Assembly (NCBI GenBank): GCA_014800735.1
Contig: JAAVFP010000003.1
Span: 3,614 to 67,254, forward strand
Direction of reading: 5' to 3'
Length of the DNA stretch: 63,641 bases
Origin: Bacteroidales bacterium
GTDB lineage: Bacteria; Bacteroidota; Bacteroidia; Bacteroidales; Muribaculaceae
Position numbers and translations under genes: made by a program. Positions 1-63,641 of this stretch are shown in pieces. Every line of letters begins with the position of its first letter. Within the stretch, counting starts at the first letter, position 1. The notes below the pieces were generated by a model. It had not been told where the DNA came from, did not search any database, and saw only the letters and a list, made by a program, of their open reading frames with translations.

Positions 1-431
1 TGGTCGCGCATCTTGCGCTTGAAGTTTTCGAAGTTTCCGTCCACATCCACCGGTTCGCCGTCCTGAGCGGGGATGAAATGCACCGAGCCGATAGTGTAGT
101 CCAGGCCCAGCGAACGGAAGTAGGGATGAGAGGGCCCCCAGTCAGGACCAAGATAGTCCACCTCCATGCCTGCGAAGAAGCGGCACGAAGCAAGCTCGGG
201 CAGGGCCTGGATACGGCCTACCTCGGCAAGGTATTCCTCCACGCGGTCGGCGCTCATGTTGCAGGGCGACGCGATGGGGATAGGGGAGTGGGGTGTGAAA
301 CCATAGGCCTTGAAACCATCGGCGACAGCCGAACGCGCCATTTCAATCATGGGCGCGCGGCCGTCGCAAAACTCGGTGTGGCTGTGAAAATTATACGCAC
401 GGCTTCCGCCGCAGGCTTTTTCAAAATCCAT
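1..431 (-). CDS. Histidinol-phosphatase-like PHP-domain phosphoesterase (3' end outside window)
   Basis: The first 143 codons of a PHP-superfamily metal-dependent phosphoesterase are visible; the gene runs off the left edge. The N-terminus carries the metal motif HSHTEFCDG (residues 16-24), a second histidine in FTPHSP (residue 48), a glutamate in GMEVDYL (residue 90) and SVHF (His118), in the order expected for HisJ/HisK-type histidinol phosphatases. The family dephosphorylates histidinol phosphate in histidine synthesis, but Bacteroidetes also use this fold as general sugar or nucleotide phosphatases. ATG at 429-431 is the first start and lies 18 nt after the cstA stop, so it is probably last or late in the same operon. 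The exact substrate is not readable from this fragment. Confidence 0.8.
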   Translation of the reverse strand, partial: MDFEKACGGSRAYNFHSHTEFCDGRAPMIEMARSAVADGFKAYGFTPHSPIPIASPCNMSADRVEEYLAEVGRIQALPELASCRFFAGMEVDYLGPDWGPSHPYFRSLGLDYTIGSVHFIPAQDGEPVDVDGNFENFKRKMRD

Positions 432-449
432 ACAGTGATGTTGGGTTGA

Positions 450-1895
450 TCAATAAGCCACGTTGTGGACGATAGCGCCACGGCGCAGCAGGATGAGATA
501 ACGGGCGAAGAGAGCGGTGAAGATTGCGGCCACCAGCACTCCGATGCCCGTAGCATAGGCAATGCCCAGCCCGAAACCTTCGGGTTGCGGAGCAAAGAGG
601 ATGTAGGTGATGACAACCACGGTCATGAAAATGGCAGGTACGAGCGTTATCACATACGCGCGGTTGTGGCGTGCAAGGTAAACAGTGGCTGCCCACAGGG
701 TGAACACCGACAGCGTCTGGTTGCACCAGGCGAAGTAGCGCCACAGAATAGAGTAGTCAATCATCATCAGCGCGGCGGCTGCGGCAAAGATGGGAACCGA
801 CACAAGAAGTCGCTTGGCCAGCTTGGACTGGTCCACATGGAACATGTCGGAAACAATCAGTCGGGCCGAGCGGAGGGCGGTGTCGCCCGTGGTGATGGGC
901 GCGGCCACAACGCCAAGCAGCGCCAGCAGACCACCCACGGTGCCGAGCCATCCCATGGAGATGTCGTTCACGAGGTCGGCGGCAGCGTTGGCCGACAGAT
1001 AATCGCCCAACTCGGCATAGCCGCCCGTGAAAGTGATTGCGGCAGCGGCCCATATCAGAGCCACGATGCCCTCGGCAACCATCGAACCGTAGAACACCGG
1101 GCGTGCCAGTTTCTCGTTCTTAAGGCAGCGGGCCATCATGGGCGACTGGGTGGCGTGGAAACCTGAGATGGCTCCGCAGGCAATGCTCACGAACATCATC
1201 GGGAACACGGCCACCTCGTCGGCTCGGCGAGTCTGCAATCCCTCGGTGAAACCGTCGGGAATGTGATGGCCGCCGGTAAGAAGCACCCACAGCAGCCCCA
1301 CAGCCATAAACAGGAGGGCGAAACCGAAGATAGGGTAGAAGCGGCCTATCAGCTTATCCACCGGCACAAGGGTGGCAAGCATATAATACCCGAAAATCAC
1401 CAGGGTCCAGAACAGAGGTCCGGCCCAGTCGGGCGACATTTTCACCAGCAGTGCCGATGGGGTGAGCACGAACACAGCGGCAACAAGCACCAGCAGCAGG
1501 ATGGAGAACCAGCGCATGGTCTGCTTGACGGCTGGACCGAGTTCGCGCCCTACGAGTTCGGGCAAGGAGTCGCCGCCGGAGCGGATGGACATCATAGCCG
1601 AAATAAAATCGTGCACGGCGCCGCCGAAAATTGTGCCGGCAACAATCCAGATAAAGGCTGCCGGACCGAACATCACGCCCATGATGGCCCCGATAATCGG
1701 GCCCAGACCGGCGATGTTGAGGAATTGAATCAGGAATACTTTCCAGGTGGGAAGCGCCACATAGTCCACGCCATCGGTCTTGGTCAGTGCCGGAGTGAGC
1801 CGCGCGGGGTCCACGCCAAACACCTTCTCTACAAGAAGGCCGTAGATGAAGTAGCCGCCGATGAGGACGGCCAGGGATATAAGGAGAAGAGTCAT
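450..1895 (-). CDS. cstA: CstA family carbon starvation protein (short form, 481 aa)
   Basis: An inner-membrane transporter of 481 residues made almost entirely of hydrophobic segments. It begins with a membrane segment followed by FVEK-like VEKVFGVDP, and contains the glycine/proline-rich blocks typical of CstA (GLGPIIGAIMGVMFGP near residue 62, GGAVHDFISAMMSIRSGG near 90). E. coli CstA has about 700 residues; a form of about 480 residues is usual in Bacteroidetes. CstA/BtsT relatives are pyruvate/H+ symporters and have been linked to peptide uptake, so the substrate here is open. It sits 9 nt downstream of the flotillin gene and 18 nt upstream of the PHP phosphatase, consistent with one transcript. 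Confidence 0.88.
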   Translation of the reverse strand: MTLLLISLAVLIGGYFIYGLLVEKVFGVDPARLTPALTKTDGVDYVALPTWKVFLIQFLNIAGLGPIIGAIMGVMFGPAAFIWIVAGTIFGGAVHDFISAMMSIRSGGDSLPELVGRELGPAVKQTMRWFSILLLVLVAAVFVLTPSALLVKMSPDWAGPLFWTLVIFGYYMLATLVPVDKLIGRFYPIFGFALLFMAVGLLWVLLTGGHHIPDGFTEGLQTRRADEVAVFPMMFVSIACGAISGFHATQSPMMARCLKNEKLARPVFYGSMVAEGIVALIWAAAAITFTGGYAELGDYLSANAAADLVNDISMGWLGTVGGLLALLGVVAAPITTGDTALRSARLIVSDMFHVDQSKLAKRLLVSVPIFAAAAALMMIDYSILWRYFAWCNQTLSVFTLWAATVYLARHNRAYVITLVPAIFMTVVVITYILFAPQPEGFGLGIAYATGIGVLVAAIFTALFARYLILLRRGAIVHNVAY

Positions 1896-1904
1896 ATTAA
1901 TCGA

Positions 1905-2888
1905 TTATTCGTTGATTTCGGGCATCTGGGCCGAAGTGTTGCCGAGGTTTTCGCGCATGTTGGTGTCGGCCTCGATATTCTTCATCTTATAGTAGTCCAT
2001 GATGCCGAGATTGCCGTTGAGGAAAGCCTGAGCCATGGCCTTGGGCAGTTCGCACTCGGCCTCGATCACCTTGGCACGTGCTTCCTGGGCCAGAGCCTTC
2101 ATTTCCTGTTCGCGGGCGATAGCCATTGCACGGCGCTCCTCGGCGCGGGCCTGGGCGATGTTCTTGTCGGCCTGGGCCTGGTCAATCTGCAGGGCGGCAC
2201 CGATGTTGCGGCCTATGTCGATGTCGGCGATGTCAATCGAAAGAATTTCGAAAGCAGTGCCGGAGTCAAGACCCTTGCGGAGCACGAGTTTGGAGATAGA
2301 GTCGGGGTTTTCGAGCACTTGCTTGTGGCTTTCGGCTGAACCGATGGACGACACGATACCTTCACCCACACGGGCCAGCACGGTGTCCTCGCCGGCACCG
2401 CCCACCAGCTGGCGGATGTTGGCACGCACGGTCACGCGCGCCTTGGCAATAAGCTGGATGCCATCTTTAGCCACTGCAGTCACGGGCGGAGTGTCAATCA
2501 CCTTGGGGTTAACGCTCATCTGCACGGCCTGGAACACATCGCGGCCGGCAAGGTCGATGGCGGTAGCCATCTTGAATCCGAGGTCGATGTTGGCCTTGGC
2601 TGCTGAAACAAGTGCGTGAACCACACGCTCCACGTTGCCGCCGGCCAGGTAGTGAGCCTCCAGGTCGTCGCGGGTCACATCCTTCAGGCCGGCTTTGTGG
2701 GCCTCGATGAGCGCGCGCACAATCACGGCGGCAGGAACTTTACGGATGCGCATCAGCACAAGCTGAATGAGCGATATTTTCACACCGCTCACTCGCGCCG
2801 AAATCCACAGGAAGAAGGGGCAATAGTAGAAAAATACTATCAGCAGCGCCACCACGGCCACTGCAAGAAGGATGATGGTAATTTCCAT
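1905..2888 (-). CDS. floA: Flotillin-like protein FloA (YqfA/UPF0365 family)
   Basis: A 327-residue protein with one N-terminal membrane segment (about residues 3-22) followed by a SPFH/band-7-like domain and a long alanine/glutamate-rich helix (about residues 230-290, [30 protein letters not shown] split by charge). These are the features of the FloA/YqfA family that scaffolds membrane microdomains. Length matches the family. The gene starts 31 nt after the TPR/PD40 gene and ends 9 nt before cstA, so it is likely co-transcribed with both. The role in this organism is inferred from Bacillus FloA. Confidence 0.93.
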
Positions 2889-2919
2889 TTGTATTTGATT
2901 GATTGGTTACTTAATGACT

Positions 2920-4356
2920 TTATTTGGTTTCCAGGCGCACGGCATTGTTGCGCATTGCCGCGGCGCGCCGGCGCATCTGAGCGGTGGTCTGCTCGGACTC
3001 CAGGATGTCCTGGCTCACGCTGCGGTCGCCCTTGCGCCAGCGTTCGCGCAGGGCTTCCTCGCGGTCAAGCTGCTTGCGCAGCTCGGCTTCCACTCCCAGT
3101 GCCTCAAGCATTGCGCTGCGGGCACCGCTGTTCTTGAAATCCGACAGGCGTGTGTAAACCGTTCCCCTGCCGTTGTCAAGCTCAAAGCGGGGCGACGAGG
3201 AATCGTCAGCACCGTTCTCGGCCTTCTCGGGCAGCCGCGAGGCCAGCAGGGACTTATAGTCCGTGCCGGGTTTCTGAGTGAGCGTAATATCGCTCAGGCG
3301 TGCCAGGTCGTGCAGGTTGGGGTCGTCGGGGGCGGCGTTCACGCGCACTTCCGAGGGGATGAACACGTACACCGTCACCTTGCCCGGCTCGGCGTTGCGG
3401 TCAGTGGCCCACCAGCCCAGCCCCGAGGCCTCGTCGATGGCCAGCAGGTAGTCGTTGAAGGGCGAGTTGTAGGGCATGCCCACGTTCTGAGGCTGGAAGT
3501 ATTCGGGTCCATCGTCGCCGGCAGTGCGGCGGGTCATGAAAATATCGTAGCCGCCAAGCGAGTTCTCGCCGTCGTTGGCAAAGTACAGCGTTACACCGTC
3601 GGGCATCAAGAATGGGAACAGCGCGTTGCCCCCTTCGGCCAGTTGGTCGCCCAGCGGAGCAGGGTGGCTGATAGTACCGTCATCGAGAATATCGGCGCCG
3701 TAGAGCTGATATTTGCCGTCCTCGCCGGTTTGCGCCCACAACACCTCGGTGCGGCTTTCGGGCAGATAGGCTGCCGAGAGCGTCTGTGTGTCGCTGCCGG
3801 CTCCGATGCGTCGCACCGCGTCGCCCGGCAATATTTTGCCGGCTTCGCTGCTCAGGCGGTAAGCCTGGAAAAAAGTGGCCGCATCGCAGCTGATGGAGTC
3901 GATGACCTCGATTTTCTCCACGCGGTCCATCATGTTGCTCAGCTGCACCACGCGCGAACTCATTTCGGCATGCTCCTCGGGCACAGGCTTGCGGCTCTTT
4001 TTCAGCTGGGCTTCCCACTTGTCGAGCTCCGTTTCGGCCTCCTCCACATCGTAGCGGTCAATGGCATACTGCGCCAGCAGTCGCGAGGCATCTGCCACAC
4101 CGCGGGTCTGAGCCTGGCGCAGTGGTGCCAGTGCCTCATCCGTCTGACCGACAGCCATAAGCGAGGCGCCGAGATAGTAGTTCACATTGCCGTCGCGCGG
4201 CGACTTTTTCAGCAGAGCCTGCAGCTGTTCGATGGCTGCGGCATAGTCGCCGTCGGCATACAGTTTCTTGGCATCATCTATGGGTGCCGCGAAAGCACCT
4301 GAGCACGATGCTGCCAAAGCCAGGGCGAAGATATGTCGGAAAATTCCGTGTTTCAT
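2920..4356 (-). CDS. Secreted TPR protein with PD40 (WD40-like) beta-propeller segment
   Basis: A 478-residue protein starting at the ATG that opens a clean signal peptide (MKHGIFRHIFALALAASCSGAFA); a longer reading to 4434 would place charged residues and the promoter inside the gene. After the signal come TPR-like helices (about residues 25-110, DGDYAAAIEQLQALLKKSP), then propeller-type repeats including LMPDGVTLYFANDGENSLGG, typical of PD40 proteins. The C-terminus is a charged helical region. TPR+PD40 proteins in Bacteroidetes are often periplasmic or outer-membrane associated, some linked to type IX secretion or OmpA-like proteins; no specific function can be assigned. It is first in the operon with floA and cstA and has its own TAnnTTTG promoter. 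Confidence 0.7.
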   Translation of the reverse strand: MKHGIFRHIFALALAASCSGAFAAPIDDAKKLYADGDYAAAIEQLQALLKKSPRDGNVNYYLGASLMAVGQTDEALAPLRQAQTRGVADASRLLAQYAIDRYDVEEAETELDKWEAQLKKSRKPVPEEHAEMSSRVVQLSNMMDRVEKIEVIDSISCDAATFFQAYRLSSEAGKILPGDAVRRIGAGSDTQTLSAAYLPESRTEVLWAQTGEDGKYQLYGADILDDGTISHPAPLGDQLAEGGNALFPFLMPDGVTLYFANDGENSLGGYDIFMTRRTAGDDGPEYFQPQNVGMPYNSPFNDYLLAIDEASGLGWWATDRNAEPGKVTVYVFIPSEVRVNAAPDDPNLHDLARLSDITLTQKPGTDYKSLLASRLPEKAENGADDSSSPRFELDNGRGTVYTRLSDFKNSGARSAMLEALGVEAELRKQLDREEALRERWRKGDRSVSQDILESEQTTAQMRRRAAAMRNNAVRLETK

Positions 4357-4379
4357 CTGTATTTCTGCATTATGGACTA

Positions 4380-4387
4380 CAAAGATA
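4380..4387 (-). promoter_or_regulatory. -7 box (TATCTTTG) of the TPR/PD40-floA-cstA operon
   Basis: Perfect match to the Bacteroidetes TAnnTTTG box, 23 nt upstream of the chosen ATG and directly after the pspC terminator. This placement supports the ATG at 4356 rather than the longer reading. Confidence 0.7.
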
Positions 4388-4400
4388 AATAAAAAGAACG

Positions 4401-4427
4401 AAAAAAGCCCGGAAAAAACCGGGCTTT
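4401..4427 (-). terminator. Intrinsic terminator after pspC
   Basis: On the minus strand a perfect stem AAAGCCCGG / CCGGGCTTT with a T6 loop is followed by further T residues. It lies about 90 nt after the PspC-domain gene and just before the next promoter. Confidence 0.85.
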
Positions 4428-4519
4428 CGCACATTTATTCAGTACATTTCACAAAATTATCTCAAATCAGCGAGCTAAGCAGGGCGCCGACCAAGGCGCA
4501 TACGGCGGCTTCCATCTCG

Positions 4520-5560
4520 TTAGTAATTCAAGCCGATGGTCAGGCAGATGCCGGTTGCGATGAGTATGAGCTCGAGCACCAGGGTGGAAATCACCACTGC
4601 CCTCGAAGCTCCGCGCACATTGGACACAAAGCAAAGGGACGTCCACACAAGGGCCGACATGGCTATTATGCCTACGAGCACCCACACGAGCACCATGATG
4701 ATTCCTATCCCCACGTTGGCATAGTAGGGCACGTGCAACCCTTCGAATATAAAGGGATTGGCAAAGAAGAAATATGCTATTGTGCCTACCAGGCCGACGA
4801 TGAACGCCACCACCAGGCCGAGGTCAATTATTCCGGCCACCATGCCGAGGAAGCCCATCAGTATTTTGGCTGCGATGTTGAAAAAGGTGCCGATGAAGTC
4901 ATTTTCGTTGCCCGAAATAGGCGGAGGTGTAACACCTGTATTGGAATTATCGATAACTGTCTGGCCCACAGTGCCGACATTGATTGGGTCGCCCTTCATT
5001 TCAAGTATCTGACGCGGGCTGACAGCCGGCGGAATAATCATCCACAGCACAAGGTAGAGGATGGTGCAGGGCCAGAAGTAGGTGAAGCAGGTGATTACGG
5101 CGAACAGCAGGCGCATGATGTTTGCGTTCCAGCCAAGATAGGCTGCCAGGCCGCCGAACACGCCGCCCAGCACCTTGTCTTTCATGTTGCGGTACAACTT
5201 GCGGTGGCGAGGCAGATTGATGGTGATGAAGGGATCGTTTTCTTCATTCGCTGCTTCAGCAGCTGCGGGTGCGGATTGCTCCGAATGTTCACCGCCCGTT
5301 TCTTCGGACAGCTGTTCGGGGCGCCCCATGGTGGCAATCACCGTGTTGACATCGGCAAGGACTATCACGGCAGCCCCCGACTCGATTTTTTCGGCGAAAA
5401 GCTCGCGGATGCGGCTCTCGATGTCGGCAACGATTTCGCCGGCTTCTTCGCCCGAGAATGTGTTGCGGAGCTCCTGGAGGTAGTTCTGCAGGAGGATGAA
5501 GGCGTCTTCGTCGATATAAAATATCTGGCCGTCGATATTTGCGGGATAACTGCGTTTCAT
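4520..5560 (-). CDS. PspC-domain membrane protein
   Basis: A 346-residue protein. The start is set by an ATGA overlap with the PadR gene, giving MKRSYPANIDGQIFYIDEDA. The N-terminal cytosolic part (about 1-110) is a helical region often seen ahead of PspC in Bacteroidetes (FILLQNYLQELRNTF, ADIESRIRELFAEKI). A PspC domain follows (KLYRNMKDKVLGGVFGGLAAYLG, split around residue 135), then four or more membrane segments to the end. PspC proteins sense or respond to envelope stress in other bacteria; in Bacteroidetes the PadR-PspC gene pair is recurrent but its signal is not known. Translational coupling suggests the regulator controls this gene together with itself. Confidence 0.88.
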   Translation of the reverse strand: MKRSYPANIDGQIFYIDEDAFILLQNYLQELRNTFSGEEAGEIVADIESRIRELFAEKIESGAAVIVLADVNTVIATMGRPEQLSEETGGEHSEQSAPAAAEAANEENDPFITINLPRHRKLYRNMKDKVLGGVFGGLAAYLGWNANIMRLLFAVITCFTYFWPCTILYLVLWMIIPPAVSPRQILEMKGDPINVGTVGQTVIDNSNTGVTPPPISGNENDFIGTFFNIAAKILMGFLGMVAGIIDLGLVVAFIVGLVGTIAYFFFANPFIFEGLHVPYYANVGIGIIMVLVWVLVGIIAMSALVWTSLCFVSNVRGASRAVVISTLVLELILIATGICLTIGLNY

Positions 5561-5904
5561 TGTTCGGTGGTGCTTGTAGATTGATTGAGTAGGTGATTGA
5601 CTGTGAGGGAAATCTCGTTCCACGAATCGTTGAGCTGCGCCAGGAAGTTAAGGCCCAGTTCCGTAATCTGATAGTATTTTCGGGGAGGACCCGACGGGGA
5701 TTCTTCCCAGCGATACGTCAGCAGGCCGTCGTTTTTAAGCCTGGTCAGCAAGGGGTAGAGCGTGCCCTCCATCACTATAAGGTGGGCTTCCTTCATGCTG
5801 CTGATGATTTGCGAGGCATAGGCATCGCCGTTTTTCAGTAACAGCAGCACGCAAAACTCAAGCATCCCCTTGCGCATTTGTGATTTTAGATTGTCGATGT
5901 TCAT
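5557..5904 (-). CDS. PadR family transcriptional regulator
   Basis: A 115-residue winged-helix regulator. The ATG at 5904 gives MNIDNLKSQMRKGMLEFCVLLLL, the usual PadR N-terminus; a longer reading to 5967 would run through the promoter. The core KNGDAYASQIISSMKEA and EGTLYPLLTRLKNDGLLTYRW contain the DNA-recognition helix and wing hairpin, and RKYYQITELG is the classic PadR wing end. PadR proteins are usually ligand-responsive repressors that bind near their own promoter. The gene overlaps pspC by 4 bp (ATGA). Two direct repeats flanking the -33 region are a candidate binding site. Confidence 0.95.
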   Translation of the reverse strand: MNIDNLKSQMRKGMLEFCVLLLLKNGDAYASQIISSMKEAHLIVMEGTLYPLLTRLKNDGLLTYRWEESPSGPPRKYYQITELGLNFLAQLNDSWNEISLTVNHLLNQSTSTTEQ

Positions 5905-5964
5905 TTTCGGTTGAACTGTTATAGATTGTAGATTGTAGAGGGATGTCCTTTCTTGTTTACGCTG

Positions 5965-5995
5965 CAAAGTTACGACCTTTTATAGTACCTTGCAA
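5965..5995 (-). promoter_or_regulatory. Promoter of padR-pspC (TTG - 20 nt - TAACTTTG)
   Basis: CAAAGTTA at 5965-5972 reads TAACTTTG on the minus strand, a perfect Bacteroidetes -7 box. A TTG lies at 5993-5995 with 20 nt between, a canonical -33 spacing. The leader to the ATG is about 55 nt. Confidence 0.75.
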
Positions 5996-6008
5996 TACAT
6001 AGTACCTT
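5982..6008. promoter_or_regulatory. Direct repeat ATAGTACCTT x2, candidate PadR operator
   Basis: ATAGTACCTT occurs at 5982-5991 and again, identically, at 5999-6008, a period of 17 nt. The -33 TTG of the padR promoter lies between the copies. Autoregulation is inferred from position and from the habits of PadR proteins. Confidence 0.5.
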
Positions 6009-6043
6009 AAAACTTTCTCAGCTTAACACTAATTAACAAAACA

Positions 6044-6081
6044 ATTGGGCTAATTAGACATTTCAGTCCAATTAGCCCAAT
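6044..6081 (-). terminator. Terminator hairpin after the PorT-like gene
   Basis: Arms ATTGGGCTAATTAGAC (6044-6059) and GTCCAATTAGCCCAAT (6066-6081) pair with one mismatch; on the minus strand a T-rich stretch follows. It separates the 6.1-13.2 kb minus-strand gene run from the padR promoter. Confidence 0.7.
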
Positions 6082-6104
6082 ATAGAAATTTAGAAAGTAA
6101 AGTG

Positions 6105-6788
6105 TTACTTCATCCGGAAGTTATATCCCAACGTGGCGGATATGGTCATGTTGCGCGAGGCTCCGAAAGTATCGGCTTTGCTCGATGGATAAATGTTGCC
6201 CAGGCCGAAGTAGTAGCGGGCTTCCACCACCAACGAATGGCGGGGTTGCACATAGAACTCGAAGCCCAGCGAGGCGCAGATGCCGTAGTCAAACTTGGTG
6301 CTTACCGGCATAGCCAGCTGTTCGGTGCGCCGGTTGTGGGGATAGTCAGGCACGGCCGCGGGGTTGGTATAATCGAAATCCGCCGTGATTTTGTCCGACA
6401 GATAAAGCCCGAACTCGGGACCCAGGTTCACGAAACACTTGAAGCGGCTCGACCCGAAATAGATGTGGGTGAGGATAGGTAGGTTCACATAAGTAATGGA
6501 GCGGCTGTAGCTGAACGGGTGCTCCTCGTAGTTTTCCTTCCATCCGCGCTGCGCCCAGCCCAGTTCGGCTATTACGCCGAAAAGTTTTTCCTCGGAATAG
6601 CGGAAGGTGATGGCGCCCGTGGATCCCATGGCCCACGACTGTTTTACCGATGGCGAGAACGACATGCGCGACATCGTAACGCCCGCACGCCCGCCAAGCC
6701 AGATGTACGGTTTGTAGTGTACTTCAGCATGTGCCGCCAATGCTCCCAGGCTCAGCAACAGCGCAGCAAGCAGACCCCGCATTCTCAT
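6105..6788 (-). CDS. PorT-like outer-membrane beta-barrel protein
   Basis: A 227-residue protein with a signal peptide (ending near AAHAEV, residue 22) and alternating aromatic/polar strands throughout (RSITYVNLPILTHIYFG, FKCFVNLGPEFGLYLSD, HSLVVEARYYFGLGNIYP), ending in the aromatic strand YNFRMK. This matches the OMP_b-brl_2/PorT family of about 220 residues. PorT of Porphyromonas takes part in type IX secretion, but most family members in gut Bacteroidales are uncharacterised, so a T9SS role is not claimed. The start overlaps the stop of the upstream LysM gene (ATGA), so the two products are probably made together. Confidence 0.82.
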   Translation of the reverse strand: MRMRGLLAALLLSLGALAAHAEVHYKPYIWLGGRAGVTMSRMSFSPSVKQSWAMGSTGAITFRYSEEKLFGVIAELGWAQRGWKENYEEHPFSYSRSITYVNLPILTHIYFGSSRFKCFVNLGPEFGLYLSDKITADFDYTNPAAVPDYPHNRRTEQLAMPVSTKFDYGICASLGFEFYVQPRHSLVVEARYYFGLGNIYPSSKADTFGASRNMTISATLGYNFRMK

Positions 6789-8224
6789 AGCACACGCGCT
6801 GACATCCGGCCCGTGGGCAGGTAGTGAATAAGATAGAGAGCCGTGTTCACATAGCCCCCTTCGTCGTTCACGCGCTCAAAACGGAAAGTGGACTGGATGC
6901 CGGAGTACGACTCAGGGTTGGTGGGCGAGAACTGGCCGTCGTTGGCACGCAAGTTTTTGATGAGGTAAGTGCCTGCGTCAAAACCCATAATGCCGGTGCT
7001 GGGGATGCTCTCGGTCATGGCCGAACCATACCAATATTTGAAGTCGGCCTCGATATTTCGCGCGCCAAAGCCATTGAAGTCATCGTAGAAACGCGAGAAA
7101 ATGGTGGCCTCGAGCTTGTGCAGCAGGTCCTGCGCATCGCCGCGGAAAGCTGTCCAATCAGGATAGCCGAAAACAGCCAGGCGCGCCGGCTCGGCAACAT
7201 TATCTTCGAATTCGGAGGCCGCCATGCGGTCGCGCATGGATTTGAGCACGTGGGCGAACTTATTGAACTCCGCCAGGCTGCCGCTGGAGGGTATCACCAC
7301 GTACTTCTGCCCTGCGTCGGTCGGGAGCACATCCAGGTCGGCGCTCAGCAGGTTGGTGTTGTATTCGATTTCTATAGGCTCGATGCCGTCGGCGCGGTAG
7401 CTCTCGGTCAGATAAGCCGTGAACGATTCCTTGTCGTTGCGCCCCGTGGCACTGCGGATGATTACCGGAGTGTAGTCAGGCATTTCCATGCGCAGGCCTT
7501 TCACCGCCGTTTCGTACATCAGCTGCTGGGGAATGTTGGCAAGCATCATGTTGGGGTTGGTCAGATAGGTGGTGTCGCGGAAGTTGAGCACGTTGAGCAC
7601 ATAGGTGCTGCTGCCGCGCACAATCTCGCCTATAGCGTTGAGCGTGGCAGCATCGTCAGGCGCGATAATCACAGCCGAGCGCGTCAGGATGGTATCGGTG
7701 GCCATGGCCGTGCGCACTGCTGCCGGGTCGTTGCGGGTGTCATAAACACATATTTCAATGTGTTGTCCGCCGCGCGATGCAAGGCTGTCGGCGGCTATCA
7801 GCAGTCCCTTGTAGAATTCAAGAGCCATCTTTGAACTGCTTTCGGAGGCTGAGGAACCTAAGTTGAAAGGCATCATCACCGTGATGCGGGGCGCTGTGGC
7901 CGGAAGTTCAGGCTCGACTTCCGCAACCTCCACCACTTCAACATCCGGGTCCACGGGCACATGCTCGGCATATTCCTCGTAGGGGAAATAGAGCATCATG
8001 TTTTTCTTCAGGCCGTCGGCTGCCGAGGGATTATGGCGCACGATTTCCTCGCGCGTCAGGCCGAAGCGCTTGGAAAGACCGTAGATACTTTCGTTCTTCT
8101 GTACTTTATAATAATAGTATTGCTGGCCCTTGATTTTTTTTACAGGCAAATCAAGCGCTGCGGCCGTAAAGGCTGCGGCCACTGCCAGCGAGGCAAGGAG
8201 CAGTATGCGGGAAATTGCTTTCAT
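6785..8224 (-). CDS. Secreted LysM + type 1 periplasmic-binding-fold protein
   Basis: A 479-residue exported protein. The ATG at 8224 opens a signal peptide (MKAISRILLLASLAVAAAFT). A single LysM domain follows (about residues 35-80: YYKVQKNESIYGLSKRFGLT ... HNPSAADGLKKNMMLYFP), then a linker rich in Val/Glu/Pro, and from about residue 120 to the end a domain resembling the ligand-binding (ANF receptor/LivJ) fold, with IAPDDAATLNAIGEI and PSTGIMGFDAGTYLI. LysM binds peptidoglycan; the second domain may bind a small ligand or act as a structural module. It overlaps the PorT-like barrel gene by 4 bp, suggesting an envelope pair. The ATG lies only 6 nt after the -7 box. Confidence 0.85.
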   Translation of the reverse strand: MKAISRILLLASLAVAAAFTAAALDLPVKKIKGQQYYYYKVQKNESIYGLSKRFGLTREEIVRHNPSAADGLKKNMMLYFPYEEYAEHVPVDPDVEVVEVAEVEPELPATAPRITVMMPFNLGSSASESSSKMALEFYKGLLIAADSLASRGGQHIEICVYDTRNDPAAVRTAMATDTILTRSAVIIAPDDAATLNAIGEIVRGSSTYVLNVLNFRDTTYLTNPNMMLANIPQQLMYETAVKGLRMEMPDYTPVIIRSATGRNDKESFTAYLTESYRADGIEPIEIEYNTNLLSADLDVLPTDAGQKYVVIPSSGSLAEFNKFAHVLKSMRDRMAASEFEDNVAEPARLAVFGYPDWTAFRGDAQDLLHKLEATIFSRFYDDFNGFGARNIEADFKYWYGSAMTESIPSTGIMGFDAGTYLIKNLRANDGQFSPTNPESYSGIQSTFRFERVNDEGGYVNTALYLIHYLPTGRMSARVL

Positions 8225-8230
8225 AATCTG

Positions 8231-8238
8231 CAAAATTA
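8231..8238 (-). promoter_or_regulatory. -7 box (TAATTTTG) of the LysM-PorT pair
   Basis: TAATTTTG on the minus strand, 6 nt upstream of the ATG at 8224. The mRNA would have almost no 5' leader. It also suggests this pair can be transcribed apart from the glycan genes upstream. Confidence 0.6.
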
Positions 8239-8250
8239 CGCAAAAAATCG

Positions 8251-9270
8251 CTATTGTAGAGAAATTAGTTCGTCGTATTCGAAATCACGCACTGCGCGGG
8301 TGCCTATCACGCTGTCCCACAGCATGGGCGATATGCCGCTGCCCGGACGCTTCACGGTGATATTCTCCTCCGTAAGCATCTCGCCTGCGCTGATGGGCTG
8401 GGCGGCCACAATGCTCTTGCGTGCAATGGCAATGTTGGGGCGCTCGGCCTCGGCAGCTTGCTTGCATCCGTCGCCCAGAGCGGTTTCGGCTCGGCGAACG
8501 GCATCCACAAGCTCCTTGAGCTCCGCCGGTTCCAGCGAGGCGCGGTGGTCGGGCCCCGGCAGGGTCTTGTCAAGCGTAAAATGCTTTTCAATCACGCACG
8601 CGCCGCGCCCCACGGCCGCAACCGCCACATCCGTTCCCACGGTGTGGTCGCTATAGCCCACTCCGGCGCAGCCCAGAGCCGCAAGGGCATCCATGGCGCG
8701 GAGGTTAACCGACTCGAGCGGGGCAGGGTACTGGGTGGTGCAATGCAGCAGTATGACCGACGTGCGCGGTGTGCCGGCGGAGGCAAGCACATCGAGCGCT
8801 GCCTCCACTTCGGGCACCGTGGCCATGCCGGTGGACATAATCACGCGTCCGCCCTGTGCGCCGATTTTGCGCAGGTAGGGCAGGTTGGTGATTTCGCCCG
8901 AGGGAATTTTCCAGTAGTCCATTCCCAACGGGGCCAGGCAGTCGATGCTCACAAGGTCGAAGGGCGTGGACATGAATCCGATGCCAACTTCATCGCACAG
9001 CGCCTTGAGCTCCGCGTAGTCCGACAGCGGCAGGTGGATGGCCCTGCACATGTCGAGCTGGCTTTCGGCGTTGCCGGTGGTTTCTTTCTGGTACTCCGCC
9101 TTCGGGGCGAACACCGAGATTACGAGCTCAGGCACAGCGGTCTGGAATTTGACGTAGTCGGCGCCGGCCGCTTTGGCTTCAAGCACCATGCGCCGGGCCA
9201 TGTCCAGGTTGCCGTTGTGGTTCACACCGGCCTCAGCTATGATAATTACAGAATTTTTATCGGTCTGCAT
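8251..9270 (-). CDS. NeuB/LegI-type nonulosonic acid synthase
   Basis: A 339-residue enzyme that condenses a 6-carbon N-acyl sugar with phosphoenolpyruvate to make a sialic-acid-like nonulosonate. The TIM-barrel domain has IIAEAGVNHNG (near residue 10), VKFQTAVPE, STPFDLVSIDCL, IPSGEITNLPYL, MSTGMAT, LLHCTTQYPAP and GYSDHTVG, and EKHFTLDK. A C-terminal SAF (antifreeze-like) domain covers about residues 280-339 (ARKSIVAAQPISAGEMLTEEN). The neighbouring LegB-like dehydratase favours a legionaminate-type product over neuraminate, but substrate cannot be fixed from sequence alone. The start overlaps the stop of the ATP-grasp gene (TGATG). Confidence 0.92.
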   Translation of the reverse strand: MQTDKNSVIIIAEAGVNHNGNLDMARRMVLEAKAAGADYVKFQTAVPELVISVFAPKAEYQKETTGNAESQLDMCRAIHLPLSDYAELKALCDEVGIGFMSTPFDLVSIDCLAPLGMDYWKIPSGEITNLPYLRKIGAQGGRVIMSTGMATVPEVEAALDVLASAGTPRTSVILLHCTTQYPAPLESVNLRAMDALAALGCAGVGYSDHTVGTDVAVAAVGRGACVIEKHFTLDKTLPGPDHRASLEPAELKELVDAVRRAETALGDGCKQAAEAERPNIAIARKSIVAAQPISAGEMLTEENITVKRPGSGISPMLWDSVIGTRAVRDFEYDELISLQ

Positions 9271-10247
9271 CAGTTTTCGGGATAAAATACAACATCGTCC
9301 AGATAGCGGGTCACCAGCACTCCCGGCTGCGGAGTGAGGGGCGCAAGCTCCTCGCCGAGTGCGTCGCCGATAATCAGGGCCGGAATATCGGCCCCGGCAT
9401 GCACCGAGGCCACCACGCCGCCGCCAAGACGCGGATTTATTTCCATCACCATCAGCCGTCCGCTGTCAAGGTCGCGGATGAGCTGAACGGTCACAGCTCC
9501 GCGCAGCCCGGTGGCTTCCAGGGTGTGGCAGGCAAGGTCCACGGCCTCGGGGTCGTCCACGGTGAGGGTGCGCACGGACTCGCCGCCGCTCACCTCAAGG
9601 CGAACGCGCGGGCTCACGGCATAGATGCAGCCGTCATGCACGCCCACGTAGCAATCCACGGTTATCTCGCTGCGGTTGTCAATACGCTCCTGGATCAGGT
9701 AGCGGTCAGTCAAGGCCTCCACCTCGCGCAGCTTCTTTGGGGAGTCGATGAACACCAGGCCTTTGGAGGCCGACCCGTAGCGAGGTTTGGCTATCAGGGG
9801 CCTGAACAGCTCGCCGGGGCGGTGGGTGGCCGGGATGGGCAGCCCGAGTTGCTCGAAGAGGTCGGCGGCTGCGCATTTGTCGAACATGCGCGTGGCAAGC
9901 TCGTGGCTGCTGACGGGCGAGAAGATTTCGTGGCCGTAGTGGTTCATGGCGGCGTAGCGCGCGGCAATACCGACAGCGGGGTCAACGAAGGGAATCACAA
10001 TGTCGATGCCGTAGGCGTCCGTCACCTGGTCGAAGGTATCGAAAATGGCCGGGTCGCTCCACCGCAGCCCCTCCACAACATCGCCGATGGCGGCAAGAGG
10101 GCAATGGCGGTCAAGCTCGTAGCCCGTGATGTCGCACCCAAGCCCGCGCTCGCGGCAGGCATGCTCGAACATGCGGCCCACGGCCACTCGCTTGGCACCG
10201 CCCAGAAACAGCAGGCCCAGGCGTCCGTTGTCAGGAACTATACTCAT
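9270..10247 (-). CDS. ATP-grasp enzyme in the nonulosonate cluster
   Basis: A 325-residue ATP-grasp ligase of the carbamoyl-phosphate-synthase-like type. The N-terminal preATP-grasp domain starts GRLGLLFLGGAKRV; the nucleotide-binding core has LIAKPRYGSASKGLVFI (about residue 150) and metal ligands in the C-terminal MVMEINPRLGGG (about residue 270). Such enzymes join a carboxylate to an amine or other nucleophile. Genes of this kind recur beside NeuB/LegI homologues and are often supposed to modify the sugar, but the reaction is not established. It overlaps legB (ATGA) and the synthase (TGATG), so it is tightly tied to both. Confidence 0.85.
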   Translation of the reverse strand: MSIVPDNGRLGLLFLGGAKRVAVGRMFEHACRERGLGCDITGYELDRHCPLAAIGDVVEGLRWSDPAIFDTFDQVTDAYGIDIVIPFVDPAVGIAARYAAMNHYGHEIFSPVSSHELATRMFDKCAAADLFEQLGLPIPATHRPGELFRPLIAKPRYGSASKGLVFIDSPKKLREVEALTDRYLIQERIDNRSEITVDCYVGVHDGCIYAVSPRVRLEVSGGESVRTLTVDDPEAVDLACHTLEATGLRGAVTVQLIRDLDSGRLMVMEINPRLGGGVVASVHAGADIPALIIGDALGEELAPLTPQPGVLVTRYLDDVVFYPEN

Positions 10248-11242
10248 CGGTTGTAGATGTCCGGTTTATATTTTGCCAGATTTTCCGGGCGGCTGAACCA
10301 CTCGATGGTCCGCTCCAGGCCCTGCTCAAGCGTGTAGCGCGGGCGCCAGTCGGTGAGGGTGGTGATAAGCTTGTTGTCGCCGCACAGGCGGTTCACCTCG
10401 CTTTTGGCCGGGCGCAGGCGTTCCGGGTCGGTCACAACGTCGGTGAGCTTCACACCCATCAGCCGGGCGATGGTCTCCAGGGTATCGGCCATGGAAATCT
10501 CAGTGCCGGTGGCAATGTTTATCTCGCGCCCCTCCAGGCCCGGAGTCTCGCCAAGGGCGATAAATCCGGCCGCCGTATCGGCCACGAAGTTGAAATCGCG
10601 CGTAGGAGTCAGGTCGCCCAGCTTCAGCTTCGGAGCCCCCGTGGCAATCTGCGTGATAATCGTGGGGATAATGGCGCGGGCGCTTTGGCGAGGACCGTAG
10701 GTGTTGAAGGGGCGGGCAATCACCAGGGGCAGGTCGAAAGCGTTGTAAAAACTCATGGCGATTGCATCAGCTCCGATTTTGGTGGCGGAGTAGGGCGACT
10801 GCGGTTGCCGCGGGTGCCCCTCGTCGATGGGCACATAGCGGGCCGTGCCGTAGACCTCGCTGGTGGACGTAACCACAACGCGGCCCACACCGGCATCGCG
10901 CGCTGCCTGGCAGATATTGAGCGTGCCGCGGATGTTGGTGTCAACGTAGGAATCGGGCGCAACGTAGCTGTAGGGGATGGCGATAAGCGCTGCCAGGTGG
11001 TAGACCGTGTCCGCTCCCCGCACAAGCATGCGGCAGAAGTCGGCGTCGCGCACATCGCCGCACACAATTTCCAGGCCCTCGCGCGGAGCCACATCCTCGA
11101 GCCAGCCCCAGTTGTTGAATGAGTTGTACTGCGCCAGTGCGCGCACCTTGTAGCCACGCGCCAGCAGAGCCTCCGTCAGATGCGAACCGATGAAGCCGTC
11201 GGCTCCGGTCACAACCACTGTTTTGTTATCGTTCTCTACCAT
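10244..11242 (-). CDS. legB: NAD-dependent 4,6-dehydratase, LegB-like
   Basis: A 332-residue extended short-chain dehydrogenase. It has the Rossmann motif TGADGFIGSH (residues 12-21), the LegB-type stretch ALAQYNSFNNWGWLEDV, YHLAALIAIPYSY, the catalytic STSEVYG and YSATK, and ARPFNTYGPRQSARAIIPT. LegB acts on a nucleotide-activated GlcNAc to make the 4-keto-6-deoxy sugar that starts the legionaminic acid route. The symbol rests on these motifs and on the synthase two genes downstream. It overlaps the preceding lipoprotein gene by 7 bp and the ATP-grasp gene by 4 bp. Confidence 0.85.
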   Translation of the reverse strand: MVENDNKTVVVTGADGFIGSHLTEALLARGYKVRALAQYNSFNNWGWLEDVAPREGLEIVCGDVRDADFCRMLVRGADTVYHLAALIAIPYSYVAPDSYVDTNIRGTLNICQAARDAGVGRVVVTSTSEVYGTARYVPIDEGHPRQPQSPYSATKIGADAIAMSFYNAFDLPLVIARPFNTYGPRQSARAIIPTIITQIATGAPKLKLGDLTPTRDFNFVADTAAGFIALGETPGLEGREINIATGTEISMADTLETIARLMGVKLTDVVTDPERLRPAKSEVNRLCGDNKLITTLTDWRPRYTLEQGLERTIEWFSRPENLAKYKPDIYNR

Positions 11243-11694
11243 GTTCGCATGAATTTGTAAAGATAGGTGCGGCCCTCGGCATCGGTGCGCACAAAGTCCA
11301 GATGCCCACCGTCAAGGCGCGTGATGGTAGTGTGCGTCACTGCGTTCGTTTCGAAGCCAAGCCACGTCGGGGCCATATAACCCTCCTGGCCCGGCTCCAC
11401 CTCGTTGTTGTGATGGGTGAAATCGAAGTCGAGCGTATCGTCGTGGCGCGTCCATGTGCCCAGATAGCTGAGGTGAAAGTAACCGTCGGAGTAGTGCAGG
11501 ACCACTCTCACCACGTTGGCCTGGAAGCTGAACGTGGTCTCATCGTCCTCAGCGATAGTGGTGGGAGCACCGTCGATGCTTACTTCCTCCAACACCCACG
11601 AGCCGAACAGGTCGCCGATATCGCCGTTATTTTGCGTGCATCCCGCAAGAAGCATGGCCACGAGGCCAAGGATGCTGATATACAGATGTTTCAT
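11236..11694 (-). CDS. Small lipocalin-like lipoprotein
   Basis: A 152-residue lipoprotein with signal peptide and lipobox LLAGC (Cys19). The mature part begins with GSWVLEEVSIDG and continues as alternating beta strands (VRVVLHYSDGYFHLSYLGTW, HTTITRLDGGHLDFVRTD), the look of Bacteroidetes lipocalin-like or DUF4847-like proteins. Function is unknown. It lies between the Wzi-like barrel (TAATG overlap) and the LegB-like gene (7-bp overlap), so it is probably an outer-membrane partner of the glycan cluster. Confidence 0.65.
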   Translation of the reverse strand: MKHLYISILGLVAMLLAGCTQNNGDIGDLFGSWVLEEVSIDGAPTTIAEDDETTFSFQANVVRVVLHYSDGYFHLSYLGTWTRHDDTLDFDFTHHNNEVEPGQEGYMAPTWLGFETNAVTHTTITRLDGGHLDFVRTDAEGRTYLYKFMRTW

Positions 11695-13220
11695 TATTTA
11701 TCGAATGTGAGTGAACCAATCCACGATACTGTTGCCATGGCTCCGAAATTATTGCCGCGCAGTTTGCCGGCATCGAATGCCACCTGAGCCTTGAGGTGAA
11801 GCGCCGGAATGGCCTCCGAGGGCTGCCATGAAGCTTCCACCATGGCCGAAGTGCTCTCCAGCCTGTGAAGCCCCGGCTTGCGGCCCCAGCCGCCCGCCTT
11901 CTGGTAGCTTACCATGGCGCGGTACTCCCACCGCAGAGGCAGATGGCCCAGCACCGCGGCATGGAAACCGCGGCAGCGGTTGTGCAGGAACATCAGCTGG
12001 CCGTCGCTGTTGTAGAGCGGACTCACCGGGAAAGCCGAACCGATGCCCATGCCGAAGTTGGAGTAGGGGCCGTACACGTCGTTGTTGTAATAGTTGTCGC
12101 CGCCGGTAACCTCGGTGGTGATGCTGGTGCCGTTGTTGTCCGAGGTAGCGAAGTGTATCGGGCCCGACTGATTGGTGAAGTCAATGTACTCCATCAGCAC
12201 CGAGCTTACTATACCCCGGCGGTTGAAGTCGTACTGAAGGCCGTAGAGGCCGTCCCACCCGTTCTGGCGCCCGATGCCCGAGCCGTCCTCGAACAGTCCC
12301 TGGAAGTAGGCCGTCAGGCGCGAGTCGTTGCGGAAGCGGTAGGCCACCTTCAGGTCCCATGAGCCCAGCGAGTTGCCCTTGTAGTAGCCCTCGCCGCTAC
12401 CCTCGCGGGGCAGAAGCATGTCGAACACATCCTTCACCTTGAAGCCGCGCTTTACTTCCTCGGTCAGCTCTCCGCGCCTGTAATAAGCCGTGGAGCCGCC
12501 GAACTCGCCGGCCGTCTGCATGCCCAGGGTCACAACAAGCGGCTCGGTGGGCTTGCTGCGGAAGTGCACGTACTTGTAGGTGTACCACAGCCCCAGCGAT
12601 ATCAGGTCGTTGTAGTAATTATATGTGTCCTTGCGGTAGCCGTTGTCGGCCATCTTGCCGTAGGAAATCTCACCGTTGATTTGAGCCCAGCCGTTGGTGA
12701 AGGGAATGTTCTGGAAATCCAGAAATCCGGCCGACAGCGCCGGGATGGGCCGCGCGTTGTTGCTCCGCACCAGGTCGCCCGACGACAGGTGGCCGTCCAC
12801 CATAGCGGAGTGGCTGTTCTTCATGCCGAGCGTCAGGAACACTGCGCGGTATTTCAGCTCCGCATAAATCTGCTGCAGGCGGAAACTGCTCTGGCGGTTG
12901 CTCACGGTGCCCATGCTCTGCGTGCTGCTGTTCCAGCGGTTATAGTCCGCCGCCGAACCATAGCCCAGCATATATTCCAGGCCCGCGCCCCAGCTGAAGC
13001 GACGGTCCATATCAAGAGCCTTCGTGGCCTCACCGTTGTGCCATATTCCGTTGGCACCCGTCACACGCCCGTAGTTCCACGAGCCTATCATGTAGGGCGC
13101 ATAGTCGCCCGTCGACGCATTGACCATCACCGAGCCGCGATAGTCAACCGTGGTTTCTGCCGTGGCCGCTCCGGCCGCCGACAGCAGTAATATTACAGGG
13201 AATAATCTGCTTATTTTCAT
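11694..13220 (-). CDS. Wzi-family-like outer-membrane capsule assembly protein
   Basis: A 508-residue protein with a signal peptide (from ATG 13220: MKISRLFPVILLLSAAGAATA) and many amphipathic strands, consistent with a large outer-membrane barrel. GSWNYGRVTGANGIWHNGEA and FTNGWAQINGEISYGKMADN resemble Bacteroidetes proteins annotated as capsule assembly Wzi family. Wzi binds and anchors capsule at the cell surface in E. coli. As first gene of the LegB/ATP-grasp/NeuB run it plausibly handles the glycan those enzymes contribute to; that link is inference. A longer reading to 13307 would cross the promoter and is rejected. Confidence 0.75.
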   Translation of the reverse strand: MKISRLFPVILLLSAAGAATAETTVDYRGSVMVNASTGDYAPYMIGSWNYGRVTGANGIWHNGEATKALDMDRRFSWGAGLEYMLGYGSAADYNRWNSSTQSMGTVSNRQSSFRLQQIYAELKYRAVFLTLGMKNSHSAMVDGHLSSGDLVRSNNARPIPALSAGFLDFQNIPFTNGWAQINGEISYGKMADNGYRKDTYNYYNDLISLGLWYTYKYVHFRSKPTEPLVVTLGMQTAGEFGGSTAYYRRGELTEEVKRGFKVKDVFDMLLPREGSGEGYYKGNSLGSWDLKVAYRFRNDSRLTAYFQGLFEDGSGIGRQNGWDGLYGLQYDFNRRGIVSSVLMEYIDFTNQSGPIHFATSDNNGTSITTEVTGGDNYYNNDVYGPYSNFGMGIGSAFPVSPLYNSDGQLMFLHNRCRGFHAAVLGHLPLRWEYRAMVSYQKAGGWGRKPGLHRLESTSAMVEASWQPSEAIPALHLKAQVAFDAGKLRGNNFGAMATVSWIGSLTFDK

Positions 13221-13228
13221 ATCAACTG

Positions 13229-13236
13229 CAAAAATA
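13229..13236 (-). promoter_or_regulatory. -7 box (TATTTTTG) of the Wzi-like glycan operon
   Basis: TATTTTTG on the minus strand, 8 nt before the ATG at 13220. No clear -33 element was found at the usual spacing. Confidence 0.5.
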
Positions 13237-13263
13237 AGCAAAAAAATCAAGTTTCGGGCGATT

Positions 13264-13908
13264 TTACGCGAATGATTTATCCAGCAGCGCCATGATAATT
13301 CCCACAACCGCCATCACCAGCAGGATAAGGCCGATAATCCGGTTGATGAGCTTGAGCGATCGCACGTTGATGCGGCGCCCGAGGCGGCTCACAAGCGCCG
13401 TCACACCGGCCCACCACAGCAGCGCACCGAGCACAATCGTCAGGTAGGCCAGTACATGATGAACCACCGAGAACTCCGGCAAAATGAAATTGAAGCGCGC
13501 GAAAAGTCCGATTATAAAGAAGAGAATCAGAGGATTGGAGAACGTCAGCAGGAAACCCGTGGCAAAGTCGCTCCAGTAGTTACTGGCATCCACAGCCTGA
13601 GCCGTCAGCGAGCGGGTGGGGTTCTTGCGGAACAGATACAGGCCGAACGCCGCCAGCACCACACTGCCGATAACCGTTATCAGCATCTGATGACGGTCAA
13701 TAAAATCAGTGATGAAGCTAAGGCAGAAACCCGTGAGCAGACAGTAAATCACATCGCTCAGCGAAGCGCCGACGCCGGTGAAGAATCCCGCCCAGCGTCC
13801 CTTGCCCAAAGCTCGCTGAATCACAAGCATACCGATAGGGCCCATCGGGGCCGAAATCAGCGCTCCGATGGCTATGCCGCGGGGTAATATGTACAGAATG
13901 TTCTCCAC
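13264..13908 (-). CDS. LysE family exporter
   Basis: A 214-residue inner-membrane protein with about six hydrophobic segments. The N-terminal IAIGALISAPMGPIGMLVIQRAL is the LysE/RhtB signature, and TGFLLTFSNPLILFF is the second conserved block. The family exports amino acids and similar small molecules; substrate unknown. The start is taken as GTG at 13908: the TTG at 13929 lies inside a TATTTTTG promoter box, and no ATG precedes the first conserved residues. It is divergent from the GH25 gene. Confidence 0.85.
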   Translation of the reverse strand: MENILYILPRGIAIGALISAPMGPIGMLVIQRALGKGRWAGFFTGVGASLSDVIYCLLTGFCLSFITDFIDRHQMLITVIGSVVLAAFGLYLFRKNPTRSLTAQAVDASNYWSDFATGFLLTFSNPLILFFIIGLFARFNFILPEFSVVHHVLAYLTIVLGALLWWAGVTALVSRLGRRINVRSLKLINRIIGLILLVMAVVGIIMALLDKSFA

Positions 13909-13926
13909 TCGTGCTAAAAATTCAGG

Positions 13927-13934
13927 CAAAAATA
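13927..13934 (-). promoter_or_regulatory. -7 box (TATTTTTG) of the LysE gene
   Basis: TATTTTTG on the minus strand, 18 nt upstream of the chosen GTG. It contains the alternative TTG start, which argues against that start. Confidence 0.55.
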
Positions 13935-13990
13935 CACATATTACTGCAATTTATCAAGGCTTGAGCGAACTTTACTTGTGAAAAAATCCT

Positions 13991-13998
13991 TATCTTTG
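13991..13998 (+). promoter_or_regulatory. -7 box (TATCTTTG) of the GH25 gene
   Basis: Perfect TAnnTTTG box 51 nt before the ATG at 14050. A TTG at the standard -33 distance is missing. Confidence 0.6.
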
Positions 13999-14049
13999 TA
14001 CGAGGCAATTTTCTCCCGGCCGAGTTTTTGAACATATAATTTCCGATAG

Positions 14050-15093
14050 ATGAAAAAATTATCTCACATATCAGTCCGCCTGCTCGCATCAGTGATGCTG
14101 CTCGCAGCAACCGCCCTCGGCACAGCAGTTCTCACCTCGGCCAAGCGTAGCACCCCGCGCCAGGGCGAGCTACGCACAGCCACCTACACCTACACCGGCG
14201 GCGTGACCGACGGAAAGCAGAACGGTTATGGTGTGTGCCGATACACAAACGGCAACACCTACTACGGCTACTGGAACATGGGCTATAAGGAAGGCCTCGG
14301 GCGCCTCGAATTTGCCGACGGAACCATCGACTTCGGCCGTTGGAACCACGGCACGCTCGCCAAGAAAAAAGGCCAGAAATTCAACTCCGGCATCAAGGTC
14401 TACGGCATCGACGTGGCAAAATACCAAAAGACAATCGACTGGGAGAACCTCTCACTCCGTGCATCCGCCGACGGAACCGTCAGCTCAACCGCCAAGAACG
14501 GCAGCTACCTCCAGCCGGTGCTCTTCGCCCTCATCAAAAGCACCGAAGGCACCACCATACGCGACCCCCAGTTCGAGCGCAACTTCTCCGAAGCCAAGCG
14601 CTGCGGCATCATCCGCGGTGCCTACCACTTCCTCAACTCCCACGTTCCGGCCGAAGCACAGGCAAAATACTTCATTGCCAACACGCCGCTCGAAGCCGGC
14701 GACCTCCCGCCCGTACTCGACCTCGAAATACCCAAAAAAGTCATGAAGCGTGACCACAAGAAAATCGTCAGCATGGCCCTCGAATGGCTCCGATACGTCG
14801 AGCGTCACTACGGCGTCAAGCCCATCGTTTACACCTACGAAAGCTACTACAAAGACTACCTCCACGGCCACGGATTCGACAACTACGACTTCTGGATTGC
14901 ACGCTACGGCAAGCAACCATCGGCACGCCACTGGGAAATCTGGCAATTCACCGACAAAGGCAACGCCACCGGCATCAACCACGCCGTCGACATCGACCTC
15001 TTCCGCGGCAACTTCCACGACCTCAGGCAGTACGTAAAACAAAAAGGCCTCACCCGCACCCCTCCCCGCCACACCGTCAAACGCCAGAAATAA
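14050..15093 (+). CDS. Exported MORN-repeat + GH25 muramidase
   Basis: A 347-residue protein with an N-terminal membrane or signal segment (about 8-28), two MORN-like repeats (about 48-100: GKQNGYGVCRYTNGNTYYGYW and YKEGLGRLEFADGTIDFGRW, each quoted in part) and a glycoside hydrolase family 25 domain (about 116-330). The GH25 catalytic acids are visible in YGIDVAKYQ (Asp121) and DLEIPK (Asp224, Glu226), and the domain ends with DIDLFRG. GH25 enzymes cleave the MurNAc-GlcNAc bond of peptidoglycan. MORN repeats can bind membranes or proteins, so this is probably envelope-tethered. The 3' end is duplicated in decayed form 180 bp downstream. Confidence 0.93.
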   Translation: MKKLSHISVRLLASVMLLAATALGTAVLTSAKRSTPRQGELRTATYTYTGGVTDGKQNGYGVCRYTNGNTYYGYWNMGYKEGLGRLEFADGTIDFGRWNHGTLAKKKGQKFNSGIKVYGIDVAKYQKTIDWENLSLRASADGTVSSTAKNGSYLQPVLFALIKSTEGTTIRDPQFERNFSEAKRCGIIRGAYHFLNSHVPAEAQAKYFIANTPLEAGDLPPVLDLEIPKKVMKRDHKKIVSMALEWLRYVERHYGVKPIVYTYESYYKDYLHGHGFDNYDFWIARYGKQPSARHWEIWQFTDKGNATGINHAVDIDLFRGNFHDLRQYVKQKGLTRTPPRHTVKRQK

Positions 15094-15180
15094 CCCGACA
15101 TCAAATAAGCGGCGGAGCCGCGCCGTATCGAGCCCCCCGCACGCAGTGTGGGGACGACGGAGCTTCGGAGATGCGCCCAC

Positions 15181-15260
15181 TCCCGCGGCAACACCCACAA
15201 CCTCAGATAGTACGTAAAGCAAAAAGCCCTCACACACCACATCGTAAAGACCCGGGAATA
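15181..15260 (+). pseudogene. Decayed copy of the GH25 gene 3' end
   Basis: Bases 15181-15240 align without gaps to 15001-15060 at 48 of 60 positions, 42 of the first 50; resemblance then fades. The source encodes the stretch FRGNFHDLRQYVKQKGLT of the muramidase. Here the frame has stops (TAG in the third block), so it is not coding. It is either a tandem-duplication relic or the tail of a deleted second GH25 gene. Between it and the intact gene are short GC-rich hairpins and nothing else recognisable. Confidence 0.75.
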
Positions 15261-15285
15261 TCCCCCTGCCTGGAAAAATCTATTG

Positions 15286-15365
15286 CCACCACGCCGCAAT
15301 CTCAAAAATTATCGCTAAATTTGCGAAATATGGATAAAAAGAGATATTCTATAAATAGAATACTC
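15286..15365 (+). repeat. Direct repeat copy 1: DUF3791 promoter and start
   Basis: About 80 bp similar to 16823-16905, including CCACCACG, AATCTCAAAAATTATCGCT, a TAnnTTTG box, CGAAATATGGATAAA and the first codons of the DUF3791 gene. The two copies bracket the DUF1016 gene and the DUF1016 remnant. This copy has lost the rest of the DUF3791 gene. Confidence 0.8.
15316..15323 (+). promoter_or_regulatory. -7 box (TAAATTTG) upstream of the DUF1016 gene
   Basis: TAnnTTTG box inside repeat copy 1, 6 nt before the ATG of a truncated 12-codon ORF and 64 nt before the DUF1016 start. It is the likely promoter of the nuclease gene. Confidence 0.55.
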
Positions 15366-15368
15366 TAA
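15330..15368 (+). pseudogene. Truncated DUF3791 start (12 codons), now a possible leader ORF
   Basis: Reads MDKKRYSINRIL then stop, compared with MDKQEIFDRIEYVV in the intact DUF3791 gene at 16867. The DNA match continues past the point where the frames differ, so small indels made the stop. It lies 19 nt before the DUF1016 ATG. The palindrome TATTCTAT-AA-ATAGAATA (15345-15362) overlaps its 3' end. Confidence 0.6.
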
Positions 15369-15387
15369 ATATACGAGTATCGAAAAA

Positions 15388-16482
15388 ATGGATAAAGCAG
15401 TCCTTCCGGCAACCGGCATTGACAATATATTTCAGAGAGCATCAAATATTGTTGAAAATGCTCGCTCTGATGCATATAGTTACATCAATGAAACATTGGT
15501 ACGTCGAAATTGGTTATTAGGGAAATTAATTGCCGAAGAAGAACTTCTCGGAGAGGAGCGAGCTACTTATGGTTTGAATGTCATAAAAAATTTAAGTCAA
15601 CGTCTTAGCGCACAATTTGGCAAAGGTTTTACTCGTAGGGATTTATACCATTATCTCACATTCTTTAAAGCATATTCCAATCTATTTCAATCAACGGAAG
15701 CAAAAGTGTACTCAGCGAGTACACAATCCCATATTCTTCTGTCATGGACTCACTATCGCACCCTGCTTCAAGAGCTTAATACCGATGCCCGTAACTGGTA
15801 CGAAAGAGAAGCTGCTGAACAGAGTTGGAGTGTCAGAATCCTACAGCGCAATATTAGTTCTCAATATTACTTTCGCAGACTCGCTTCACAACAGAAAGAT
15901 TTGGTAGACGCCGAGATGCTGAAACTTACCAAACCACTGCAATCCACTGACCCTACCGAATTTATAAAGAATCCCGTTATCGGCGAGTTTCTGGGTTTTT
16001 CGGCGCATAGCTCTTTCCGCGAGTCAGAATTAGAGCAAGCAATAATAGACAATCTTGAAAAGTTTTTGCTTGAACTTGGTAAAGGATTTGCTTTTGTAGC
16101 TCGTCAACAACATATACACACTGAAAAGAAGGACTATTATATCGACCTTGTATTCTACAATATCTACTTGAAGTGTTACGTCTTGATTGATTTGAAAACA
16201 AGTCAAATTACACATCAGGATGTGGGCCAAATGGATATGTACGTCAGAATGTACGATGAAATGAAGCGTACAGAAGGAGATAATCCAACAATCGGTATTA
16301 TTTTATGTGATGACACCGACGATGACATAGCTCGCTTTTCCGTACTCCACGACAACGACCATCTTTTTGCCTCTAAATATATGCTCTATATGCCAACGCA
16401 AGAGCAGTTACGCAATGAGATAGAAAGGCAAAAAGCGATTTATTATCTTCAACACAATGATGCGCAGGATGAAAACGTATAA
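15388..16482 (+). CDS. DUF1016 (YhcG-type) PDDEXK nuclease family protein
   Basis: A 364-residue protein. The N-terminal half (about 10-175) is the helical DUF1016_N region (INETLVRRNWLLGKLIAEEEL, GLNVIKNLSQRLSAQFGKGF). The C-terminal half is a PDDEXK nuclease-like domain with DYYIDLVFYN (about 250) and CYVLIDLK (about 268) supplying the acidic and lysine residues, and a terminal FASKYMLYMPTQEQLRNEIE. Family members are found with restriction systems and mobile DNA; biochemical function is unsettled. The gene is much richer in A/T than its neighbours, uses A/T-ending codons, and lies beside the remnant of a GC-rich relative, so recent acquisition is likely. Confidence 0.93.
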   Translation: MDKAVLPATGIDNIFQRASNIVENARSDAYSYINETLVRRNWLLGKLIAEEELLGEERATYGLNVIKNLSQRLSAQFGKGFTRRDLYHYLTFFKAYSNLFQSTEAKVYSASTQSHILLSWTHYRTLLQELNTDARNWYEREAAEQSWSVRILQRNISSQYYFRRLASQQKDLVDAEMLKLTKPLQSTDPTEFIKNPVIGEFLGFSAHSSFRESELEQAIIDNLEKFLLELGKGFAFVARQQHIHTEKKDYYIDLVFYNIYLKCYVLIDLKTSQITHQDVGQMDMYVRMYDEMKRTEGDNPTIGIILCDDTDDDIARFSVLHDNDHLFASKYMLYMPTQEQLRNEIERQKAIYYLQHNDAQDENV

Positions 16483-16674
16483 TAGACGGTCCAACTAAGA
16501 TATTATTTACCTGATTCGCTGAGGCCCTAAAGCTTGAGTATGGAGCAAGCTACAATAAACGCAATTTAAAATATTCCAGCAAATACTACTGCTATTCAAC
16601 AATATACAGATTGTGAACGAACTCGTTCACAATCTGTATATAAGGTTTATTATCAGCTTACCAGCCCCAAGAAT
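16483..16674. other. AT-rich gap between DUF1016 gene and remnant
   Basis: No gene is visible. It holds a short hairpin (AGCTTG ... CAAGCT near 16531-16556) and the strong palindrome listed separately. The region lies inside the direct-repeat bracket. Confidence 0.6.
16602..16641. repeat. 40-bp perfect palindrome
   Basis: Arms ATATACAGATTGTGAACGA (16602-16620) and its exact reverse complement (16623-16641) with a 2-nt AC spacer. No T-run follows on either strand, so it is not a standard terminator. It sits at the junction between the AT-rich DUF1016 gene and the GC-rich remnant. Confidence 0.85.
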
Positions 16675-16785
16675 CGACAAATATTCGCCGCCAAATACAT
16701 GACCTACATGCCCACCGAAGAAGAACTGCGCCGCGAAATAGAACGCCAAAAACAATTCTTCCTCGACCACCACGACAAAGACTGA
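16675..16785 (+). pseudogene. C-terminal remnant of a second DUF1016 gene
   Basis: In frame from 16675 to a TGA at 16783-16785 the translation ends FAAKYMTYMPTEEELRREIE followed by RQKQFFLDHHDKD. It matches the end of the intact DUF1016 protein (FASKYMLYMPTQEQLRNEIE, then RQKAIYY) but uses GC-rich codons like the surrounding chromosome. No start and no other part of the domain is present. This is the tail of an older resident gene, most simply explained by replacement of the rest of it. Confidence 0.85.
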
Positions 16786-16822
16786 TTGAGACACCCGTAT
16801 TCCTGCAATCGAAAAAATAGTT

Positions 16823-16905
16823 CCACCACGATAGAATCTCAAAAATTATCGCTATATTTGCGAAATATGGATAAACAAGAGATTTTCGATAGAATAGAAT
16901 ACGTC
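16823..16905 (+). repeat. Direct repeat copy 2: DUF3791 promoter and start
   Basis: Second copy of the 80-bp repeat at 15286-15365; here it continues into an intact DUF3791 gene. The matching block includes the -7 box and the first codons. Confidence 0.8.
16853..16860 (+). promoter_or_regulatory. -7 box (TATATTTG) of the DUF3791 gene
   Basis: TAnnTTTG box 6 nt before the ATG at 16867, so the transcript would be nearly leaderless. Confidence 0.6.
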
Positions 16906-17091
16906 GTGGCGTGTGTCGGGGCCTTTGCGCAGCGGTACAACCTTTCCAACATGCAGGCCTATGCCTACCTGCGCCGCTTTACCGGCATCGACTTCCTGCT
17001 CGACTGCTACGCCGCCGAGCACACCCTCTCCATCGACGACGCCGTCTCCGACCTCCAAGCCATTTGCCAACGGAAAGGAGGCAGGATATGA
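16867..17091 (+). CDS. DUF3791 domain protein (74 aa)
   Basis: A small protein, MDKQEIFDRIEYVVACVGAF followed by AQRYNLSNMQAYAYLRRFTG and FLLDCYAAEHTLSIDDAVSD, matching the DUF3791 pattern common in Bacteroidetes and Firmicutes. In many genomes DUF3791 genes stand next to DUF3990 genes, the latter predicted to have an ADP-ribosyltransferase-like fold, so a toxin-antitoxin-like role has been suspected; no such partner is seen here. Its stop overlaps an ATG (ATGA) of a 14-codon ORF preceded by AAGGAGG, as if a downstream partner had been lost. Confidence 0.8.
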   Translation: MDKQEIFDRIEYVVACVGAFAQRYNLSNMQAYAYLRRFTGIDFLLDCYAAEHTLSIDDAVSDLQAICQRKGGRI

Positions 17092-17132
17092 AGCGTAAGA
17101 CAGCTCCTTCAAATCGTTTGGCTACGCAATAG
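17088..17132 (+). pseudogene. 14-codon ORF after DUF3791, probable stub of a lost partner
   Basis: ATG overlaps the DUF3791 stop and encodes MKRKTAPSNRLATQ. A strong purine-rich AAAGGAGG lies about 7 nt upstream, unusual in this window where Shine-Dalgarno sequences are nearly absent. The arrangement looks like a coupled second gene whose body has been deleted. No homology can be claimed from 14 residues. Confidence 0.35.
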
Positions 17133-17167
17133 AATTCCTTGCGCAAAAAATCATTATAAAAACTTTT

Positions 17168-18169
17168 ATGGACAACGGACAGATAATATTATTTCAGACG
17201 CAGGGAGGTGAGACTAAGATTGAGGTTAGGCTTGCTAATGAATCCGTGTGGCTTACTGCCGACCAGATGGCGGAGCTGTTCCAACGTAACAAATCAACCA
17301 TTTCAAGACATATAAAGAATATCTACGAAAGTGGTGAATTAGAGCAAAATCGAACTGTTGCATTTTTTGCAACTGTTCAAAACGAGGGCAATCGAAAGGT
17401 CGAGCGCAACATTGCTTTTTACAATCTCGACATGATTATCAGTGTCGGGTATCGTGTCAATTCGCATCGGGGTGTGCAGTTCCGGCAGTGGGCTACTCAG
17501 GTGTTGAAGGAATACATGATTAAGGGCTTTGCACTTAATGATGACCTGTTGAAAAATGCCGGACATGGAAATTACTTTGATGAGCTGCTTTCGAGAATAC
17601 GCGACATACGCAGTTCGGAAAAGGTGTTCTACCGAAAAGTTCTGGAAATATACGCTCTCAGCATTGACTACGACCCTCGTACTGAAACTACCCAGCAGTT
17701 CTTCAAGACGGTGCAGAACAAGATGCACTTTGCCGCCCATGGGCACACTGCCGCCGAGGTAATCTACGACAGAGCGAATGCCGAAAACGACTTTATGGGC
17801 ATGACTACTTGGCGTGGTGTGTTACCAACCAAACAAGAGGCTGAGATTGCGAAGAACTATCTTTTGGAGAACGAAGTTGATATGCTCAATCGCATTGTCA
17901 ACCTATATCTTGATTTTGCTGAACTTCAGGCAAAGAGCCACAAGCCTATGTATATGAAAGACTGGATTAAGAAACTCGATGATTTCCTTACACTGTCAGG
18001 AAAAGAATTGCTCACACATGCCGGTAGCATCTCGGCAGAGGTGGCAAAACTGAAAGCCGACACTGAGTATGAAAAATTCCGCGAGCGCACCCAATATCAG
18101 CTCTCTACGGTTGAAATCCACTTCATCGAAGCATTTGAAGCCGAGCAGAAGAAACTCCGGGGAAAGTAA
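17168..18169 (+). CDS. RhuM family protein
   Basis: A 333-residue protein of the RhuM (virulence RhuM/DNA-binding) family. The N-terminus has VRLANESVWLTADQMAELFQ RNKSTISRHIKNI (about 22-52), a helix-turn-helix-like region, followed by the family blocks DMIISVGYRVNSHRGVQFRQ and NYFDELLSRIRDIRSSEKVF. The C-terminal half has a Fic/Doc-like helical part with AEVIYDRANAENDFMGM. RhuM was named from a Salmonella island gene; its activity is not known, and such genes are common in mobile and defence islands. It has lower GC than gltX downstream. Confidence 0.9.
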   Translation: MDNGQIILFQTQGGETKIEVRLANESVWLTADQMAELFQRNKSTISRHIKNIYESGELEQNRTVAFFATVQNEGNRKVERNIAFYNLDMIISVGYRVNSHRGVQFRQWATQVLKEYMIKGFALNDDLLKNAGHGNYFDELLSRIRDIRSSEKVFYRKVLEIYALSIDYDPRTETTQQFFKTVQNKMHFAAHGHTAAEVIYDRANAENDFMGMTTWRGVLPTKQEAEIAKNYLLENEVDMLNRIVNLYLDFAELQAKSHKPMYMKDWIKKLDDFLTLSGKELLTHAGSISAEVAKLKADTEYEKFRERTQYQLSTVEIHFIEAFEAEQKKLRGK

Positions 18170-18224
18170 AATCCTGCTTGCGCGATCCATTCCACATCCG
18201 GAAACCAACTCGCGGCGTGTGGAT

Positions 18225-18255
18225 TTTGATTACTGGCGGATTTTTAGTAATTTTG
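18225..18255 (+). promoter_or_regulatory. Promoter of gltX operon (TTTG - 19 nt - TAATTTTG)
   Basis: TTTG at 18225-18228 and TAATTTTG at 18248-18255 match the Bacteroidetes consensus with 19-nt spacing. The leader to ATG 18331 is about 70 nt. Confidence 0.7.
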
Positions 18256-18330
18256 CGGTGCGGTTGCGTGCCGCTTTTTTTGATATCAGAATAATCAGTC
18301 ATTTATTGACGGTTCTAACAATAAAACGAA

Positions 18331-19872
18331 ATGTCGACAGATAATCGAGAAGTGCGTGTGCGCTTCGCTCCTTCGCCCACGGGCCCGCTGCACATCGGCG
18401 GCGTCCGCACAGCTCTCTACAACTACCTTTTCGCCCGTCAGCACGGCGGCAAAATGATTCTCCGCATCGAGGACACCGACTCGCAGCGCTTTGTGCCTGG
18501 TGCTGAAGATTATATCAATGAGGCACTTGCGTGGCTCGGAATCGGTATCGACGAGGGCGTGCGCGAGGGTGGCCCCTACGGCCCCTACAAGCAGAGCGAG
18601 CGCCGCGACATCTACCGCCGCTACGTAAAGCAGCTCCTCGACAGCGGCAAGGCCTACATTGCCTTCGACACCCCCGAGGAACTCGAAGCCAAGCGCAACG
18701 AAATCCCCAACTTCCAGTACGACGCCAGCACCCGCGGCAGCATGCGCAACTCGCTCACGCTGCCCCGCGAGGAAGTGGAGCGCCTGATTGCCGACGGCCA
18801 CAAATATGTGGTGCGCTTCCTCGTTGAGCCCGGACGCGACGTTGAGGTCAACGACCTTATCCGCGGCAAGGTGACAATCAAGAGCGATATCCTCGACGAT
18901 AAAGTGCTCTACAAGAGCGCCGACGACCTCCCCACCTACCACCTGGCCAATATCGTGGACGACCACCTAATGCTCGTTACCCACGTGATCCGCGGCGAGG
19001 AATGGCTGCCCTCGGCACCCCTCCATGTGCTTCTCTACGAGGCCTTCGGCTGGGCCGATACAGCTCCCGCCTTCGTGCACCTGCCCCTGCTGCTCAAGCC
19101 CGACGGCAAAGGCAAGCTGAGCAAGCGCGACGGCGACCGCCTCGGTTTCCCCGTGTTCCCCCTCGAGTGGCACGACCCCAAATCCGGCGCCATCTCATCC
19201 GGCTACCGCGAGAGCGGCTATCTGCCCGAAGCCGTTGTCAACTTCCTGGCTCTGCTGGGATGGAACCCCGGCGACGACACTGAGGTGATGGACATGGACG
19301 AACTGATTGCCAAATTCTCGTTCGAGCACTGCTCGAAATCCGGCGCCAAGTTCGCCTTCGAAAAAGGCAAGTGGTTCAACCACACCTACCTCCAGAACCT
19401 CGACAATGCACGCCTGGCTCAGCTGTTCCGCCCCGTGCTGGCCGAGCATGGTGTGGACAATTCCAAATTCTCCGATGACTACGTAGCCGCAGTCGTAGGC
19501 CTGGTCAAGAGCCGCATCAACTTCGTGCGCGACCTCTGGGACAATGCCCGTTTCTTCTTCGTCGCTCCCGAGGAATACGACCCCAAGGCCGTGAAAAAGC
19601 GCTGGAGCGCCGATATGCCCGCCATCATGACCGAGCTTGCCGACATGCTTGCCTCGACTCCTGACTTCGACGGCAAAGTGCTCGAACCCATCGTCATGCA
19701 GTGGATTGCCGATAAGGGCTACCACCTGGGCAACGTGATGAACGCCTTCCGCCTCACTGCTGTGGGCGAGTGCAAGGGCCCCCACATGTTCGACATCACC
19801 GACCTGCTCGGTCGCGACGAAACAGTGGCTCGCCTGCGCGCCGGTGTGCAACGAATCCAGCCCGCTGAATGA
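18331..19872 (+). CDS. gltX: Glutamyl-tRNA synthetase
   Basis: A 513-residue class I aminoacyl-tRNA synthetase that charges tRNA(Glu). The N-terminus [20 protein letters not shown] (residues 10-29) contains the HIGH-type motif HIGG, and KLSKRDGD (about 263) is the KMSKS motif. The catalytic Rossmann fold is followed by the helical anticodon-binding part. It is the first gene of a plus-strand operon and overlaps waaA by 4 bp (ATGA). Confidence 0.98.
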
Positions 19873-21161
19873 GCCTGCTCTACAACGCCGGCATCCGCCT
19901 CTACGGCACCGCTGCGCGCCTGGCCTCCATGAGCTCTGCCAAGGTGGCGCGCATGCTCAGGGGGCAGACCGAAACCATTGAACGCATCCGGTCGTTCCGC
20001 GCCTCCATGGCGCCGGACGGCTTCGATGTGTGGTTTCATGCCGCGTCGCTCGGCGAGTTCGAGCAGGGCCGCCCCCTCATCGACATTCTCCTGGCCTGCC
20101 GCCCCGGCATCCGCATCCTGCTGTCCTTCTTCTCCCCTTCGGGCTACGAGGTCCGCGTCAACTTTCACCCGCAGGTCGCCGTGGTCTACCTTCCCTTCGA
20201 CCTTCCCGCCAACGTGGATGCCTTCCTGGATGCCGCCGCGCCGCGCATGGCCATTTTCGTGAAATACGAATTCTGGGCCAACTACCTCGGAGCCCTTCGC
20301 AAGCGCCGGATACCGGTCTACATAATCTCGGCAATTTTCCGCCCCGGGCAGATTTATTTCCGCCCCTGGGGAGGATTTTTCCGAAATATTCTCAAAAATT
20401 TCAACCATCTCTACGTCCAGGACGAAGCTTCGCGCCGCCTTCTGGCCGGTGCCGGAGTTACCAACGTCACCGTGGCCGGCGACACCCGTTTTGACCGCGT
20501 CACCGCCATTCGCCGTGCCTGCAAGGCCGTGCCCGAGGTCGAGCTCTTCAAGGGCGCCGGTGCCACCGGCAGCGTCACCCTGGTTGTGGGCAGCTCGTGG
20601 GAACGCGACGAGGAGCACTACATCCCCTGGCTGAAGGCCCACCCCGAGGTGCGCGCTGTCATTGCTCCCCATGAGTTCGATGCCTCCCGCCTTGCCCTGC
20701 TGCGCGAGCAACTCGGCCCCGAACGCACCATGCTCCTGAGCGAGTTCCGCGCCATCGTGGAGCGCGACCCCGAGGAAGCCGCCCGCACGGCCGCCGGGCT
20801 CAACTATATTATCGTGGACTGCTTCGGACTGCTCAGCAGCCTCTACCGCTTTGCCGATATTGCCTACGTCGGCGGCGGCTTTGGCACAGGCATCCACAAT
20901 ATCAACGAAGCTGCCGTCTACGGCATCCCCGTGGTGTTCGGCCCGCGCCATCACAAATTCAACGAGGCCGCCGGGCTCATTGCCTGTGGCGGCGCTTTCG
21001 CTGTGGATTCCGCCGCCTCAGTTGCAACCGTCCTCACGCGCCTCAGCACAAACCCTGAAGCACGCGCCGAAGCCGGGCGTGCCGCCGACGCCTACATCCG
21101 CTCCCACATCGGCGCCACTCCCCTGATAATGAAAGAAATATTCGATATTACCGAAGATTAA
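19869..21161 (+). CDS. waaA: 3-deoxy-D-manno-octulosonic acid (Kdo) transferase
   Basis: A 430-residue GT-B glycosyltransferase that adds Kdo to lipid A precursor at the inner membrane. Visible family features are [17 protein letters not shown] (Glu near residue 62, the presumed catalytic base), [10 protein letters not shown] (about 135), [10 protein letters not shown] (about 240) and the C-terminal [20 protein letters not shown] with [12 protein letters not shown]. The first segment is hydrophobic and membrane-anchoring. It overlaps gltX by 4 bp; the ArgC-like gene follows after 17 nt. Confidence 0.95.
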
Positions 21162-21178
21162 CCATAAATCTCCTCATA

Positions 21179-22081
21179 ATGATTAAAGTAGGAATCTACG
21201 GCTCGGCAGCCGTCAACGACCCGGTCAGGAAACAACTGTTGCGCCTGCTGCTGCGCCACCCCGACGTCGACCTCCGCGCCGTGGCTTCGCCCGGCGGCAA
21301 CACCGCACCCATAGCCGAACTGCACCCCGTGTACTCCGGCGAAACCGAGCTTACCCTTGAGCGCGTGCTCAACCTCGACAAGCTCGACGTGCTCTTTGTG
21401 ATTGACGAGGAAAACCTCACTCCCGAAATCACCGCACGTTATGGCGATGACCCCGAGTTCCGCCTCATCGTCCTGGGCAACGCACCCAAGCTGATTGCCG
21501 GGCAGGGCCCTCTGCCGTTGGTCTACGGACTGGCCGAGTACAACCGCAAGGCCTTGGTGCGAGGCGAGCGTGGAGCAGTGTCGCCAACACCCGAGGCCAT
21601 GCTCATGGAGCTCGCTCTCTTCCCGCTGGCCAAGCACGCCATGCTCAACTCCGACGTCCACATCAGCATAGCCACCTCGCAGCCCGACCTCACCGATGCC
21701 GTGGCCGAGGCACGCCGCACGCTGGGTGAAATGCAGCCATCGCACAGTGCCGACCTCGTAGCCACCGTACTTCCTCCGGCACCCTACGAGCGTCTGGACC
21801 TCACCGCCACCCTCCATACTCCCATCGCCTTGGAGGAGATTGAGAAGTTCTACGAAGAAACCTACTCCGACCACAATTTCACCTACCTCATTGCCGGCCG
21901 TGGCGGTGTGGACGAGGACCTGCGCGGCAGCAACAAGTGTCTCATCCAGCTCAGCAAGGATGGCGACACTCTCACCGTCAACGCCAGCATGGACGCCCTC
22001 ACCAAGGGCATGACCGGCAATGCCGTCCACCTGATGAACCTGCTCTTCGGCCTCTACGAGCGCACCGGTTTGTCAATATGA
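21179..22081 (+). CDS. ArgC-like protein lacking the catalytic cysteine
   Basis: A 300-residue homologue of N-acetyl-gamma-glutamyl-phosphate reductase. The N-terminus MIKVGIYGSAAVNDPVRKQL and RLLLRHPDVDLRAV keep the Rossmann layout, VYGLAEYNRKAL (about 118) corresponds to VYGLPELNR, and the C-terminus NKCLIQLSKDGDTLTVNASM and GMTGNAVHLMNLLFGL are clearly ArgC. But the active-site block normally NPGCxxT reads SPTPEAM (residues 135-141), the following GSTGAG is gone and the histidine-containing loop is replaced by VLPPAPYERL. It is therefore unlikely to be a reductase. It lies 17 nt after waaA and overlaps the transporter gene (ATGA), away from arginine genes. Confidence 0.8.
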   Translation: MIKVGIYGSAAVNDPVRKQLLRLLLRHPDVDLRAVASPGGNTAPIAELHPVYSGETELTLERVLNLDKLDVLFVIDEENLTPEITARYGDDPEFRLIVLGNAPKLIAGQGPLPLVYGLAEYNRKALVRGERGAVSPTPEAMLMELALFPLAKHAMLNSDVHISIATSQPDLTDAVAEARRTLGEMQPSHSADLVATVLPPAPYERLDLTATLHTPIALEEIEKFYEETYSDHNFTYLIAGRGGVDEDLRGSNKCLIQLSKDGDTLTVNASMDALTKGMTGNAVHLMNLLFGLYERTGLSI

Positions 22082-23025
22082 GCAAATTCGACTGGCGCGG
22101 GCACGCATCCATGCTCGGAGCCAATGTAATGTGGGGCATGATGTCGCCCTTCGCCAAGCTCGTGCTTGTGGGCGGGGTGGTCACACCGCTTGTGCTCACC
22201 GACTTGCGCGTCGTAGGCGCCATGGTGCTGTTCTGGCTCGTGTCCTTCTTTCAGAAACCCGAGCGCGTTGCTCCGCGCGACATGGTGCGCCTGTTCGCCG
22301 CCTCGCTCCTGGCCATCGTGTTCAATCAGGGCTGCTTCGTGTTCGGCGTGGGCCTCACATCGCCCGGCGATGCCTCCATCATCACCACCAGCATGCCGTT
22401 GTGGGCCATGATTTTTACTGCCATATTCCTGCGCGAGCCAATCACCGGACGCAAGGTCCTGGGCATCCTTTCGGGCGCCGCCGGAGCCTTGCTGCTCATC
22501 ATGGGCAGCCGTAGCAGGGTAGTGGCTGCGGGCCAAAATGCCATTGCCGGCGACATCCTGGTGCTTTGCGCCCAGATGAGCTACGCACTCTACCTGGTGC
22601 TGTTCAAGAACTTCGTGAGCCGCTACTCGCTGGTCACCACCATGAAGTGGATGTTCACCTTCGCCTTCGTCAGCCTTCTGCCGTTCTCGGCCAAAAGCTT
22701 CTGTGCCACGCAGTGGACAGCCTTGAGCTTGACCGACGTGGGTGCGATTGCCTTTGTGGTGTGCTGCGGCACCTTCGGCAGCTACATCCTGGTGCTCATC
22801 GGTCAGCGCCTGCTGCGCCCTACGGTGGTGGGAATGTACAACTACGTCCAGCCCATCGTGGCCGTGGCCTTTGCCATCTACCTCGGCCTCGACTCCTTCA
22901 ACATTGCCAAAGTCTTTGCCGTGGCGCTGATTTTCGGTGGAGTCTTCCTTGTCACCTCAAGCAAAAGCCGCCGTGACCTTGAAGCCGAAGCGGCCAAAAA
23001 TACCATAAAAAACAATGACAATTAA
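22078..23025 (+). CDS. EamA/DMT family transporter
   Basis: A 315-residue inner-membrane protein with about ten hydrophobic segments in two EamA halves (SMLGANVMWGMMSPFAKLVL near the start; GTFGSYILVLIGQRLLRPTV and GMYNYVQPIVAVAFAIYLGL in the second half). The substrate of this drug/metabolite transporter family cannot be predicted. The start is the ATG overlapping the ArgC-like stop (ATGA); the longer in-frame reading has no conserved sequence. Its end overlaps the next gene by 11 bp. Confidence 0.92.
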   Translation: MSKFDWRGHASMLGANVMWGMMSPFAKLVLVGGVVTPLVLTDLRVVGAMVLFWLVSFFQKPERVAPRDMVRLFAASLLAIVFNQGCFVFGVGLTSPGDASIITTSMPLWAMIFTAIFLREPITGRKVLGILSGAAGALLLIMGSRSRVVAAGQNAIAGDILVLCAQMSYALYLVLFKNFVSRYSLVTTMKWMFTFAFVSLLPFSAKSFCATQWTALSLTDVGAIAFVVCCGTFGSYILVLIGQRLLRPTVVGMYNYVQPIVAVAFAIYLGLDSFNIAKVFAVALIFGGVFLVTSSKSRRDLEAEAAKNTIKNNDN

Positions 23026-23878
23026 GAATATTATCGCAGCCGCAGTGCTGTGCGCCTCATTGCCGATGTCAGCTCAAATCAACTGGAGTGCCAACCCCGT
23101 TGGTGCCGTGTTTGCCCGCCAGGGTGGTCAGTCGCCCGAAGGAACTTTCCGCCTCACCAGCGGCGGAATCGAAGTCTACACCCTTGTCGGGAGCGAAACG
23201 CCCGATGTGGCCCGCCCGGCTTCGCTATTTTACGGCGCGGACAATGCCGACAAGGCCCGAGTGGACGCCCTTGCTCCGGCCGGAACAGTGCCATCGGCCA
23301 TGAACTGCTTCCTGCTGCGCGTCGATGGCCAGTGGGTTATGGTCGATGTAGGCATGCCCGAAGGTCGAGGCAACACACTCCGCCGCCTCAACGCCCTGGG
23401 AGTCAGCCCCGCTGAAATCAAGGCTATCTTCATCACTCATGCCCACGGCGACCACGTCGGTGGACTGACGGATGCCTCAGGAGCGTGCACCTATCCCAAT
23501 GCCAGGCTCTATATTCCCGCTGCCGAAGTTCCCTTTATGGAAAGCTCTATGGCCGAAGGCTGGAAAAACATCCGCGAGGCTTATGCCGACCGCCTTACGC
23601 TGATAGAGCAGGGCACTGTTCAGTCTTTCGGCTTCCTGCCCATTGCCGCTCCAGGCCACACGCCGGGCCACACCGTCTACCGCCTGGGCAATCTGCTTTT
23701 TGCCGGCGACATCCTCCACGGCGCCGCCGTGCAGCTCGTCGACCCGGCCATCTGCGCGTCGTTCGATGCCGACCGTGCTCAGAGCATCCTCAGCCGTGGC
23801 ACCATCCTTGACTACGCCGTGGCCAACTCACTCACCGTGCTCGGTGCCCACGTGCCTCTCAACGGCGTGCTGTTCTAA
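23015..23878 (+). CDS. Exported metallo-beta-lactamase-fold hydrolase
   Basis: A 287-residue protein with a signal peptide (MTIKNIIAAAVLCASLPMSA) and an MBL fold. Metal ligands are visible in THAHGDHVGG (about 141-150), APGHTPGHT (about 212) and FAGDILHG (about 229). The overall form resembles periplasmic MBL proteins that act on lactones or other small esters; it is not a recognisable beta-lactamase by motif. It closes the gltX operon and converges with the YfcE-like gene, overlapping it by 4 bp. Confidence 0.88.
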   Translation: MTIKNIIAAAVLCASLPMSAQINWSANPVGAVFARQGGQSPEGTFRLTSGGIEVYTLVGSETPDVARPASLFYGADNADKARVDALAPAGTVPSAMNCFLLRVDGQWVMVDVGMPEGRGNTLRRLNALGVSPAEIKAIFITHAHGDHVGGLTDASGACTYPNARLYIPAAEVPFMESSMAEGWKNIREAYADRLTLIEQGTVQSFGFLPIAAPGHTPGHTVYRLGNLLFAGDILHGAAVQLVDPAICASFDADRAQSILSRGTILDYAVANSLTVLGAHVPLNGVLF

Positions 23879-24372
23879 AGTCGTCCGTTCAGTTCAATCA
23901 CCTCACAGTCGCGCATCTCGGTTCCGTCAATCACCAGGCGGACCAGGGTGCGCACTTTGTGCCATCCTTGCTGTCCGGCTGCACCGGGATTGATGTGCAG
24001 CAGCCGTAGTTCGGGGTCGTACATCACCTTCAGGATGTGCGAATGTCCGTCCACCATCAGTTGCACGCCCTCGTCGCGCAGCAACCGCTTCATGCCCGGA
24101 GCCCAGCGCCCCGGATAACCGCCGATATGCGTCAGGAGTACCTTCACACCCTCCACCTCGAACGTCGACAGTTCCGGGCACTTGCGGCGCACCATGCCGC
24201 TGTCCACATTTCCGGCCACCGCGCGCACCGGTGCCACCTGGGCCAGACGTTCTATGATAGCGTAGTCGCCCACATCGCCCGCGTGCCAGATTTCGTCGCA
24301 ATCCGCAAAATGCTGCGCATACCTCTCGTCCCAATATCCGTGAGTGTCGCTGAGAATACCAATCTTTTTCAT
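23875..24372 (-). CDS. YfcE/MJ0936-type metallophosphoesterase
   Basis: A 165-residue calcineurin-like phosphodiesterase. The metal-binding motifs are in order: ILSDTHG (residues 6-12), WHAGDVGD (29-36), VAGNVDS (about 52-58), THIGG (about 82) and VDGHSH (about 107-112), ending INPGAAG. This is the YfcE family of small phosphodiesterases; physiological substrate unknown. The -7 promoter box is only 4 nt before the ATG. Confidence 0.93.
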   Translation of the reverse strand: MKKIGILSDTHGYWDERYAQHFADCDEIWHAGDVGDYAIIERLAQVAPVRAVAGNVDSGMVRRKCPELSTFEVEGVKVLLTHIGGYPGRWAPGMKRLLRDEGVQLMVDGHSHILKVMYDPELRLLHINPGAAGQQGWHKVRTLVRLVIDGTEMRDCEVIELNGRL

Positions 24373-24376
24373 AATC

Positions 24377-24384
24377 CAAAATTA
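24377..24384 (-). promoter_or_regulatory. -7 box (TAATTTTG) of the YfcE-like gene
   Basis: TAATTTTG on the minus strand, 4 nt upstream of the ATG at 24372, implying a leaderless mRNA. Confidence 0.55.
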
Positions 24385-24410
24385 CGAAAAAAATCTCCGT
24401 CCGCCAAGGT

Positions 24411-24797
24411 CTAACCCTCCGGCAAGGGCAACATCGGATTCTTTCCATCCGTCACTTCTACAATCGGTGCCTGAAGGTCGGCTTCAACGTCGAGCGTCGG
24501 CGTTACCTTTGCAACTGCTGGCTTCTCATCCTTGTCCTTGCTTTCATCGCTTTTCTGAGCCGCTGCCTGGCGGCGTGCCTTGGCGCGTGCACGATATTGC
24601 GCAGCCTTTCGGCGCTTCAGAAGCGTCGGCACCATGTGATATTGGAACACTCTGTCGGCGAAATAAGTCAGTTCCAGAATCTCGCCCGTTTTGGCAAAAT
24701 GAGCCATGGCCCTCAGGATTTCAAACACTTCATCCTCGTCCAGACCGTCCATAGCCTCAACCCACTCAACGCGGAAAGAAAAATTATTGTGTGTCAT
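24411..24797 (-). CDS. DUF6291-like protein (128 aa)
   Basis: A 128-residue protein. The ATG at 24797 gives MTHNNFSFRVEWVEAMDGLD followed by DEVFEILRAMAHFAKTGEIL, the pattern of DUF6291, a domain seen at the N-terminus of phage and mobile-element replication-like proteins. Here it is followed by a basic stretch (KRRKAAQYRARAKARRQAAA) and an acidic tail, so it may be a stand-alone or shortened version. Function unknown. It has its own promoter and lies between conserved genes and a toxin-antitoxin pair. Confidence 0.6.
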   Translation of the reverse strand: MTHNNFSFRVEWVEAMDGLDEDEVFEILRAMAHFAKTGEILELTYFADRVFQYHMVPTLLKRRKAAQYRARAKARRQAAAQKSDESKDKDEKPAVAKVTPTLDVEADLQAPIVEVTDGKNPMLPLPEG

Positions 24798-24821
24798 ATT
24801 GCATAGTAAAAAATTCTGATG

Positions 24822-24829
24822 CAAAGTTA
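24822..24829 (-). promoter_or_regulatory. -7 box (TAACTTTG) of the DUF6291-like gene
   Basis: Perfect TAnnTTTG box 24 nt upstream of the chosen ATG, which favours that start over the upstream alternative. Confidence 0.6.
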
Positions 24830-24997
24830 CAATGCAAATCTCCGCCTATATTGAATTTTTTGCCAAATTGGAAAAAACTGTATGAAAATGGCGCCTGCCA
24901 TGCCTGATAATCCTTAACCGCGGGTGTTCGTCCGCAACCACAGAAAACAAAAAAGCTTTCAGGGAGTCATTTCCGAAAACGATGGTTCTATTGAGTT

Positions 24998-25022
24998 GTA
25001 TTTTATTACAACTTTTTATTGA
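24998..25022 (+). terminator. Small hairpin with T-run
   Basis: GTTGTA-TTTTAT-TACAAC followed by TTTTT, in the otherwise featureless AT-rich gap 24830-25030. There is no plus-strand gene directly upstream, so its role is unclear. Confidence 0.4.
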
Positions 25023-25030
25023 TATGGATG

Positions 25031-25061
25031 TTGTATGATTGAATAACTTTTCTTATTTTTG
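25031..25061 (+). promoter_or_regulatory. Promoter of the HigBA-like pair (TTG - 20 nt - TATTTTTG)
   Basis: TTG at 25031-25033 and TATTTTTG at 25054-25061, spacing 20 nt. The ATG of the toxin gene is only 4 nt beyond the box. Confidence 0.65.
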
Positions 25062-25065
25062 TGCC

Positions 25066-25404
25066 ATGGTACGAGAAATTATAGCATATAAGAACTACTA
25101 TAGTGACTTCATGGCTGATCTTAGCGAAAAGGAGCGGATGAAGATACGTAGAGCACTACTGCTATTTTCTGATACTGAAAGGATTCCGGCACATTTTATC
25201 AAGTACATCGTAGATGATATTTATGAATTCCGGGTTAATTATGGTAACAATGAATTTCGAATATTCTTCATATACGACGGTGAAAAGCTTGTGATTTTGT
25301 TCAATGCCTTCAGGAAGAAAACACAGAAAACTCCGAGAAACGAAATAGAGAAAGCTAAACGTCTTAAACGCGAATATTATGAAGACAAAAATGCAGACAT
25401 ATAA
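25066..25404 (+). CDS. HigB-like (RelE/Gp49 family) toxin
   Basis: A 112-residue protein starting MVREIIAYKNYYSDFMADLS, with YIVDDIYEFRVNYGNNEFRI FFIYDGEKLVILFNAFRKKT (about 55-90) being the RelE/ParE-fold core of phage-derived Gp49-like toxins, and a basic C-terminal helix. Such toxins cut mRNA on the ribosome. The antitoxin gene follows with a 26-bp overlap, giving the toxin-first order of HigBA systems. The ATG at 25066 is preferred over an upstream TTG, which lies in the promoter. The pair is more AT-rich than its neighbours. Confidence 0.85.
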   Translation: MVREIIAYKNYYSDFMADLSEKERMKIRRALLLFSDTERIPAHFIKYIVDDIYEFRVNYGNNEFRIFFIYDGEKLVILFNAFRKKTQKTPRNEIEKAKRLKREYYEDKNADI

Positions 25405-25669
25405 TGTGAGTGAGGAACTCAACCGCACCTTTGGTGCTCCGGGAACAGAAAGCCGACGCCAGGCTGAGAACCAGGCATGGGAAGAATATAACGCTCAGAT
25501 TTTGCTTGATGCCCGCAAGGAAGCAGGACTTACACAGTCGCAACTTGCTGAGAAAATCGGTGCAAATAAAAGTTACATTTCACGCGTTGAAAGGGGCCTT
25601 ACAATTCCATCAATCTCTACGTTTTATCGTATGGTATCGGCCATGGGCCTAAGTGTAGAATTGCGATAG
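25379..25669 (+). CDS. HigA-like XRE-family antitoxin
   Basis: A 96-residue protein with a Cro/C1-type helix-turn-helix in its second half (about 45-90: ARKEAGLTQSQLAEKIGANK SYISRVERG). The N-terminal part is probably the toxin-binding segment. The gene overlaps the toxin gene by 26 bp, so the first ATG (25379) or the in-frame ATG at 25391 could be used. HTH antitoxins of this type repress their own promoter. Confidence 0.88.
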   Translation: MKTKMQTYNVSEELNRTFGAPGTESRRQAENQAWEEYNAQILLDARKEAGLTQSQLAEKIGANKSYISRVERGLTIPSISTFYRMVSAMGLSVELR

Positions 25670-25774
25670 GATGAAGACGGGAATTGGTGGACTCACTTAA
25701 TTTGTAACATGTTGTAGTTGCTGCAGACCTTAAGAGTGGGGGGAATGGCGCCGGCGGCTGTTAATAGCAATAGC

Positions 25775-25816
25775 GAAAAAAGCCCCGGCGGAGTCCGTGG
25801 ATGGACTCGGCCGGGG
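25775..25816 (-). terminator. Intrinsic terminator of the OmpA-like gene
   Basis: On the minus strand a long stem (CCCCGGCCGAGTCC paired with GGACTCCGCCGGGG, one bulge) is followed by CTTTTTT. It is 30 nt after the gene. Confidence 0.9.
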
Positions 25817-25845
25817 AGTAGGGTTTATAATCTAAGCTTTCCGAC

Positions 25846-26550
25846 TTACTGAAGTGTGCCGGCTTGGGCCTGCTGAATCATGGCCTCGTTGGCGGTAATG
25901 TAGATTTCAACGCGGCGGTTCTGAGCACGGCCTTCGGGCGTGTCGTTGCTGGCAACGTAGTCGGCCATAGGGATGCCCTGAGCGCTCAGACGTGTAGGCG
26001 CTACACCGCTGTTAGCCAGGTAGCTGAGAACAGCATCGGCACGCTCGGCCGAGAGCTTCTGGTTCACGGCGAAAGAACCCGTATTATCGGTGAAGCCGTA
26101 AATCTGCACGTTAGTGTCGGGGTTCTCGCGGAGCGAGGCAGCGAAGCGGCTCAGGTCGGCTTGTGCCTGAGGATTGAGTGTGTACTTGCCGGTGGGGAAG
26201 AGGATGCCGCCGTTGAAGGTCACCTTGATTGCGCGGAGGCCGTTCTGGTCGGTGGTCTGCTCCACAGTGGCCTGGTTCTTGAGTTCTTCCTGGAGCTGTT
26301 TCTGCTGTTTGTCCATCTTGTTGCCGATAAGAGTGCCGGCGCCGGCGCCCACGGCCGCACCGATAGCGCTGCCTATACCTGCGCCCTTGCCGCCGCCGAT
26401 GAGAGCGCCGAGGCCTGCGCCGAGTGCTGCGCCACCACCGCCACCGATGAGTGCGCCTTTACCAGTGTTAGTCATTGACGAGCAAGCGGTTTCGCCAAAC
26501 AAAAGAGTACCTCCGAGGAGTGCTATACATGCGATTTTCAGAAATTTCAT
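25846..26550 (-). CDS. OmpA-like glycine-zipper lipoprotein (YiaD type)
   Basis: A 234-residue envelope protein. The signal peptide ends near a possible lipobox (GETAC, Cys23). Residues about 30-80 form a glycine-zipper region (GALIGGGGGAALGAGLGALI and GAGAGTLIGNKMDKQQK). The C-terminal OmpA domain (about 105-225) has the peptidoglycan-binding signature VQIYGFTDNTGSFAVNQKLS AERADAV and RRVEIYI. It matches YiaD-like proteins that link outer membrane and cell wall. It has a promoter of its own with a 55-nt leader and a strong terminator, so it is monocistronic. Confidence 0.92.
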   Translation of the reverse strand: MKFLKIACIALLGGTLLFGETACSSMTNTGKGALIGGGGGAALGAGLGALIGGGKGAGIGSAIGAAVGAGAGTLIGNKMDKQQKQLQEELKNQATVEQTTDQNGLRAIKVTFNGGILFPTGKYTLNPQAQADLSRFAASLRENPDTNVQIYGFTDNTGSFAVNQKLSAERADAVLSYLANSGVAPTRLSAQGIPMADYVASNDTPEGRAQNRRVEIYITANEAMIQQAQAGTLQ

Positions 26551-26608
26551 AATTGAAAGCGTGTTAAAGTTGATGGATGCAATAAATAATACCTGCTAAT
26601 AAGACAAT

Positions 26609-26640
26609 CAAAATTAGCACAGAGTTTGGTGAGTGTGCAA
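26609..26640 (-). promoter_or_regulatory. Promoter of the OmpA-like gene
   Basis: TAATTTTG at 26609-26616 and TTG at 26638-26640 on the minus strand, spacing 21 nt. It overlaps the divergent promoter at 26625-26657. Confidence 0.65.
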
Positions 26641-26657
26641 ATAATTAACTAATTTTG
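26625..26657 (+). promoter_or_regulatory. Promoter of the EamA-uvrD gene run
   Basis: TTTG at 26625-26628 and TAATTTTG at 26650-26657, spacing 21 nt, 24 nt before the ATG at 26682. It interleaves with the divergent OmpA-like promoter, so the two may compete. Confidence 0.65.
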
Positions 26658-26681
26658 TGAAACGAAACCAGCAAACACTGT

Positions 26682-27620
26682 ATGCGAAGCATGAATAGAG
26701 GCGTCCGCACGGCGGGCGGTAAATTTCTGGGCCACATAGCGGCTCTAATCACCATCACGATGTGGGGTTACTCATTTGTATCGTCGCGAGTACTGCTCGA
26801 CAACGGTCTGGGTCCGGTCCACATCTACATTTTCCGCTTTGTGATTGCCTACGTCCTTGTGCTGTTCATCAGCCACAAGCGTCTGGTGGCATCAAGCTGG
26901 AGGGATGAGTGCATGTTTCTGCTGTGCGGTCTGCTGGCCGGTTCGCTCTATTTCATCGCCGAGAACACGGCGCTGGAGTACACGCTGACTACCAACGTGT
27001 CGCTCCTCACGTCCATGTCGCCGTTGCTCACAGCCCTGCTGGTGAGCCTGGTGTATAAGAACGAGAAGCTCGGCCTTGGCACCTGGGTGGGTTCGGCCCT
27101 GGCAATCGGGGGTGTGGCTTGCGTGGTGTTCAACAGTTCCGCTTCGCTCCAGGTGCGCCCGCTGGGCGACTTCCTGTCGCTGGCGGCAGCCTTCAGCTGG
27201 GCTGTGTACTCGCTCATTCTGCGCCGCCTCAACGCCAACTACGACGTGTGGTTCATATCGCGCAAAACGTTTTTCTACGGACTGCTCACCTCGCTGCCCT
27301 TCATGCTGTTCGAAACGGACAGTGCGCCGCTGTTGGAGGTGATTGGCCGTCCGGCCGTCTACGGCAACCTGCTTTTCCTGGGCCTCGGAGCCTCCACTAT
27401 CGCCTACGTGCTGTGGGCGCAGTCCGTGAAAAGCCTCGGAGCCGTCACGGCCAATAATTATATGTACCTCCAGTCGGTTGTCACCCTCGTGGTGTCGGCC
27501 CTGGTGCTTGGCGAACGCATCACCCTGATGGGTGTCACGGGCATTGTGCTCATTGTGGGCGGCCTGTGGGTGGGCGACAATATCAACAAGCTGCTTGCCG
27601 GTCGCCGAAACAAACTCTAA
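26682..27620 (+). CDS. EamA/DMT family transporter
   Basis: A 312-residue inner-membrane protein with two EamA halves and about ten hydrophobic segments (LITITMWGYSFVSSRVLLDN at the start; FLSLAAAFSWAVYSLILRRL mid; SVVTLVVSALVLGERITLMG at the end). It is distinct in sequence from the other EamA protein at 22.1 kb. Substrate is unknown. A second in-frame ATG at 26691 is possible. It is followed after 12 nt by the DUF4250 gene. Confidence 0.92.
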   Translation: MRSMNRGVRTAGGKFLGHIAALITITMWGYSFVSSRVLLDNGLGPVHIYIFRFVIAYVLVLFISHKRLVASSWRDECMFLLCGLLAGSLYFIAENTALEYTLTTNVSLLTSMSPLLTALLVSLVYKNEKLGLGTWVGSALAIGGVACVVFNSSASLQVRPLGDFLSLAAAFSWAVYSLILRRLNANYDVWFISRKTFFYGLLTSLPFMLFETDSAPLLEVIGRPAVYGNLLFLGLGASTIAYVLWAQSVKSLGAVTANNYMYLQSVVTLVVSALVLGERITLMGVTGIVLIVGGLWVGDNINKLLAGRRNKL

Positions 27621-27632
27621 TGAAATTTGACT

Positions 27633-27809
27633 ATGGATTTACCGCACGACCCCTTTATGCTGCTTAGCTTCGTGAACATGAAGCTTCGCGACGAATACCG
27701 CGACCTCGACGAACTGTGTGCCGCCGCCGGCATCGACCGCGACGAGCTGGTGAAACGCCTTGCCGAGGCCGGCTTCGAATATATGCCCGAAATCAATCAG
27801 TTCCGCTGA
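27633..27809 (+). CDS. DUF4250 protein (58 aa)
   Basis: A 58-residue protein, MDLPHDPFMLLSFVNMKLRD, ending in EAGFEYMPEINQFR, which is the DUF4250 pattern. Its function is unknown; the middle part (DLDELCAAAGIDRDELVKRL) looks like a small helical DNA-binding-like unit. The stop overlaps the helicase start (TGATG), so translation of the two is coupled. Confidence 0.88.
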   Translation: MDLPHDPFMLLSFVNMKLRDEYRDLDELCAAAGIDRDELVKRLAEAGFEYMPEINQFR

Positions 27810-30148
27810 TGGTCGGCAGTGATTATCTTGAACAGCTCAACGATGCGCAGCGGGCTGCCGTGGAGTATCTTGACGGCTCCGAGCTGGTGATTGCCGGTGC
27901 GGGTTCGGGCAAGACGCGTGTGCTCACCTACAAGATTGTGCACCTGCTGCACAACGGCCACAATCCGGCGCGTATCCTGGCCCTGACCTTCACCAACAAG
28001 GCTGCAAGCGAGATGCGTGAGCGCATCAGTAAGCTGGTGGGCGACGATGTGGCCTCGCGCCTGTGGATGGGCACTTTCCACTCCATTTTCTCCCGCTTCC
28101 TGCGCATGAACGCCGAGCGCATCGGGTTCAAAAGCAATTTTACGATTTACGACGCTTCGGACAGCAAGTCGCTGATAAAAAGCATTATCCGCGATATGAA
28201 GCTGGACGATAAAGTGTACCGCCCCACGGCGGTGGCTTCCGAAATATCCAACGCAAAAAACAACCTCTACTCCGCCGAGGACTACGCCCGCGACAAGGAC
28301 ATACGCCACGCCAACGAGGCTGCCAACCGTCCGCGCCTGGCGGAAATCTACACCACTTATGCCGAGCGATGCCGCATTGCCGGTGCGATGGACTTCGACG
28401 ACCTGCTGTACTACACCAACGTGCTGTTCCGCGACTGTCCGGACGTGCTTGAACATTTCCGCGAGTATTTCACCTATGTGCTTGTGGATGAGTATCAGGA
28501 CACCAATTTTGCCCAGCATCTGATTGTGCGCCAGCTGTGCGAGAAAAAGGACAACCTATGTGTGGTGGGCGACGACGCCCAGAGCATCTACTCCTTCCGC
28601 GGGGCCAACATCCGCAACATATTAGGGCTGAAAAAAGCGTTCCCCTCGCTGCGCACCTTCAAGCTGGAGCAGAACTACCGCTCCACGCGCAATATCATAG
28701 GTGCGGCCAACACCCTGATTGCCGCCAACAAGGAGCAGATTCCCAAGGAAGTATTCTCAACCAACGATGCGGGCGAGCGCATCGAGGTGGTGCAGTGCTA
28801 CAACGACTACGAGGAGGCTTACACCGTGGCTTCGCGCCTTAACCAGGTGCGGATGCGCATGCACATGGCCTACAACGACATTGCCATCCTTTACCGCACC
28901 AACGCCCAGAGCCGCGTGCTTGAGGAGGCGCTGCGCAACCGCAATGTGCCTTACCGTGTGTACGGAGGTCTGGCCTTCTATCAGCGCAAGGAAATCAAGG
29001 ACGCCGTGTGCTACTTCCGCCTGGCCCTGAATCCCAACGATGACGAGGCCTTCCGCCGCGTGGTGAACACGCCCAAGCGCGGCATCGGCGAAACGACCGT
29101 GAGCAAGGTGCTTGCGGCTGCCATCGCCTCAGGCGTGAGCATGTACCGAGTGGTGCGCAACCCCGAGGCCTGCGGGCTGAGCGTGAATAAAAGCACTGCC
29201 CGCAAGTTGGCCGACTTTGCCGACCTGCTCGATGATTTCAACCGCCGAAACGCCAAGGGCGAGGACGCTTCCACGCTGGCCAAATACATTATAAATAAAA
29301 CCGGGTTGATGGCCGAATATGTCACCGACCAGACTCCGGAAAACATAAGCAAGCTCGAGAACCTCAACGAGTTGCTCAACGGCGTGGACAACTTTGTGGA
29401 AAACGCCCGTGAAACCAACGGCGAGGACGACCTCGGGCTGGGTGCCTATCTGGCCGAGGTGTCGCTGCTGACGGACCAGGATACCGATGCCGGCGGCGAC
29501 GATTGCGTTACACTGATGACTATCCACGCCTCGAAGGGCCTTGAGTTCGATGCCATTTTCCTGGTGGGAGTGGAGGAGGACCTGCTGCCCTCGGCGCGCA
29601 GCTCCAAAACCGAGAGCGAACTCGAGGAGGAACGCCGCCTGATGTATGTGGCCATCACCCGCGCCAAGCGTTTCTGCATGGTGAGCTACGCCCGCCAGCG
29701 TGTGATCAACGGTCAGACCACCTACACCTTCCCCTCGCGCTTCCTCAAGGACATAGATGGCCGCTTCCTGCGCCTGATGACCGGCACTAACATCGACGAT
29801 GCGCCGCAACGCACCTCGACGTCGCGCCCGTCGTTCTACGGCGCCCAGTCATCGGGCGGCGAGCGTCGTTCAGCCTCAGGCCCGGTTAAAGCATCGTCGC
29901 TTCACCCCACGTCGCAACCCGTCCGTGTAACAGTCACGCCGCCAAGCGGTTCGGCTGTGCCTGCGGGCTTCGAGGTGCACGCGTCGTCCGCGCTCAGCGC
30001 AGGCATGCGCATCGAGCATCCGCGCTTCGGCATCGGCACCATCCAGAGCATCGACACCACGCGCCCCGACCATCGCATTGTCGTGACCTTTACCGACGGC
30101 GAGGAACGTACCTTGCTGCTTAAATTTGCGAAATTCAAAATCTTATGA
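27809..30148 (+). CDS. UvrD/PcrA-type superfamily 1 DNA helicase
   Basis: A 779-residue 3'-5' helicase. Motifs in order: Q-motif LNDAQRAAV (about 8), Walker A AGAGSGKT (about 29), motif Ia ALTFTNKAA, motif II VDEYQDTN (about 220), motif III VVGDDAQSIYSFRGA, motif IV EQNYRST, motif V TIHASKGLEFDAIFLVGVEE and motif VI EERRLMYVAITRAK. The C-terminal tail carries a Tudor-like PcrA/UvrD end (RIEHPRFGIGTIQSID). It unwinds DNA in repair and replication restart. The start is set by the TGATG overlap with DUF4250; the longer reading has no homology. Confidence 0.95.
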   Translation: MVGSDYLEQLNDAQRAAVEYLDGSELVIAGAGSGKTRVLTYKIVHLLHNGHNPARILALTFTNKAASEMRERISKLVGDDVASRLWMGTFHSIFSRFLRMNAERIGFKSNFTIYDASDSKSLIKSIIRDMKLDDKVYRPTAVASEISNAKNNLYSAEDYARDKDIRHANEAANRPRLAEIYTTYAERCRIAGAMDFDDLLYYTNVLFRDCPDVLEHFREYFTYVLVDEYQDTNFAQHLIVRQLCEKKDNLCVVGDDAQSIYSFRGANIRNILGLKKAFPSLRTFKLEQNYRSTRNIIGAANTLIAANKEQIPKEVFSTNDAGERIEVVQCYNDYEEAYTVASRLNQVRMRMHMAYNDIAILYRTNAQSRVLEEALRNRNVPYRVYGGLAFYQRKEIKDAVCYFRLALNPNDDEAFRRVVNTPKRGIGETTVSKVLAAAIASGVSMYRVVRNPEACGLSVNKSTARKLADFADLLDDFNRRNAKGEDASTLAKYIINKTGLMAEYVTDQTPENISKLENLNELLNGVDNFVENARETNGEDDLGLGAYLAEVSLLTDQDTDAGGDDCVTLMTIHASKGLEFDAIFLVGVEEDLLPSARSSKTESELEEERRLMYVAITRAKRFCMVSYARQRVINGQTTYTFPSRFLKDIDGRFLRLMTGTNIDDAPQRTSTSRPSFYGAQSSGGERRSASGPVKASSLHPTSQPVRVTVTPPSGSAVPAGFEVHASSALSAGMRIEHPRFGIGTIQSIDTTRPDHRIVVTFTDGEERTLLLKFAKFKIL

Positions 30149-31278
30149 CTCAGAAAGATATAGCCACTCCCTTCTTCATCGTCTACGAGGACCGTCTGCG
30201 TGCCAACCTGGCGCTCATCAGCCGTGTGGGCCGCGAGAGCGGAGCCGACATAATCATGGCCTTCAAGGCCAACGCCCTGTGGCGTACCTTCCCTATCGTG
30301 CGCGAATACTGCCGCAACTGCACGGCCAGTTCCATCAACGAACTCCGGCTGGGTGCCGAGGAAATGGGCGGCGAAATCCACACCTTTGCCCCGGCATACA
30401 AGCCCGACGAAATCGACACCTACCTGGCTCTGAGCAGCCACATCACGTTCAATAGTCTGAGCCAGTACGAGCGCTATGCCGATAAGGTGGCAGCCTCCAA
30501 GGCCTCGGCAGGACTGAGGGTGAACCCCAAATGCTCGGTGATTGAAACCGACCTCTACAACCCGGCTTTGCCCGGTTCGCGCTTCGGTGTGAGTGCCGAG
30601 GCTCTGGCCGGAGGACTGCCCGCTGGCATCGAGGGGCTGCACTTCCACGCCCTGTGCGAATCAAGCAGCTACGACCTTGAAAAGGTGCTCCAGGCCTTCG
30701 AAGCGCAGTTCGGTCACTTGCTGCCTGCCCTCAAATGGGTGAATATGGGCGGTGGCCATCTGATGACTCGCGAGGGCTACGACACCGAGCACCTCATCCG
30801 CCTGCTTCGCGATTTCGGCAGCCGCCATCCCAACCTTCAGATTATCCTGGAACCCGGCAGTGCCTTCACCTGGCGCACCGGCGACCTCGTGGCATCGGTG
30901 GTGGACATCGTAAACAACGACGGCATATCCACCGCCATCCTCGACGTGAGCTTCGCCTGCCACATGCCCGACACGCTTGAAATGCCTTACCGCCCCGATG
31001 TGCTTGAGGAGGTTGAGGCCGACAAGTCCACCGGTGTGGCATACCGTCTCGGCGGCAATTCGTGCCTGAGCGGCGACTATAAAGGTGATTACTATTTTGA
31101 ACGTCCGCTCCGGGTGGGCGACCGCATCACACTGCGCGACATGAATCACTATACCACCGTGAAAACCACGCTGTTCAACGGCGTGGCACATCCGGCCATG
31201 GTGCTTGAGTGCCGCGACGGCCAGTGCGAAATCCTGCGCCGATTTGACTACGACGACTATAAATGCCGAATGAGCTAA
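30145..31278 (+). CDS. nspC: Carboxynorspermidine decarboxylase
   Basis: A 377-residue fold-type III PLP enzyme that decarboxylates carboxy(nor)spermidine in the alternative polyamine route. The PLP lysine is Lys41 in MAFKANALW; HFHALCESS (about 171), MGGGHLMT (about 199) and ILEPGSAFTWRTGDLV follow, and the second-subunit active-site region is GGNSCLSGDY. Length matches NspC. The partner dehydrogenase is not in the window. It overlaps the helicase gene by 4 bp (ATGA). Confidence 0.93.
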   Translation: MTQKDIATPFFIVYEDRLRANLALISRVGRESGADIIMAFKANALWRTFPIVREYCRNCTASSINELRLGAEEMGGEIHTFAPAYKPDEIDTYLALSSHITFNSLSQYERYADKVAASKASAGLRVNPKCSVIETDLYNPALPGSRFGVSAEALAGGLPAGIEGLHFHALCESSSYDLEKVLQAFEAQFGHLLPALKWVNMGGGHLMTREGYDTEHLIRLLRDFGSRHPNLQIILEPGSAFTWRTGDLVASVVDIVNNDGISTAILDVSFACHMPDTLEMPYRPDVLEEVEADKSTGVAYRLGGNSCLSGDYKGDYYFERPLRVGDRITLRDMNHYTTVKTTLFNGVAHPAMVLECRDGQCEILRRFDYDDYKCRMS

Positions 31279-31287
31279 TTCCCTGAT

Positions 31288-32295
31288 ATGGCTTCCCCGC
31301 GATTTTCAGTTATTGTGCCGGTGTATAACCGCCCGGCCGAGGTCCGCGACCTGGTGGACAGCCTGCTGGCGCAGACCGACCGCGATTTCGAACTTGTGAT
31401 TGTGGAGGACGGCTCCACGGTGCCGTGCCGCGAGATTGTGGAGGATGCCATTGCCCGCGGGCTCGACGCGCAGTATTTCTACAAGGACAACGAGGGTCGT
31501 TCCATTGCCCGCAACTACGGCCTGGAGCGTGCCCGGGGCGAGTATTTCATTTTCTTCGACTCGGACTGCGTGATTCCGCCTGACTATTTCGCCACCGTCA
31601 GCCGTGAGCTGGATGCGCGGCCCCTGGACTGCTTCGGCGGTCCCGACGCGGCCCACGAATCGTTCACCGACGTGCAGAAGGCTATAAACTATTCCATGAC
31701 CTCCTTTCTGACAACGGGTGGCATCCGCGGCGGCAAGATTCAACTTGAAAAATTTGTGCCGCGAACGTTCAATATGGGCTTCTCGCGGGCGGTCTACGAG
31801 CTCGTCGGCGGCTTCCGCGAGATGTTTTCGGAGGATATCGACATGAGCACCCGCATCCGCCAGGCCGGTTTTTCGATCGGACTGATACATCCGGCTTATG
31901 TGTGGCACAAGCGCCGCATCGACTGGAAAAAATTCTTCCGCCAGGTGTATGTGTTCGGCATGTCGCGCATCACGCTGAAAATCCTTTACCCTGATTCCCT
32001 GAAGCTTGTGCACCTTCTGCCCGCAGTCTTTGTGCTCGGTGTGGTGGCGCTGGTGCTCCTTGGCATCTTCGTGTCGCCCTGGTGGCTGCTGCCGCTGGGT
32101 GTCTACTTCGTGGCTGTGTGGGCAGGTGCGCTCATTGCCACGCGCTCGCTGAAAATCGCCTGCCTGGCTGTCCCTGCTGCCATTATTCAGCTCGGCGGCT
32201 ACGGCGTGGGATTTCTGCGGGCATGGTTTGTGAAAATTCTGCTTGGCCGCGGCCGCAATGAGCAGGAAGAAATTGCATTACGAAAAGGCAAATAA
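31288..32295 (+). CDS. Glycosyltransferase family 2 protein with C-terminal membrane segments
   Basis: A 335-residue GT2 enzyme. The N-terminal GT-A domain has FSVIVPVYNRPAEVRDLVDS, the nucleotide-sugar site VIVEDGS, the DxD-like FFDSDC (about 92) and FSEDIDMSTRI. Two or three hydrophobic segments (about 245-315) anchor it in the membrane. It probably transfers a sugar onto a lipid-linked or surface glycan; donor and acceptor are unknown. Confidence 0.9.
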   Translation: MASPRFSVIVPVYNRPAEVRDLVDSLLAQTDRDFELVIVEDGSTVPCREIVEDAIARGLDAQYFYKDNEGRSIARNYGLERARGEYFIFFDSDCVIPPDYFATVSRELDARPLDCFGGPDAAHESFTDVQKAINYSMTSFLTTGGIRGGKIQLEKFVPRTFNMGFSRAVYELVGGFREMFSEDIDMSTRIRQAGFSIGLIHPAYVWHKRRIDWKKFFRQVYVFGMSRITLKILYPDSLKLVHLLPAVFVLGVVALVLLGIFVSPWWLLPLGVYFVAVWAGALIATRSLKIACLAVPAAIIQLGGYGVGFLRAWFVKILLGRGRNEQEEIALRKGK

Positions 32296-32301
32296 TTGAT
32301 T

Positions 32302-32868
32302 ATGAGCAACGAAAATACATTTTATACAAGCGAGGTGATGACCGGTGCACCCGCGCAGTTCAAAACCGACACTCAGAAGCTTATTTACGAAAGCCTCGAG
32401 AGCGCCGGCATCCCCTACACGCGCATTGAGAGCGACCCAGGCATTTCGATGGACGACTGCCTCAACATTGACCGTGCTTTCGGCATCGACACCGTCAAGA
32501 CCATTCTGCTTACCAACCGCCAGAAAAACCGTTTCTGGCTCTATGTGACACATGCCCGCAAGGCTTTTATAACCAAGGAATTCGGGGCAGCACTGCAGAT
32601 ACCGCGCGTGTCGTTCGCCGACGAGGAACTGATGCTGCGCATCCTCGGCACTCCCCATGGTGCCGCTACGCCTTTCGGCCTTCTGCGTCCCGAAGCGGCC
32701 GAGGTTACACTGGTGATGGACCGCGATGTTGCCGCACGCGACAAAATTGTTATTACCGACGGCAATCCCTGCGGCTTTATAGCAATTGCCAACACCGACC
32801 TTTTCCGCCTTCTGGGCAAAACGCCCGAGCTGATTGAAAATCCGGCCGAAATTGTTATGCCTGAGTGA
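32302..32868 (+). CDS. YbaK/ProX-type aminoacyl-tRNA deacylase
   Basis: A 188-residue protein of the YbaK/EbsC/ProXp-ala superfamily. Features: LIYESLESAGIPYTRIESDP (about 26-45), KTILLTNRQKNRFWLYV, TKEFGAALQIPRVSFADEEL, TPHGAATPFGLL and the C-terminal PCGFIAIANTDLF. The length and the TPFGLL-type block fit prolyl-tRNA deacylases of the ProX group, which remove mis-attached alanine from tRNA(Pro). The ATG at 32302 is chosen over an adjacent upstream start; radC follows after 3 nt. Confidence 0.88.
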   Translation: MSNENTFYTSEVMTGAPAQFKTDTQKLIYESLESAGIPYTRIESDPGISMDDCLNIDRAFGIDTVKTILLTNRQKNRFWLYVTHARKAFITKEFGAALQIPRVSFADEELMLRILGTPHGAATPFGLLRPEAAEVTLVMDRDVAARDKIVITDGNPCGFIAIANTDLFRLLGKTPELIENPAEIVMPE

Positions 32869-32871
32869 GCG

Positions 32872-33600
32872 ATGGAGGATGTTGAATTAGGCCACTGCCT
32901 GATTGCCGATCTGGACGTGGCGGAGCGTCCCCGCGAAAAGGCTCTGAAGCACGGCATCAAGGCGCTGACCGATGCAGAACTGATGGCGCTGATTTTCGCT
33001 ACGGGTATCAAGGGCAAGAGTGTGCTGACACTGTGCCGCGAGATTCTGGACGACAACGACGGCCACCTTTCGCGTGTGGCTGAAATTGATACCCGCGAGT
33101 TCATGCGCCGCTACGCCGGCATAGGCCCGGCCAAAGCCCTGACACTGCTTGCAGCGCTGGAGCTCGGCAACCGCTCCGTGGCCGATGCTGTGTCGGTGCA
33201 GTCGCACATCATAAATTCATCGCAGTCGGCAGCGAAGTACATGTACCGTTTCCTGGGTGGCCTGGACCACGAGGAATTCTGGCTGCTGATGCTTCGGCGC
33301 AATCTCACCGTGCTGCGCGAAATGCGGGTAGGGCAGGGCGGTATGGCCGGCACGGTGGTTGATGTTCAGGTGCTTGCGCGCGAAGTGCTTCTGAGCAAAG
33401 CTGCCGCCGTGATGGTATTCCATAATCACCCCTCCGGAAATCCCTCGCCCAGTCAGCAGGACATAAACCTGACCAAGCGTATAGCCAACGCCTTGGCTTT
33501 GTTCGATGTCCGCCTAATTGACCACATCATCATCCGCAACGGTATCGACCCGGCTTCGCCCGGCGGATTCTATTCTTTCCACGATAACGGCAAGCTATAA
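32872..33600 (+). CDS. radC: RadC (JAMM-domain protein)
   Basis: A 242-residue RadC protein. N-terminal UPF0758 helix-hairpin-helix part (RPREKALKHGIKALTDAELM, YAGIGPAKALTLLAALELG) and a C-terminal JAB1/MPN domain with the metal motif VFHNHPSGNPSPSQQD (about 184-199). The historical link to DNA repair is weak; function is uncertain. It ends a plus-strand run and converges with dnaA across a strong hairpin. Confidence 0.95.
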   Translation: MEDVELGHCLIADLDVAERPREKALKHGIKALTDAELMALIFATGIKGKSVLTLCREILDDNDGHLSRVAEIDTREFMRRYAGIGPAKALTLLAALELGNRSVADAVSVQSHIINSSQSAAKYMYRFLGGLDHEEFWLLMLRRNLTVLREMRVGQGGMAGTVVDVQVLAREVLLSKAAAVMVFHNHPSGNPSPSQQDINLTKRIANALALFDVRLIDHIIIRNGIDPASPGGFYSFHDNGKL

Positions 33601-33602
33601 CA

Positions 33603-33636
33603 CCGACGGCCGTCCTTTAGCAAGGGCGGCCGTCGG
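33603..33636. terminator. Convergent terminator hairpin between radC and dnaA
   Basis: CCGACGGCCGTCCTT (33603-33617) pairs fully with AAGGGCGGCCGTCGG (33622-33636), including one G-T pair, with loop TAGC. A T-rich stretch lies about 12 nt further on the plus strand. It can end transcription from either side. Confidence 0.8.
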
Positions 33637-33654
33637 CGTTATAGCAGTATATTT

Positions 33655-35052
33655 TTATTGCGCGTTGATGGCGGCTTCGATCGCGTCGAGGTCGGCTGCA
33701 AGCTTTTTCTCGGTGGTCAGGCGGTCCTCGATGCTCGTGCAGCCGTGGATAACCGTGGCGTGCGTGCGGTCCAGCTTGTGTCCTATGGCCGTGAGGGGCA
33801 TCTTGGCAATCTTTTTGGCGAGATACATCAGCACCTGGCGCGCATCCGAAATCTCGCGGCGGCGGCTCTTGGTGAAGAACAGGTCGGGGCTTATCTTATA
33901 GTAGGTTGCCACGGCCTCGGTAATCATTTCGAAATTCACCTGGCGACGGTTGATTTTCACCGCATTGGCCATCACGCGGCGTGCGAGTTCAAGCGAAATG
34001 TCGCGGTTGAGCACGGTGGCGTGTGCCATGAGCGATACGACGATGCCTTCGAGCTCGCGCACACTGTCGGTGACGTTGGAGGCGATGAATTCCGAAACTT
34101 CGTCGGGCAGTTCCACACCGTCCTGCTCGGATTTCAGGCGGAGCACATCACGGCGCAGGGCAATGTCGGGCTTTTCGAGCTCAACCTGCATGCCCCATTT
34201 GAATCGGCTGAGCAGACGGGCCTCGAAACCTTCCATCTCGGAGGGAGCACAGTCGCTCGACATGATAATCTGGCGGTTGTGCTGGTGCAGATGATTGAAG
34301 ATGTGGAAGAAGGTATTCTGCGTGCCGGGCATGTTCTTGAGGTCCTGAATATCGTCGATAATCAGGGTGTCGATGCTCTGGTAGAAGTGGAAGAAGCTGT
34401 TGATATTCTTTGCGGCAGCGGCGGTGTACTGGCTCTGGAACAGGCGGGCGGTGACGTAGAGCACGCGCGCAGCGGGGTTCTTTTCCTTGATGCGGATGCC
34501 GATGGCCTGGATGAGGTGGGTTTTGCCCACACCGGGAGCACCGAACACAAACAGGGGGTTGAAGGTTTTGAGCTTGGGGTCGTCGCCGATGGCCATACCG
34601 ATTGAGCGGGCAATACGGTTGCTGTCGCTCTGGCAGTAGTTCTCGAAGGTGTACTTCGGGTTGAGCTGCGGGTCGAAATCCTGGCGCACCGGTTCGCGGA
34701 AGGGGTTGGCCGGGGCAGCCTTGGAGTGGTCGATGATGGTTTGTGAGTAGGCGTTGTCCTTCTGGGTCACGGCCGACGAGGGGTCGACACCGACTGTACG
34801 GTACTTGTAGAAGAGCTGGACGCCCTCGCCGTACACCTTTTTAATACCGGCGCGAAGAACGCCCTGGAAGCGCTCCTGAAGCTGGTCCACAAAAAACTCC
34901 GACTGCACCAGGAGCACGAGACGACCGTTCTCGAAACTATCGGAAGTGATGTCCCGGAACCACGTGTCGTACTTCTGCGGCTGGATGTTGTCCTTGAGGA
35001 ACTGGCAACATTCAGCCCATAGTTCTTGGTGATTTTTTGTCGGATTATTCAT
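33655..35052 (-). CDS. dnaA: Chromosomal replication initiator DnaA
   Basis: A 465-residue replication initiator. Domain I is at the N-terminus (ELWAECCQFLKDNIQPQKYD, WF motif). The AAA+ domain starts at LNPKYTFENYCQSDSNRIA with Walker A GAPGVGKTHL (about 172), Walker B LIIDDIQDL and sensor regions; domain IV ends with the DNA-binding signature GHKLDRTHATVIHGC (about 435). It stands alone, without dnaN or recF, as is usual in Bacteroidetes. No TTATCCACA boxes were found in the upstream region. Confidence 0.98.
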   Translation of the reverse strand: MNNPTKNHQELWAECCQFLKDNIQPQKYDTWFRDITSDSFENGRLVLLVQSEFFVDQLQERFQGVLRAGIKKVYGEGVQLFYKYRTVGVDPSSAVTQKDNAYSQTIIDHSKAAPANPFREPVRQDFDPQLNPKYTFENYCQSDSNRIARSIGMAIGDDPKLKTFNPLFVFGAPGVGKTHLIQAIGIRIKEKNPAARVLYVTARLFQSQYTAAAAKNINSFFHFYQSIDTLIIDDIQDLKNMPGTQNTFFHIFNHLHQHNRQIIMSSDCAPSEMEGFEARLLSRFKWGMQVELEKPDIALRRDVLRLKSEQDGVELPDEVSEFIASNVTDSVRELEGIVVSLMAHATVLNRDISLELARRVMANAVKINRRQVNFEMITEAVATYYKISPDLFFTKSRRREISDARQVLMYLAKKIAKMPLTAIGHKLDRTHATVIHGCTSIEDRLTTEKKLAADLDAIEAAINAQ

Positions 35053-35358
35053 AGAAGCTTACTTTCTCGACAACAAATTTCGGAATAATATTTTTCAAAA
35101 ACAAATAGAAAAATATTTGGAAAATTGCGGTCTGATGTAACTACCCTAAAATTCAGCTAATTAGCGCATGGGAATAACAAGTGTGAATTTACAATTTTAA
35201 ATTCACGCCTATTGTGCTGGGCCTTAGGGGTTTATATTGCTGTTTCTGTTGGCTATAAAAGGGCTTCCCTGTGGCGGGAAGCCCTCGCTGATAGCCTGTT
35301 GATGTGTTCTGCCAAAAAATTGGCAATATTTTTTATTTGAAATGATTTCAAATAAGCT
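35053..35358. other. AT-rich upstream region of dnaA
   Basis: No gene is visible. It contains the palindrome GTGAATTT-N8-AAATTCAC (35183-35190 / 35199-35206), the terminator of the MCE gene, and a short hairpin TGCCAA-AAAA-TTGGCA. No perfect TAnnTTTG box facing dnaA and no DnaA-box cluster was found, so the dnaA promoter is not identified and this is not obviously oriC. Confidence 0.6.
35257..35284 (-). terminator. Intrinsic terminator after the MCE gene
   Basis: GGGCTTCCC (35261-35269) and GGGAAGCCC (35276-35284) form a perfect 9-bp stem, followed on the minus strand by TTTTATAG. Confidence 0.85.
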
Positions 35359-36255
35359 TTAGAGGAGCTTTATGCTGATGTAGCGCTTGGGATTGCGCTT
35401 CACGTCGATGAGCAGCGAATCAAGCGATGCGGCTGCGGCGTTGAGGTTGTCGTAGAGCGCGGGGTCGTTGGTGAATCGGCCGATGGACGAGTCGGGATTG
35501 TTGAGCGACTCGGTGAGGCGATTCACGTTGGCAATGGTTTCCTCGATGTTCTGCATGATGCTGTCGATGGGAGCGTTGCGGAGCGATTCGCTTGCCACGG
35601 CCAGATTGCCCGAGATGCTGTCCACGTTGCCGGTTATGCTCTTGATATCGCGCGAAATGGGCTGAAGTGTGTTCACCACGCCGTGGAGCGAGCGCATGGT
35701 GGCTTCGAGCTCGGTGCTGATGTTGTCCAGACGCTTAAGGCTGGCTGTGAGGGCGGGATCGGTGACAAGGGCATTGAGTCCGGCCAGAAGTGTGTCAACT
35801 TTTGGAAGAATGGCACCGACGGCGGGCATGAGATTGTCCGACACCTTGGCCATCAGGCCTGCGTTGATGCTGCCGGTGATGGTGTCGCCAACTTTGCAGA
35901 TGTCGCCCTGGCCCAGCTTGAGGTCCATGACGGTTGTGCCGAGAATATCGCTCACCAGCACCGCTTCGCTACCTTTGTGCAGGCGCATGGCCTTGTCCAC
36001 ACTGAATTCAACCACAACGTGGCCGGGGTGGTTATAGTCATATTTGATTTCGCGCACAAGGCCAACCTTGAAACCGTTGACATTGACGGGCGCCGACACG
36101 GCAAGACCTTCGACGTTGTCGTAGACCACATAGTAGTAATTGGCAGCTTTGAAAAGGTTGATGCCTTTAAGGAAGTTTATTCCGAAAACGAGAATTGCAA
36201 TCGCTATGATTACGAGCAACCCAATTTTCACTTCTCGGTTCAGGATTGATTTCAT
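35359..36255 (-). CDS. MlaD/MCE family lipid-transport protein
   Basis: A 298-residue protein with one N-terminal membrane anchor (about 8-28, KIGLLVIIAIAILVFGINFL), a single MCE domain (about 36-115: YYYVVYDNVEGLAVSAPVNV NGFKVGLV) and a long helical C-terminal part. MCE proteins form hexameric periplasmic channels that move lipids between membranes, usually with MlaE and MlaF partners. Those partners are not adjacent here; the upstream neighbour is an amidase, the common Bacteroidetes arrangement. ATG at 36255 is 75 nt after the amidase stop. Confidence 0.92.
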   Translation of the reverse strand: MKSILNREVKIGLLVIIAIAILVFGINFLKGINLFKAANYYYVVYDNVEGLAVSAPVNVNGFKVGLVREIKYDYNHPGHVVVEFSVDKAMRLHKGSEAVLVSDILGTTVMDLKLGQGDICKVGDTITGSINAGLMAKVSDNLMPAVGAILPKVDTLLAGLNALVTDPALTASLKRLDNISTELEATMRSLHGVVNTLQPISRDIKSITGNVDSISGNLAVASESLRNAPIDSIMQNIEETIANVNRLTESLNNPDSSIGRFTNDPALYDNLNAAAASLDSLLIDVKRNPKRYISIKLL

Positions 36256-36330
36256 TGGCTTAAAGGGGGTATAAATTTGTTTATGTTATTATTTGCGGAT
36301 GAATTATATTATAAACGGATGAAGGCGCTG

Positions 36331-37149
36331 TCAAGTTCGGCGCGCCGGTGCGTTATGTTTGGCGCGGTATTGGCGGAAGGCATTGAACAGTGCCTGGGCG
36401 CACTTCTGGCGTCCGGCATCGGAGCCCAGGAACTTTTCGGCATCGGGGTTGCAGATGAAATCCAGCTCGACGAGCACGGCGGGCATACGAGTGGCCCACA
36501 ACACGAGGAATCCGGCCTGACGCACGCCTTTGTCGGCGCGCCCGGCTGTACCGGTCAGCTGGTTCTGTGCCATTACGGCAAAATCAACGCTCTGCTCCAT
36601 GTTGCGGTTCTGGCCCAGCTCGAAGATGATGTAGGACTCGGACGAATTAGGGTCGAAGCCCTGGTAGACCTCGGTGAAGTCCTCTTCGAGCTCAATCACG
36701 GCGTTCTCGCGCATAGCCACCGAGAGGTTGGCTTCCGATTTGTGCAGCCCGACGGTGTAGACTGAGGCGCCATGGACCGATGCGCGGCCCTTGGTGCGCT
36801 TGTCGAGCGAGTTTACGTGGATGGAAATGAACAGGTCGGCATCGGCTTCGTTGGCAATCTCGGCGCGGCGGAAGAGGTCCACGAAGTAGTCGCCGTCGCG
36901 CGTGTAAATTACATCTACGCTGTCCTTCATTTCATTGGCAATCAATTTGCCAAGGCGCTTCGCCACATCAAGGCAGATAACTTTTTCTTTTTGAGTTGTG
37001 CCGCTGCACCCCTGGTCCTTGCCACCGTGCCCGGCATCGATAACCAGAGTGAAATCCGGTTCCTCAGGCTCATGGGCTGCCGCACAGTGCAGTGCTGCCG
37101 CTGAAGCAACGGCAAGCAGACCAAGGCGGAAAAGGGCAGGTACTTTCAT
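36331..37149 (-). CDS. N-acetylmuramoyl-L-alanine amidase (Amidase_3)
   Basis: A 272-residue exported cell-wall amidase. The ATG at 37149 opens the signal peptide (MKVPALFRLGLLAVASAAAL). The zinc motifs are VIDAGHGGKDQG (about 36-47), the glutamate in the RAEIANEADADLFISIHVN block (His in ISIHVN), and VLVELDFICN near the end with catalytic Glu. It removes stem peptides from MurNAc. It shares a transcript with the MCE gene; a TACTTTTG promoter lies 22 nt upstream. Confidence 0.95.
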   Translation of the reverse strand: MKVPALFRLGLLAVASAAALHCAAAHEPEEPDFTLVIDAGHGGKDQGCSGTTQKEKVICLDVAKRLGKLIANEMKDSVDVIYTRDGDYFVDLFRRAEIANEADADLFISIHVNSLDKRTKGRASVHGASVYTVGLHKSEANLSVAMRENAVIELEEDFTEVYQGFDPNSSESYIIFELGQNRNMEQSVDFAVMAQNQLTGTAGRADKGVRQAGFLVLWATRMPAVLVELDFICNPDAEKFLGSDAGRQKCAQALFNAFRQYRAKHNAPARRT

Positions 37150-37171
37150 AAGAGCTAACGTAAAATCTTTG

Positions 37172-37179
37172 CAAAAGTA
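37172..37179 (-). promoter_or_regulatory. -7 box (TACTTTTG) of the amidase-MCE pair
   Basis: TAnnTTTG box on the minus strand, 22 nt before the ATG at 37149; this supports that start over the longer reading. Confidence 0.6.
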
Positions 37180-37272
37180 CGACATTTTTTTGCCATAATA
37201 GTAGTCCGAAAGTCGAAAAATAATGTTTTAATGCCCTTTTTATGCTGAAAAGCACTTTTATGACTCTTCTAA

Positions 37273-37303
37273 TTGGTCATTGTTGCGAAAAATAGTAATT
37301 TTG
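37273..37303 (+). promoter_or_regulatory. Promoter of the GldB-like operon (TTG - 20 nt - TAATTTTG)
   Basis: TTG at 37273-37275, TAATTTTG at 37296-37303, spacing 20 nt; the ATG is 18 nt further at 37322. Confidence 0.7.
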
Positions 37304-37321
37304 AGGTGATATAAATATTGT

Positions 37322-38296
37322 ATGAAAAAGATAACATTAATCTCTGCATTGTGTGTGCTTCTGGCATCATGTCGGCCTGAAGTGCGCGAGGAATATCCCG
37401 CCGAACCGATTGTTCCGCTGTACGACATCCTGTACGAGTACGCCGACCTCGGTACTGCCGAGCGGGCGTACATCATGGACACTGATTCGGCCCTGCTGGC
37501 CGACTTCATGCAGGTGGTGAGCGCCGACCCGATGGACGATGCACTGCTGGAATGGTGGTCCGGCTCAATGCCGGTGCAGGTGTTCACGCCTGATGTTGAT
37601 TCTGTTTTCCCGACACTTGAGCCTCTTCGCGCCAATCTGGGTTATATACTTGGCCGTGCCGAAGCCGATTCGCTCGGCTTGCCCCGCAGAGAGTATGCCG
37701 CGGTGGTGTATGGCCGGACGGAGAGTATTCTTTTCGTGGATTCGGCAATGTTTATAGCGCTCAATCACTATCTTGGCGAGGATTACCCCGGCTATTCGCA
37801 TTGGCCAACGTATATGCGGCGCCAGAAGAACCCGCAGCGCCTGCCCTACGATATTTCCGAGGCACTGGTGGCAACGGCTTATCCCTACGAGGCAAGCGGT
37901 GCCGAGGCCACAGTGCTGTCGCGCCTGGTTTATGAGGGCGTACTGGTGCATGCAAAAATGCAGCTTGTGCCTGATGCCGATGCCGGAGAGGCCCTTGGCT
38001 ACGACCGCGCCGAAATGAACTGGCTGCGCGAGCATGAGGCTGAACTGTGGCGCGATGCTGTGGCACGGCGTCTGCTTTATGACACCTCGACTACCTTGGC
38101 CGAAAAGCTTGTGGCTCCTGCGCCGCAGGTGCGCGAGTTGCAACCTTCGGCTCCCGGACGTGCGGGCCGATATATCGGCTACCGCATTGTTAAAGCCTAC
38201 GTCAAGGCTCATCCCGAGGTGAGCCTGCGGCGGATGCTGTCACCGGATTTCTATGCCTCCCCCAATATTTTAGCAGAATCAAATTATAAGCTCTAA
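37322..38296 (+). CDS. GldB-like lipoprotein
   Basis: A 324-residue lipoprotein with lipobox LLASC (Cys17). The middle and C-terminal parts match GldB-type proteins: MFIALNHYLGEDYPGYSHWP (about 140-160), YMRRQKNPQRLPYDISEALV and GRAGRYIGYRIVKAYVKAHP near the end. GldB is needed for gliding in Flavobacteria; non-gliding Bacteroidales keep relatives whose role is unknown. It is first in an operon with an FKBP isomerase, a pairing also seen for gliding-associated genes (GldI is an FKBP). Confidence 0.8.
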   Translation: MKKITLISALCVLLASCRPEVREEYPAEPIVPLYDILYEYADLGTAERAYIMDTDSALLADFMQVVSADPMDDALLEWWSGSMPVQVFTPDVDSVFPTLEPLRANLGYILGRAEADSLGLPRREYAAVVYGRTESILFVDSAMFIALNHYLGEDYPGYSHWPTYMRRQKNPQRLPYDISEALVATAYPYEASGAEATVLSRLVYEGVLVHAKMQLVPDADAGEALGYDRAEMNWLREHEAELWRDAVARRLLYDTSTTLAEKLVAPAPQVRELQPSAPGRAGRYIGYRIVKAYVKAHPEVSLRRMLSPDFYASPNILAESNYKL

Positions 38297-38302
38297 CTAT
38301 TT

Positions 38303-38695
38303 ATGGCAAAACAGGAATATATAGCGAAGAACAAAGAGTGGCTTGCCGCCAAAGCACAGGAACCAGGTGTGAAAGCGCTGGACAAGGGCATATATTATAA
38401 GGTGCTGAAGAACGGCCAGGGTGCAAGCCCCAACCGCGGCAGTGTGGTGACGGTGCACTATGTGGGCAAAACCATCAATGGCAAAACTTTCGACAGCAGC
38501 CGCGGGGGTGTGGCTCCGGCCTTCCGCCTGCGCGAACTGATTCCGGGTTGGATTATAGCCCTTCAGCAGATGAAAGTGGGCGACCGCTGGGAGGTGTATA
38601 TCCCAGCCGAACAGGCCTACGGCAAGTTTTCGCAGCCCGGCATCCCCGGCGGCTCCACCCTGGTGTTTGACATCGAATTGCTGGGGGTGTCGTGA
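38303..38695 (+). CDS. FKBP-type peptidyl-prolyl isomerase
   Basis: A 130-residue isomerase without an obvious signal peptide. The FKBP domain covers about 30-128: SVVTVHYVGKTINGKTFDSS, ELIPGWIIALQQMKVGDRWE, VYIPAEQAYG and STLVFDIELLGV. It speeds cis-trans change at proline bonds and may act as a chaperone for the neighbouring lipoproteins. It overlaps the next gene (GTGA). Confidence 0.95.
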   Translation: MAKQEYIAKNKEWLAAKAQEPGVKALDKGIYYKVLKNGQGASPNRGSVVTVHYVGKTINGKTFDSSRGGVAPAFRLRELIPGWIIALQQMKVGDRWEVYIPAEQAYGKFSQPGIPGGSTLVFDIELLGVS

Positions 38696-39657
38696 AAAAG
38701 ATTTTTGTTTTCCTGCTGTGCGTTCTTGCAATGTGCGCAGGAGTTAAAGCTCAGGATGCACCGCAGGATTCCACGGTGTCGGTCATCGCATGGTTCAACA
38801 AAGGCGATGTGAGGGAATTTGTAGTGAGGCAAGCCGAATATTGGTTTGCCAAAGGCGATACTGTGCCTCTTTACAGTTGCGGCGAACGATTCCGAATTGA
38901 GGTGACTGATTCAACGGCCCAGGGCTACAAGATGGCTTTCAATATTGTGGAGAGTTGGGTGGATAGTATTCCCGGTTCTGAGGTTAATGATTTGATGGCT
39001 CGTGTGAACAGTAAAATGGATAGTACAGTCCGCGAAGCGATTATACTATTTGAAACCGATGAGTGCGGTGCAATTACTTCGTTTACTAATCTTGATGATG
39101 TACGGGCTCGAGCTGAAGAAATTTACGCAAAAATCAAGAATGACATTGTTAATCAGGAAGAAATTGATTTGCTTGAGGAGAACGGTGTGGATATTAGTGA
39201 GCTACTTGATGAATCCAATATAAAGAAGCTGGTAGACGGATTTGTTGAGGAAATCCAGATGTTATTCCAAAACCACGGTAAGGCTTTTCAACTTGGTCAA
39301 CATACTTCGCATGATGAGGAAGATGGTGGAGTGGTTGTGGACAGACTGATAGATGTCAAACGAGCAGATGATACTCATCAGTATAGGATTCTTTCGGCTA
39401 TGGAGATGACAGTGCCGCAAAATACTGTACGCGAGGCTGTGAAAGAAGGTGTAGAAAGTATCACTGAAAATCAGGATTTAATCAACGCTGCTGATGCGGA
39501 GTTCAACCATCAGGTAGTTTTCGATACTGAATCGCGTGCTGTAGGGGTCGGATGCTATTATCCGGATGGTTGGCCTTATTATTATGCAAGGATTATAAAA
39601 GTCAATGTTGGCACTCAAGGTAAAATCATCCAAACTCAGATTGATATAGTTGATTGA
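38692..39657 (+). CDS. Secreted protein of unknown function (321 aa)
   Basis: Not recognised. A 321-residue protein with a signal peptide (MKKIFVFLLCVLAMCAGVKA). The GTG start overlaps the FKBP stop by 4 bp. The mature protein is acidic, with strand-rich segments and a helical part near residues 130-190 (DDVRARAEEIYAKIKNDIVN); it ends VGVGCYYPDGWPYYYARIIK. From about 38940 the gene is clearly more AT-rich than its neighbours, which suggests a different origin or relaxed selection. A long terminator hairpin follows immediately. Confidence 0.75.
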   Translation: MKKIFVFLLCVLAMCAGVKAQDAPQDSTVSVIAWFNKGDVREFVVRQAEYWFAKGDTVPLYSCGERFRIEVTDSTAQGYKMAFNIVESWVDSIPGSEVNDLMARVNSKMDSTVREAIILFETDECGAITSFTNLDDVRARAEEIYAKIKNDIVNQEEIDLLEENGVDISELLDESNIKKLVDGFVEEIQMLFQNHGKAFQLGQHTSHDEEDGGVVVDRLIDVKRADDTHQYRILSAMEMTVPQNTVREAVKEGVESITENQDLINAADAEFNHQVVFDTESRAVGVGCYYPDGWPYYYARIIKVNVGTQGKIIQTQIDIVD

Positions 39658-39660
39658 GCC

Positions 39661-39710
39661 GTAATAATAAAGACCGCTAAAAATCATTCTTTAGCGGTCT
39701 TTATTATTAC
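39661..39710 (+). terminator. Long perfect hairpin after the 38.7 kb gene
   Basis: Two perfect 21-nt arms (39661-39681 and 39690-39710, core GACCGCTAAA / TTTAGCGGTC) with an 8-nt loop. The arms end in A- and T-rich runs, so it can work on both strands between the convergent genes. Confidence 0.85.
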
Positions 39711-39728
39711 GTAGGTTATGAAATTCTT

Positions 39729-39857
39729 TTAGTTTTCGAGATTAATCAGGTCATAGAACATAAGTCGCGTAGGCTTATCGACATCTGCATTGTTTAGATA
39801 TAGAAAACCGTTCTTGATATAAAACAGTCCTCGAAATTCATTTGGTTTTATTTCGAG
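39729..39857 (-). pseudogene. Open frame without start, possible gene remnant
   Basis: A minus-strand frame with no start codon reads LEIKPNEFRGLFYIKNGFLY then LNNADVDKPTRLMFYDLINL EN and stop. It looks like real beta-rich protein sequence but has an in-frame TAG before it. It may be the end of a lost gene downstream of the 54-codon ORF. Confidence 0.35.
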
Positions 39858-40002
39858 CTAACATTTTCATTACTGTGTCGTACGCCTCATTTATCTGAGT
39901 TTTGCGCTCGGGAGTCTCGGGGCGAGGAGTGTTCATCAGCTCAATGAAGCGACGTGCGTCTTCACCGCTGAGTATTGGAGTATCTTGAATTGGACGTGCC
40001 AT
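39838..40002 (-). CDS. Small protein (54 aa), antitoxin-like
   Basis: ATG at 40002 encodes MARPIQDTPILSGEDARRFI then ELMNTPRPETPERKTQINEA and ends KMLARNKTK. The PILxGxDAxxF pattern recalls small Bacteroidetes proteins that precede toxin-like genes, but I cannot name a family with confidence. A perfect TATCTTTG box lies 26 nt upstream, which supports expression. Its would-be partner downstream is only a start-less fragment. Confidence 0.6.
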   Translation of the reverse strand: MARPIQDTPILSGEDARRFIELMNTPRPETPERKTQINEAYDTVMKMLARNKTK

Positions 40003-40028
40003 TTTATTCTCTTATTTCTAAATTTCTA

Positions 40029-40036
40029 CAAAGATA
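40029..40036 (-). promoter_or_regulatory. -7 box (TATCTTTG) of the 54-codon ORF
   Basis: Perfect TAnnTTTG box on the minus strand, 26 nt before the ATG at 40002. Confidence 0.55.
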
Positions 40037-40067
40037 CAACAAATTTTCAAGATATTAGGATTTGAGA

Positions 40068-41258
40068 CTATGCCTTTTTGTTGGCGAATATCCGGTCGAT
40101 GATCTGGGCTATGGCGCCGTCGCCGGTGATGTTGCAGGCGGTGCCGAAGCTGTCCATGGCAATGTAGAGGGCTATCATCATGGCATTGTCGGCATCGGAG
40201 AAGCCGAGGATGGAGGAGAGCAGGCCGAGCGAAGCCATGATTGCGCCGCCGGGTACGCCGGGGGCGGCTACGATGGTGATACCGAGCATGGCGATGAAGC
40301 CGGCAAACATGCCGATGTCGTAGGGCATGCCGTGGACTATCATCAGAGCAAGGGCACAAGCCACGATTTTAAGGGTGGAGCCCGACATGTGGATGGTGGC
40401 GCAGAGAGGGATGACAAATCCGGCCACATCCTTCCGGACGCCCATCTTGATTGTGCGCTCCAGGGTTACGGGGATGGTTGCGGCTGACGACTGTGTGCCC
40501 AGTGCGGTAGCGTAGGCCGGCATCATGGTCCACAGACAGCGGAAGGGGTTACGACCGGAGAAAAGAGAAGCGATAGCGTACTGGAGCACGAGGATGCCGA
40601 CGTGGAGCACGAAGATTACAGCGATTATCTTGATGAATGTCACAAGAATAGGACCGACCGTGCCGGCAGCGGTCATGGACATGAAGATGCCGAAAATGTA
40701 GAGGGGCAGCAGGGGCACAATCACTTTTTCGATCATGAGCTGTATGACGGTTCGGAAATCGTCGAGCAGGCGTTTGAGTGTGGCCGTGGTGTCCGGGCGG
40801 ATGGCGCAGGCAAAGCCGAGCACGAACGCAAATACCAGTGCCGTAGTGACGGTCATCATCGGAGTTATGTCGATGCTGAAGAAAGGCTTCGGAGTGAGGT
40901 CGGGGGCATCGGCGGCAAGTTGCGAGCCGAAGTTGGCTGCGTTGGCCAGGATTTTAGGGAACACAGTGGCGCCGGTGAGGTAGGAGATTATGCCCGAGCA
41001 GAAGGTCATGGCGTAGGCCACCAGAACAGTGACGAGCAGCATCGACCCAGCGCGTTTGCCAATATCGGCAATAGCCGGAGCCACAAAGCCCAGGATGAGC
41101 AGGGGGATTATGAACCCGAGGAATGAACTGAACAGGGTGTTGACCGTGGCAAAAATGCGGGCAATCCAGTCAGGGAAAATGTAACCGGCGCCGATGCCGA
41201 GGGCTATTGCGATAACAACTCGGCCCAGGAGGCCGATGCGGGGCAGTTTGGTTTTCAT
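40068..41258 (-). CDS. Dicarboxylate/amino acid:cation symporter (DAACS, SstT-like)
   Basis: A 396-residue inner-membrane symporter. Typical blocks are LFSSFLGFIIPLLILGFVAP near residue 40, the substrate-binding region ALGTQSSAATIPVTLERTIK (about 265) and GFVIPLCATIHMSGST, then IMASLGLLSSILGFSDADNA and MDSFGTACNITGDG. The GTQSS and NITGDG motifs favour a serine/threonine or neutral/acidic amino-acid sodium symporter. It overlaps tatC by 4 bp (ATGA), an unusual operon partner. Confidence 0.93.
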   Translation of the reverse strand: MKTKLPRIGLLGRVVIAIALGIGAGYIFPDWIARIFATVNTLFSSFLGFIIPLLILGFVAPAIADIGKRAGSMLLVTVLVAYAMTFCSGIISYLTGATVFPKILANAANFGSQLAADAPDLTPKPFFSIDITPMMTVTTALVFAFVLGFACAIRPDTTATLKRLLDDFRTVIQLMIEKVIVPLLPLYIFGIFMSMTAAGTVGPILVTFIKIIAVIFVLHVGILVLQYAIASLFSGRNPFRCLWTMMPAYATALGTQSSAATIPVTLERTIKMGVRKDVAGFVIPLCATIHMSGSTLKIVACALALMIVHGMPYDIGMFAGFIAMLGITIVAAPGVPGGAIMASLGLLSSILGFSDADNAMMIALYIAMDSFGTACNITGDGAIAQIIDRIFANKKA

Positions 41259-42052
41259 GGTTCTTCGGGTTTATCCACGGGCACAAGCCGGGCACTCATT
41301 TCCCAGAGAGCGTAGATGGGGATAAATACAATAAACAAAGTGAAGGGGTCGCCGGTGGGGGTGATGAGCGCGGCCACGATGAGCAGCGCCACGATGGCAT
41401 GGCGGCGGTAGCGACCGAAAAAGCCGCGGGTGAGGATACCCATCTTGCCAAGTAGCCACGCCAGCAGGGGCAGCTCGAAGACGGCGCCCATCATCAGCAG
41501 GAGGGTGAAAAAGTTGTCCATGTAGGAATCCAGCGACACGATTGGCCGGATGGCGTCGGACAGGCGGTAGTCGGCCAGGAAGCGCAGGGCCAGCGGAAAC
41601 ACCAGGAAGTAGCCCACGGCCACACCGAGATAGAACATGATGTTGCCGAAGATGAACGCGCGGGTGATACCGCGCTTCTCGTGGTCGTAGAGCGCCGGGG
41701 CCACAAAGCCCCACAGCATATAGATAATGACGGGGAATCCCACAATCAGCGCCGCCCAGCAGGCCGCCGACAGGTGGATGAACAGCTGGGATGCCAGCTC
41801 GATACTTACAATATCGACCGTAAATGTCGAATCCGTGGCCAGGTCGGAGGCACCGAAGCTGGAAGCGAGGTCGTTGAACAGCCGGTAGGTGACGAAGGAG
41901 CCCGAGCAGGGAGCCATAATCACCTTATCAAAGATAGTGGGCATGGCAATGAACGCTGCGATGCCCAGGACGGCCATCACAGCGAGTACACGGAAAATCA
42001 CCTTGCGCAGAGCGTCAAGGTGATCCCAGAAAGTCATTTCAGTCTCAGCCAT
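41255..42052 (-). CDS. tatC: Sec-independent translocase subunit TatC
   Basis: A 265-residue protein with six membrane segments. The N-terminal MTFWDHLDALRKVIFRV has the TatC signature (E/D)HLxELRxR in altered form, and PALYDHEKRGI (about 112) with FYLGVAVGYFLVFPLALRF follow. TatC binds the twin-arginine signal and works with TatA. The tatA gene is 24 nt upstream, and no separate tatB is seen, so this is probably a minimal TatAC system. Confidence 0.95.
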   Translation of the reverse strand: MAETEMTFWDHLDALRKVIFRVLAVMAVLGIAAFIAMPTIFDKVIMAPCSGSFVTYRLFNDLASSFGASDLATDSTFTVDIVSIELASQLFIHLSAACWAALIVGFPVIIYMLWGFVAPALYDHEKRGITRAFIFGNIMFYLGVAVGYFLVFPLALRFLADYRLSDAIRPIVSLDSYMDNFFTLLLMMGAVFELPLLAWLLGKMGILTRGFFGRYRRHAIVALLIVAALITPTGDPFTLFIVFIPIYALWEMSARLVPVDKPEEP

Positions 42053-42076
42053 TCAGCAGAGTAGGGGGGCAAAAAA

Positions 42077-42355
42077 TCAGGAACGGTCCTTGCCGAGCTG
42101 CTCGTCGGACTCGCTTGCCTGGGGAGCTTTGGGGCTTTCGGGTTTGGTGGAAGCGGGCTCTTCAAGGGGCTTCTCCATTTCGCGTTTTGCTTCCTGCACA
42201 CCCTGCTTGAAGGAATGGATGCCTTTGCCCAGTCCGCGCATCAGCTCGGGGATTTTGCGGCCGCCGAACAGCAGCAGCACAACCAGGAAAATAATCAGCC
42301 ATTCCCAACCGCGGAGGTTGCCGAGGAACAGGCAAATAAAGAGCGAAATATTCAT
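42077..42355 (-). CDS. tatA: Twin-arginine translocase TatA/E
   Basis: A 92-residue protein: short N-terminal membrane helix with GGRKIPELMRGLGKGIHSFK, the TatA hinge and amphipathic helix, and a charged tail. TatA forms the Tat pore. MNISLFICLFLGNLRGWEWL precedes the usual start of the helix, so the true start might be slightly later. A near-consensus TAACTTTA box lies at 42387-42394. Confidence 0.93.
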   Translation of the reverse strand: MNISLFICLFLGNLRGWEWLIIFLVVLLLFGGRKIPELMRGLGKGIHSFKQGVQEAKREMEKPLEEPASTKPESPKAPQASESDEQLGKDRS

Positions 42356-42416
42356 GTTGTAGTATAAATAATTACATTAGTAAGTGTAAAGTTACGCATA
42401 ATCCCCGAAAAATGCC

Positions 42417-42424
42417 TAACTTTG
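42417..42424 (+). promoter_or_regulatory. -7 box (TAACTTTG) of fabD
   Basis: Perfect TAnnTTTG box 43 nt before the fabD ATG. It is divergent from the likely tatA promoter (TAACTTTA on the minus strand at 42387-42394). Confidence 0.6.
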
Positions 42425-42467
42425 CACCGATATTTTAGGAATATTTTTCAAAAACATACCCAAAATA

Positions 42468-43346
42468 ATGAAAGCATACGTATTTCCGGGTCAGGGTGCC
42501 CAGTTCGTAGGAATGGGCAAAGACCTGTACGACAACAACGAAGAAGCTCGCAAGCTTTTTGACAAAGCCAACGAGATTCTCGGCTTCAACATCACCGACC
42601 TGATGTTCAACGGCACCGACGAGGACCTCCGCAAGACTGCCGTTACTCAGCCCGCCATCTTCATCCACTCGGTTGTTTTGGCCAAGTCGCTGGGCGCCGA
42701 TTTCAAACCCGATATGGTTGCCGGCCACTCGCTGGGCGAATTCTCGGCTCTCACCGCAGCCGGTGCTCTTTCGTTCGAGGACGGTCTGCGCCTTGTGGCT
42801 GCGCGTGCCAACGCCATGCAGAAGGCCTGTGAGCTCACCGAGTCGACCATGGCTGCCGTGCTCGCCCTGCCCGACGAAAAAGTTGAGGAAATCTGCGCCG
42901 GAATCGACGGTGTGGTTGTGTGCGCCAACTACAACTGCCCCGGTCAGCTTGTGATTTCGGGTGAAGTAGCCGCCATCGATGCCGCCTGCGAAGCTCTCAA
43001 GGCTGCCGGTGCCAAGCGTGCCCTCAAACTCAAGGTTGGCGGTGCCTTCCACTCGCCCTGCATGGAACCCGCCCGCGCCGAACTGGCCGAGGCTATCGAA
43101 AAGACGGAAATCCACACTCCGATCTGCCCCGTGTTCCAGAATGTGGACGCACTTCCCCACACCGACCCCATTGAAATCAAGGCCAACCTTGTGGCACAGC
43201 TCACCGCCCCGGTGCGCTGGACCCAGACCGTGCGCAACATGATTGCCGACGGCGCAACCGAATTCGTTGAGCTCGGCCCGGGCAAAGTGCTCCAGGGTCT
43301 TGTAGCCAAAATCGACCCCTCGGTGGCCGTAAGCGGCATGCAGTAA
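42468..43346 (+). CDS. fabD: Malonyl-CoA:ACP transacylase
   Basis: A 292-residue enzyme that loads malonate onto acyl carrier protein for fatty acid synthesis. MKAYVFPGQGAQFVGMGKDL is the family start, GHSLGEFSALTAAGAL (about 87) holds the catalytic serine, and the active-site histidine is in GGAFHSPCM (about 196). Length is normal. It stands alone, with palindromic element A directly downstream. Confidence 0.97.
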   Translation: MKAYVFPGQGAQFVGMGKDLYDNNEEARKLFDKANEILGFNITDLMFNGTDEDLRKTAVTQPAIFIHSVVLAKSLGADFKPDMVAGHSLGEFSALTAAGALSFEDGLRLVAARANAMQKACELTESTMAAVLALPDEKVEEICAGIDGVVVCANYNCPGQLVISGEVAAIDAACEALKAAGAKRALKLKVGGAFHSPCMEPARAELAEAIEKTEIHTPICPVFQNVDALPHTDPIEIKANLVAQLTAPVRWTQTVRNMIADGATEFVELGPGKVLQGLVAKIDPSVAVSGMQ

Positions 43347-43358
43347 TCAGCAGTACAT

Positions 43359-43542
43359 AAGTAAGTATTCAAATTTAACCGATAGTAAGTGATTCAAAAA
43401 TCTTTTATACTCTATGCGGCTTCTTTTTTGCCAATTTCAGATTGTCGTTCAGTCGCTTAGCTCGCTAAGCTCCTTCGCTCCGCACTGAAATTGACTAAAA
43501 ATAAGCTCGCATATAGCATAAATTAAATTTGAACACTTACTT
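43359..43542. repeat. Palindromic intergenic element A (184 bp)
   Basis: Termini AAGTAAGTATTCAAATTTAA (43359-43378) and its near-exact reverse complement (43523-43542, one mismatch). Inner arms also pair (ATGCG ... CGCAT; CAATTTCAG ... CTGAAATTG). The centre is GTC followed by GCTTAGC-TC-GCTAAGC (43455-43470) and TCCTTCGCTC. The left arm holds an insertion that partly repeats its terminus. The core design is shared with elements B, C1 and C2. Confidence 0.85.
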
Positions 43543-43583
43543 AAAAAATGAGGATATGCCACGGAGGCGTATCCTCATTTTTT
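43543..43583. terminator. Bidirectional terminator between fabD and the M18 peptidase
   Basis: AAAAAATGAGGATA (43543-43556) pairs perfectly with TATCCTCATTTTTT (43570-43583), giving T6 runs on both strands. It abuts element A directly. Confidence 0.92.
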
Positions 43584-43597
43584 ATGCAGTTACCTGA

Positions 43598-44890
43598 CTA
43601 CAGGCTGAAGAATTCGCAGAAGGCGTCAGTAATATATACGTGGTCGGAGGTAGAGGCGGTTTCGCGGCATGAGTGCATGGCCCAGAGAGGAGCGCCCATG
43701 TCGACGCCACGCAGGGGCAGCTGCGAGGTGAGGATGTTTCCCAGGGTAGAACCGCCGGCCACATCGCTGTGGTTCACGAATTCCTGGCAGGGTACCTCGG
43801 CCATCTCGCAGATGGTTTTGAACACTGCAGCCGAGTCGGCATCGGTCATGTACTTGCAGTTGGCGTTAATCTTCACCACGGGGCCGCCACCCAGCACAGG
43901 ATGGTTGGTGGGATCCTGTTTTTCGACGTAGTTGGGATGGAGTCCGTGGGCGTTGTCGGCCGAAATCATGAAGGAGTTGGCCACGGCGCGCATGAACTGC
44001 TGCTCCGTCAGGCCGCTGCACAGGCAGATCCGGCGCAGGATGTACTCCAGGATGGGCGATGCCGCGCCTTGCTTGGTGCCCGAGCCGGTTTCCTCGTTGT
44101 CGAAAATGGCCATTACGCGGGTTTTGCGCGAGGGTGTGTCGCACATGGCTGTTATGGCGATTAGGGCTGCATGGACCATGGAGAGGTCGTCGAGGCGGCC
44201 GCAGTTCATCAGCGATTCGTCAAGGCCCAAGGTTGCGAAGCCCTGGCAGTCATAGAGGGAGAGGTCGTAGTCGATGATATCGTCGGGCGATACATCCATT
44301 TTCCCGGCCACGAAGCTGCGCAGCGAGAAATCGGAGTCAACGCCGATACCGGCCACGGGAATCATATCTTTCTGCTTGGACAGCTTGTTGCCGTCGTTGA
44401 CATTGCGGTTAAAGTGGATTGCGAGGTGGGGGATTACCAGCAGTGGTTGTTCGGCATCGAACAGCTCGTGGCGCGGACGCAGTGGATTGTCCGAGCGCAG
44501 AATCACGCGGCCGGCTACCGACAGCGGGCGGTCAAACCACGTGTAGAGAATCGGGCCGCCGTAGACCTCGGTGTTGAGTCGGAGCGAGCCGCCCTCGCCG
44601 CGCATTTCGCAGTGGGGCTTGATGCGGAAGCCGGGCGAGTCGGAGTGTGCGGCGATGATGTTGAAGCCCTGGTTGGCGATGTCCTCGCCGACAATGAAGG
44701 CGAAGATTGCCGAGTCGTTCTGCACCACATAGTGGCGGCCACCGGGAGTCAGGTGCCAGTCGTCGGTCATTTCGAGGCGGGTGAAACCGGCGTACTCAAG
44801 CTGCCGGGCGGCAGAGCGCACGGCCCAGAAATTGACAGGGGAGCCATCCATGAAAAAACGGAGGCTTTCAATGATTTCGTTGTCGATCAT
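43598..44890 (-). CDS. M18 family aminopeptidase
   Basis: A 430-residue zinc aminopeptidase (aspartyl aminopeptidase family). Metal motifs: IIAAHSDSPGFRIKP (about 78-92), LYDCQGFATLGLDESLM, VMAIFDNEETGSGT (about 259, catalytic Glu), ISADNAHGLHPNY and the C-terminal MGAPLWAMHSCRETASTSD. It removes N-terminal, often acidic residues in the cytoplasm. It overlaps the DUF5063 gene by 4 bp (ATGA). Confidence 0.96.
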   Translation of the reverse strand: MIDNEIIESLRFFMDGSPVNFWAVRSAARQLEYAGFTRLEMTDDWHLTPGGRHYVVQNDSAIFAFIVGEDIANQGFNIIAAHSDSPGFRIKPHCEMRGEGGSLRLNTEVYGGPILYTWFDRPLSVAGRVILRSDNPLRPRHELFDAEQPLLVIPHLAIHFNRNVNDGNKLSKQKDMIPVAGIGVDSDFSLRSFVAGKMDVSPDDIIDYDLSLYDCQGFATLGLDESLMNCGRLDDLSMVHAALIAITAMCDTPSRKTRVMAIFDNEETGSGTKQGAASPILEYILRRICLCSGLTEQQFMRAVANSFMISADNAHGLHPNYVEKQDPTNHPVLGGGPVVKINANCKYMTDADSAAVFKTICEMAEVPCQEFVNHSDVAGGSTLGNILTSQLPLRGVDMGAPLWAMHSCRETASTSDHVYITDAFCEFFSL

Positions 44891-45414
44891 TCGTGTGTTA
44901 ATGTTTTGCTTTGATAAAGTGAATTGGCTGCCCGCAGGGCGGAGCAGAGTGTGTCGCTAAGATATTGGTTGAAGCGGCAGAGCATGTCATCGACCACTTC
45001 GGGAATCATTTCGGCGGGAATCTGGCGTACGGTGCCGGCAAAGTCGCCCACGGCCTGATATATGTCGGCCAGCTGCTCGGAGAGCGACACGCCCACGGGG
45101 GTGTCGGAGTAGCGCATATCCTCCACAGGAGTGTCGAGGTACACGTCGAACTCGCCGAAGAGTGTTGCCATGGACTCGCGGGCAGCGTTGTAGCCGTCCT
45201 CGTCCAGAATCTGGTAGATAGTGTCGTTTTCAACCGGCTCCTCGTCGCGGTCCGAGAGGTCGGTGAGTGTCACATAGAACCGAGGGAGGTAGCGGAGCAC
45301 TTCGCGCAGGAAGGCCTGGGGTTCGGTTTCGGGGGCGGCGTCCACCACCCGGCAGTATTCGACCGACAGGCCGACAAGGGTAATTGCGGCGGTGTTGATA
45401 TTCTGATTTTCCAT
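44887..45414 (-). CDS. DUF5063 protein
   Basis: A 175-residue cytoplasmic protein matching DUF5063, with ITLVGLSVEYCRVVDAAPET near the start and a helical body (FLREVLRYLPRFYVTLTDLS; EDMRYSDTPVGVSLSEQLAD). Function unknown. It is joined to nadD (TAATG) and to the M18 peptidase (ATGA) by overlaps. Confidence 0.8.
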   Translation of the reverse strand: MENQNINTAAITLVGLSVEYCRVVDAAPETEPQAFLREVLRYLPRFYVTLTDLSDRDEEPVENDTIYQILDEDGYNAARESMATLFGEFDVYLDTPVEDMRYSDTPVGVSLSEQLADIYQAVGDFAGTVRQIPAEMIPEVVDDMLCRFNQYLSDTLCSALRAANSLYQSKTLTHE

Positions 45415-45998
45415 TACTTATCAGTAGGCAGGTAGAGTTTGTTGTCCTGGATGTATTTATATACGCCTTGGGGCAGGAAATAGTTGACGTTTCGGCCGCG
45501 GGCAATGGCGTTGCGGATGAATGTGCTTGAAATATTCACCATGGGAGCGTTGACCACTTCGAGGCCGTCCACGTGTATGTTCTCCACCGGATAACCGGGA
45601 CGGCGGTAAACCATCACGCCGAATTCCTCGAGGATGCGGTCGGCATCGCGCCACTGGTCGAACACCTGCCAGTTGTCGCTGCCGATAATGAGCTTGAACT
45701 TGCACTCTGGGTAGCGTTCGCGCAGCAGTTCGAGGGTGTTTATGGTGTAGGAAGGCTTGGGCATGGACAGCTCTATGTCGCAGATTTCGATGTCCTTGGC
45801 TCCCTTGGCGGCGATGGAGAGCATGCTGAGGCGCTTCATGTCGGGAATCAGTTCGGCCTGGTCCTTGAGCGGGTTGCGGGGCGAGAGTGTGAGCCACACT
45901 TTGTCCACGTAGCCCCACTGGGTGAGAAATGAAGCCAGCATCATGTGGCCGATGTGCACGGGATTGAATGAGCCCCCGAGAATTCCTACAGTTTCCAT
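45414..45998 (-). CDS. nadD: Nicotinate-nucleotide adenylyltransferase
   Basis: A 194-residue nucleotidyltransferase that makes nicotinate adenine dinucleotide in NAD synthesis. The N-terminal GILGGSFNPVHIGHMMLA (residues 5-22) has the GxFxPxHxGH motif and the C-terminal ISSTFIRNAIARGR is the second signature. Order gmk-nadD is common in Bacteroidales; here element B has come between them. Confidence 0.97.
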   Translation of the reverse strand: METVGILGGSFNPVHIGHMMLASFLTQWGYVDKVWLTLSPRNPLKDQAELIPDMKRLSMLSIAAKGAKDIEICDIELSMPKPSYTINTLELLRERYPECKFKLIIGSDNWQVFDQWRDADRILEEFGVMVYRRPGYPVENIHVDGLEVVNAPMVNISSTFIRNAIARGRNVNYFLPQGVYKYIQDNKLYLPTDK

Positions 45999-46015
45999 AA
46001 TGATAGATGTGTGTT

Positions 46016-46210
46016 AAGTAACTCTTAAAAATTAGTTTATATTTACGTTTATCAAGCAAACCCCTAGGGCCAATATATCTTTGCTCGTCTTTGCGGCGCT
46101 TTTAATTCTTTCACTCAGTCGGTTAGCTCGCTAACCTCCCTCGCTCAATAATCAAAATCCCTCGCAAATCCTTCACAAATATATATTGGCTAATTTTTAA
46201 GGGTTACTTA
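46016..46210. repeat. Palindromic intergenic element B (about 195 bp)
   Basis: Termini AAGTAACTCTTAAAAATTAG and, reversed, AAGTAACCCTTAAAAATTAG (46191-46210). Inner blocks GCCAATATAT and TTTGCG also pair, with a loop-out of about 30 nt in the left arm. The centre is GTC, GGTTAGC-TC-GCTAACC (46121-46136) and TCCCTCGCTC. It fills the nadD-gmk gap and ends 5 nt before the gmk stop codon. Confidence 0.85.
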
Positions 46211-46215
46211 TGAAG

Positions 46216-46791
46216 TTATTGGAGCGATGCGAAGGCATCAATGAGGTTGCGGGTCTGGCGGATGGCGGTAGCGAGGTCGTCGTTCACAATCTGCCGGTCG
46301 AATTCGGGTGCACGCGATATTTCGTACTCGGCACGGTCCACGCGGGTGTCAATCACCTCGGGCGACTCGGTTCCGCGGAGCTCCAGGCGATGGCGAAGCT
46401 CGTCGATGCTCGGGGGTGCGATGAACACCGCCAGAGCCTGGGGGCCGTATTCCTGCTTCACACGCAGGGCACCGTTCACATCGAGGTCCAGGATGATGTT
46501 ACGGCCCTCGCCGATGATGCGGTCAATCTCGCTACGCAGGGTGCCGTAGAAGCGGCCGGGGTAAACTTCCTCGTACTCAAGGAACTCACCATCGACGATA
46601 GCGTCGCGGAAGGCTTCCTCGGTCATGAAGTAGTAGTTCACACCGTCCTTTTCGCCCTGGCGTGGAGCACGTGTGGTTGCCGACACGGCGAAGCCCAGGT
46701 TCAGGTCGCCGCCCTCGAGCAGGGCGTTGATGATGGTGGATTTTCCGCAGCCCGATGGTGCCGCGATTACTATGATTTTTCCTTTGTTCAT
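46216..46791 (-). CDS. gmk: Guanylate kinase
   Basis: A 191-residue nucleoside monophosphate kinase converting GMP to GDP. Walker A is VIAAPSGCGKSTI (residues 7-19); the GMP-binding region has SATTRAPRQGEKDGVNYYFM (about 36-55) and EYEEVYPGRFYGT; NIILDLDVNGALRVK follows. Length is normal. Element B lies immediately downstream and composite element C immediately upstream. Confidence 0.97.
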   Translation of the reverse strand: MNKGKIIVIAAPSGCGKSTIINALLEGGDLNLGFAVSATTRAPRQGEKDGVNYYFMTEEAFRDAIVDGEFLEYEEVYPGRFYGTLRSEIDRIIGEGRNIILDLDVNGALRVKQEYGPQALAVFIAPPSIDELRHRLELRGTESPEVIDTRVDRAEYEISRAPEFDRQIVNDDLATAIRQTRNLIDAFASLQ

Positions 46792-46805
46792 GTGATGAAT
46801 ATTTA

Positions 46806-47151
46806 AGAGCTTGTTTAATAACTACTGTTAAATTCTGGGCGGCCAGTCTTTGAGTGATTTTGGCTTAATGATAAGGGAGTGTGCCCTTAGCACTCGACCG
46901 CAGAATTAAGCCAAAAGCGCCAAATAATGGCCGGCGATGGATATTTAACAACAGTCAACATTAATTAGTATCTTAATTTATGTAAGAGCAAGCTTTTCTC
47001 TGCCTTTAAGTTACTTGTTGTCTCTCATCTTTCGGGTGCCTTTTACGCTTTGTTTCAGTCGTGTACATTGAGTACACTCCTTCAACGTCAGCGAAAAATC
47101 CCCTCCGAAATATGAGACCCAGCATTTAACGGTAGTTATTAAACTAGCTCT
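46806..47151. repeat. Composite palindromic element C (346 bp, two hairpin units)
   Basis: Outer arms AGAGCTTGTTTAATAACTAC (46806) and, reversed, AGAGCTAGTTTAATAACTAC (47132-47151) extend to 34 nt with 3 mismatches. Two units lie inside. C1 (about 46815-46960) is a long palindrome with TTTTGGCTTAAT on both arms and a core that on the minus strand is GTC, GAGTG...CACTC, TCCCTT. C2 (about 47010-47125) has core GTC, GTGTAC-N5-GTACAC (47061-47077), TCCTTCAACG. No gene fits in this 400-nt gap. Confidence 0.8.
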
Positions 47152-47194
47152 AAGTGTATGCGCCTGCATGCACGCAAGCGCATACACAGTTTTC

Positions 47195-48742
47195 TTACTG
47201 GTGCGCGGGACGCAGGAGGTCGTTCACGGTCTTGACCGGGTTGAAGGTCGAGGCTGGAACTTCCACAAAGATTGTGTTCCACTTGCTCATGGCGCCGTTC
47301 CACAGGCCGGGGAGCTCGAGGGCACGCAGGTCGCGGCCATCGAAGGATTTTTCGCTGATGAAGCCGGTGTTATGGTCCACGTAGTCGGGCAGATGGTAGG
47401 CCGAACCGTCGGGGCGGCGCAGGTAGCACACAAGGTCCACGGGGTTGAAGTGGGTGGCCTTCTGCATCATTTCTTTATTCTCGGGTTTGGAGAGGTCAAT
47501 CTGGGTTGACTCCAGAATCTGAGGTGCCACATAGGAGCCGTCGGAAGCCCAAGCGTTGTAGGGGCCGCCACCGGGTTCGCCCTCGTTGCGCACCATGCCG
47601 CACACGCGCAGGGGGCGGTCAAAGATAGCGAGCAGGGCAGCGCGGCGCTCGGCCAGCGGTTTTTCGGGGTCGAGGGCCTCGGAGCTGGTGCAGAGCATTT
47701 TCTCGACAAATTCGGTGGCAGCTGCAACGGTTTCCTCGGTGCAATCCTCGGCCAGGAGTGCCTGGGTGAGAGCCAGGATGCGGTCGTGGGCCAGCAGGAG
47801 CATGCCGCCGATGAGGCGCTTGTAGGTCACGGTGTCGGCGCGGTGTGCGTCGCCCACAACGTTGTCGATGTTCTTGATGAACACCACGGCCGAGTCGATG
47901 TCGTTGAGATTCTCAATCAGCGCGCCGTGGCCACCGGGACGGAACACGAGGCGACCTTCCTTGGTGCGGAACAGTTCGTTGTCCGGAGTGACGGCGATAG
48001 TGTCGGTGGAGGGTTTCTGCTCCGACAGGCTGATTTCATATTTCACGCCGAATTTTTTCTCCATGGCGGGCACGGCCTCGGCGATTTTTTCTTCGAAGAG
48101 CTTGCGGTGGTCGGCCGACACGGTGAAGTGGAGCTTCACCACGCCGCCCTTGGAAGCTGCGGTCTGGGCGCCTTCGGCCAATTGTTCCTCGAGCGCGGTG
48201 CGAACGGAGCCGTCAGCATATTTATGGAAGGTGAGGAGTGCTTTGGGCAGGCCGCCGTAGTTCATTCCGTCGGGCAGGATGATGGCACCGACGAGGTCCT
48301 TGTAGCGGCCGTCGGCAATGAGGCTTTCGGCTGTGGTGCCCTGGCCGTAGAGGCGGGCAAGGGTAGCCTGGAGTTTATCGTAGAAAGCGAAGTCCTTGAT
48401 GCGTGCGCACAGATCGGCCACGGGGCTGCCCTGGGCGGGAATTTCCTCGGTGCCGTTGACAAAGGCAAAGAGAGCCTTGAACATGCGCGAGGCGGCACCC
48501 GAAGCGGGCACGAATTTGAGCACGTCGCCGCCATCGGCCAGGAACTGCTGCCAACGTGCCTCGCAAGCTGCGGCAACATCGGCATCCACCGGGGTGATGC
48601 CCTGACCCATTGCCGAGGGCGATTCGATTTTCAGATAGGGAAATCCCTGGCGGAAGCGCTCAAGCTGCGCCTCCACTTTTTCAACTGCTATGCCACGCTC
48701 GGCAAGCTGGTTCAGATCTTCAGGTGTGAAATTGGTAGACAT
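47195..48742 (-). CDS. DUF4301 protein
   Basis: A 515-residue cytoplasmic protein of the DUF4301 family common in Bacteroidetes. Recognisable stretches are FVPASGAASRMFKALFAF (about 77), LPDGMNYGGLPKALLTFHKY, RPGGHGALIENLNDIDSAVV and GGGPYNAWASDGSYVAPQIL. The GASRMFK and GGxPKALLxFH motifs loosely recall nucleotidyltransferase-like folds, but no activity is established. It follows the TPR gene after 24 nt. Confidence 0.9.
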   Translation of the reverse strand: MSTNFTPEDLNQLAERGIAVEKVEAQLERFRQGFPYLKIESPSAMGQGITPVDADVAAACEARWQQFLADGGDVLKFVPASGAASRMFKALFAFVNGTEEIPAQGSPVADLCARIKDFAFYDKLQATLARLYGQGTTAESLIADGRYKDLVGAIILPDGMNYGGLPKALLTFHKYADGSVRTALEEQLAEGAQTAASKGGVVKLHFTVSADHRKLFEEKIAEAVPAMEKKFGVKYEISLSEQKPSTDTIAVTPDNELFRTKEGRLVFRPGGHGALIENLNDIDSAVVFIKNIDNVVGDAHRADTVTYKRLIGGMLLLAHDRILALTQALLAEDCTEETVAAATEFVEKMLCTSSEALDPEKPLAERRAALLAIFDRPLRVCGMVRNEGEPGGGPYNAWASDGSYVAPQILESTQIDLSKPENKEMMQKATHFNPVDLVCYLRRPDGSAYHLPDYVDHNTGFISEKSFDGRDLRALELPGLWNGAMSKWNTIFVEVPASTFNPVKTVNDLLRPAHQ

Positions 48743-48766
48743 ACTATTCAGTTAGGGTTATTGTGT

Positions 48767-50812
48767 TTATCTTGAAATTCGTTTTATGAGGTTGTAAGCG
48801 GGAATAATACCGAGCTCGCCGGCTTTTGAAAGGTCGGCGATGCCGTTGTTGCGCATGCCGGCCTTCAGGGCTATGTAGCCGCGGTTGTAGTAGGCCTCGC
48901 CGAAGTCGGGTTTGAGTTCGATGGCCTCGGTGTAGGCCTTTGAGGCGCCGTCGTAGTCCTCCATTTCGAAGAGCACGTTGCCCTTGTTGAAGAAAGCCAC
49001 GGCCATGCGGGGCGACAGCTCGGTGACTTTGTCCAGGTCGGCCTTGATGTTGGTCAGGGCTGCGGCGGCCTGCGCCTTGCGTGCAAAGGCATCGGTGTGC
49101 TCGCCGGGGTTGTCGCGCTGAAGCAGATATTGGCCGTAGCGTGCCTGGGCGCGGATAAGGTAGGCCAGGGCAAGGTCGGGAGTCAGGCCGATGGCGCGGT
49201 CGGCGTCCTTTTCGGCGTTCTGGTAGTCGCGCACGGTGAGGAAGTCGAGGGCGCGGCCGATGTAGTCCACCGGGCGTGCTGTGTGGCTGGCCAGGTAGGA
49301 GTTGTAGTAGTCAATGGACTGGAAGTGGCGGCCGACGGTAGCCTCGTCGAGTGTGGGCACCGCGTTGGTCACCACCAGCACGAAGCGGAGTACTCGGGTT
49401 GCGTTGAGGTCGTCCACCTCGCGGATGTAGTAGGTGCCGCTTCGCAGCTCGGTGGGCGAGGAGTAGAACGACAGCATCATCATCGGTTCGATTTCGATGT
49501 TGAGGTTGCGGTCCTGGATACGACCTCGGATAGCGGTGTTGTTGTATTCCTCGCGGAAGTCGGCGTTATCATCCACTGTGAGCAGGGTAGCGAAGCGCTT
49601 GGAAGTGGCATCGTCCATTTCAAGCGGGTTGGTGTCAGCGGCGTTGGTGGGAGTATCGGCCTCGGAGTAGTCGGCGTTGGGGTTGAGTGCGCGCGCCAGC
49701 TTGTCGGCTTTCTTGTAGTCGGCCTCGGCTTTGGCAAGCTGACCGCGGTCGCGGTAAAGCGAGGCGCGAAGATAGAGGGCACCGGGGAACTCGGGGAAGC
49801 GCTCGGCCACCCGGGTGATGTCGGCAATGGCGGCTTCGGTGTTGCCCTTGGCGCGGTGAATCATGGCGCGGTTGTAGAGGGCGCGGTAGTCGTCGGGGTC
49901 AAGTTCAAGCACGCGGTTGAAATCCTCCAGCGCAAGGTCGTTGGCGCTGACTTCGGTCAGCAGCAGGCCGCGGTTGAACAGGGCAGTGGAGTTGAGCGGC
50001 TCGAGGGTGAGGGCGTAGTCATAGTCGGCCATTGCGCCGTTGTAGGAATCGAGCTTGTAGCGGATAAATGCACGGTTGATGTATAGGCCCGCCATGTGGG
50101 GCTGCAATTTTATGGCCTCGTCAATGTCGGCCAGGGCACGCTCGTAGTCGCCGTTGGAATTAATCGAGATATCGGCGCGCATGATGTAGGCGTTGAGGGC
50201 GTTGCGGTTGATGGCGAGCGCTTTCTCAATATCATCCAGGGCTGCGGTGGTGTCGGCGGCCACAAGGTTGACGCGGGCACGGCCCAGGTAGGCATTATCG
50301 AAGTTGGGATAGAATCGAATAAGTTCCTCGAAGGCAGCGCGGGCCTCGTCGTACTCCTTGATGTCGTTGAGCGCCAGAGCTTTGTTGAAAAGAATCTGAC
50401 GGTTGCGGGGCAACAATTTCAGAGCCTCGGTATAGTCCTCGATTGCCTGGCGGTCGCGTCCCATGTTTTGGCGCGCCACACCGCGCACCTCCCAGGCGTC
50501 GGTCAGGAAGGGGTTTAGTTCGAGCGCTTTGCTTGCGTCGGCCTCGGCACCGGCGTAGTCCTCAAGGTTGATTTTGGCGATTGCGCGCAGGAAATAGGGC
50601 TGGGCAAGGTAGGGCTTAGCCAGGATGGCCTGGTTGAAGTACTGGATGGACAGCATATAGTCCTCGAAGTAGAGGGCATTCTGGCCAATACGCATCACCT
50701 GGTCGGTATTCACCTGAGCTTCAGCCGAAAAGCAGCCGGCAAGAGTGGCAGCCGCAATAATTGTCCGGGCAAGGACTGAGATATATTTGTGGAAAAAAAT
50801 CTGCATTTTCAT
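48767..50812 (-). CDS. Large exported tetratricopeptide-repeat protein
   Basis: A 681-residue protein. The ATG at 50812 gives MKMQIFFHKYISVLARTIIA and a signal peptide ending near AGCFSAEAQ; ATG 50806 is also possible. At least ten TPR units follow (for example YFLRAIAKINLEDYAGAEAD, ALYNRAMIHRAKGNTEAAIA), with a less regular stretch near residues 400-500 and more TPRs at the C-terminus (AVAFFNKGNVLFEMEDYDGA). Probably a periplasmic protein-interaction scaffold; partners are unknown. The -7 box is 8 nt before the ATG. It is transcribed with DUF4301. Confidence 0.88.
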   Translation of the reverse strand: MKMQIFFHKYISVLARTIIAAATLAGCFSAEAQVNTDQVMRIGQNALYFEDYMLSIQYFNQAILAKPYLAQPYFLRAIAKINLEDYAGAEADASKALELNPFLTDAWEVRGVARQNMGRDRQAIEDYTEALKLLPRNRQILFNKALALNDIKEYDEARAAFEELIRFYPNFDNAYLGRARVNLVAADTTAALDDIEKALAINRNALNAYIMRADISINSNGDYERALADIDEAIKLQPHMAGLYINRAFIRYKLDSYNGAMADYDYALTLEPLNSTALFNRGLLLTEVSANDLALEDFNRVLELDPDDYRALYNRAMIHRAKGNTEAAIADITRVAERFPEFPGALYLRASLYRDRGQLAKAEADYKKADKLARALNPNADYSEADTPTNAADTNPLEMDDATSKRFATLLTVDDNADFREEYNNTAIRGRIQDRNLNIEIEPMMMLSFYSSPTELRSGTYYIREVDDLNATRVLRFVLVVTNAVPTLDEATVGRHFQSIDYYNSYLASHTARPVDYIGRALDFLTVRDYQNAEKDADRAIGLTPDLALAYLIRAQARYGQYLLQRDNPGEHTDAFARKAQAAAALTNIKADLDKVTELSPRMAVAFFNKGNVLFEMEDYDGASKAYTEAIELKPDFGEAYYNRGYIALKAGMRNNGIADLSKAGELGIIPAYNLIKRISR

Positions 50813-50820
50813 ATTTTTGA

Positions 50821-50828
50821 CAAAAATA
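50821..50828 (-). promoter_or_regulatory. -7 box (TATTTTTG) of the TPR gene
   Basis: TATTTTTG on the minus strand, 8 nt before the ATG at 50812. The longer reading to 50854 would include the promoter and is rejected. Confidence 0.55.
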
Positions 50829-50932
50829 CGAAAAATACTTTTTGCCACGTTCATAAAAAATCAAAAAATAGGCATGGAGGAAAATCGGAAGTGTGCTGGA
50901 ATGTGATTTAGCCATAGATAATTGATAAAGGA

Positions 50933-51088
50933 GGCGCCCGAAGGTTCCGGAAAGATGTCAACTATCTTTTCGGCGGCCTTCGGGCGCCATTATATGTGCA
51001 TTTTTACCGCGGGCGCCTTCGCTAAAGCTACGGCGACCGCGGTTACGAGTAATTCAGCGTCCTGCGGACGCTGTCAGGTGTTATGACA
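50933..51088. repeat. Cluster of four hairpins between GH20 gene and TPR gene
   Basis: Successive inverted repeats: GGCGCCCGAAGG / CCTTCGGGCGCC (50933-50988, with an inner stem AAAGAT / ATCTTT), ACCGCGG / CCGCGGT (51006-51043), CAGCGTCC / GGACGCTG (51055-51073) and TGTCA / TGACA (51072-51088). The first may terminate the hexosaminidase transcript. No ORF is supported in this 300-nt gap. Confidence 0.7.
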
Positions 51089-51117
51089 CGACTTATTACA
51101 ATTCGAGTGCGTGAGAT

Positions 51118-52773
51118 TTATTCTGCGGGGGCTGACTGCTGGTCGGCGTCGTCGAAGGCGCGGGTGGAGTAGCGGTAGCCCAGGCGGTCGTAGCGCTGCA
51201 TCATGGGCATGAGGCGCATCTTGAAGTCCTCGTAGTCCTTGCTCTTGCCGTCGGTCCACTGTATTTCGCTCAGGGCAGCCATGCGGGGCAGTTCCATGTA
51301 CTGAGCCTGCTCGAAGGTGGGGATGTACTCCGTCCAGAGGTTGGCCTGCACGCCGATGATGTGCTTCTGCTGCTCGTCGGTGAGCACGGCGGGCACGGGT
51401 TCGTAGTTATACACCTTTTCCAGAGGCACGTAGCCGCCGATTGCAAGGGGCTCGTTGTCCTTGTCGGTAGTCTGGTAGTAGTCGAAGTAGAGGTACTGGT
51501 TGGGAGTCATCACCACATCGTGGCCGCGGGTTGCTCCGGCAATACCGCCTTCCTCGCCTCGCCACGACATGATGATGGCGTTCTCGTCGAAGTCGGCATC
51601 CAGGATTTCATCCCAGCCGATCACTCGGCGACCTTTTTCGTGCAGGAAATCGCTGACGTAGGTCATGACGTGGTTCTGGAGCTTGGCCTCGCGTGTGCCG
51701 GACGCATCGGTCCTCAGGCCGAGAGCCTTGGCTTTGGCCTGGCACTTGGGGCACTCTTTCCAGCGGTCCTTGGGGCACTCGTCGCCGCCGATGTGGATGA
51801 TTTCGGAGGGGAATATGTCAACCAGTTCGGCGAAAACGTCCTTGAGGAACTCGTATGTGGAGTCGTTGCCGGCGCAGAGCACATCCTTGGATATACCCCA
51901 GCGCTTCCACACCTCGTAGGGGCCGCCGGTGCAACCCAGGTTGGGGTAGGCTGCCAGGGCAGCCTGCATATGGCCTGGCAGGTCGATTTCAGGGATGATG
52001 TTGATCTGTCGGTCGGCGGCGTATTGCACCAGGTCGCGCAGCTCGTCCTGAGTGTAGAAACCGTCCACGGGAATGGAGTCGTACTCGCTCGTGTTGCGAC
52101 CTATCACGGTGCCGTCGCGGTGCGCGCCGATGGTGGTGAGCTCGGGGTGGCTCTTCACCTCCCAGCGCCAGCCCTGATCCTCGGTGATGTGGAAGTGGAA
52201 GTTATTGAGCTTGTGCATGGCCATGAGGTCCACGAACTTCTTCACGGAGTCCATCGGGAAGAAGTGGCGGCACACGTCCAGGTGGGCGCCACGGTAGGCA
52301 AAGCGTGGCTCGTCGCGGATTTCGGCAGCGGGGAGCACCACTTGGTCGGCATCGACGGCCGGGATGGAGTTGCGGAGGGTCTGCACGCCGTAGAATGTGC
52401 CGGCGGCTGAGGCTCCGTTTATCAGAATGCCGTCGGCACCGACGGTCATTACATACGCCTCGGGGTTTTCGGCATCAAGGTCGGAGGTCAGGCGGATGTC
52501 GCCGGCGGCGGGAGCCACGCCGATGCGGATGCCGGTCTGGTCAAAGATGTAGTCAGCAAGGAGTTCGGCCTGCTTTTTAAGCTCGGCGTTGTCCTCAGGA
52601 TAGCCGATAATGCTCTTGGTGGAAAGCGTGAACGGCGACAGCGAGCCGTTTTCTACGATAAGGGCCGGGCGGGGAACTACATTGTAGTCGGCCGTGGTGG
52701 CTACACCCTGTTTACACATCGACAGGCTGAGAATGCAAGCACAGCCAGCGATGATACTACTGATTGTCTTCAT
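51118..52773 (-). CDS. Beta-N-acetylhexosaminidase (GH20)
   Basis: A 551-residue exported glycosidase, probably a lipoprotein (signal peptide with LSMC, Cys20). A GH20b domain (about 30-150: NVVPRPALIVENGSLSPFTL) precedes the catalytic TIM barrel (about 155-500) with YRGAHLDVCRHFFP, FHITEDQGWRWEVKSHPELT and the catalytic pair in IHIGGDECPKDRW (Asp-Glu). It removes terminal GlcNAc or GalNAc from host glycans or chitobiose-like sugars. It has its own TATCTTTG promoter, facing away from thrC. Confidence 0.95.
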   Translation of the reverse strand: MKTISSIIAGCACILSLSMCKQGVATTADYNVVPRPALIVENGSLSPFTLSTKSIIGYPEDNAELKKQAELLADYIFDQTGIRIGVAPAAGDIRLTSDLDAENPEAYVMTVGADGILINGASAAGTFYGVQTLRNSIPAVDADQVVLPAAEIRDEPRFAYRGAHLDVCRHFFPMDSVKKFVDLMAMHKLNNFHFHITEDQGWRWEVKSHPELTTIGAHRDGTVIGRNTSEYDSIPVDGFYTQDELRDLVQYAADRQINIIPEIDLPGHMQAALAAYPNLGCTGGPYEVWKRWGISKDVLCAGNDSTYEFLKDVFAELVDIFPSEIIHIGGDECPKDRWKECPKCQAKAKALGLRTDASGTREAKLQNHVMTYVSDFLHEKGRRVIGWDEILDADFDENAIIMSWRGEEGGIAGATRGHDVVMTPNQYLYFDYYQTTDKDNEPLAIGGYVPLEKVYNYEPVPAVLTDEQQKHIIGVQANLWTEYIPTFEQAQYMELPRMAALSEIQWTDGKSKDYEDFKMRLMPMMQRYDRLGYRYSTRAFDDADQQSAPAE

Positions 52774-52804
52774 GTATTTTTTAAGGTTAAAAATAGTTAC
52801 TGTG

Positions 52805-52812
52805 CAAAGATA
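52805..52812 (-). promoter_or_regulatory. -7 box (TATCTTTG) of the hexosaminidase gene
   Basis: Perfect TAnnTTTG box, 31 nt before the ATG at 52773. Confidence 0.65.
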
Positions 52813-52836
52813 GCGAAAACGCGGCTCACCGGAAAA

Positions 52837-52867
52837 TTGTTTTTGTGAAAAATAATGCTTATGTTTG
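52837..52867 (+). promoter_or_regulatory. Promoter of the thrC operon (TTG - 20 nt - TATGTTTG)
   Basis: TTG at 52837-52839 and TATGTTTG at 52860-52867 with 20 nt between; the ATG is at 52896. It rules out the longer reading that starts at 52845. Confidence 0.7.
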
Positions 52868-52895
52868 CATATCCTTTCAAAAGAGGTGTAACGAA

Positions 52896-54194
52896 ATGAG
52901 ATTTGTCAGTACGAATTTCGCATCTGAGCCCGTAGGGTTGGCCGAAGCGGTAAACCGTTGCGTTGCAAGCGACGGCGGAATGTTTATTCCGCAGGAAATA
53001 CCTGTGTTACCGCGAGCCTTCTTCAATAATATCGGCGAGATGAGCTTGGCCGACATAGCATTTGTTGTGGCCAGCTCGTTTTTCGGGCAGGATATTCCCC
53101 CGGCCGAGCTGAAAAAGATAGTCGACGAAACTTTTGCCGCGGATGCTCCGCTGGTGAAGGTTGGCGACCGCTATGTGCTGGAGTTGTTCCATGGTCCGAC
53201 GCTCACGTTCAAGGACTACGGGGCGCGCTTCATGGCGCGGGTGATGCAATGGCTTGACCGCCGCAATCCCGGCCGGCGGCGAAATGTGCTGGTTGCCACC
53301 ATGGGCAACAGCGGCGCTGCCGCCGCCAACGGTTTTGCCGGAATGGACGGTGTGGATGTGTACGTGCTCTATCCCAAGGGTGGGCTGTCGCGCCTGCAGC
53401 GTGCCACAATTTTCGCTCCCGGCGGCAATATCCACCCTGTGGAGGTGCTTGGCACGATTGACGACTGCAAGAGCCTGGTGCGCACGGCCATCGAGGATCC
53501 CGCGCTCAAGGGGCTCAACCTCACCGGGGCGAATTCAATCAACATCGCCCGCCTGATTCCGCAGATAGTGTTCACGTTCTACGCCTACTCGCGCCTTCGG
53601 GCAATGGGTGTTGCGGATGCCGAAAAGGCTGTCTACAGTGTGCCTTGCGGTAATTGCAGCAATCTTGTGGCGGCCGTGATGGCTCTCCGCACGGGCCTTC
53701 CGGCCGGAGGAGTGATTGCGGCCACGAATCTCAATATGCCCCTTCAGACAGCTTTAGGAAATACTGTCGCTGGAAAGCTTGAACCGAGCTTTGCACCCGG
53801 CATGGACACCACTCACCCCTCGGGTGCTCCGCGCTTGCAGGCGTTGTATCGCAACGACAGGGAGCGCTTCGGCCGCGAGGTGTGCATTGCTCCGCCGGTG
53901 AGCGACGAGGTGATTGCCGATACTATCCGTGGGCTTTCCCGCGACGCCGGGTATCTGATTGACCCGCACGGCGCGGCTGCGTATGCTGCGTCGCAGAGGG
54001 CCGACGTGCCTCCAGGCTTGCCTATGGTGGTGTTCGCCACCGGCCACCCGGCCAAGTTGCAGAGCACCATGGAGCGTATCACCGGAGTATCGATACCCCT
54101 ACCCGAATCCTTGGCCCGCTCGCTGGGTCAACGCCATCAGCATGTGCTGATTCCACCCACACTTCCTGCACTTAAAAAATTACTTAACAAATAA
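52896..54194 (+). CDS. thrC: Threonine synthase
   Basis: A 432-residue PLP enzyme converting O-phosphohomoserine to threonine. MRFVSTNFASEPVGLAEAVN is the family start, ELFHGPTLTFKDYGARFMAR (about 90-110) contains the PLP lysine, TMGNSGAAAANGFAG and VYSVPCGNCSNLVAAVMALR (the PLP phosphate loop) follow. An AGAGG-like purine stretch lies upstream of the ATG. It heads an operon with an unknown gene, an acyltransferase and a nitrilase. Confidence 0.96.
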   Translation: MRFVSTNFASEPVGLAEAVNRCVASDGGMFIPQEIPVLPRAFFNNIGEMSLADIAFVVASSFFGQDIPPAELKKIVDETFAADAPLVKVGDRYVLELFHGPTLTFKDYGARFMARVMQWLDRRNPGRRRNVLVATMGNSGAAAANGFAGMDGVDVYVLYPKGGLSRLQRATIFAPGGNIHPVEVLGTIDDCKSLVRTAIEDPALKGLNLTGANSINIARLIPQIVFTFYAYSRLRAMGVADAEKAVYSVPCGNCSNLVAAVMALRTGLPAGGVIAATNLNMPLQTALGNTVAGKLEPSFAPGMDTTHPSGAPRLQALYRNDRERFGREVCIAPPVSDEVIADTIRGLSRDAGYLIDPHGAAAYAASQRADVPPGLPMVVFATGHPAKLQSTMERITGVSIPLPESLARSLGQRHQHVLIPPTLPALKKLLNK

Positions 54195-54207
54195 ATACAT
54201 TATACAA

Positions 54208-54576
54208 ATGGCAAACAAACGCAACCTCAAGAAATACGTGCGCTACGCCTGTGGCGCCCTGGCTTCCGAAATCCGTACGGCCCACGCCCTGTTCCCCGAA
54301 ATCGACCATAAGAACGTGTACGATATCCTGGTGGAAATCGCCGGTCTGCAGACCACCACACTCGCCAAGGCCAATATCGCTTTCCCCGGCGGTGCTGACA
54401 AGAACGAGGAAGGCTCCAAGGCCAAGAACCGCGCCGCCCGTGCGGTGTACTACCGCGAGGCCTACGGCAAGCTGCTGGATGAATTCGACGCCCGCGTGGT
54501 TGAGATTGTAAAAAATATGAACGCCGCTCTGCCCGAGGGTGTGAAGATGGCTCTCAAGCAGGCTGTTAGCAAATGA
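54208..54576 (+). CDS. Conserved small protein of unknown function (122 aa)
   Basis: Not assigned. A 122-residue, mostly helical, basic protein (MANKRNLKKYVRYACGALAS; KNRAARAVYYREAYGKLLDE). No membrane segment or signal peptide. Composition and codon use match its neighbours. It begins 13 nt after thrC and overlaps the acyltransferase gene (ATGA), so it is a regular operon member. Confidence 0.8.
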   Translation: MANKRNLKKYVRYACGALASEIRTAHALFPEIDHKNVYDILVEIAGLQTTTLAKANIAFPGGADKNEEGSKAKNRAARAVYYREAYGKLLDEFDARVVEIVKNMNAALPEGVKMALKQAVSK

Positions 54577-55118
54577 ATCTGAGCGGACTGATACTCAAGG
54601 CCTTCGGCTGGAAGGTAAAGGTCAGCGTCCCGGACTATCCCAAGTGCATCATCTGTGTGGCTCCCCACACCAGCAACTGGGATTTCATCATCGGTAAACT
54701 CGCCTATGCGTCCATCGGGCGCAAGGCGGGTTTTCTGATGAAGGACACATGGTTCTTCTGGCCAATGGGTTGCCTGTTTCGTGCAATCGGTGGTGTGGCA
54801 GTGCCGCGGCGCCGCAAATCGGGGCGGCCGCTCACCGAGACCCTCGTTGAAAAATTCCGCGACTCGGAGCGCCTGACACTTGCCATCACTCCCGAAGGCA
54901 CGCGCAGCCGAACCACTGAGTGGCACACCGGTTTCCTGCAGATTGCCCGCCAGGCGGATATCCCGATTGTGCTGGGTGTGATTGACTTCCCGACCAAAAC
55001 GGTGCTCCTGGAGCACACCTTCACGCCCGGTGCGGACGTGGCTGCTGATATGCGCGAGATTAAAGATTTCTACCGGCCCTTCACCGGCAAGTACCCCGAT
55101 AAATTTACTGCTGAATGA
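54573..55118 (+). CDS. Lysophospholipid acyltransferase family protein
   Basis: A 181-residue PlsC-like acyltransferase. The catalytic HX4D motif is HTSNWD (His32-Asp37), the second block is GGVAVPRR, and PEGTRSRT (about 108) is the glycerol-phosphate binding motif. It probably esterifies a lysolipid at the inner membrane; it is shorter than typical PlsC, like other stand-alone Bacteroidetes members. It overlaps its neighbours by 4 bp on both sides. Confidence 0.92.
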   Translation: MNLSGLILKAFGWKVKVSVPDYPKCIICVAPHTSNWDFIIGKLAYASIGRKAGFLMKDTWFFWPMGCLFRAIGGVAVPRRRKSGRPLTETLVEKFRDSERLTLAITPEGTRSRTTEWHTGFLQIARQADIPIVLGVIDFPTKTVLLEHTFTPGADVAADMREIKDFYRPFTGKYPDKFTAE

Positions 55119-55918
55119 CAAATTTCTCCGACCGCCTGAGGGTGGCAGCGCTGCCGCTCAACATAGCATGGGCCGACAAGGCTGCCAATCTGGCTGCCGT
55201 GGAGGCCGCTTTCGAGCGCCTGCCCGAGAGCACCGATGTGGTGGTGCTCCCCGAGCTGTTCTCAACCGGATTTATTGACGATCCCGAACTGATGCGCGAC
55301 ATCGCCGAGCGCAACACCGGCCATACCGTGGATTTCCTCAAGGAGCTTGCCGCGCGCCACTCGGTTGCAATCGCGGGCAGCTTCCTTGCTACGACCCATC
55401 CGCGTTTCTTCAACCGCGGTTTCTTCATCGAACCTTCGGGCGAGGAAACGTTCTACGACAAGCGTCACCTGTTCTCGCTGTCGAGCGAGGCTAATGTTTT
55501 TGCACGGGGCATGGACACGCTGCCCGTGGTGCGTTTCCGCGGGTGGAACATAGCGCTGATTGTGTGCTACGACCTCCGCTTCCCGGCCTGGTGTCGCAAC
55601 CGCATGGGGGCCTACGACCTTCTGCTTGTGCCGGCCAACTGGCCGCAGTCGCGCGCCTATGCGTGGCAACATCTTCTCATTGCACGAGCCATCGAGAACC
55701 AGTGCTGCGTGGTGGGTGCAAATCGCGCGGGCGAGGATTCCTATGGCTTGTACGACGGTCTGACGTATATCTTTGACGGTCGCGGCCGCCCCGTAGGGCT
55801 TATTCTTGATGATTGCCCCTTTGTGGTGGCCGACCTGGACCGCGCCGAGCAGGAGAAGTTCAGGAAAAAATTTCCCGCCATGCGCGATGCCGACGATTTC
55901 CGGCTGCTGGGTGAATAA
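55115..55918 (+). CDS. Nitrilase-superfamily amidohydrolase (omega-amidase YafV-like)
   Basis: A 267-residue carbon-nitrogen hydrolase. The Glu-Lys-Cys triad is visible in LPELFSTGF (about 47), YDKRHLF (about 115) and IVCYDLRFPAW (Cys151). The pattern resembles YafV/Nit2 omega-amidases, which hydrolyse alpha-ketoglutaramate or similar amides, repairing products of transaminase side reactions. Last gene of the thrC operon. Confidence 0.92.
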   Translation: MTNFSDRLRVAALPLNIAWADKAANLAAVEAAFERLPESTDVVVLPELFSTGFIDDPELMRDIAERNTGHTVDFLKELAARHSVAIAGSFLATTHPRFFNRGFFIEPSGEETFYDKRHLFSLSSEANVFARGMDTLPVVRFRGWNIALIVCYDLRFPAWCRNRMGAYDLLLVPANWPQSRAYAWQHLLIARAIENQCCVVGANRAGEDSYGLYDGLTYIFDGRGRPVGLILDDCPFVVADLDRAEQEKFRKKFPAMRDADDFRLLGE

Positions 55919-55987
55919 AAAGATTAGCGCTGCAAGCGCATCACAATGTCAATAGGTTGTTGCAAAAAAACGCATAATGGGCCAACT

Positions 55988-56016
55988 GTAGGGACGCGCC
56001 GCGGCGCGTCCACTAC
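55988..56016. repeat. GTAG-type REP-like hairpin
   Basis: GTAGGGACGCGCC-GC-GGCGCGTCC followed by ACTAC: a GTAG tetranucleotide and a perfect 9-bp stem. It lies in the convergent gap between the nitrilase and CPBP genes and shares GTAGGGACG with the element at 58648. Confidence 0.75.
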
Positions 56017-56023
56017 GAATTAA

Positions 56024-56875
56024 TTACTCTTTGGCGGTGCGGTGGAGGTAGTAGAGGAGGGCGGCGGTGGCGAGGAAGGAGAGGGCGATGACGGGCCAGG
56101 AGAATTCGATGGTCTGGCCGCTGAGCATAGCGTCGGGGTTGCGGCGGAGTTCGGCCCAGGCGGTGATGACGAAGATGGTGTTGTTGAGTGCATGGGCAAG
56201 GACGGGAGCCCAGATGGAGCGCGTCCAGAACAGGAGGTAGCCGAAGTAGGCACCCAGGAGCAGACGGGGCACGAAGCCGAAGGCCTGGAAGTGGAGAGCG
56301 CTGAACACGAATGCCACAATCCAGATGGCTGCGTGAGGGTTGACACCACCGGTGACCAGCAGACGCTGGAAGCAGCCGCGGAACAGGAATTCCTCGGCAA
56401 ATCCGGCGGCTACACCTATAATCAGAATGTTGACAATGAGAGCGGGCACCGAAGTGTCGGCAAGCAGAATGCGCATGGCGCCCTGGGCTGCATCCTCCAT
56501 GGCGCGGAAAATTGTCTCGGCCGCGGCAGGGAAGTGTAGGTTTTCGTTCCAGCGGATGATTAGTTCCTGGGCAGGGATGGACACTACCATCACCACAATT
56601 ATCGCAGCCATCCACAGCGGGTTGCGCAGGCGAGTGATGGCGAGCAGTTCGGCAGGCTTGCGGGTGACGACGCAGGCTGTAGCCACGGCGGGGATGATGA
56701 AGGCGAGGATGTCCTGGGCCATGGCTGTGATGCGCATTGCTGCAGCGGGTTTGGCTACAAGAATTTTGCCAAGGAGCATGGCCAGAACGGATGTGAGCAC
56801 GTAGCACACGATGAATATGCACAGTAGCAGGCCAAGGCGCTGCCCGAGTGTGAGAACGAGGTCGGATTTTTTCAT
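56024..56875 (-). CDS. CPBP family intramembrane protease
   Basis: A 283-residue membrane protein with about eight hydrophobic segments. The CPBP (Abi/Rce1-like) motifs are EEFLFRGCFQ (about 160-169, the EExxxR motif), FSALHFQAFG and HALNNTIF. Such proteins cleave membrane substrates or, in some species, handle peptide maturation or immunity; the substrate is unknown. It overlaps trmN6 by 4 bp (ATGA). Confidence 0.92.
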   Translation of the reverse strand: MKKSDLVLTLGQRLGLLLCIFIVCYVLTSVLAMLLGKILVAKPAAAMRITAMAQDILAFIIPAVATACVVTRKPAELLAITRLRNPLWMAAIIVVMVVSIPAQELIIRWNENLHFPAAAETIFRAMEDAAQGAMRILLADTSVPALIVNILIIGVAAGFAEEFLFRGCFQRLLVTGGVNPHAAIWIVAFVFSALHFQAFGFVPRLLLGAYFGYLLFWTRSIWAPVLAHALNNTIFVITAWAELRRNPDAMLSGQTIEFSWPVIALSFLATAALLYYLHRTAKE

Positions 56876-57558
56876 ATTTTAGTATATAAATCGCCGACGA
56901 GGGCGATGTAGTTTTCGTCGCGGATGGCTAATTCGCTGATGACAGGCGTGGTGTCGAGGCGCGAGAAGTCCAATAGTATTCTTGTGGGGGCCTTGCGGGG
57001 CGAAGTGCGCACGCGGCACAGGCGGTTGAGGCACAGCCCGGCAAGTTCGGCACCGAAAATAATGTCGTCCTCGAACTCGGCCGGAGCCACCAGACCCAGA
57101 TGACCGTGCGGAGTGAGGTTGCGGGCGGCAAAGGCTGAGAGCGAGGCGTAGGTGAGGGAGCTTTGGTGGCGGGCGGTGGCGCGGCGGTTGCACTGCGCTT
57201 TCTCGCCGTTGGTGAAGTAGGGCGGATTGCTCACAATCAGGTCAGCTTGCGTGGCGGGGAAGTTCTCGAAGCTGCCTTCGAACGTGTTCAGGCGCGTGGC
57301 CCAGGGTGAATGGTCGAAATTATATGTCGAAGTCCGTGCGGCCGCGGGGTCGATTTCGATGCCTGTGATTAGGGCCTGAGGGCAGAACTGGGCTGCGATA
57401 AGCGCAAGCACTCCCGAGCCGCTGCCGACATCCAACACACGTGCGGCACCGGGGTAGGGACGGAAAAACCAGCCGCCGAGCAGAACAGAGTCGGAGCAGA
57501 TTTTCATGCCGCAGTCGCGGTCATCCACATCGAATTGGAGGAAGTGAAATACGGCCAT
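56872..57558 (-). CDS. tRNA1(Val) adenine-37 N6-methyltransferase (YfiC/TrmN6)
   Basis: A 228-residue methyltransferase. The ATG at 57558 gives MAVFHFLQFDVDDRDCGMKI; a GTG at 57588 would overlap capA. The SAM-binding motif is VLDVGSGSGVLAL (about 46-58) and the catalytic NPPYF (about 117). TrmN6 methylates A37 of tRNA(Val). The QFDVDDRDCGMKICSDSVLL block is characteristic of the family. Confidence 0.92.
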   Translation of the reverse strand: MAVFHFLQFDVDDRDCGMKICSDSVLLGGWFFRPYPGAARVLDVGSGSGVLALIAAQFCPQALITGIEIDPAAARTSTYNFDHSPWATRLNTFEGSFENFPATQADLIVSNPPYFTNGEKAQCNRRATARHQSSLTYASLSAFAARNLTPHGHLGLVAPAEFEDDIIFGAELAGLCLNRLCRVRTSPRKAPTRILLDFSRLDTTPVISELAIRDENYIALVGDLYTKI

Positions 57559-57565
57559 GGCACTG

Positions 57566-58624
57566 TCAGTGTTTAAATTCGGGCACACCGATGTTGTGCT
57601 TGTTGAAAATGTCGCGTGCGCGGCGGCTGAACTCCTGTGCGCGTGGTCGCCAGGCAGGGTCGGTAACGCTGTCGGCTTCCATCACGCGGAAGTTGGTGTT
57701 GCGGCCGGTGGCAGGAATGGTGAACAGCAGGCGATAGTCGGCGGTGCTAACCATGGGCCTGTGGTCCTCGCCGCGGAACAGGCGGACGTGCACCAGGGCT
57801 CCACCGCGTGTGTCGGGCGTTTTCATGTTGGACACGAAATTGCCAAGCGAGTACACCAGCAGCACGTTCTTATCAGGATAATAGCGGTTTGGCCGCAGTT
57901 CCATGGGTTGGATGACGTGGGGATGCGCGCCGATAATCATGTCCACCCCGAGCGCCTCGAGGAAATCGGCAGTTTTCTTCTGGGTGTTGTTGGGTAGCAG
58001 GTGGTACTCGTCGCCCCAGTGGATGCACACGCAAATCATTTCGGCGCCGGCGCTCCGCAGGCTGTCCACGTCGGCCTTGATCAGGGGGCGGTCGATGTAG
58101 TCCACCACAACGCCATCCGTTGGGGTAATGCCGTTGGTGCCGTAGGTGTAGTTGAGGAAGCCGATTTTGAACTTGTTGATGTTCTTAATCAGCGGCAAGG
58201 AGGCGCGGCGGGCGGAGTCGCTGGAGTAGGTTCCAAGGTGGGCCAGGTGTCGCTCGTCGAGCGCGGCAATGGTGCTCCGCAGTCCTTTGGCCCGGCGGTC
58301 CAGGGTGTGGTTGTTGGCGGTGAGGAACAGGTCGAATCCGGCGTCGGCCAGCTCGTCGAGATACTGCACCGGGGCGTTGAAGCACGGGTAGCCCGAGTGG
58401 GGCGCCGGGCCAACGGGTGTTTCGAGGTTCACCACGGCATAGTCGGCCGCGCTGATAATGGAGTCGATGGCCGTGAAGTAGCCGTCGTAGCTGTAGTCCT
58501 TGCCGCGACGCGCGGCATCCAGCTGGGCCTGATGCTGCATGGCATCGCCCACGAACACCAGGTCGGCCTCGTCGTAGCCCAGAATTTGCGAAAGCAGCGA
58601 GATGAAAAGAGGAAGGAGCAGCAT
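57566..58624 (-). CDS. CapA family (PGA_cap) metallophosphatase-fold protein
   Basis: A 352-residue protein with an N-terminal hydrophobic segment. The domain has FVGDAMQHQAQ (about 24), VVNLETPVGPAPHSGYPCFN, FLTANNHTLDRRAKGL, CVCIHWGDEYH (about 200) and GAHPHVIQPMEL, the calcineurin-like CapA pattern. CapA takes part in polyglutamate capsule export in Bacillus, but in Bacteroidetes the function is unknown. It heads the capA-trmN6-CPBP run and has the REP pair upstream. Confidence 0.9.
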   Translation of the reverse strand: MLLLPLFISLLSQILGYDEADLVFVGDAMQHQAQLDAARRGKDYSYDGYFTAIDSIISAADYAVVNLETPVGPAPHSGYPCFNAPVQYLDELADAGFDLFLTANNHTLDRRAKGLRSTIAALDERHLAHLGTYSSDSARRASLPLIKNINKFKIGFLNYTYGTNGITPTDGVVVDYIDRPLIKADVDSLRSAGAEMICVCIHWGDEYHLLPNNTQKKTADFLEALGVDMIIGAHPHVIQPMELRPNRYYPDKNVLLVYSLGNFVSNMKTPDTRGGALVHVRLFRGEDHRPMVSTADYRLLFTIPATGRNTNFRVMEADSVTDPAWRPRAQEFSRRARDIFNKHNIGVPEFKH

Positions 58625-58647
58625 CGGGTAAGTTTGTCGTGTGGCTT

Positions 58648-58731
58648 ACAATGTAGGGACGTGCCTTGGGCACGTAGACGATAATATTCAGTTTATCATT
58701 ACTACGTGCCCAAGGCACGTCCCTACATTGT
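58648..58731. repeat. Inverted pair of GTAG REP-like hairpins (BIME-like)
   Basis: Two perfect 30-nt arms (58648-58677 and 58702-58731) around a 24-nt AT-rich loop. Each arm carries GTAGGGACGTGCC-TT-GGGCACGTAG, itself a hairpin. The unit lies between folD and capA, both on the minus strand, and resembles head-to-head REP pairs. Confidence 0.85.
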
Positions 58732-58752
58732 TATTCAAATTATGAGGAAACT

Positions 58753-59646
58753 TTATTCACCAAGGGCGCGCTCGTTGGCCAGCAGGGTGTTCTGCATGAG
58801 CGAAACGATGGTCATCGGGCCAACACCGCCGGGCACAGGGGTAATCCAGCTACACTTGGGAGCGACGTGTTCGAAGTCCACATCGCCGCACAGGCGGAAA
58901 CCGGACTTGCGGCTCGCGTCAGGCACACGGGTAGTGCCGACGTCCACAATCACGGCACCGTCCTTGACCATATCTTCGGTCACGAAGTGAGGGCGACCAA
59001 GGGCAGCCACCAGGATGTCGGCACGGCGGGTGTAGTCGGCAAGGTTCTCGGTGGCGGAGTGGCACACGGTGACGGTGGCATCGGCGCCTTTGCCTTTCTG
59101 CATGAGCATGGCAGCCAGGGGTTTGCCCACGATGTTGCTGCGGCCCACAATCACCACGTTCTTGCCTTTGGTTTCGATGCCGTGGCGCTTGAGGAGCTCC
59201 ACGATGCCGGCGGGAGTGGCGGAGTGGAAGCAGGGAAGGCCGATGGAGGCGCGGCCCACGTTGACGGGGTGGAAGCCGTCCACGTCCTTATCGGGGTTAA
59301 TCGCTGCGATGATAGCCTGCTCGTCGATGTGTCGGGGCAGGGGGAGCTGCACGATGAAGCCGTCGACCTCGGGGTCGTTGTTGAGGCGTTCGATTTCGGC
59401 CAGGAGGGTTTCCTGGGCCAGGGGCTCCTGGTCGGTGGACTCGAAGCGAATCAGGCTGGAAGTGAAGCCGCACTCGGCGCATGCTTTCACCTTGGCAGCC
59501 ACGTAGGTTTCGCTGCCGCCGTCGTGGCCCACGAGGATAGCGGCCAGGTGGGGTGCGCGCAGGCCGCGGGCAGTGCGTTCGGCCACTTTTGCGGCTATTT
59601 CGGCCTTGATGGCCGCTGAGGTTGCTTTTCCGTCAATAAGATTCAT
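58753..59646 (-). CDS. folD: Bifunctional methylenetetrahydrofolate dehydrogenase/cyclohydrolase
   Basis: A 297-residue folate enzyme interconverting methylene-, methenyl- and formyl-THF. The catalytic lysine is in [13 protein letters not shown] (about 52-64), the second signature is [11 protein letters not shown], and the NADP-binding part has [20 protein letters not shown]. The C-terminal [19 protein letters not shown] is conserved. It is last in the panC-panD-ffh-folD run. Confidence 0.97.
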
Positions 59647-59669
59647 AGCGTGATATTGTGGAGAGGGGG

Positions 59670-61013
59670 TTATCGTCGTTGTTTCATCTGGCGCATCTGG
59701 CGCATCATGGCAGCGGGATTGTTGCCCATGGTGCTCACCTGGTGCATCATTTTACGGATGCCGTCGAACTGCTTGATAAGTTTGTTGACATCCTGGATTG
59801 AAGTGCCCGAACCGGCTGCGATGCGCTTCACGCGTGTGCCGCGGATGCTTTCGGGGTGCTCGCGCTCGTAGGGGGTCATGGACATGATGATGGCCTCGAT
59901 GCCCTTGAAGGCGTCGTTGTCAATGTCGACGTCCTTGATGGCCTTGCCCACGCCGGGAATCATGGCGGCGAGGTCCTTGATGTTACCCATCTTCTTGATT
60001 TGCTGAATCTGCGACAGGAAGTCGTTGAAGTTGAACTGGTTCTTGCGCAGCTTGCGGGCAATTTCCTCGGCTTCCTTTTCGTCGTACTGCTGCTGGGCGC
60101 GTTCGACGAGCGACACGATGTCGCCCATGCCCAGGATGCGGCTTGCCATGCGGTCGGGGTGGAACACCTCGATGCCATCGAGCTTCTCGCCTGTACCGAT
60201 GAATTTGATGGGCTTGTCCACCACGGAGCGGATGGAGAGGGCAGCACCGCCGCGGGCGTCGCCGTCGAGCTTGGTGAGCACCACGCCATCGAAGTCGAGG
60301 CGGTCGTTGAAGGTCTTGGCGGTGTTGACGGCGTCGCTACCGGTCATGGCATCCACCACGAAGAGGATTTCGCCGGGGTTGATGGCTTTCTTGATGGCCT
60401 CGATTTCGTTCATCATCTCCTCGTCGACGGCCAGACGGCCGGCGGTGTCGACAATCACGAGGTCGAAGCCGTTGGACTTGGCGAACTCGATACCACGCTT
60501 GGCAATGCCTACGGGGTCCTTAACGCCGTCCTCGGTGTAGACCTGTGCGCCGATGGAGTCGGCGAGCACTTTGAGCTGGTCGATAGCGGCGGGGCGGTAA
60601 ACGTCGCAGGCCACGAGCAGCGGGCGCATGCCTTTTTCATTTTTGAGGCGCTGAGCCAGTTTGCCGGTGAAGGTGGTTTTACCGGAGCCCTGCAGACCCG
60701 ACATGAGGATTACGGCGGGCTTTCCGGCAAGATTAAGGCCGGTTGCGTCGCCACCCATCAGGGCGGTGAGCTCGTCGTGAACAATCTTCACCATCAGCTC
60801 GGAGGGCTTGATGGCGTTGATAACGTTCTGGCCCATAGCTTTCTTCTTGACCGTGTCGGTGAAGCTTTTGGCCACTTTGTAGTGGACGTCGGAGTCCATG
60901 AGAGCCTTGCGCACGTCCTTGAGCGTTTCGGCTACGTTGATTTCAGTAATTCGTCCTTGGCCTTTGAGGAGCTTGAAGCTGCGCTCAAGGCGTTCGCTTA
61001 GTCGTTCAAACAT
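59670..61013 (-). CDS. ffh: Signal recognition particle protein Ffh
   Basis: A 447-residue SRP GTPase that targets membrane proteins co-translationally. N-domain at the start ([20 protein letters not shown]), G-domain with [15 protein letters not shown] (about 109), [25 protein letters not shown] and [14 protein letters not shown], then the methionine-rich M domain ending in [19 protein letters not shown]. The SRP RNA gene was not found in this window. Confidence 0.98.
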
Positions 61014-61040
61014 ATATTATTCAGGGCTCTGGATTGCAGA

Positions 61041-61394
61041 TTATTTAATGAGTTTATTGGTGGCGGTATCAGGGAAGATAACCTTGGGAGTGAACTGGCG
61101 TGCCTCGTCGGGGGTCATGGTGGCGTAGCTCATGATGATGACGATGTCGCCGGGTTGCACCATACGTGCGGCGGCGCCGTTGAGGCAGATTACGCCCGAA
61201 CCGCGCGGGCCGGGGATGGTGTAGGTGTCCAGACGGGCACCGTTGTTGTTGTTCACAATGTAGACGCGCTCACCGGCGAGGATGCCTGCGGCATCGAGGA
61301 GGTCTTCGTCGATTGTGATACTGCCTATATAGTCAAGCCGCGATTCGGTGACCGTCACGCGGTGGATTTTCGATTTAAGAACCTGGATGAACAT
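61041..61394 (-). CDS. panD: Aspartate 1-decarboxylase
   Basis: A 117-residue pyruvoyl enzyme making beta-alanine for pantothenate. The self-cleavage site Gly24-Ser25 is in [10 protein letters not shown], with Lys9 and Tyr58-region residues in place ([20 protein letters not shown]). It is 5 nt downstream of panC, as expected for a pantothenate pair. Confidence 0.97.
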
Positions 61395-61399
61395 TTTTT

Positions 61400-62254
61400 T
61401 CAGTATCGGATGTTGTCAATCAGGCGGACATCGCCGCAGTAAACAGTAACACAGCCGACGGTACCGCGGCTTCCGGCCTCGTCCCAGCGGGCGATGGGCT
61501 GCATGGTGAGTGCGTCGACAATCCGGTAGTACTCGGTGCGGAAAAGTGCGTCCGAAGCATCGATTGCCTCGGTGACGGCCTTTTCAACCTCGGCGGGCTG
61601 CATGCCCTGCGCCTTGAGGTCGCGGCTGGCCAGGAGCACCTGGTGGATGCGGGGAGCGATAGCGCGTGCCTCGGGAGTGAGGCGAACGTTGCGCGAGCTG
61701 AGCGCAAGGCCGTCGGCTTCGCGCACGATGGGGCAGTCGATAATCTCGAGGGTGTCGAAGCCTTCGAGCTCGGCCATCTTGCGGATTACGGCAATCTGCT
61801 GGAAATCCTTCTCGCCGAAGTATGCGCGAGTGGGCTTGGCCCATGCAAAAAGCTTGCTCACAATCTGAGCCACGCCGTTGAAATGGCCCGGGCGCATGGC
61901 GCCTTCCATCACTTCGGCCACAGGGCCGAGGTCGAAGGTGCGGGTGTCGGGCTCGGGGTAAACTTCAGCCACCGAGGGAACGAAAGCGTAGTCGGCGCCA
62001 AGGCTCTCAAGGAGAGCGCAGTCGGCTTCCTCGGTGCGCGGGTAGGTCTGAAGGTCGGTGGAGTTGTTGAACTGAGTGGGGTTGACGAAAACACTCACCA
62101 CCACAATATCATTTTCTTTGCGTGCGCGTTCAACCAGCGACGCGTGGCCGGCGTGGAGAGCTCCCATCGTCGGTACAAGTCCTATTGTCTTGCCTTCGGC
62201 GCGTGCAGCGTCGACGACTTCGTTAAGGTGCTTGACAGTACGGATTATTTCCAT
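61400..62254 (-). CDS. panC: Pantothenate synthetase
   Basis: A 284-residue enzyme ligating pantoate and beta-alanine. [20 protein letters not shown] (about 25-44) has the HIGH-type [12 protein letters not shown] (about 148) and [16 protein letters not shown] (KMSKS-type) follow. Its TATTTTTG promoter at 62296-62303 starts the panC-panD-ffh-folD run. Confidence 0.97.
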
Positions 62255-62295
62255 TTCTTGTTTCGTTAGGGCCTTGGCCCATTTTTTTCAGTCTG

Positions 62296-62303
62296 CAAAA
62301 ATA
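62296..62303 (-). promoter_or_regulatory. -7 box (TATTTTTG) of panC
   Basis: TAnnTTTG box on the minus strand, 41 nt before the panC ATG. Confidence 0.6.
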
Positions 62304-62328
62304 CGAATTTCCATTCAATCGGCAAAAT

Positions 62329-63219
62329 TTACATAAAAATCCGTAATATTGCAGCTGCGCCGGGCAAGCCCCACCGGGTCCAGGCGTAGGCAAAGCGCAG
62401 GAGTCGGCGGCGAGAGGCTGCGGGTGTTGCGGCGAGCGAACGGCGGAAAAGCGCCTCGGCTTCGGGTCCGCGGCTGTTGGCGGCCAGAATCACTCGTTTG
62501 AGCTCGGGCCAGTGGGCGCGCCGTGGACCGAGTGATGCAGCGATGCCGGTGAGCGCCTCGTCGATTTGCGCGATGTTGGCGGCAAGCTCGCCCCGGCTGA
62601 TTGAGTCGGCCTGCAGGTGGCATTGCACTGAGGGGCGTCCGTGCAGTTTCACTATTTTAGGGTTGAAGCACAGCAGGCGGGCACCCAGCTCAATGTCGTC
62701 CCACACGGAAAGGCTTGCGTTCCACCCCCCTGCGCGGCGGAACAGCGAGGTGCGTGCGGAGTAGCGTTGGGTGGCCATGGTGCCGTTGAACAGCGATCGG
62801 TACTGGCAATCACGGGCGGAGAACACGCCGGTGCGGTATTTACGGCCGTCGCGGAGCATGTCGATATTCCAGCCGATAATATCGGCGTCGGGATGGCGAC
62901 GGATAGCTTTTGCAACCCTCTCCATGTGGCCTGGCAGCATCTCGTCATCCGAGTCGAAAAACAATGTCCACTCCGTTGTGACGGCATCCAGGCCGCGCTG
63001 GCGGGCGGCAGCGGCCCCGCAGCGCCCCTCGGTGAGCAGGGTGGCACGGCCGGTATGATTGTCGGCCCAGCAGCGGAGGATATCAGTTGTGCCGTCGGTG
63101 GAATTATTGTCGACCAATATCACGCGGAAGTCCTGCCACGACTGGGCATCGAGCGACTCAAGCGTTCGCCCGACCACCCTGGCGCGGTTATAGACCGGAA
63201 TAACTACAGTGATCAACAT
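62329..63219 (-). CDS. Glycosyltransferase family 2 protein
   Basis: A 296-residue GT-A enzyme. The ATG at 63219 gives MLITVVIPVYNRARVVGRTL; VILVDNNSTDGT (about 35) binds the nucleotide sugar, FFDSDDEMLPGH (about 87) is the DxD region, and FRRAGGWNASLSVWDDIELG follows. The C-terminus is arginine-rich and amphipathic (RRRLLRFAYAWTRWGLPGAA). Donor and acceptor are unknown. The -7 box is 6 nt before the ATG. Confidence 0.9.
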   Translation of the reverse strand: MLITVVIPVYNRARVVGRTLESLDAQSWQDFRVILVDNNSTDGTTDILRCWADNHTGRATLLTEGRCGAAAARQRGLDAVTTEWTLFFDSDDEMLPGHMERVAKAIRRHPDADIIGWNIDMLRDGRKYRTGVFSARDCQYRSLFNGTMATQRYSARTSLFRRAGGWNASLSVWDDIELGARLLCFNPKIVKLHGRPSVQCHLQADSISRGELAANIAQIDEALTGIAASLGPRRAHWPELKRVILAANSRGPEAEALFRRSLAATPAASRRRLLRFAYAWTRWGLPGAAAILRIFM

Positions 63220-63225
63220 ACTTTG

Positions 63226-63233
63226 CAAAGGTA
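63226..63233 (-). promoter_or_regulatory. -7 box (TACCTTTG) of the glycosyltransferase gene
   Basis: TAnnTTTG box on the minus strand, 6 nt before the ATG at 63219, implying an almost leaderless mRNA. Confidence 0.55.
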
Positions 63234-63255
63234 CGACATTAGATTAAATAAGTGA

Positions 63256-63291
63256 GCCTGTGGCAGCGAAAAAAATGCGCATGCCGCAGGC
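63256..63291 (-). terminator. Possible terminator hairpin after the esterase gene
   Basis: GCCTGTGGCA (63256-63265) and TGCCGCAGGC (63282-63291) pair with one G-T. The T-run lies in the loop on the minus strand rather than after the stem, so termination is uncertain. Confidence 0.35.
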
Positions 63292-63389
63292 CCGGGGGAG
63301 TGTGTCAGACAGTATCAGAATTGTTCTAAAACCACAGCGCAAAATTACGGTGGTCGTGTCCCAAATTCCGATACATGTAATATGTGGGA

Positions 63390-63641
63390 TTATTTTTTCT
63401 GATTAAACAGCCAGGGCATTAGTCCGGGATCGTTGAATGCGTTGTGCCAGCTGCCGTGGGTTACGCCGGGAAATTCGAAGTATAAAACGTTGGCACCGGC
63501 GTTTTTCAGTGCCTTATAGGCCTGGCGCGAACCCTCGACGGGTACAACGGCATCGGCGTCGCCGTGATAGATACGGAAGTTTACGTCTTTCGCTGCCGGT
63601 AAGCGTTCGGGGTTAACCGTGCCGCAAATCGGCACAGCAGC
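63390..63641 (-). CDS. Alpha/beta-hydrolase (esterase/peptidase) C-terminus, cut by window edge
   Basis: Only the last 83 or so codons are present. RIYHGDADAVVPVEGSRQAY contains the catalytic aspartate and EFPGVTHGSWHNAF the catalytic histidine of an alpha/beta hydrolase of the phospholipase/carboxylesterase or prolyl-oligopeptidase type. The nucleophile lies outside the window, so subfamily and export signal cannot be judged. Confidence 0.8.
   Translation of the reverse strand, partial: AAVPICGTVNPERLPAAKDVNFRIYHGDADAVVPVEGSRQAYKALKNAGANVLYFEFPGVTHGSWHNAFNDPGLMPWLFNQKK

Follow-up and report, generated by a model that had tools for sequence, protein, structure and literature searches.

Inward-folding tandem G.A hairpins shared by MITEs and IS5-family transposons of Muribaculaceae and their possible role as an RNA shield

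To our knowledge, DDE transposons are generally taken to require short end sequences only. In IS10 and IS50, an RNA structure near the end of the insertion sequence limits transposase expression by fold-back inhibition. The 5'-UTR structure of ISPpu9, according to the accessible part of its description (PMC8450116), is comparable in that it also lies near the end of the element and limits transposase expression. Short non-coding intergenic elements with terminal inverted repeats are represented by BrickBuilt of Porphyromonas gingivalis (PMC4596501) and the QMITEs of Coxiella (PMC10969869), and the accessible text on these bacterial MITEs mentions transcripts able to fold, as those of the present elements would be. 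Another group, the REPs, consists of GTAG- or CGTC-tagged palindromes with a small hairpin and a conserved unpaired tag on one side; those with CGTC tags, which were reported in Bacteroidetes, are characterised in the available part of the source (PMC3733652) by the CGTC tag, an 8-9 bp stem with an A-T start and a CCA tail.

The window, a stretch of 63,641 nucleotides from a Bacteroidales bacterium of the family Muribaculaceae (contig JAAVFP010000003.1), contains three MITEs, i.e. non-autonomous mobile elements, named units A, B and C (Table 1). All are short (182, 192 and 344 bp, respectively), non-coding and bounded by terminal inverted repeats, as judged from sequence and folds; the repeats of unit C begin GAGCTTGTTTAATAACTAC. 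The original prediction described at least four long imperfect palindromes in this region. Their positions were borne out (DNA folding z of -6.9 for A, -4.2 for B and -12.0 for C, with 0 of 200, 0 of 200 and 0 of 100 shuffles folding as well as the native sequence), and A and B are each a complete element, whereas C1 and C2, proposed as separate units, are the halves of one MITE enclosed by a TAA duplication (46804-46806 and 47151-47153). Units A and B are flanked by TA (43358-43359 and 43542-43543; 46015-46016 and 46209-46210), which could be a part of the terminal repeat rather than a duplication.

Table 1. Positions of the MITEs and of their GA-hairpins in the window
Feature	Positions	Strand	Description
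Unit A	43360..43541	.	complete TA-type MITE, terminal inverted repeats AGTAAGTRTTCAAATTTAA, by sequence
Unit B	46017..46208	.	complete TA-type MITE between gmk and nadD, terminal inverted repeats AGTAACYCTTAAAAATTAG
Unit C (C1 + C2)	46807..47150	.	single MITE between gmk and the DUF4301 gene, IS5-type terminal inverted repeats GAGCTTGTTTAATAACTACTGTTAAAT
GA-hairpin in unit A	43431..43495	- (inward/purine strand)	R1 covariance model 33.9 bits, E 1e-5 (L001:1632-1696)
GA-hairpin in unit B	46096..46162	-	R1 covariance model 42.1 bits, E 8e-8 (L009:1587-1653)
GA-hairpin C1, left end of unit C	46853..46920	+	inward-pointing; R1 70.1 bits (L009:2344-2411); in training set
GA-hairpin C2, right end of unit C	47036..47103	-	inward-pointing; R1 57.1 bits (L009:2527-2594); in training set

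All three elements are repeated in their own genome, where, the unit itself counted, A has 11 matches of at least 109 nt, B has 18 matches at E <= 1.3e-29 and C has 26 full or partial copies at E <= 7.5e-50. TA was found on both sides in 7 of the 8 inspected copies of A and in 10 of the 11 copies of B with both ends, and matching TNA in 4/5 complete copies of C. The arms are unlike between units, as had been noticed, because A, B and C belong to different MITE families; within a family, most long copies and their arms are about 87-99% identical, outliers falling as low as 67%. Units B and C are situated inside the gene run DUF4301-gmk-nadD, and the mobility originally proposed agrees with the corresponding gaps of relatives. 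The gmk-nadD gap, 221 bp with unit B, measures 3-105 bp and is empty in 28/28 same-genus loci where both genes are present, while the gap of about 406 bp holding unit C corresponds to an empty one of 61 bp or less in 17/17 same-genus loci with the DUF4301 neighbour kept.

The GTC-hairpin-TCCyT core described originally is indeed common to all units, but the conserved feature is larger, a hairpin of about 69 nt, and its informative strand is the complement, GAUGARGGAG-stem-YGACYGAAGA (in short, RAGGAG-hairpin-YGACYGA). Covarying pairs and tandem G.A mismatches alternate along this hairpin, whose apical stem covaries freely above conserved tandem G.A pairs; in the predicted folds of A and B, the flanks of the small hairpin are unpaired on the GTC strand. 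Units A and B carry one hairpin each, in the centre, and C carries two, one per end. The R1 covariance model matches A, B and a further family, D, none of the three having been used for its training. Rfam covariance models gave no match at E <= 1 in eight loci and, in the window region at a relaxed threshold, one unrelated match outside the units (E 0.23, far below threshold). No description of this motif was recognised in the literature searched, whose coverage of subscription journals and preprints is thin.

The covariation proposed for the small hairpin was confirmed in two alignments. For alignment A1, 28 cores were obtained by a pattern search of loci and 27 were used after the removal of one near-duplicate; the set included four TA-type cores of other genomes, while the cores of A, B and D were too short for the length criterion. 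In these 27 sequences 86.9% of cells are paired versus 61.9% in shuffles, with both sides changed in 23 of 25 pairs, pairing of the apical stem being partly by construction since the pattern required most of it, and that of the outer arms not being required. Alignment A2 comprised 150 of 153 matches, fitted to the model; for 121 distinct sequences the pairing was 90.5% versus 67.8% in shuffles, and double-changed cells amounted to 616 versus 162. With the strand of each sequence set by the purine motif, the outer arms of 44 clusters contain more G-T than A-C (60 vs 17) and more G.A than T.C (63 vs 4); at the inner pairs G-T again exceeds A-C (25 to 7), yet T.C exceeds G.A (9 to 1). The mean RNA folding energy is -27.3 kcal/mol for the inward strand versus -17.1 kcal/mol for the other, the inward strand folding better in 44/44 clusters, and DNA folding parameters favour it in all 44 as well. 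Selection has kept the pairing, and that of the inward strand in particular.

Further copies were found in the same genome and in relatives, as the original prediction anticipated: the hairpin is present in 141 of 247 genomes of Muribaculaceae, rare elsewhere in the order, with at least well over a thousand copies across the family among the matches listed and at least 20 matches in each of many genomes. Matches in a genome of another family (G476; E 4e-5 to 7e-5) are REP-like. One stretch from the left end of locus L105 had no counterpart in phage or plasmid records, and viral contigs contained no exact 29-base match.

Elements that carry IS5-family (DDE) transposase genes, or remnants of them, have the same hairpin immediately inward of their terminal repeats. 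A survey of orientation took in 54 of 55 loci (L220 was left out); both motifs face inward in 16/16 loci with two motifs from named genomes, and likewise in L105. For 13 of 14 motif pairs, inverted repeats of 31-36 nt set in 14-17 nt outward of the motif. In L179, L190 and L201 the transposase is likely to start, by eye, about 95-105 nt after the end of the motif. Unit C has the same end architecture as the transposase-bearing elements of relatives, and similar repeats; units A and B have the hairpin in common with IS5-family elements, their repeats being loosely similar. IS5-family elements are likely to be the parents of the hairpin. An IS5 transposase query from a same-genus genome gave no match in the MAG containing the window, which is 86% complete, and a search of 8 genomes for an autonomous TA-type partner of A and B, using a one-mismatch pattern, gave no inward repeat pair 1-3 kb apart.

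The orientation of single-motif MITEs to host genes was assigned by a codon-usage score of the flanking genes, with many low scoring margins. In the first set of 28 elements, 4 were dropped owing to short flanks, and 12 sense, 4 antisense, 4 divergent and 3 convergent cases were obtained after an element present in two of the 24 rows had been counted once; in the second, 17 of 19 further elements were scored (8 sense, 5 antisense, 2 convergent, 2 divergent). Pooled tandem gene pairs give 20 sense and 9 antisense, many at low margins, and no clear bias. Intrinsic terminators (GC-rich stem and T run) show no excess, with 4 sites versus 4.0 expected, one terminator-like site in the outer arm of unit C (46918-46936) and none at apical stems.

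The hairpin is proposed to function as a shield. The original prediction listed structured RNAs among its explanations, and this is the best current guess; the chances seem about evenly balanced that the hairpin acts as RNA in host transcripts entering the element and thereby shields the transposon. Transcripts from flanking genes would carry the module into the element as RNA, and polymerase coming from either side would meet the foldable form first. The folded RNA, probably protein-bound at the G.A internal loops, might then block or remove read-through, with the result that host promoters would not drive transposase production, nor would the ends be overrun; a processing site may be a detail of such action. 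Autonomous elements would have passed the module on to MITEs, which retained it as they spread. Several observations count against this reading: the lack of a clear orientation bias and of a terminator excess, the surplus of T.C at the inner pairs, the equal preference of DNA parameters for the inward strand, which could act as single-stranded DNA, and the negative searches for the transposase and for a partner of A or B. In addition, a MITE with one motif would be protected from one side only.

Another explanation, though a rather unlikely one, is that the hairpin is a DNA signal, a single strand extruded at each end and recognised by the IS5 transposase or a host protein, which MITEs retain because they need it to move. 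The near-constant spacing between hairpin and terminal repeat at each of the two ends, the occurrence of the hairpin in non-coding MITEs of at least three repeat types and the preference of DNA folding for the inward strand would fit this. However, IS5-type transposases are generally considered to work on double-stranded ends, strand-specific selection of wobble and G.A pairs is unexpected for a cruciform, where both strands are exposed, and a relative at 41% identity (L192) has 20-bp terminal repeats without such hairpins. A regulatory RNA directed to the host, i.e. an mRNA stabiliser, processing site or attenuator seeded by MITEs between operon genes, appears improbable: B and C do lie within a gene run and the sense reading prevails in 20/29 tandem-gene insertions, but this bias is weak, the two insertions are absent from the relatives examined and the motif is retained at both ends of the transposons themselves.

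It is hardly credible that the hairpin has no function, its likeness reflecting recent shared descent or self-complementary MITE arms. Copies within a family are mostly near-identical, as would then be expected, yet between families stem bases are replaced and still paired, shifting the partner lowers pairing from 90.5% to at most 49.5%, and one mismatch exchanges A.G for G.A (14 vs 10 of 27 sequences). Equally remote is movement by a Y1 (RAYT) transposase recognising a GTC-hairpin. A RAYT-like transposase was among the explanations suggested originally, and tagged small hairpins do resemble REPs. The elements did prove mobile and non-autonomous, with a shared core under structural selection, but they have long terminal inverted repeats as well as duplications of TA or TNA, both of which RAYT-mobilised REPs lack, and DDE transposase remnants of IS5 type lie between or beside the hairpins, so that an assignment to the RAYT-mobilised REPs is disfavoured. 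The tag here is RGTC, followed by a 6-7 bp stem with a G-C or G-U start and TCCyT, without the initial A-T pairs given for CGTC REPs in the accessible text (PMC3733652). The better folding of the inward strand, together with the IS5-type ends, argues against Y1/RAYT and for a structure formed in entering transcripts.

With the shielding role as RNA preferred, it is tentatively suggested that these hairpins may represent a new structured-RNA class of DDE transposons, strand-polarised tandem-G.A hairpins that guard both ends, can fold only in transcripts from outside, have a dedicated recognition protein of the host or the transposon and are kept by selection. That a module which is family-wide, covaries extensively and folds on one strand should occupy both ends implies that IS5-type elements have an RNA (or single-strand) side to their biology. 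The module can moreover serve directly as a model for finding a repeat that is frequent in a dominant gut family and found at contig breaks and inside gene runs.

The transposase-bearing elements resemble IS5-family insertion sequences (NF033580 IS5_3; PF01609, PF13340) in transposase domains, terminal inverted repeats and TNA duplications, to which the hairpin-bearing ones add twin inward G.A hairpins inside both ends. Compared with BrickBuilt and the QMITEs, as far as the accessible accounts go (PMC4596501, PMC10969869), a specific module is kept here across families with differing terminal repeats and through much of a bacterial family. The hairpin is longer than that of REPs in the available description (PMC3733652), has conserved G.A internal loops and belongs to elements with terminal repeats and DDE transposases. 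The structures of IS10, IS50 and, within the accessible text (PMC8450116), ISPpu9 concern the ribosome-binding site at one end, whereas the module described here is found at both ends.

The palindromic units of the window, read as members of three MITE families (A, B and C), were delimited directly from the sequence. Their predicted palindromic nature was borne out by single-strand folding with DNA parameters (z = -6.9 for A, -4.2 for B and -12.0 for C), and C1 and C2, originally listed as separate units, turned out to be a single element with common ends and a TAA duplication. Unit A is directly followed by a distinct inverted repeat bearing a run of T residues. It resembles an ordinary terminator, placed between fabD and the M18 peptidase gene, which converge there; it is absent from the list of the consensus terminator scan.

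Positions of the elements and hairpins discussed (window coordinates, or locus and coordinates)
Feature	Position	Ends or sequence	Flanks or context
Unit A	43360-43541	inverted ends AGTAAGTRTTCAAATTTAA	TA dinucleotide either side
Terminator-like repeat	43543-43583	AAAAAATGAGGATATGCC...GGCGTATCCTCATTTTTT	
Unit B	46017-46208	AGTAACYCTTAAAAATTAG	TA dinucleotide either side
Unit C (C1+C2)	46807-47150	GAGCTTGTTTAATAACTAC	TAA duplication
Recurring stretch just past left hairpin	e.g. L190:2300-2400	like GCGATGATAAGGTAATTTTA	followed by A+T-rich region
Hairpins of similar build	L271:1421-1796		genome G476
Hairpins of similar build	L266:1343-1573		genome G476; partly overlap open frame

The gene gmk was found in 47 of the genus's 48 genomes, and the gap comparison, made for the B and C sites, drew on 30 of these loci. 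Between gmk and nadD the window has 221 bp, compared with 3-105 bp in all 28 relatives that carry both; on the opposite side of gmk it has about 406 bp, compared with at most 61 bp in all 17 relatives keeping the DUF4301 neighbour in the stretch. Therefore, B and C are insertions, their sites being empty in the compared loci of the same genus. Further copies are also present in the own MAG (2.6 Mb, 58 contigs, 86% complete), where, counting the window's units, there are 11 matches to A of at least 109 nt, 18 to B (E <= 1.3e-29) and 26 to C (E <= 7.5e-50), many of the last at contig ends, as well as a fourth family, D, with the same core. TA flanks both sides of 7/8 A copies and of 10/11 B copies having both ends, and matching TNA flanks were found in four of five complete C copies. 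Among the MAG contigs that terminate inside element C are contigs C1, C4, C5, C11, C14, C16, C18, C19, C20, C21, C24, C35, C52 and others; some breaks fall close to query positions 116-124 or 235, possible points of divergence between MITE C and a longer element, and the assembly may have dropped full-length C copies. An additional insert lies within or next to the hairpin in some copies (L007 and L008 of family A, L023 and L026 of family B). That similar strings (TCGGCTTGCCGCTTTC in A-type and TCGGCTNTGCCGCTTT in B-type loci) occupy different positions in the two families suggests a tiny hairpin that is mobile or has been copied.

The genus search with A, B and C gave weak matches that mostly concentrated on either the hairpin or the terminal repeat. 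The cores of many elements, taken on the complement of GTC...TCCyT, read GARGGAG-stem-YGACYGA. The core of the original prediction is thus indeed common, while the conserved hairpin is longer than proposed, running continuously over 69 columns once 27 distinct cores, each extended by 22 nt on either side, are aligned. From the outside inwards, an outer stem leads to three tandem G.A steps and then to an apical stem of 6-7 bp. G.A is seen in 19 and 17 of 27 cores at the first step, in 21 and 26 at the second and in 27/27 at the third. One covarying pair (U-A 15, A-U 4, C-G 3, G-C 3) separates the first two steps; an R-Y pair (A-U 12, G-C 11, G-U 2, A.C 2) followed by a G-C pair separates the last two. 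Covariation, also claimed originally, is evident: both partners change at 23 of 25 Watson-Crick positions with pairing kept, and 86.9% of cells are paired (61.9% when shuffled, at most 45.1% when slid), rising to 90.5% over 121 distinct sequences (67.8% and at most 49.5%, respectively). Core picking partly required pairing of the apical stem, the outer arms being free of that requirement. An outer-arm A.G mismatch swaps to G.A (14 versus 10 of 27).

A covariance model of this module (R1) matched 141 of 247 genomes from the window's own family at E <= 1e-3, in 22 of 30 genera, many genomes having at least 20 matches each. Families A, B and D, all outside the training set, scored 33.9, 42.1 and 33.9 bits. 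Across the order, 5/295 genomes were positive at E <= 1e-4: three of the same family, a convincing one from another family (G446, 54 bits) and a weak, REP-like one (G476). In G476, a member of Bacteroidales from another family, hairpins of similar build are repeated at two loci, where no IS ends were seen; possibly they are a REP-like cousin.

The module also occurs inside IS5-family transposons. In locus L105 a transposase (NF033580, 161 bits; PF01609) with its N-terminal part missing lies between two inward-facing modules. Among 54 named-genome loci picked by transposase similarity, 16 carry two modules, inward-facing in every case. The closest of these loci, labelled Duncaniella, Paramuribaculum, Muribaculum and uncultured Muribaculaceae, and also Barnesiella and Porphyromonadaceae, point to Muribaculaceae. 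At transposase identity of at least 49%, 37/41 loci have at least one module, the exceptions (L181, L211, L216, L227) all being short contig-end pieces, and both modules are present in L184 (49%) and L201 (54%). At 47% or less, no module was found in 13 loci, L220 being left out; one such locus, L192 (41%), has 20-bp terminal repeats without the module. This distribution makes the module look like a gain in one clade of IS5-type elements. Directly outside the modules are terminal repeats such as AGACCCCGTTCCCCAATATTTGTTAACGCTGGGG. In a separate set, an inverted repeat of 31-36 nt begins 14-17 nt outside the module in 13/14 pairs, with scores of 25-36 against a control maximum of 10; the exception, L244, has three modules. 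Of the single modules in that set, 17/33 exceeded the control, but in at least six of these 17 the repeat is the hairpin arm itself. By eye, an AGACCC-type repeat was seen in the outer flank of each of 13 inspected strong single matches (once as AGGACCC), and tblastn revealed transposase remnants in 20/59 loci. The MITE ends differ (TAAGTAAG..., GAAGTGATTTAAAC..., TTAGAGATTGTC...), the module being common to families with different terminal repeats. The IS5 query had no match in the incomplete own MAG, and a search of eight genomes for a parent element of A and B found none.

IS5 elements and MITEs are already known kinds. For the hairpin module, no relevant Rfam family was matched and full-text searches brought up no recognisable description. 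PMC8040213 reports palindromic candidate RNAs in Bacteroidetes, among which the module may already be described in uncurated form.

The module is asymmetric between strands. Over 44 clusters (85% identity), the outer arms have G-T 60 versus A-C 17 and G.A 63 versus T.C 4; the inner pairs have G-T 25 versus A-C 7, yet T.C 9 versus G.A 1. The strand reading from the transposon end inwards folds better in 44/44 clusters with RNA and DNA parameters alike (mean -27.3 versus -17.1 and -12.7 versus -9.4 kcal/mol, respectively). This mismatch polarity and folding advantage indicate that selection acts mainly on one strand, which is the opposite strand at the two ends. Folding energies fail to distinguish RNA from single-stranded DNA. 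During transposition, one DNA strand by itself would hold just one good hairpin, while a transcript entering from either side would always meet the good form first, and mainly for this reason an RNA meeting incoming transcription is favoured. The terminator scan found no excess of sites, and no convincing orientation preference was seen in single-motif MITEs. In L179, L190 and L201 the end of the left-end module and the likely start of the transposase are, by eye, about 95-105 nt apart, and the start codon is therefore not simply covered by the module; the A+T-rich region past the left hairpin may hold the transposase promoter. By analogy with IS10 and IS50, the module, as an RNA facing incoming transcription, may shield the element against read-through. 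A further analogue for such a role is ISPpu9, as described in PMC8450116.
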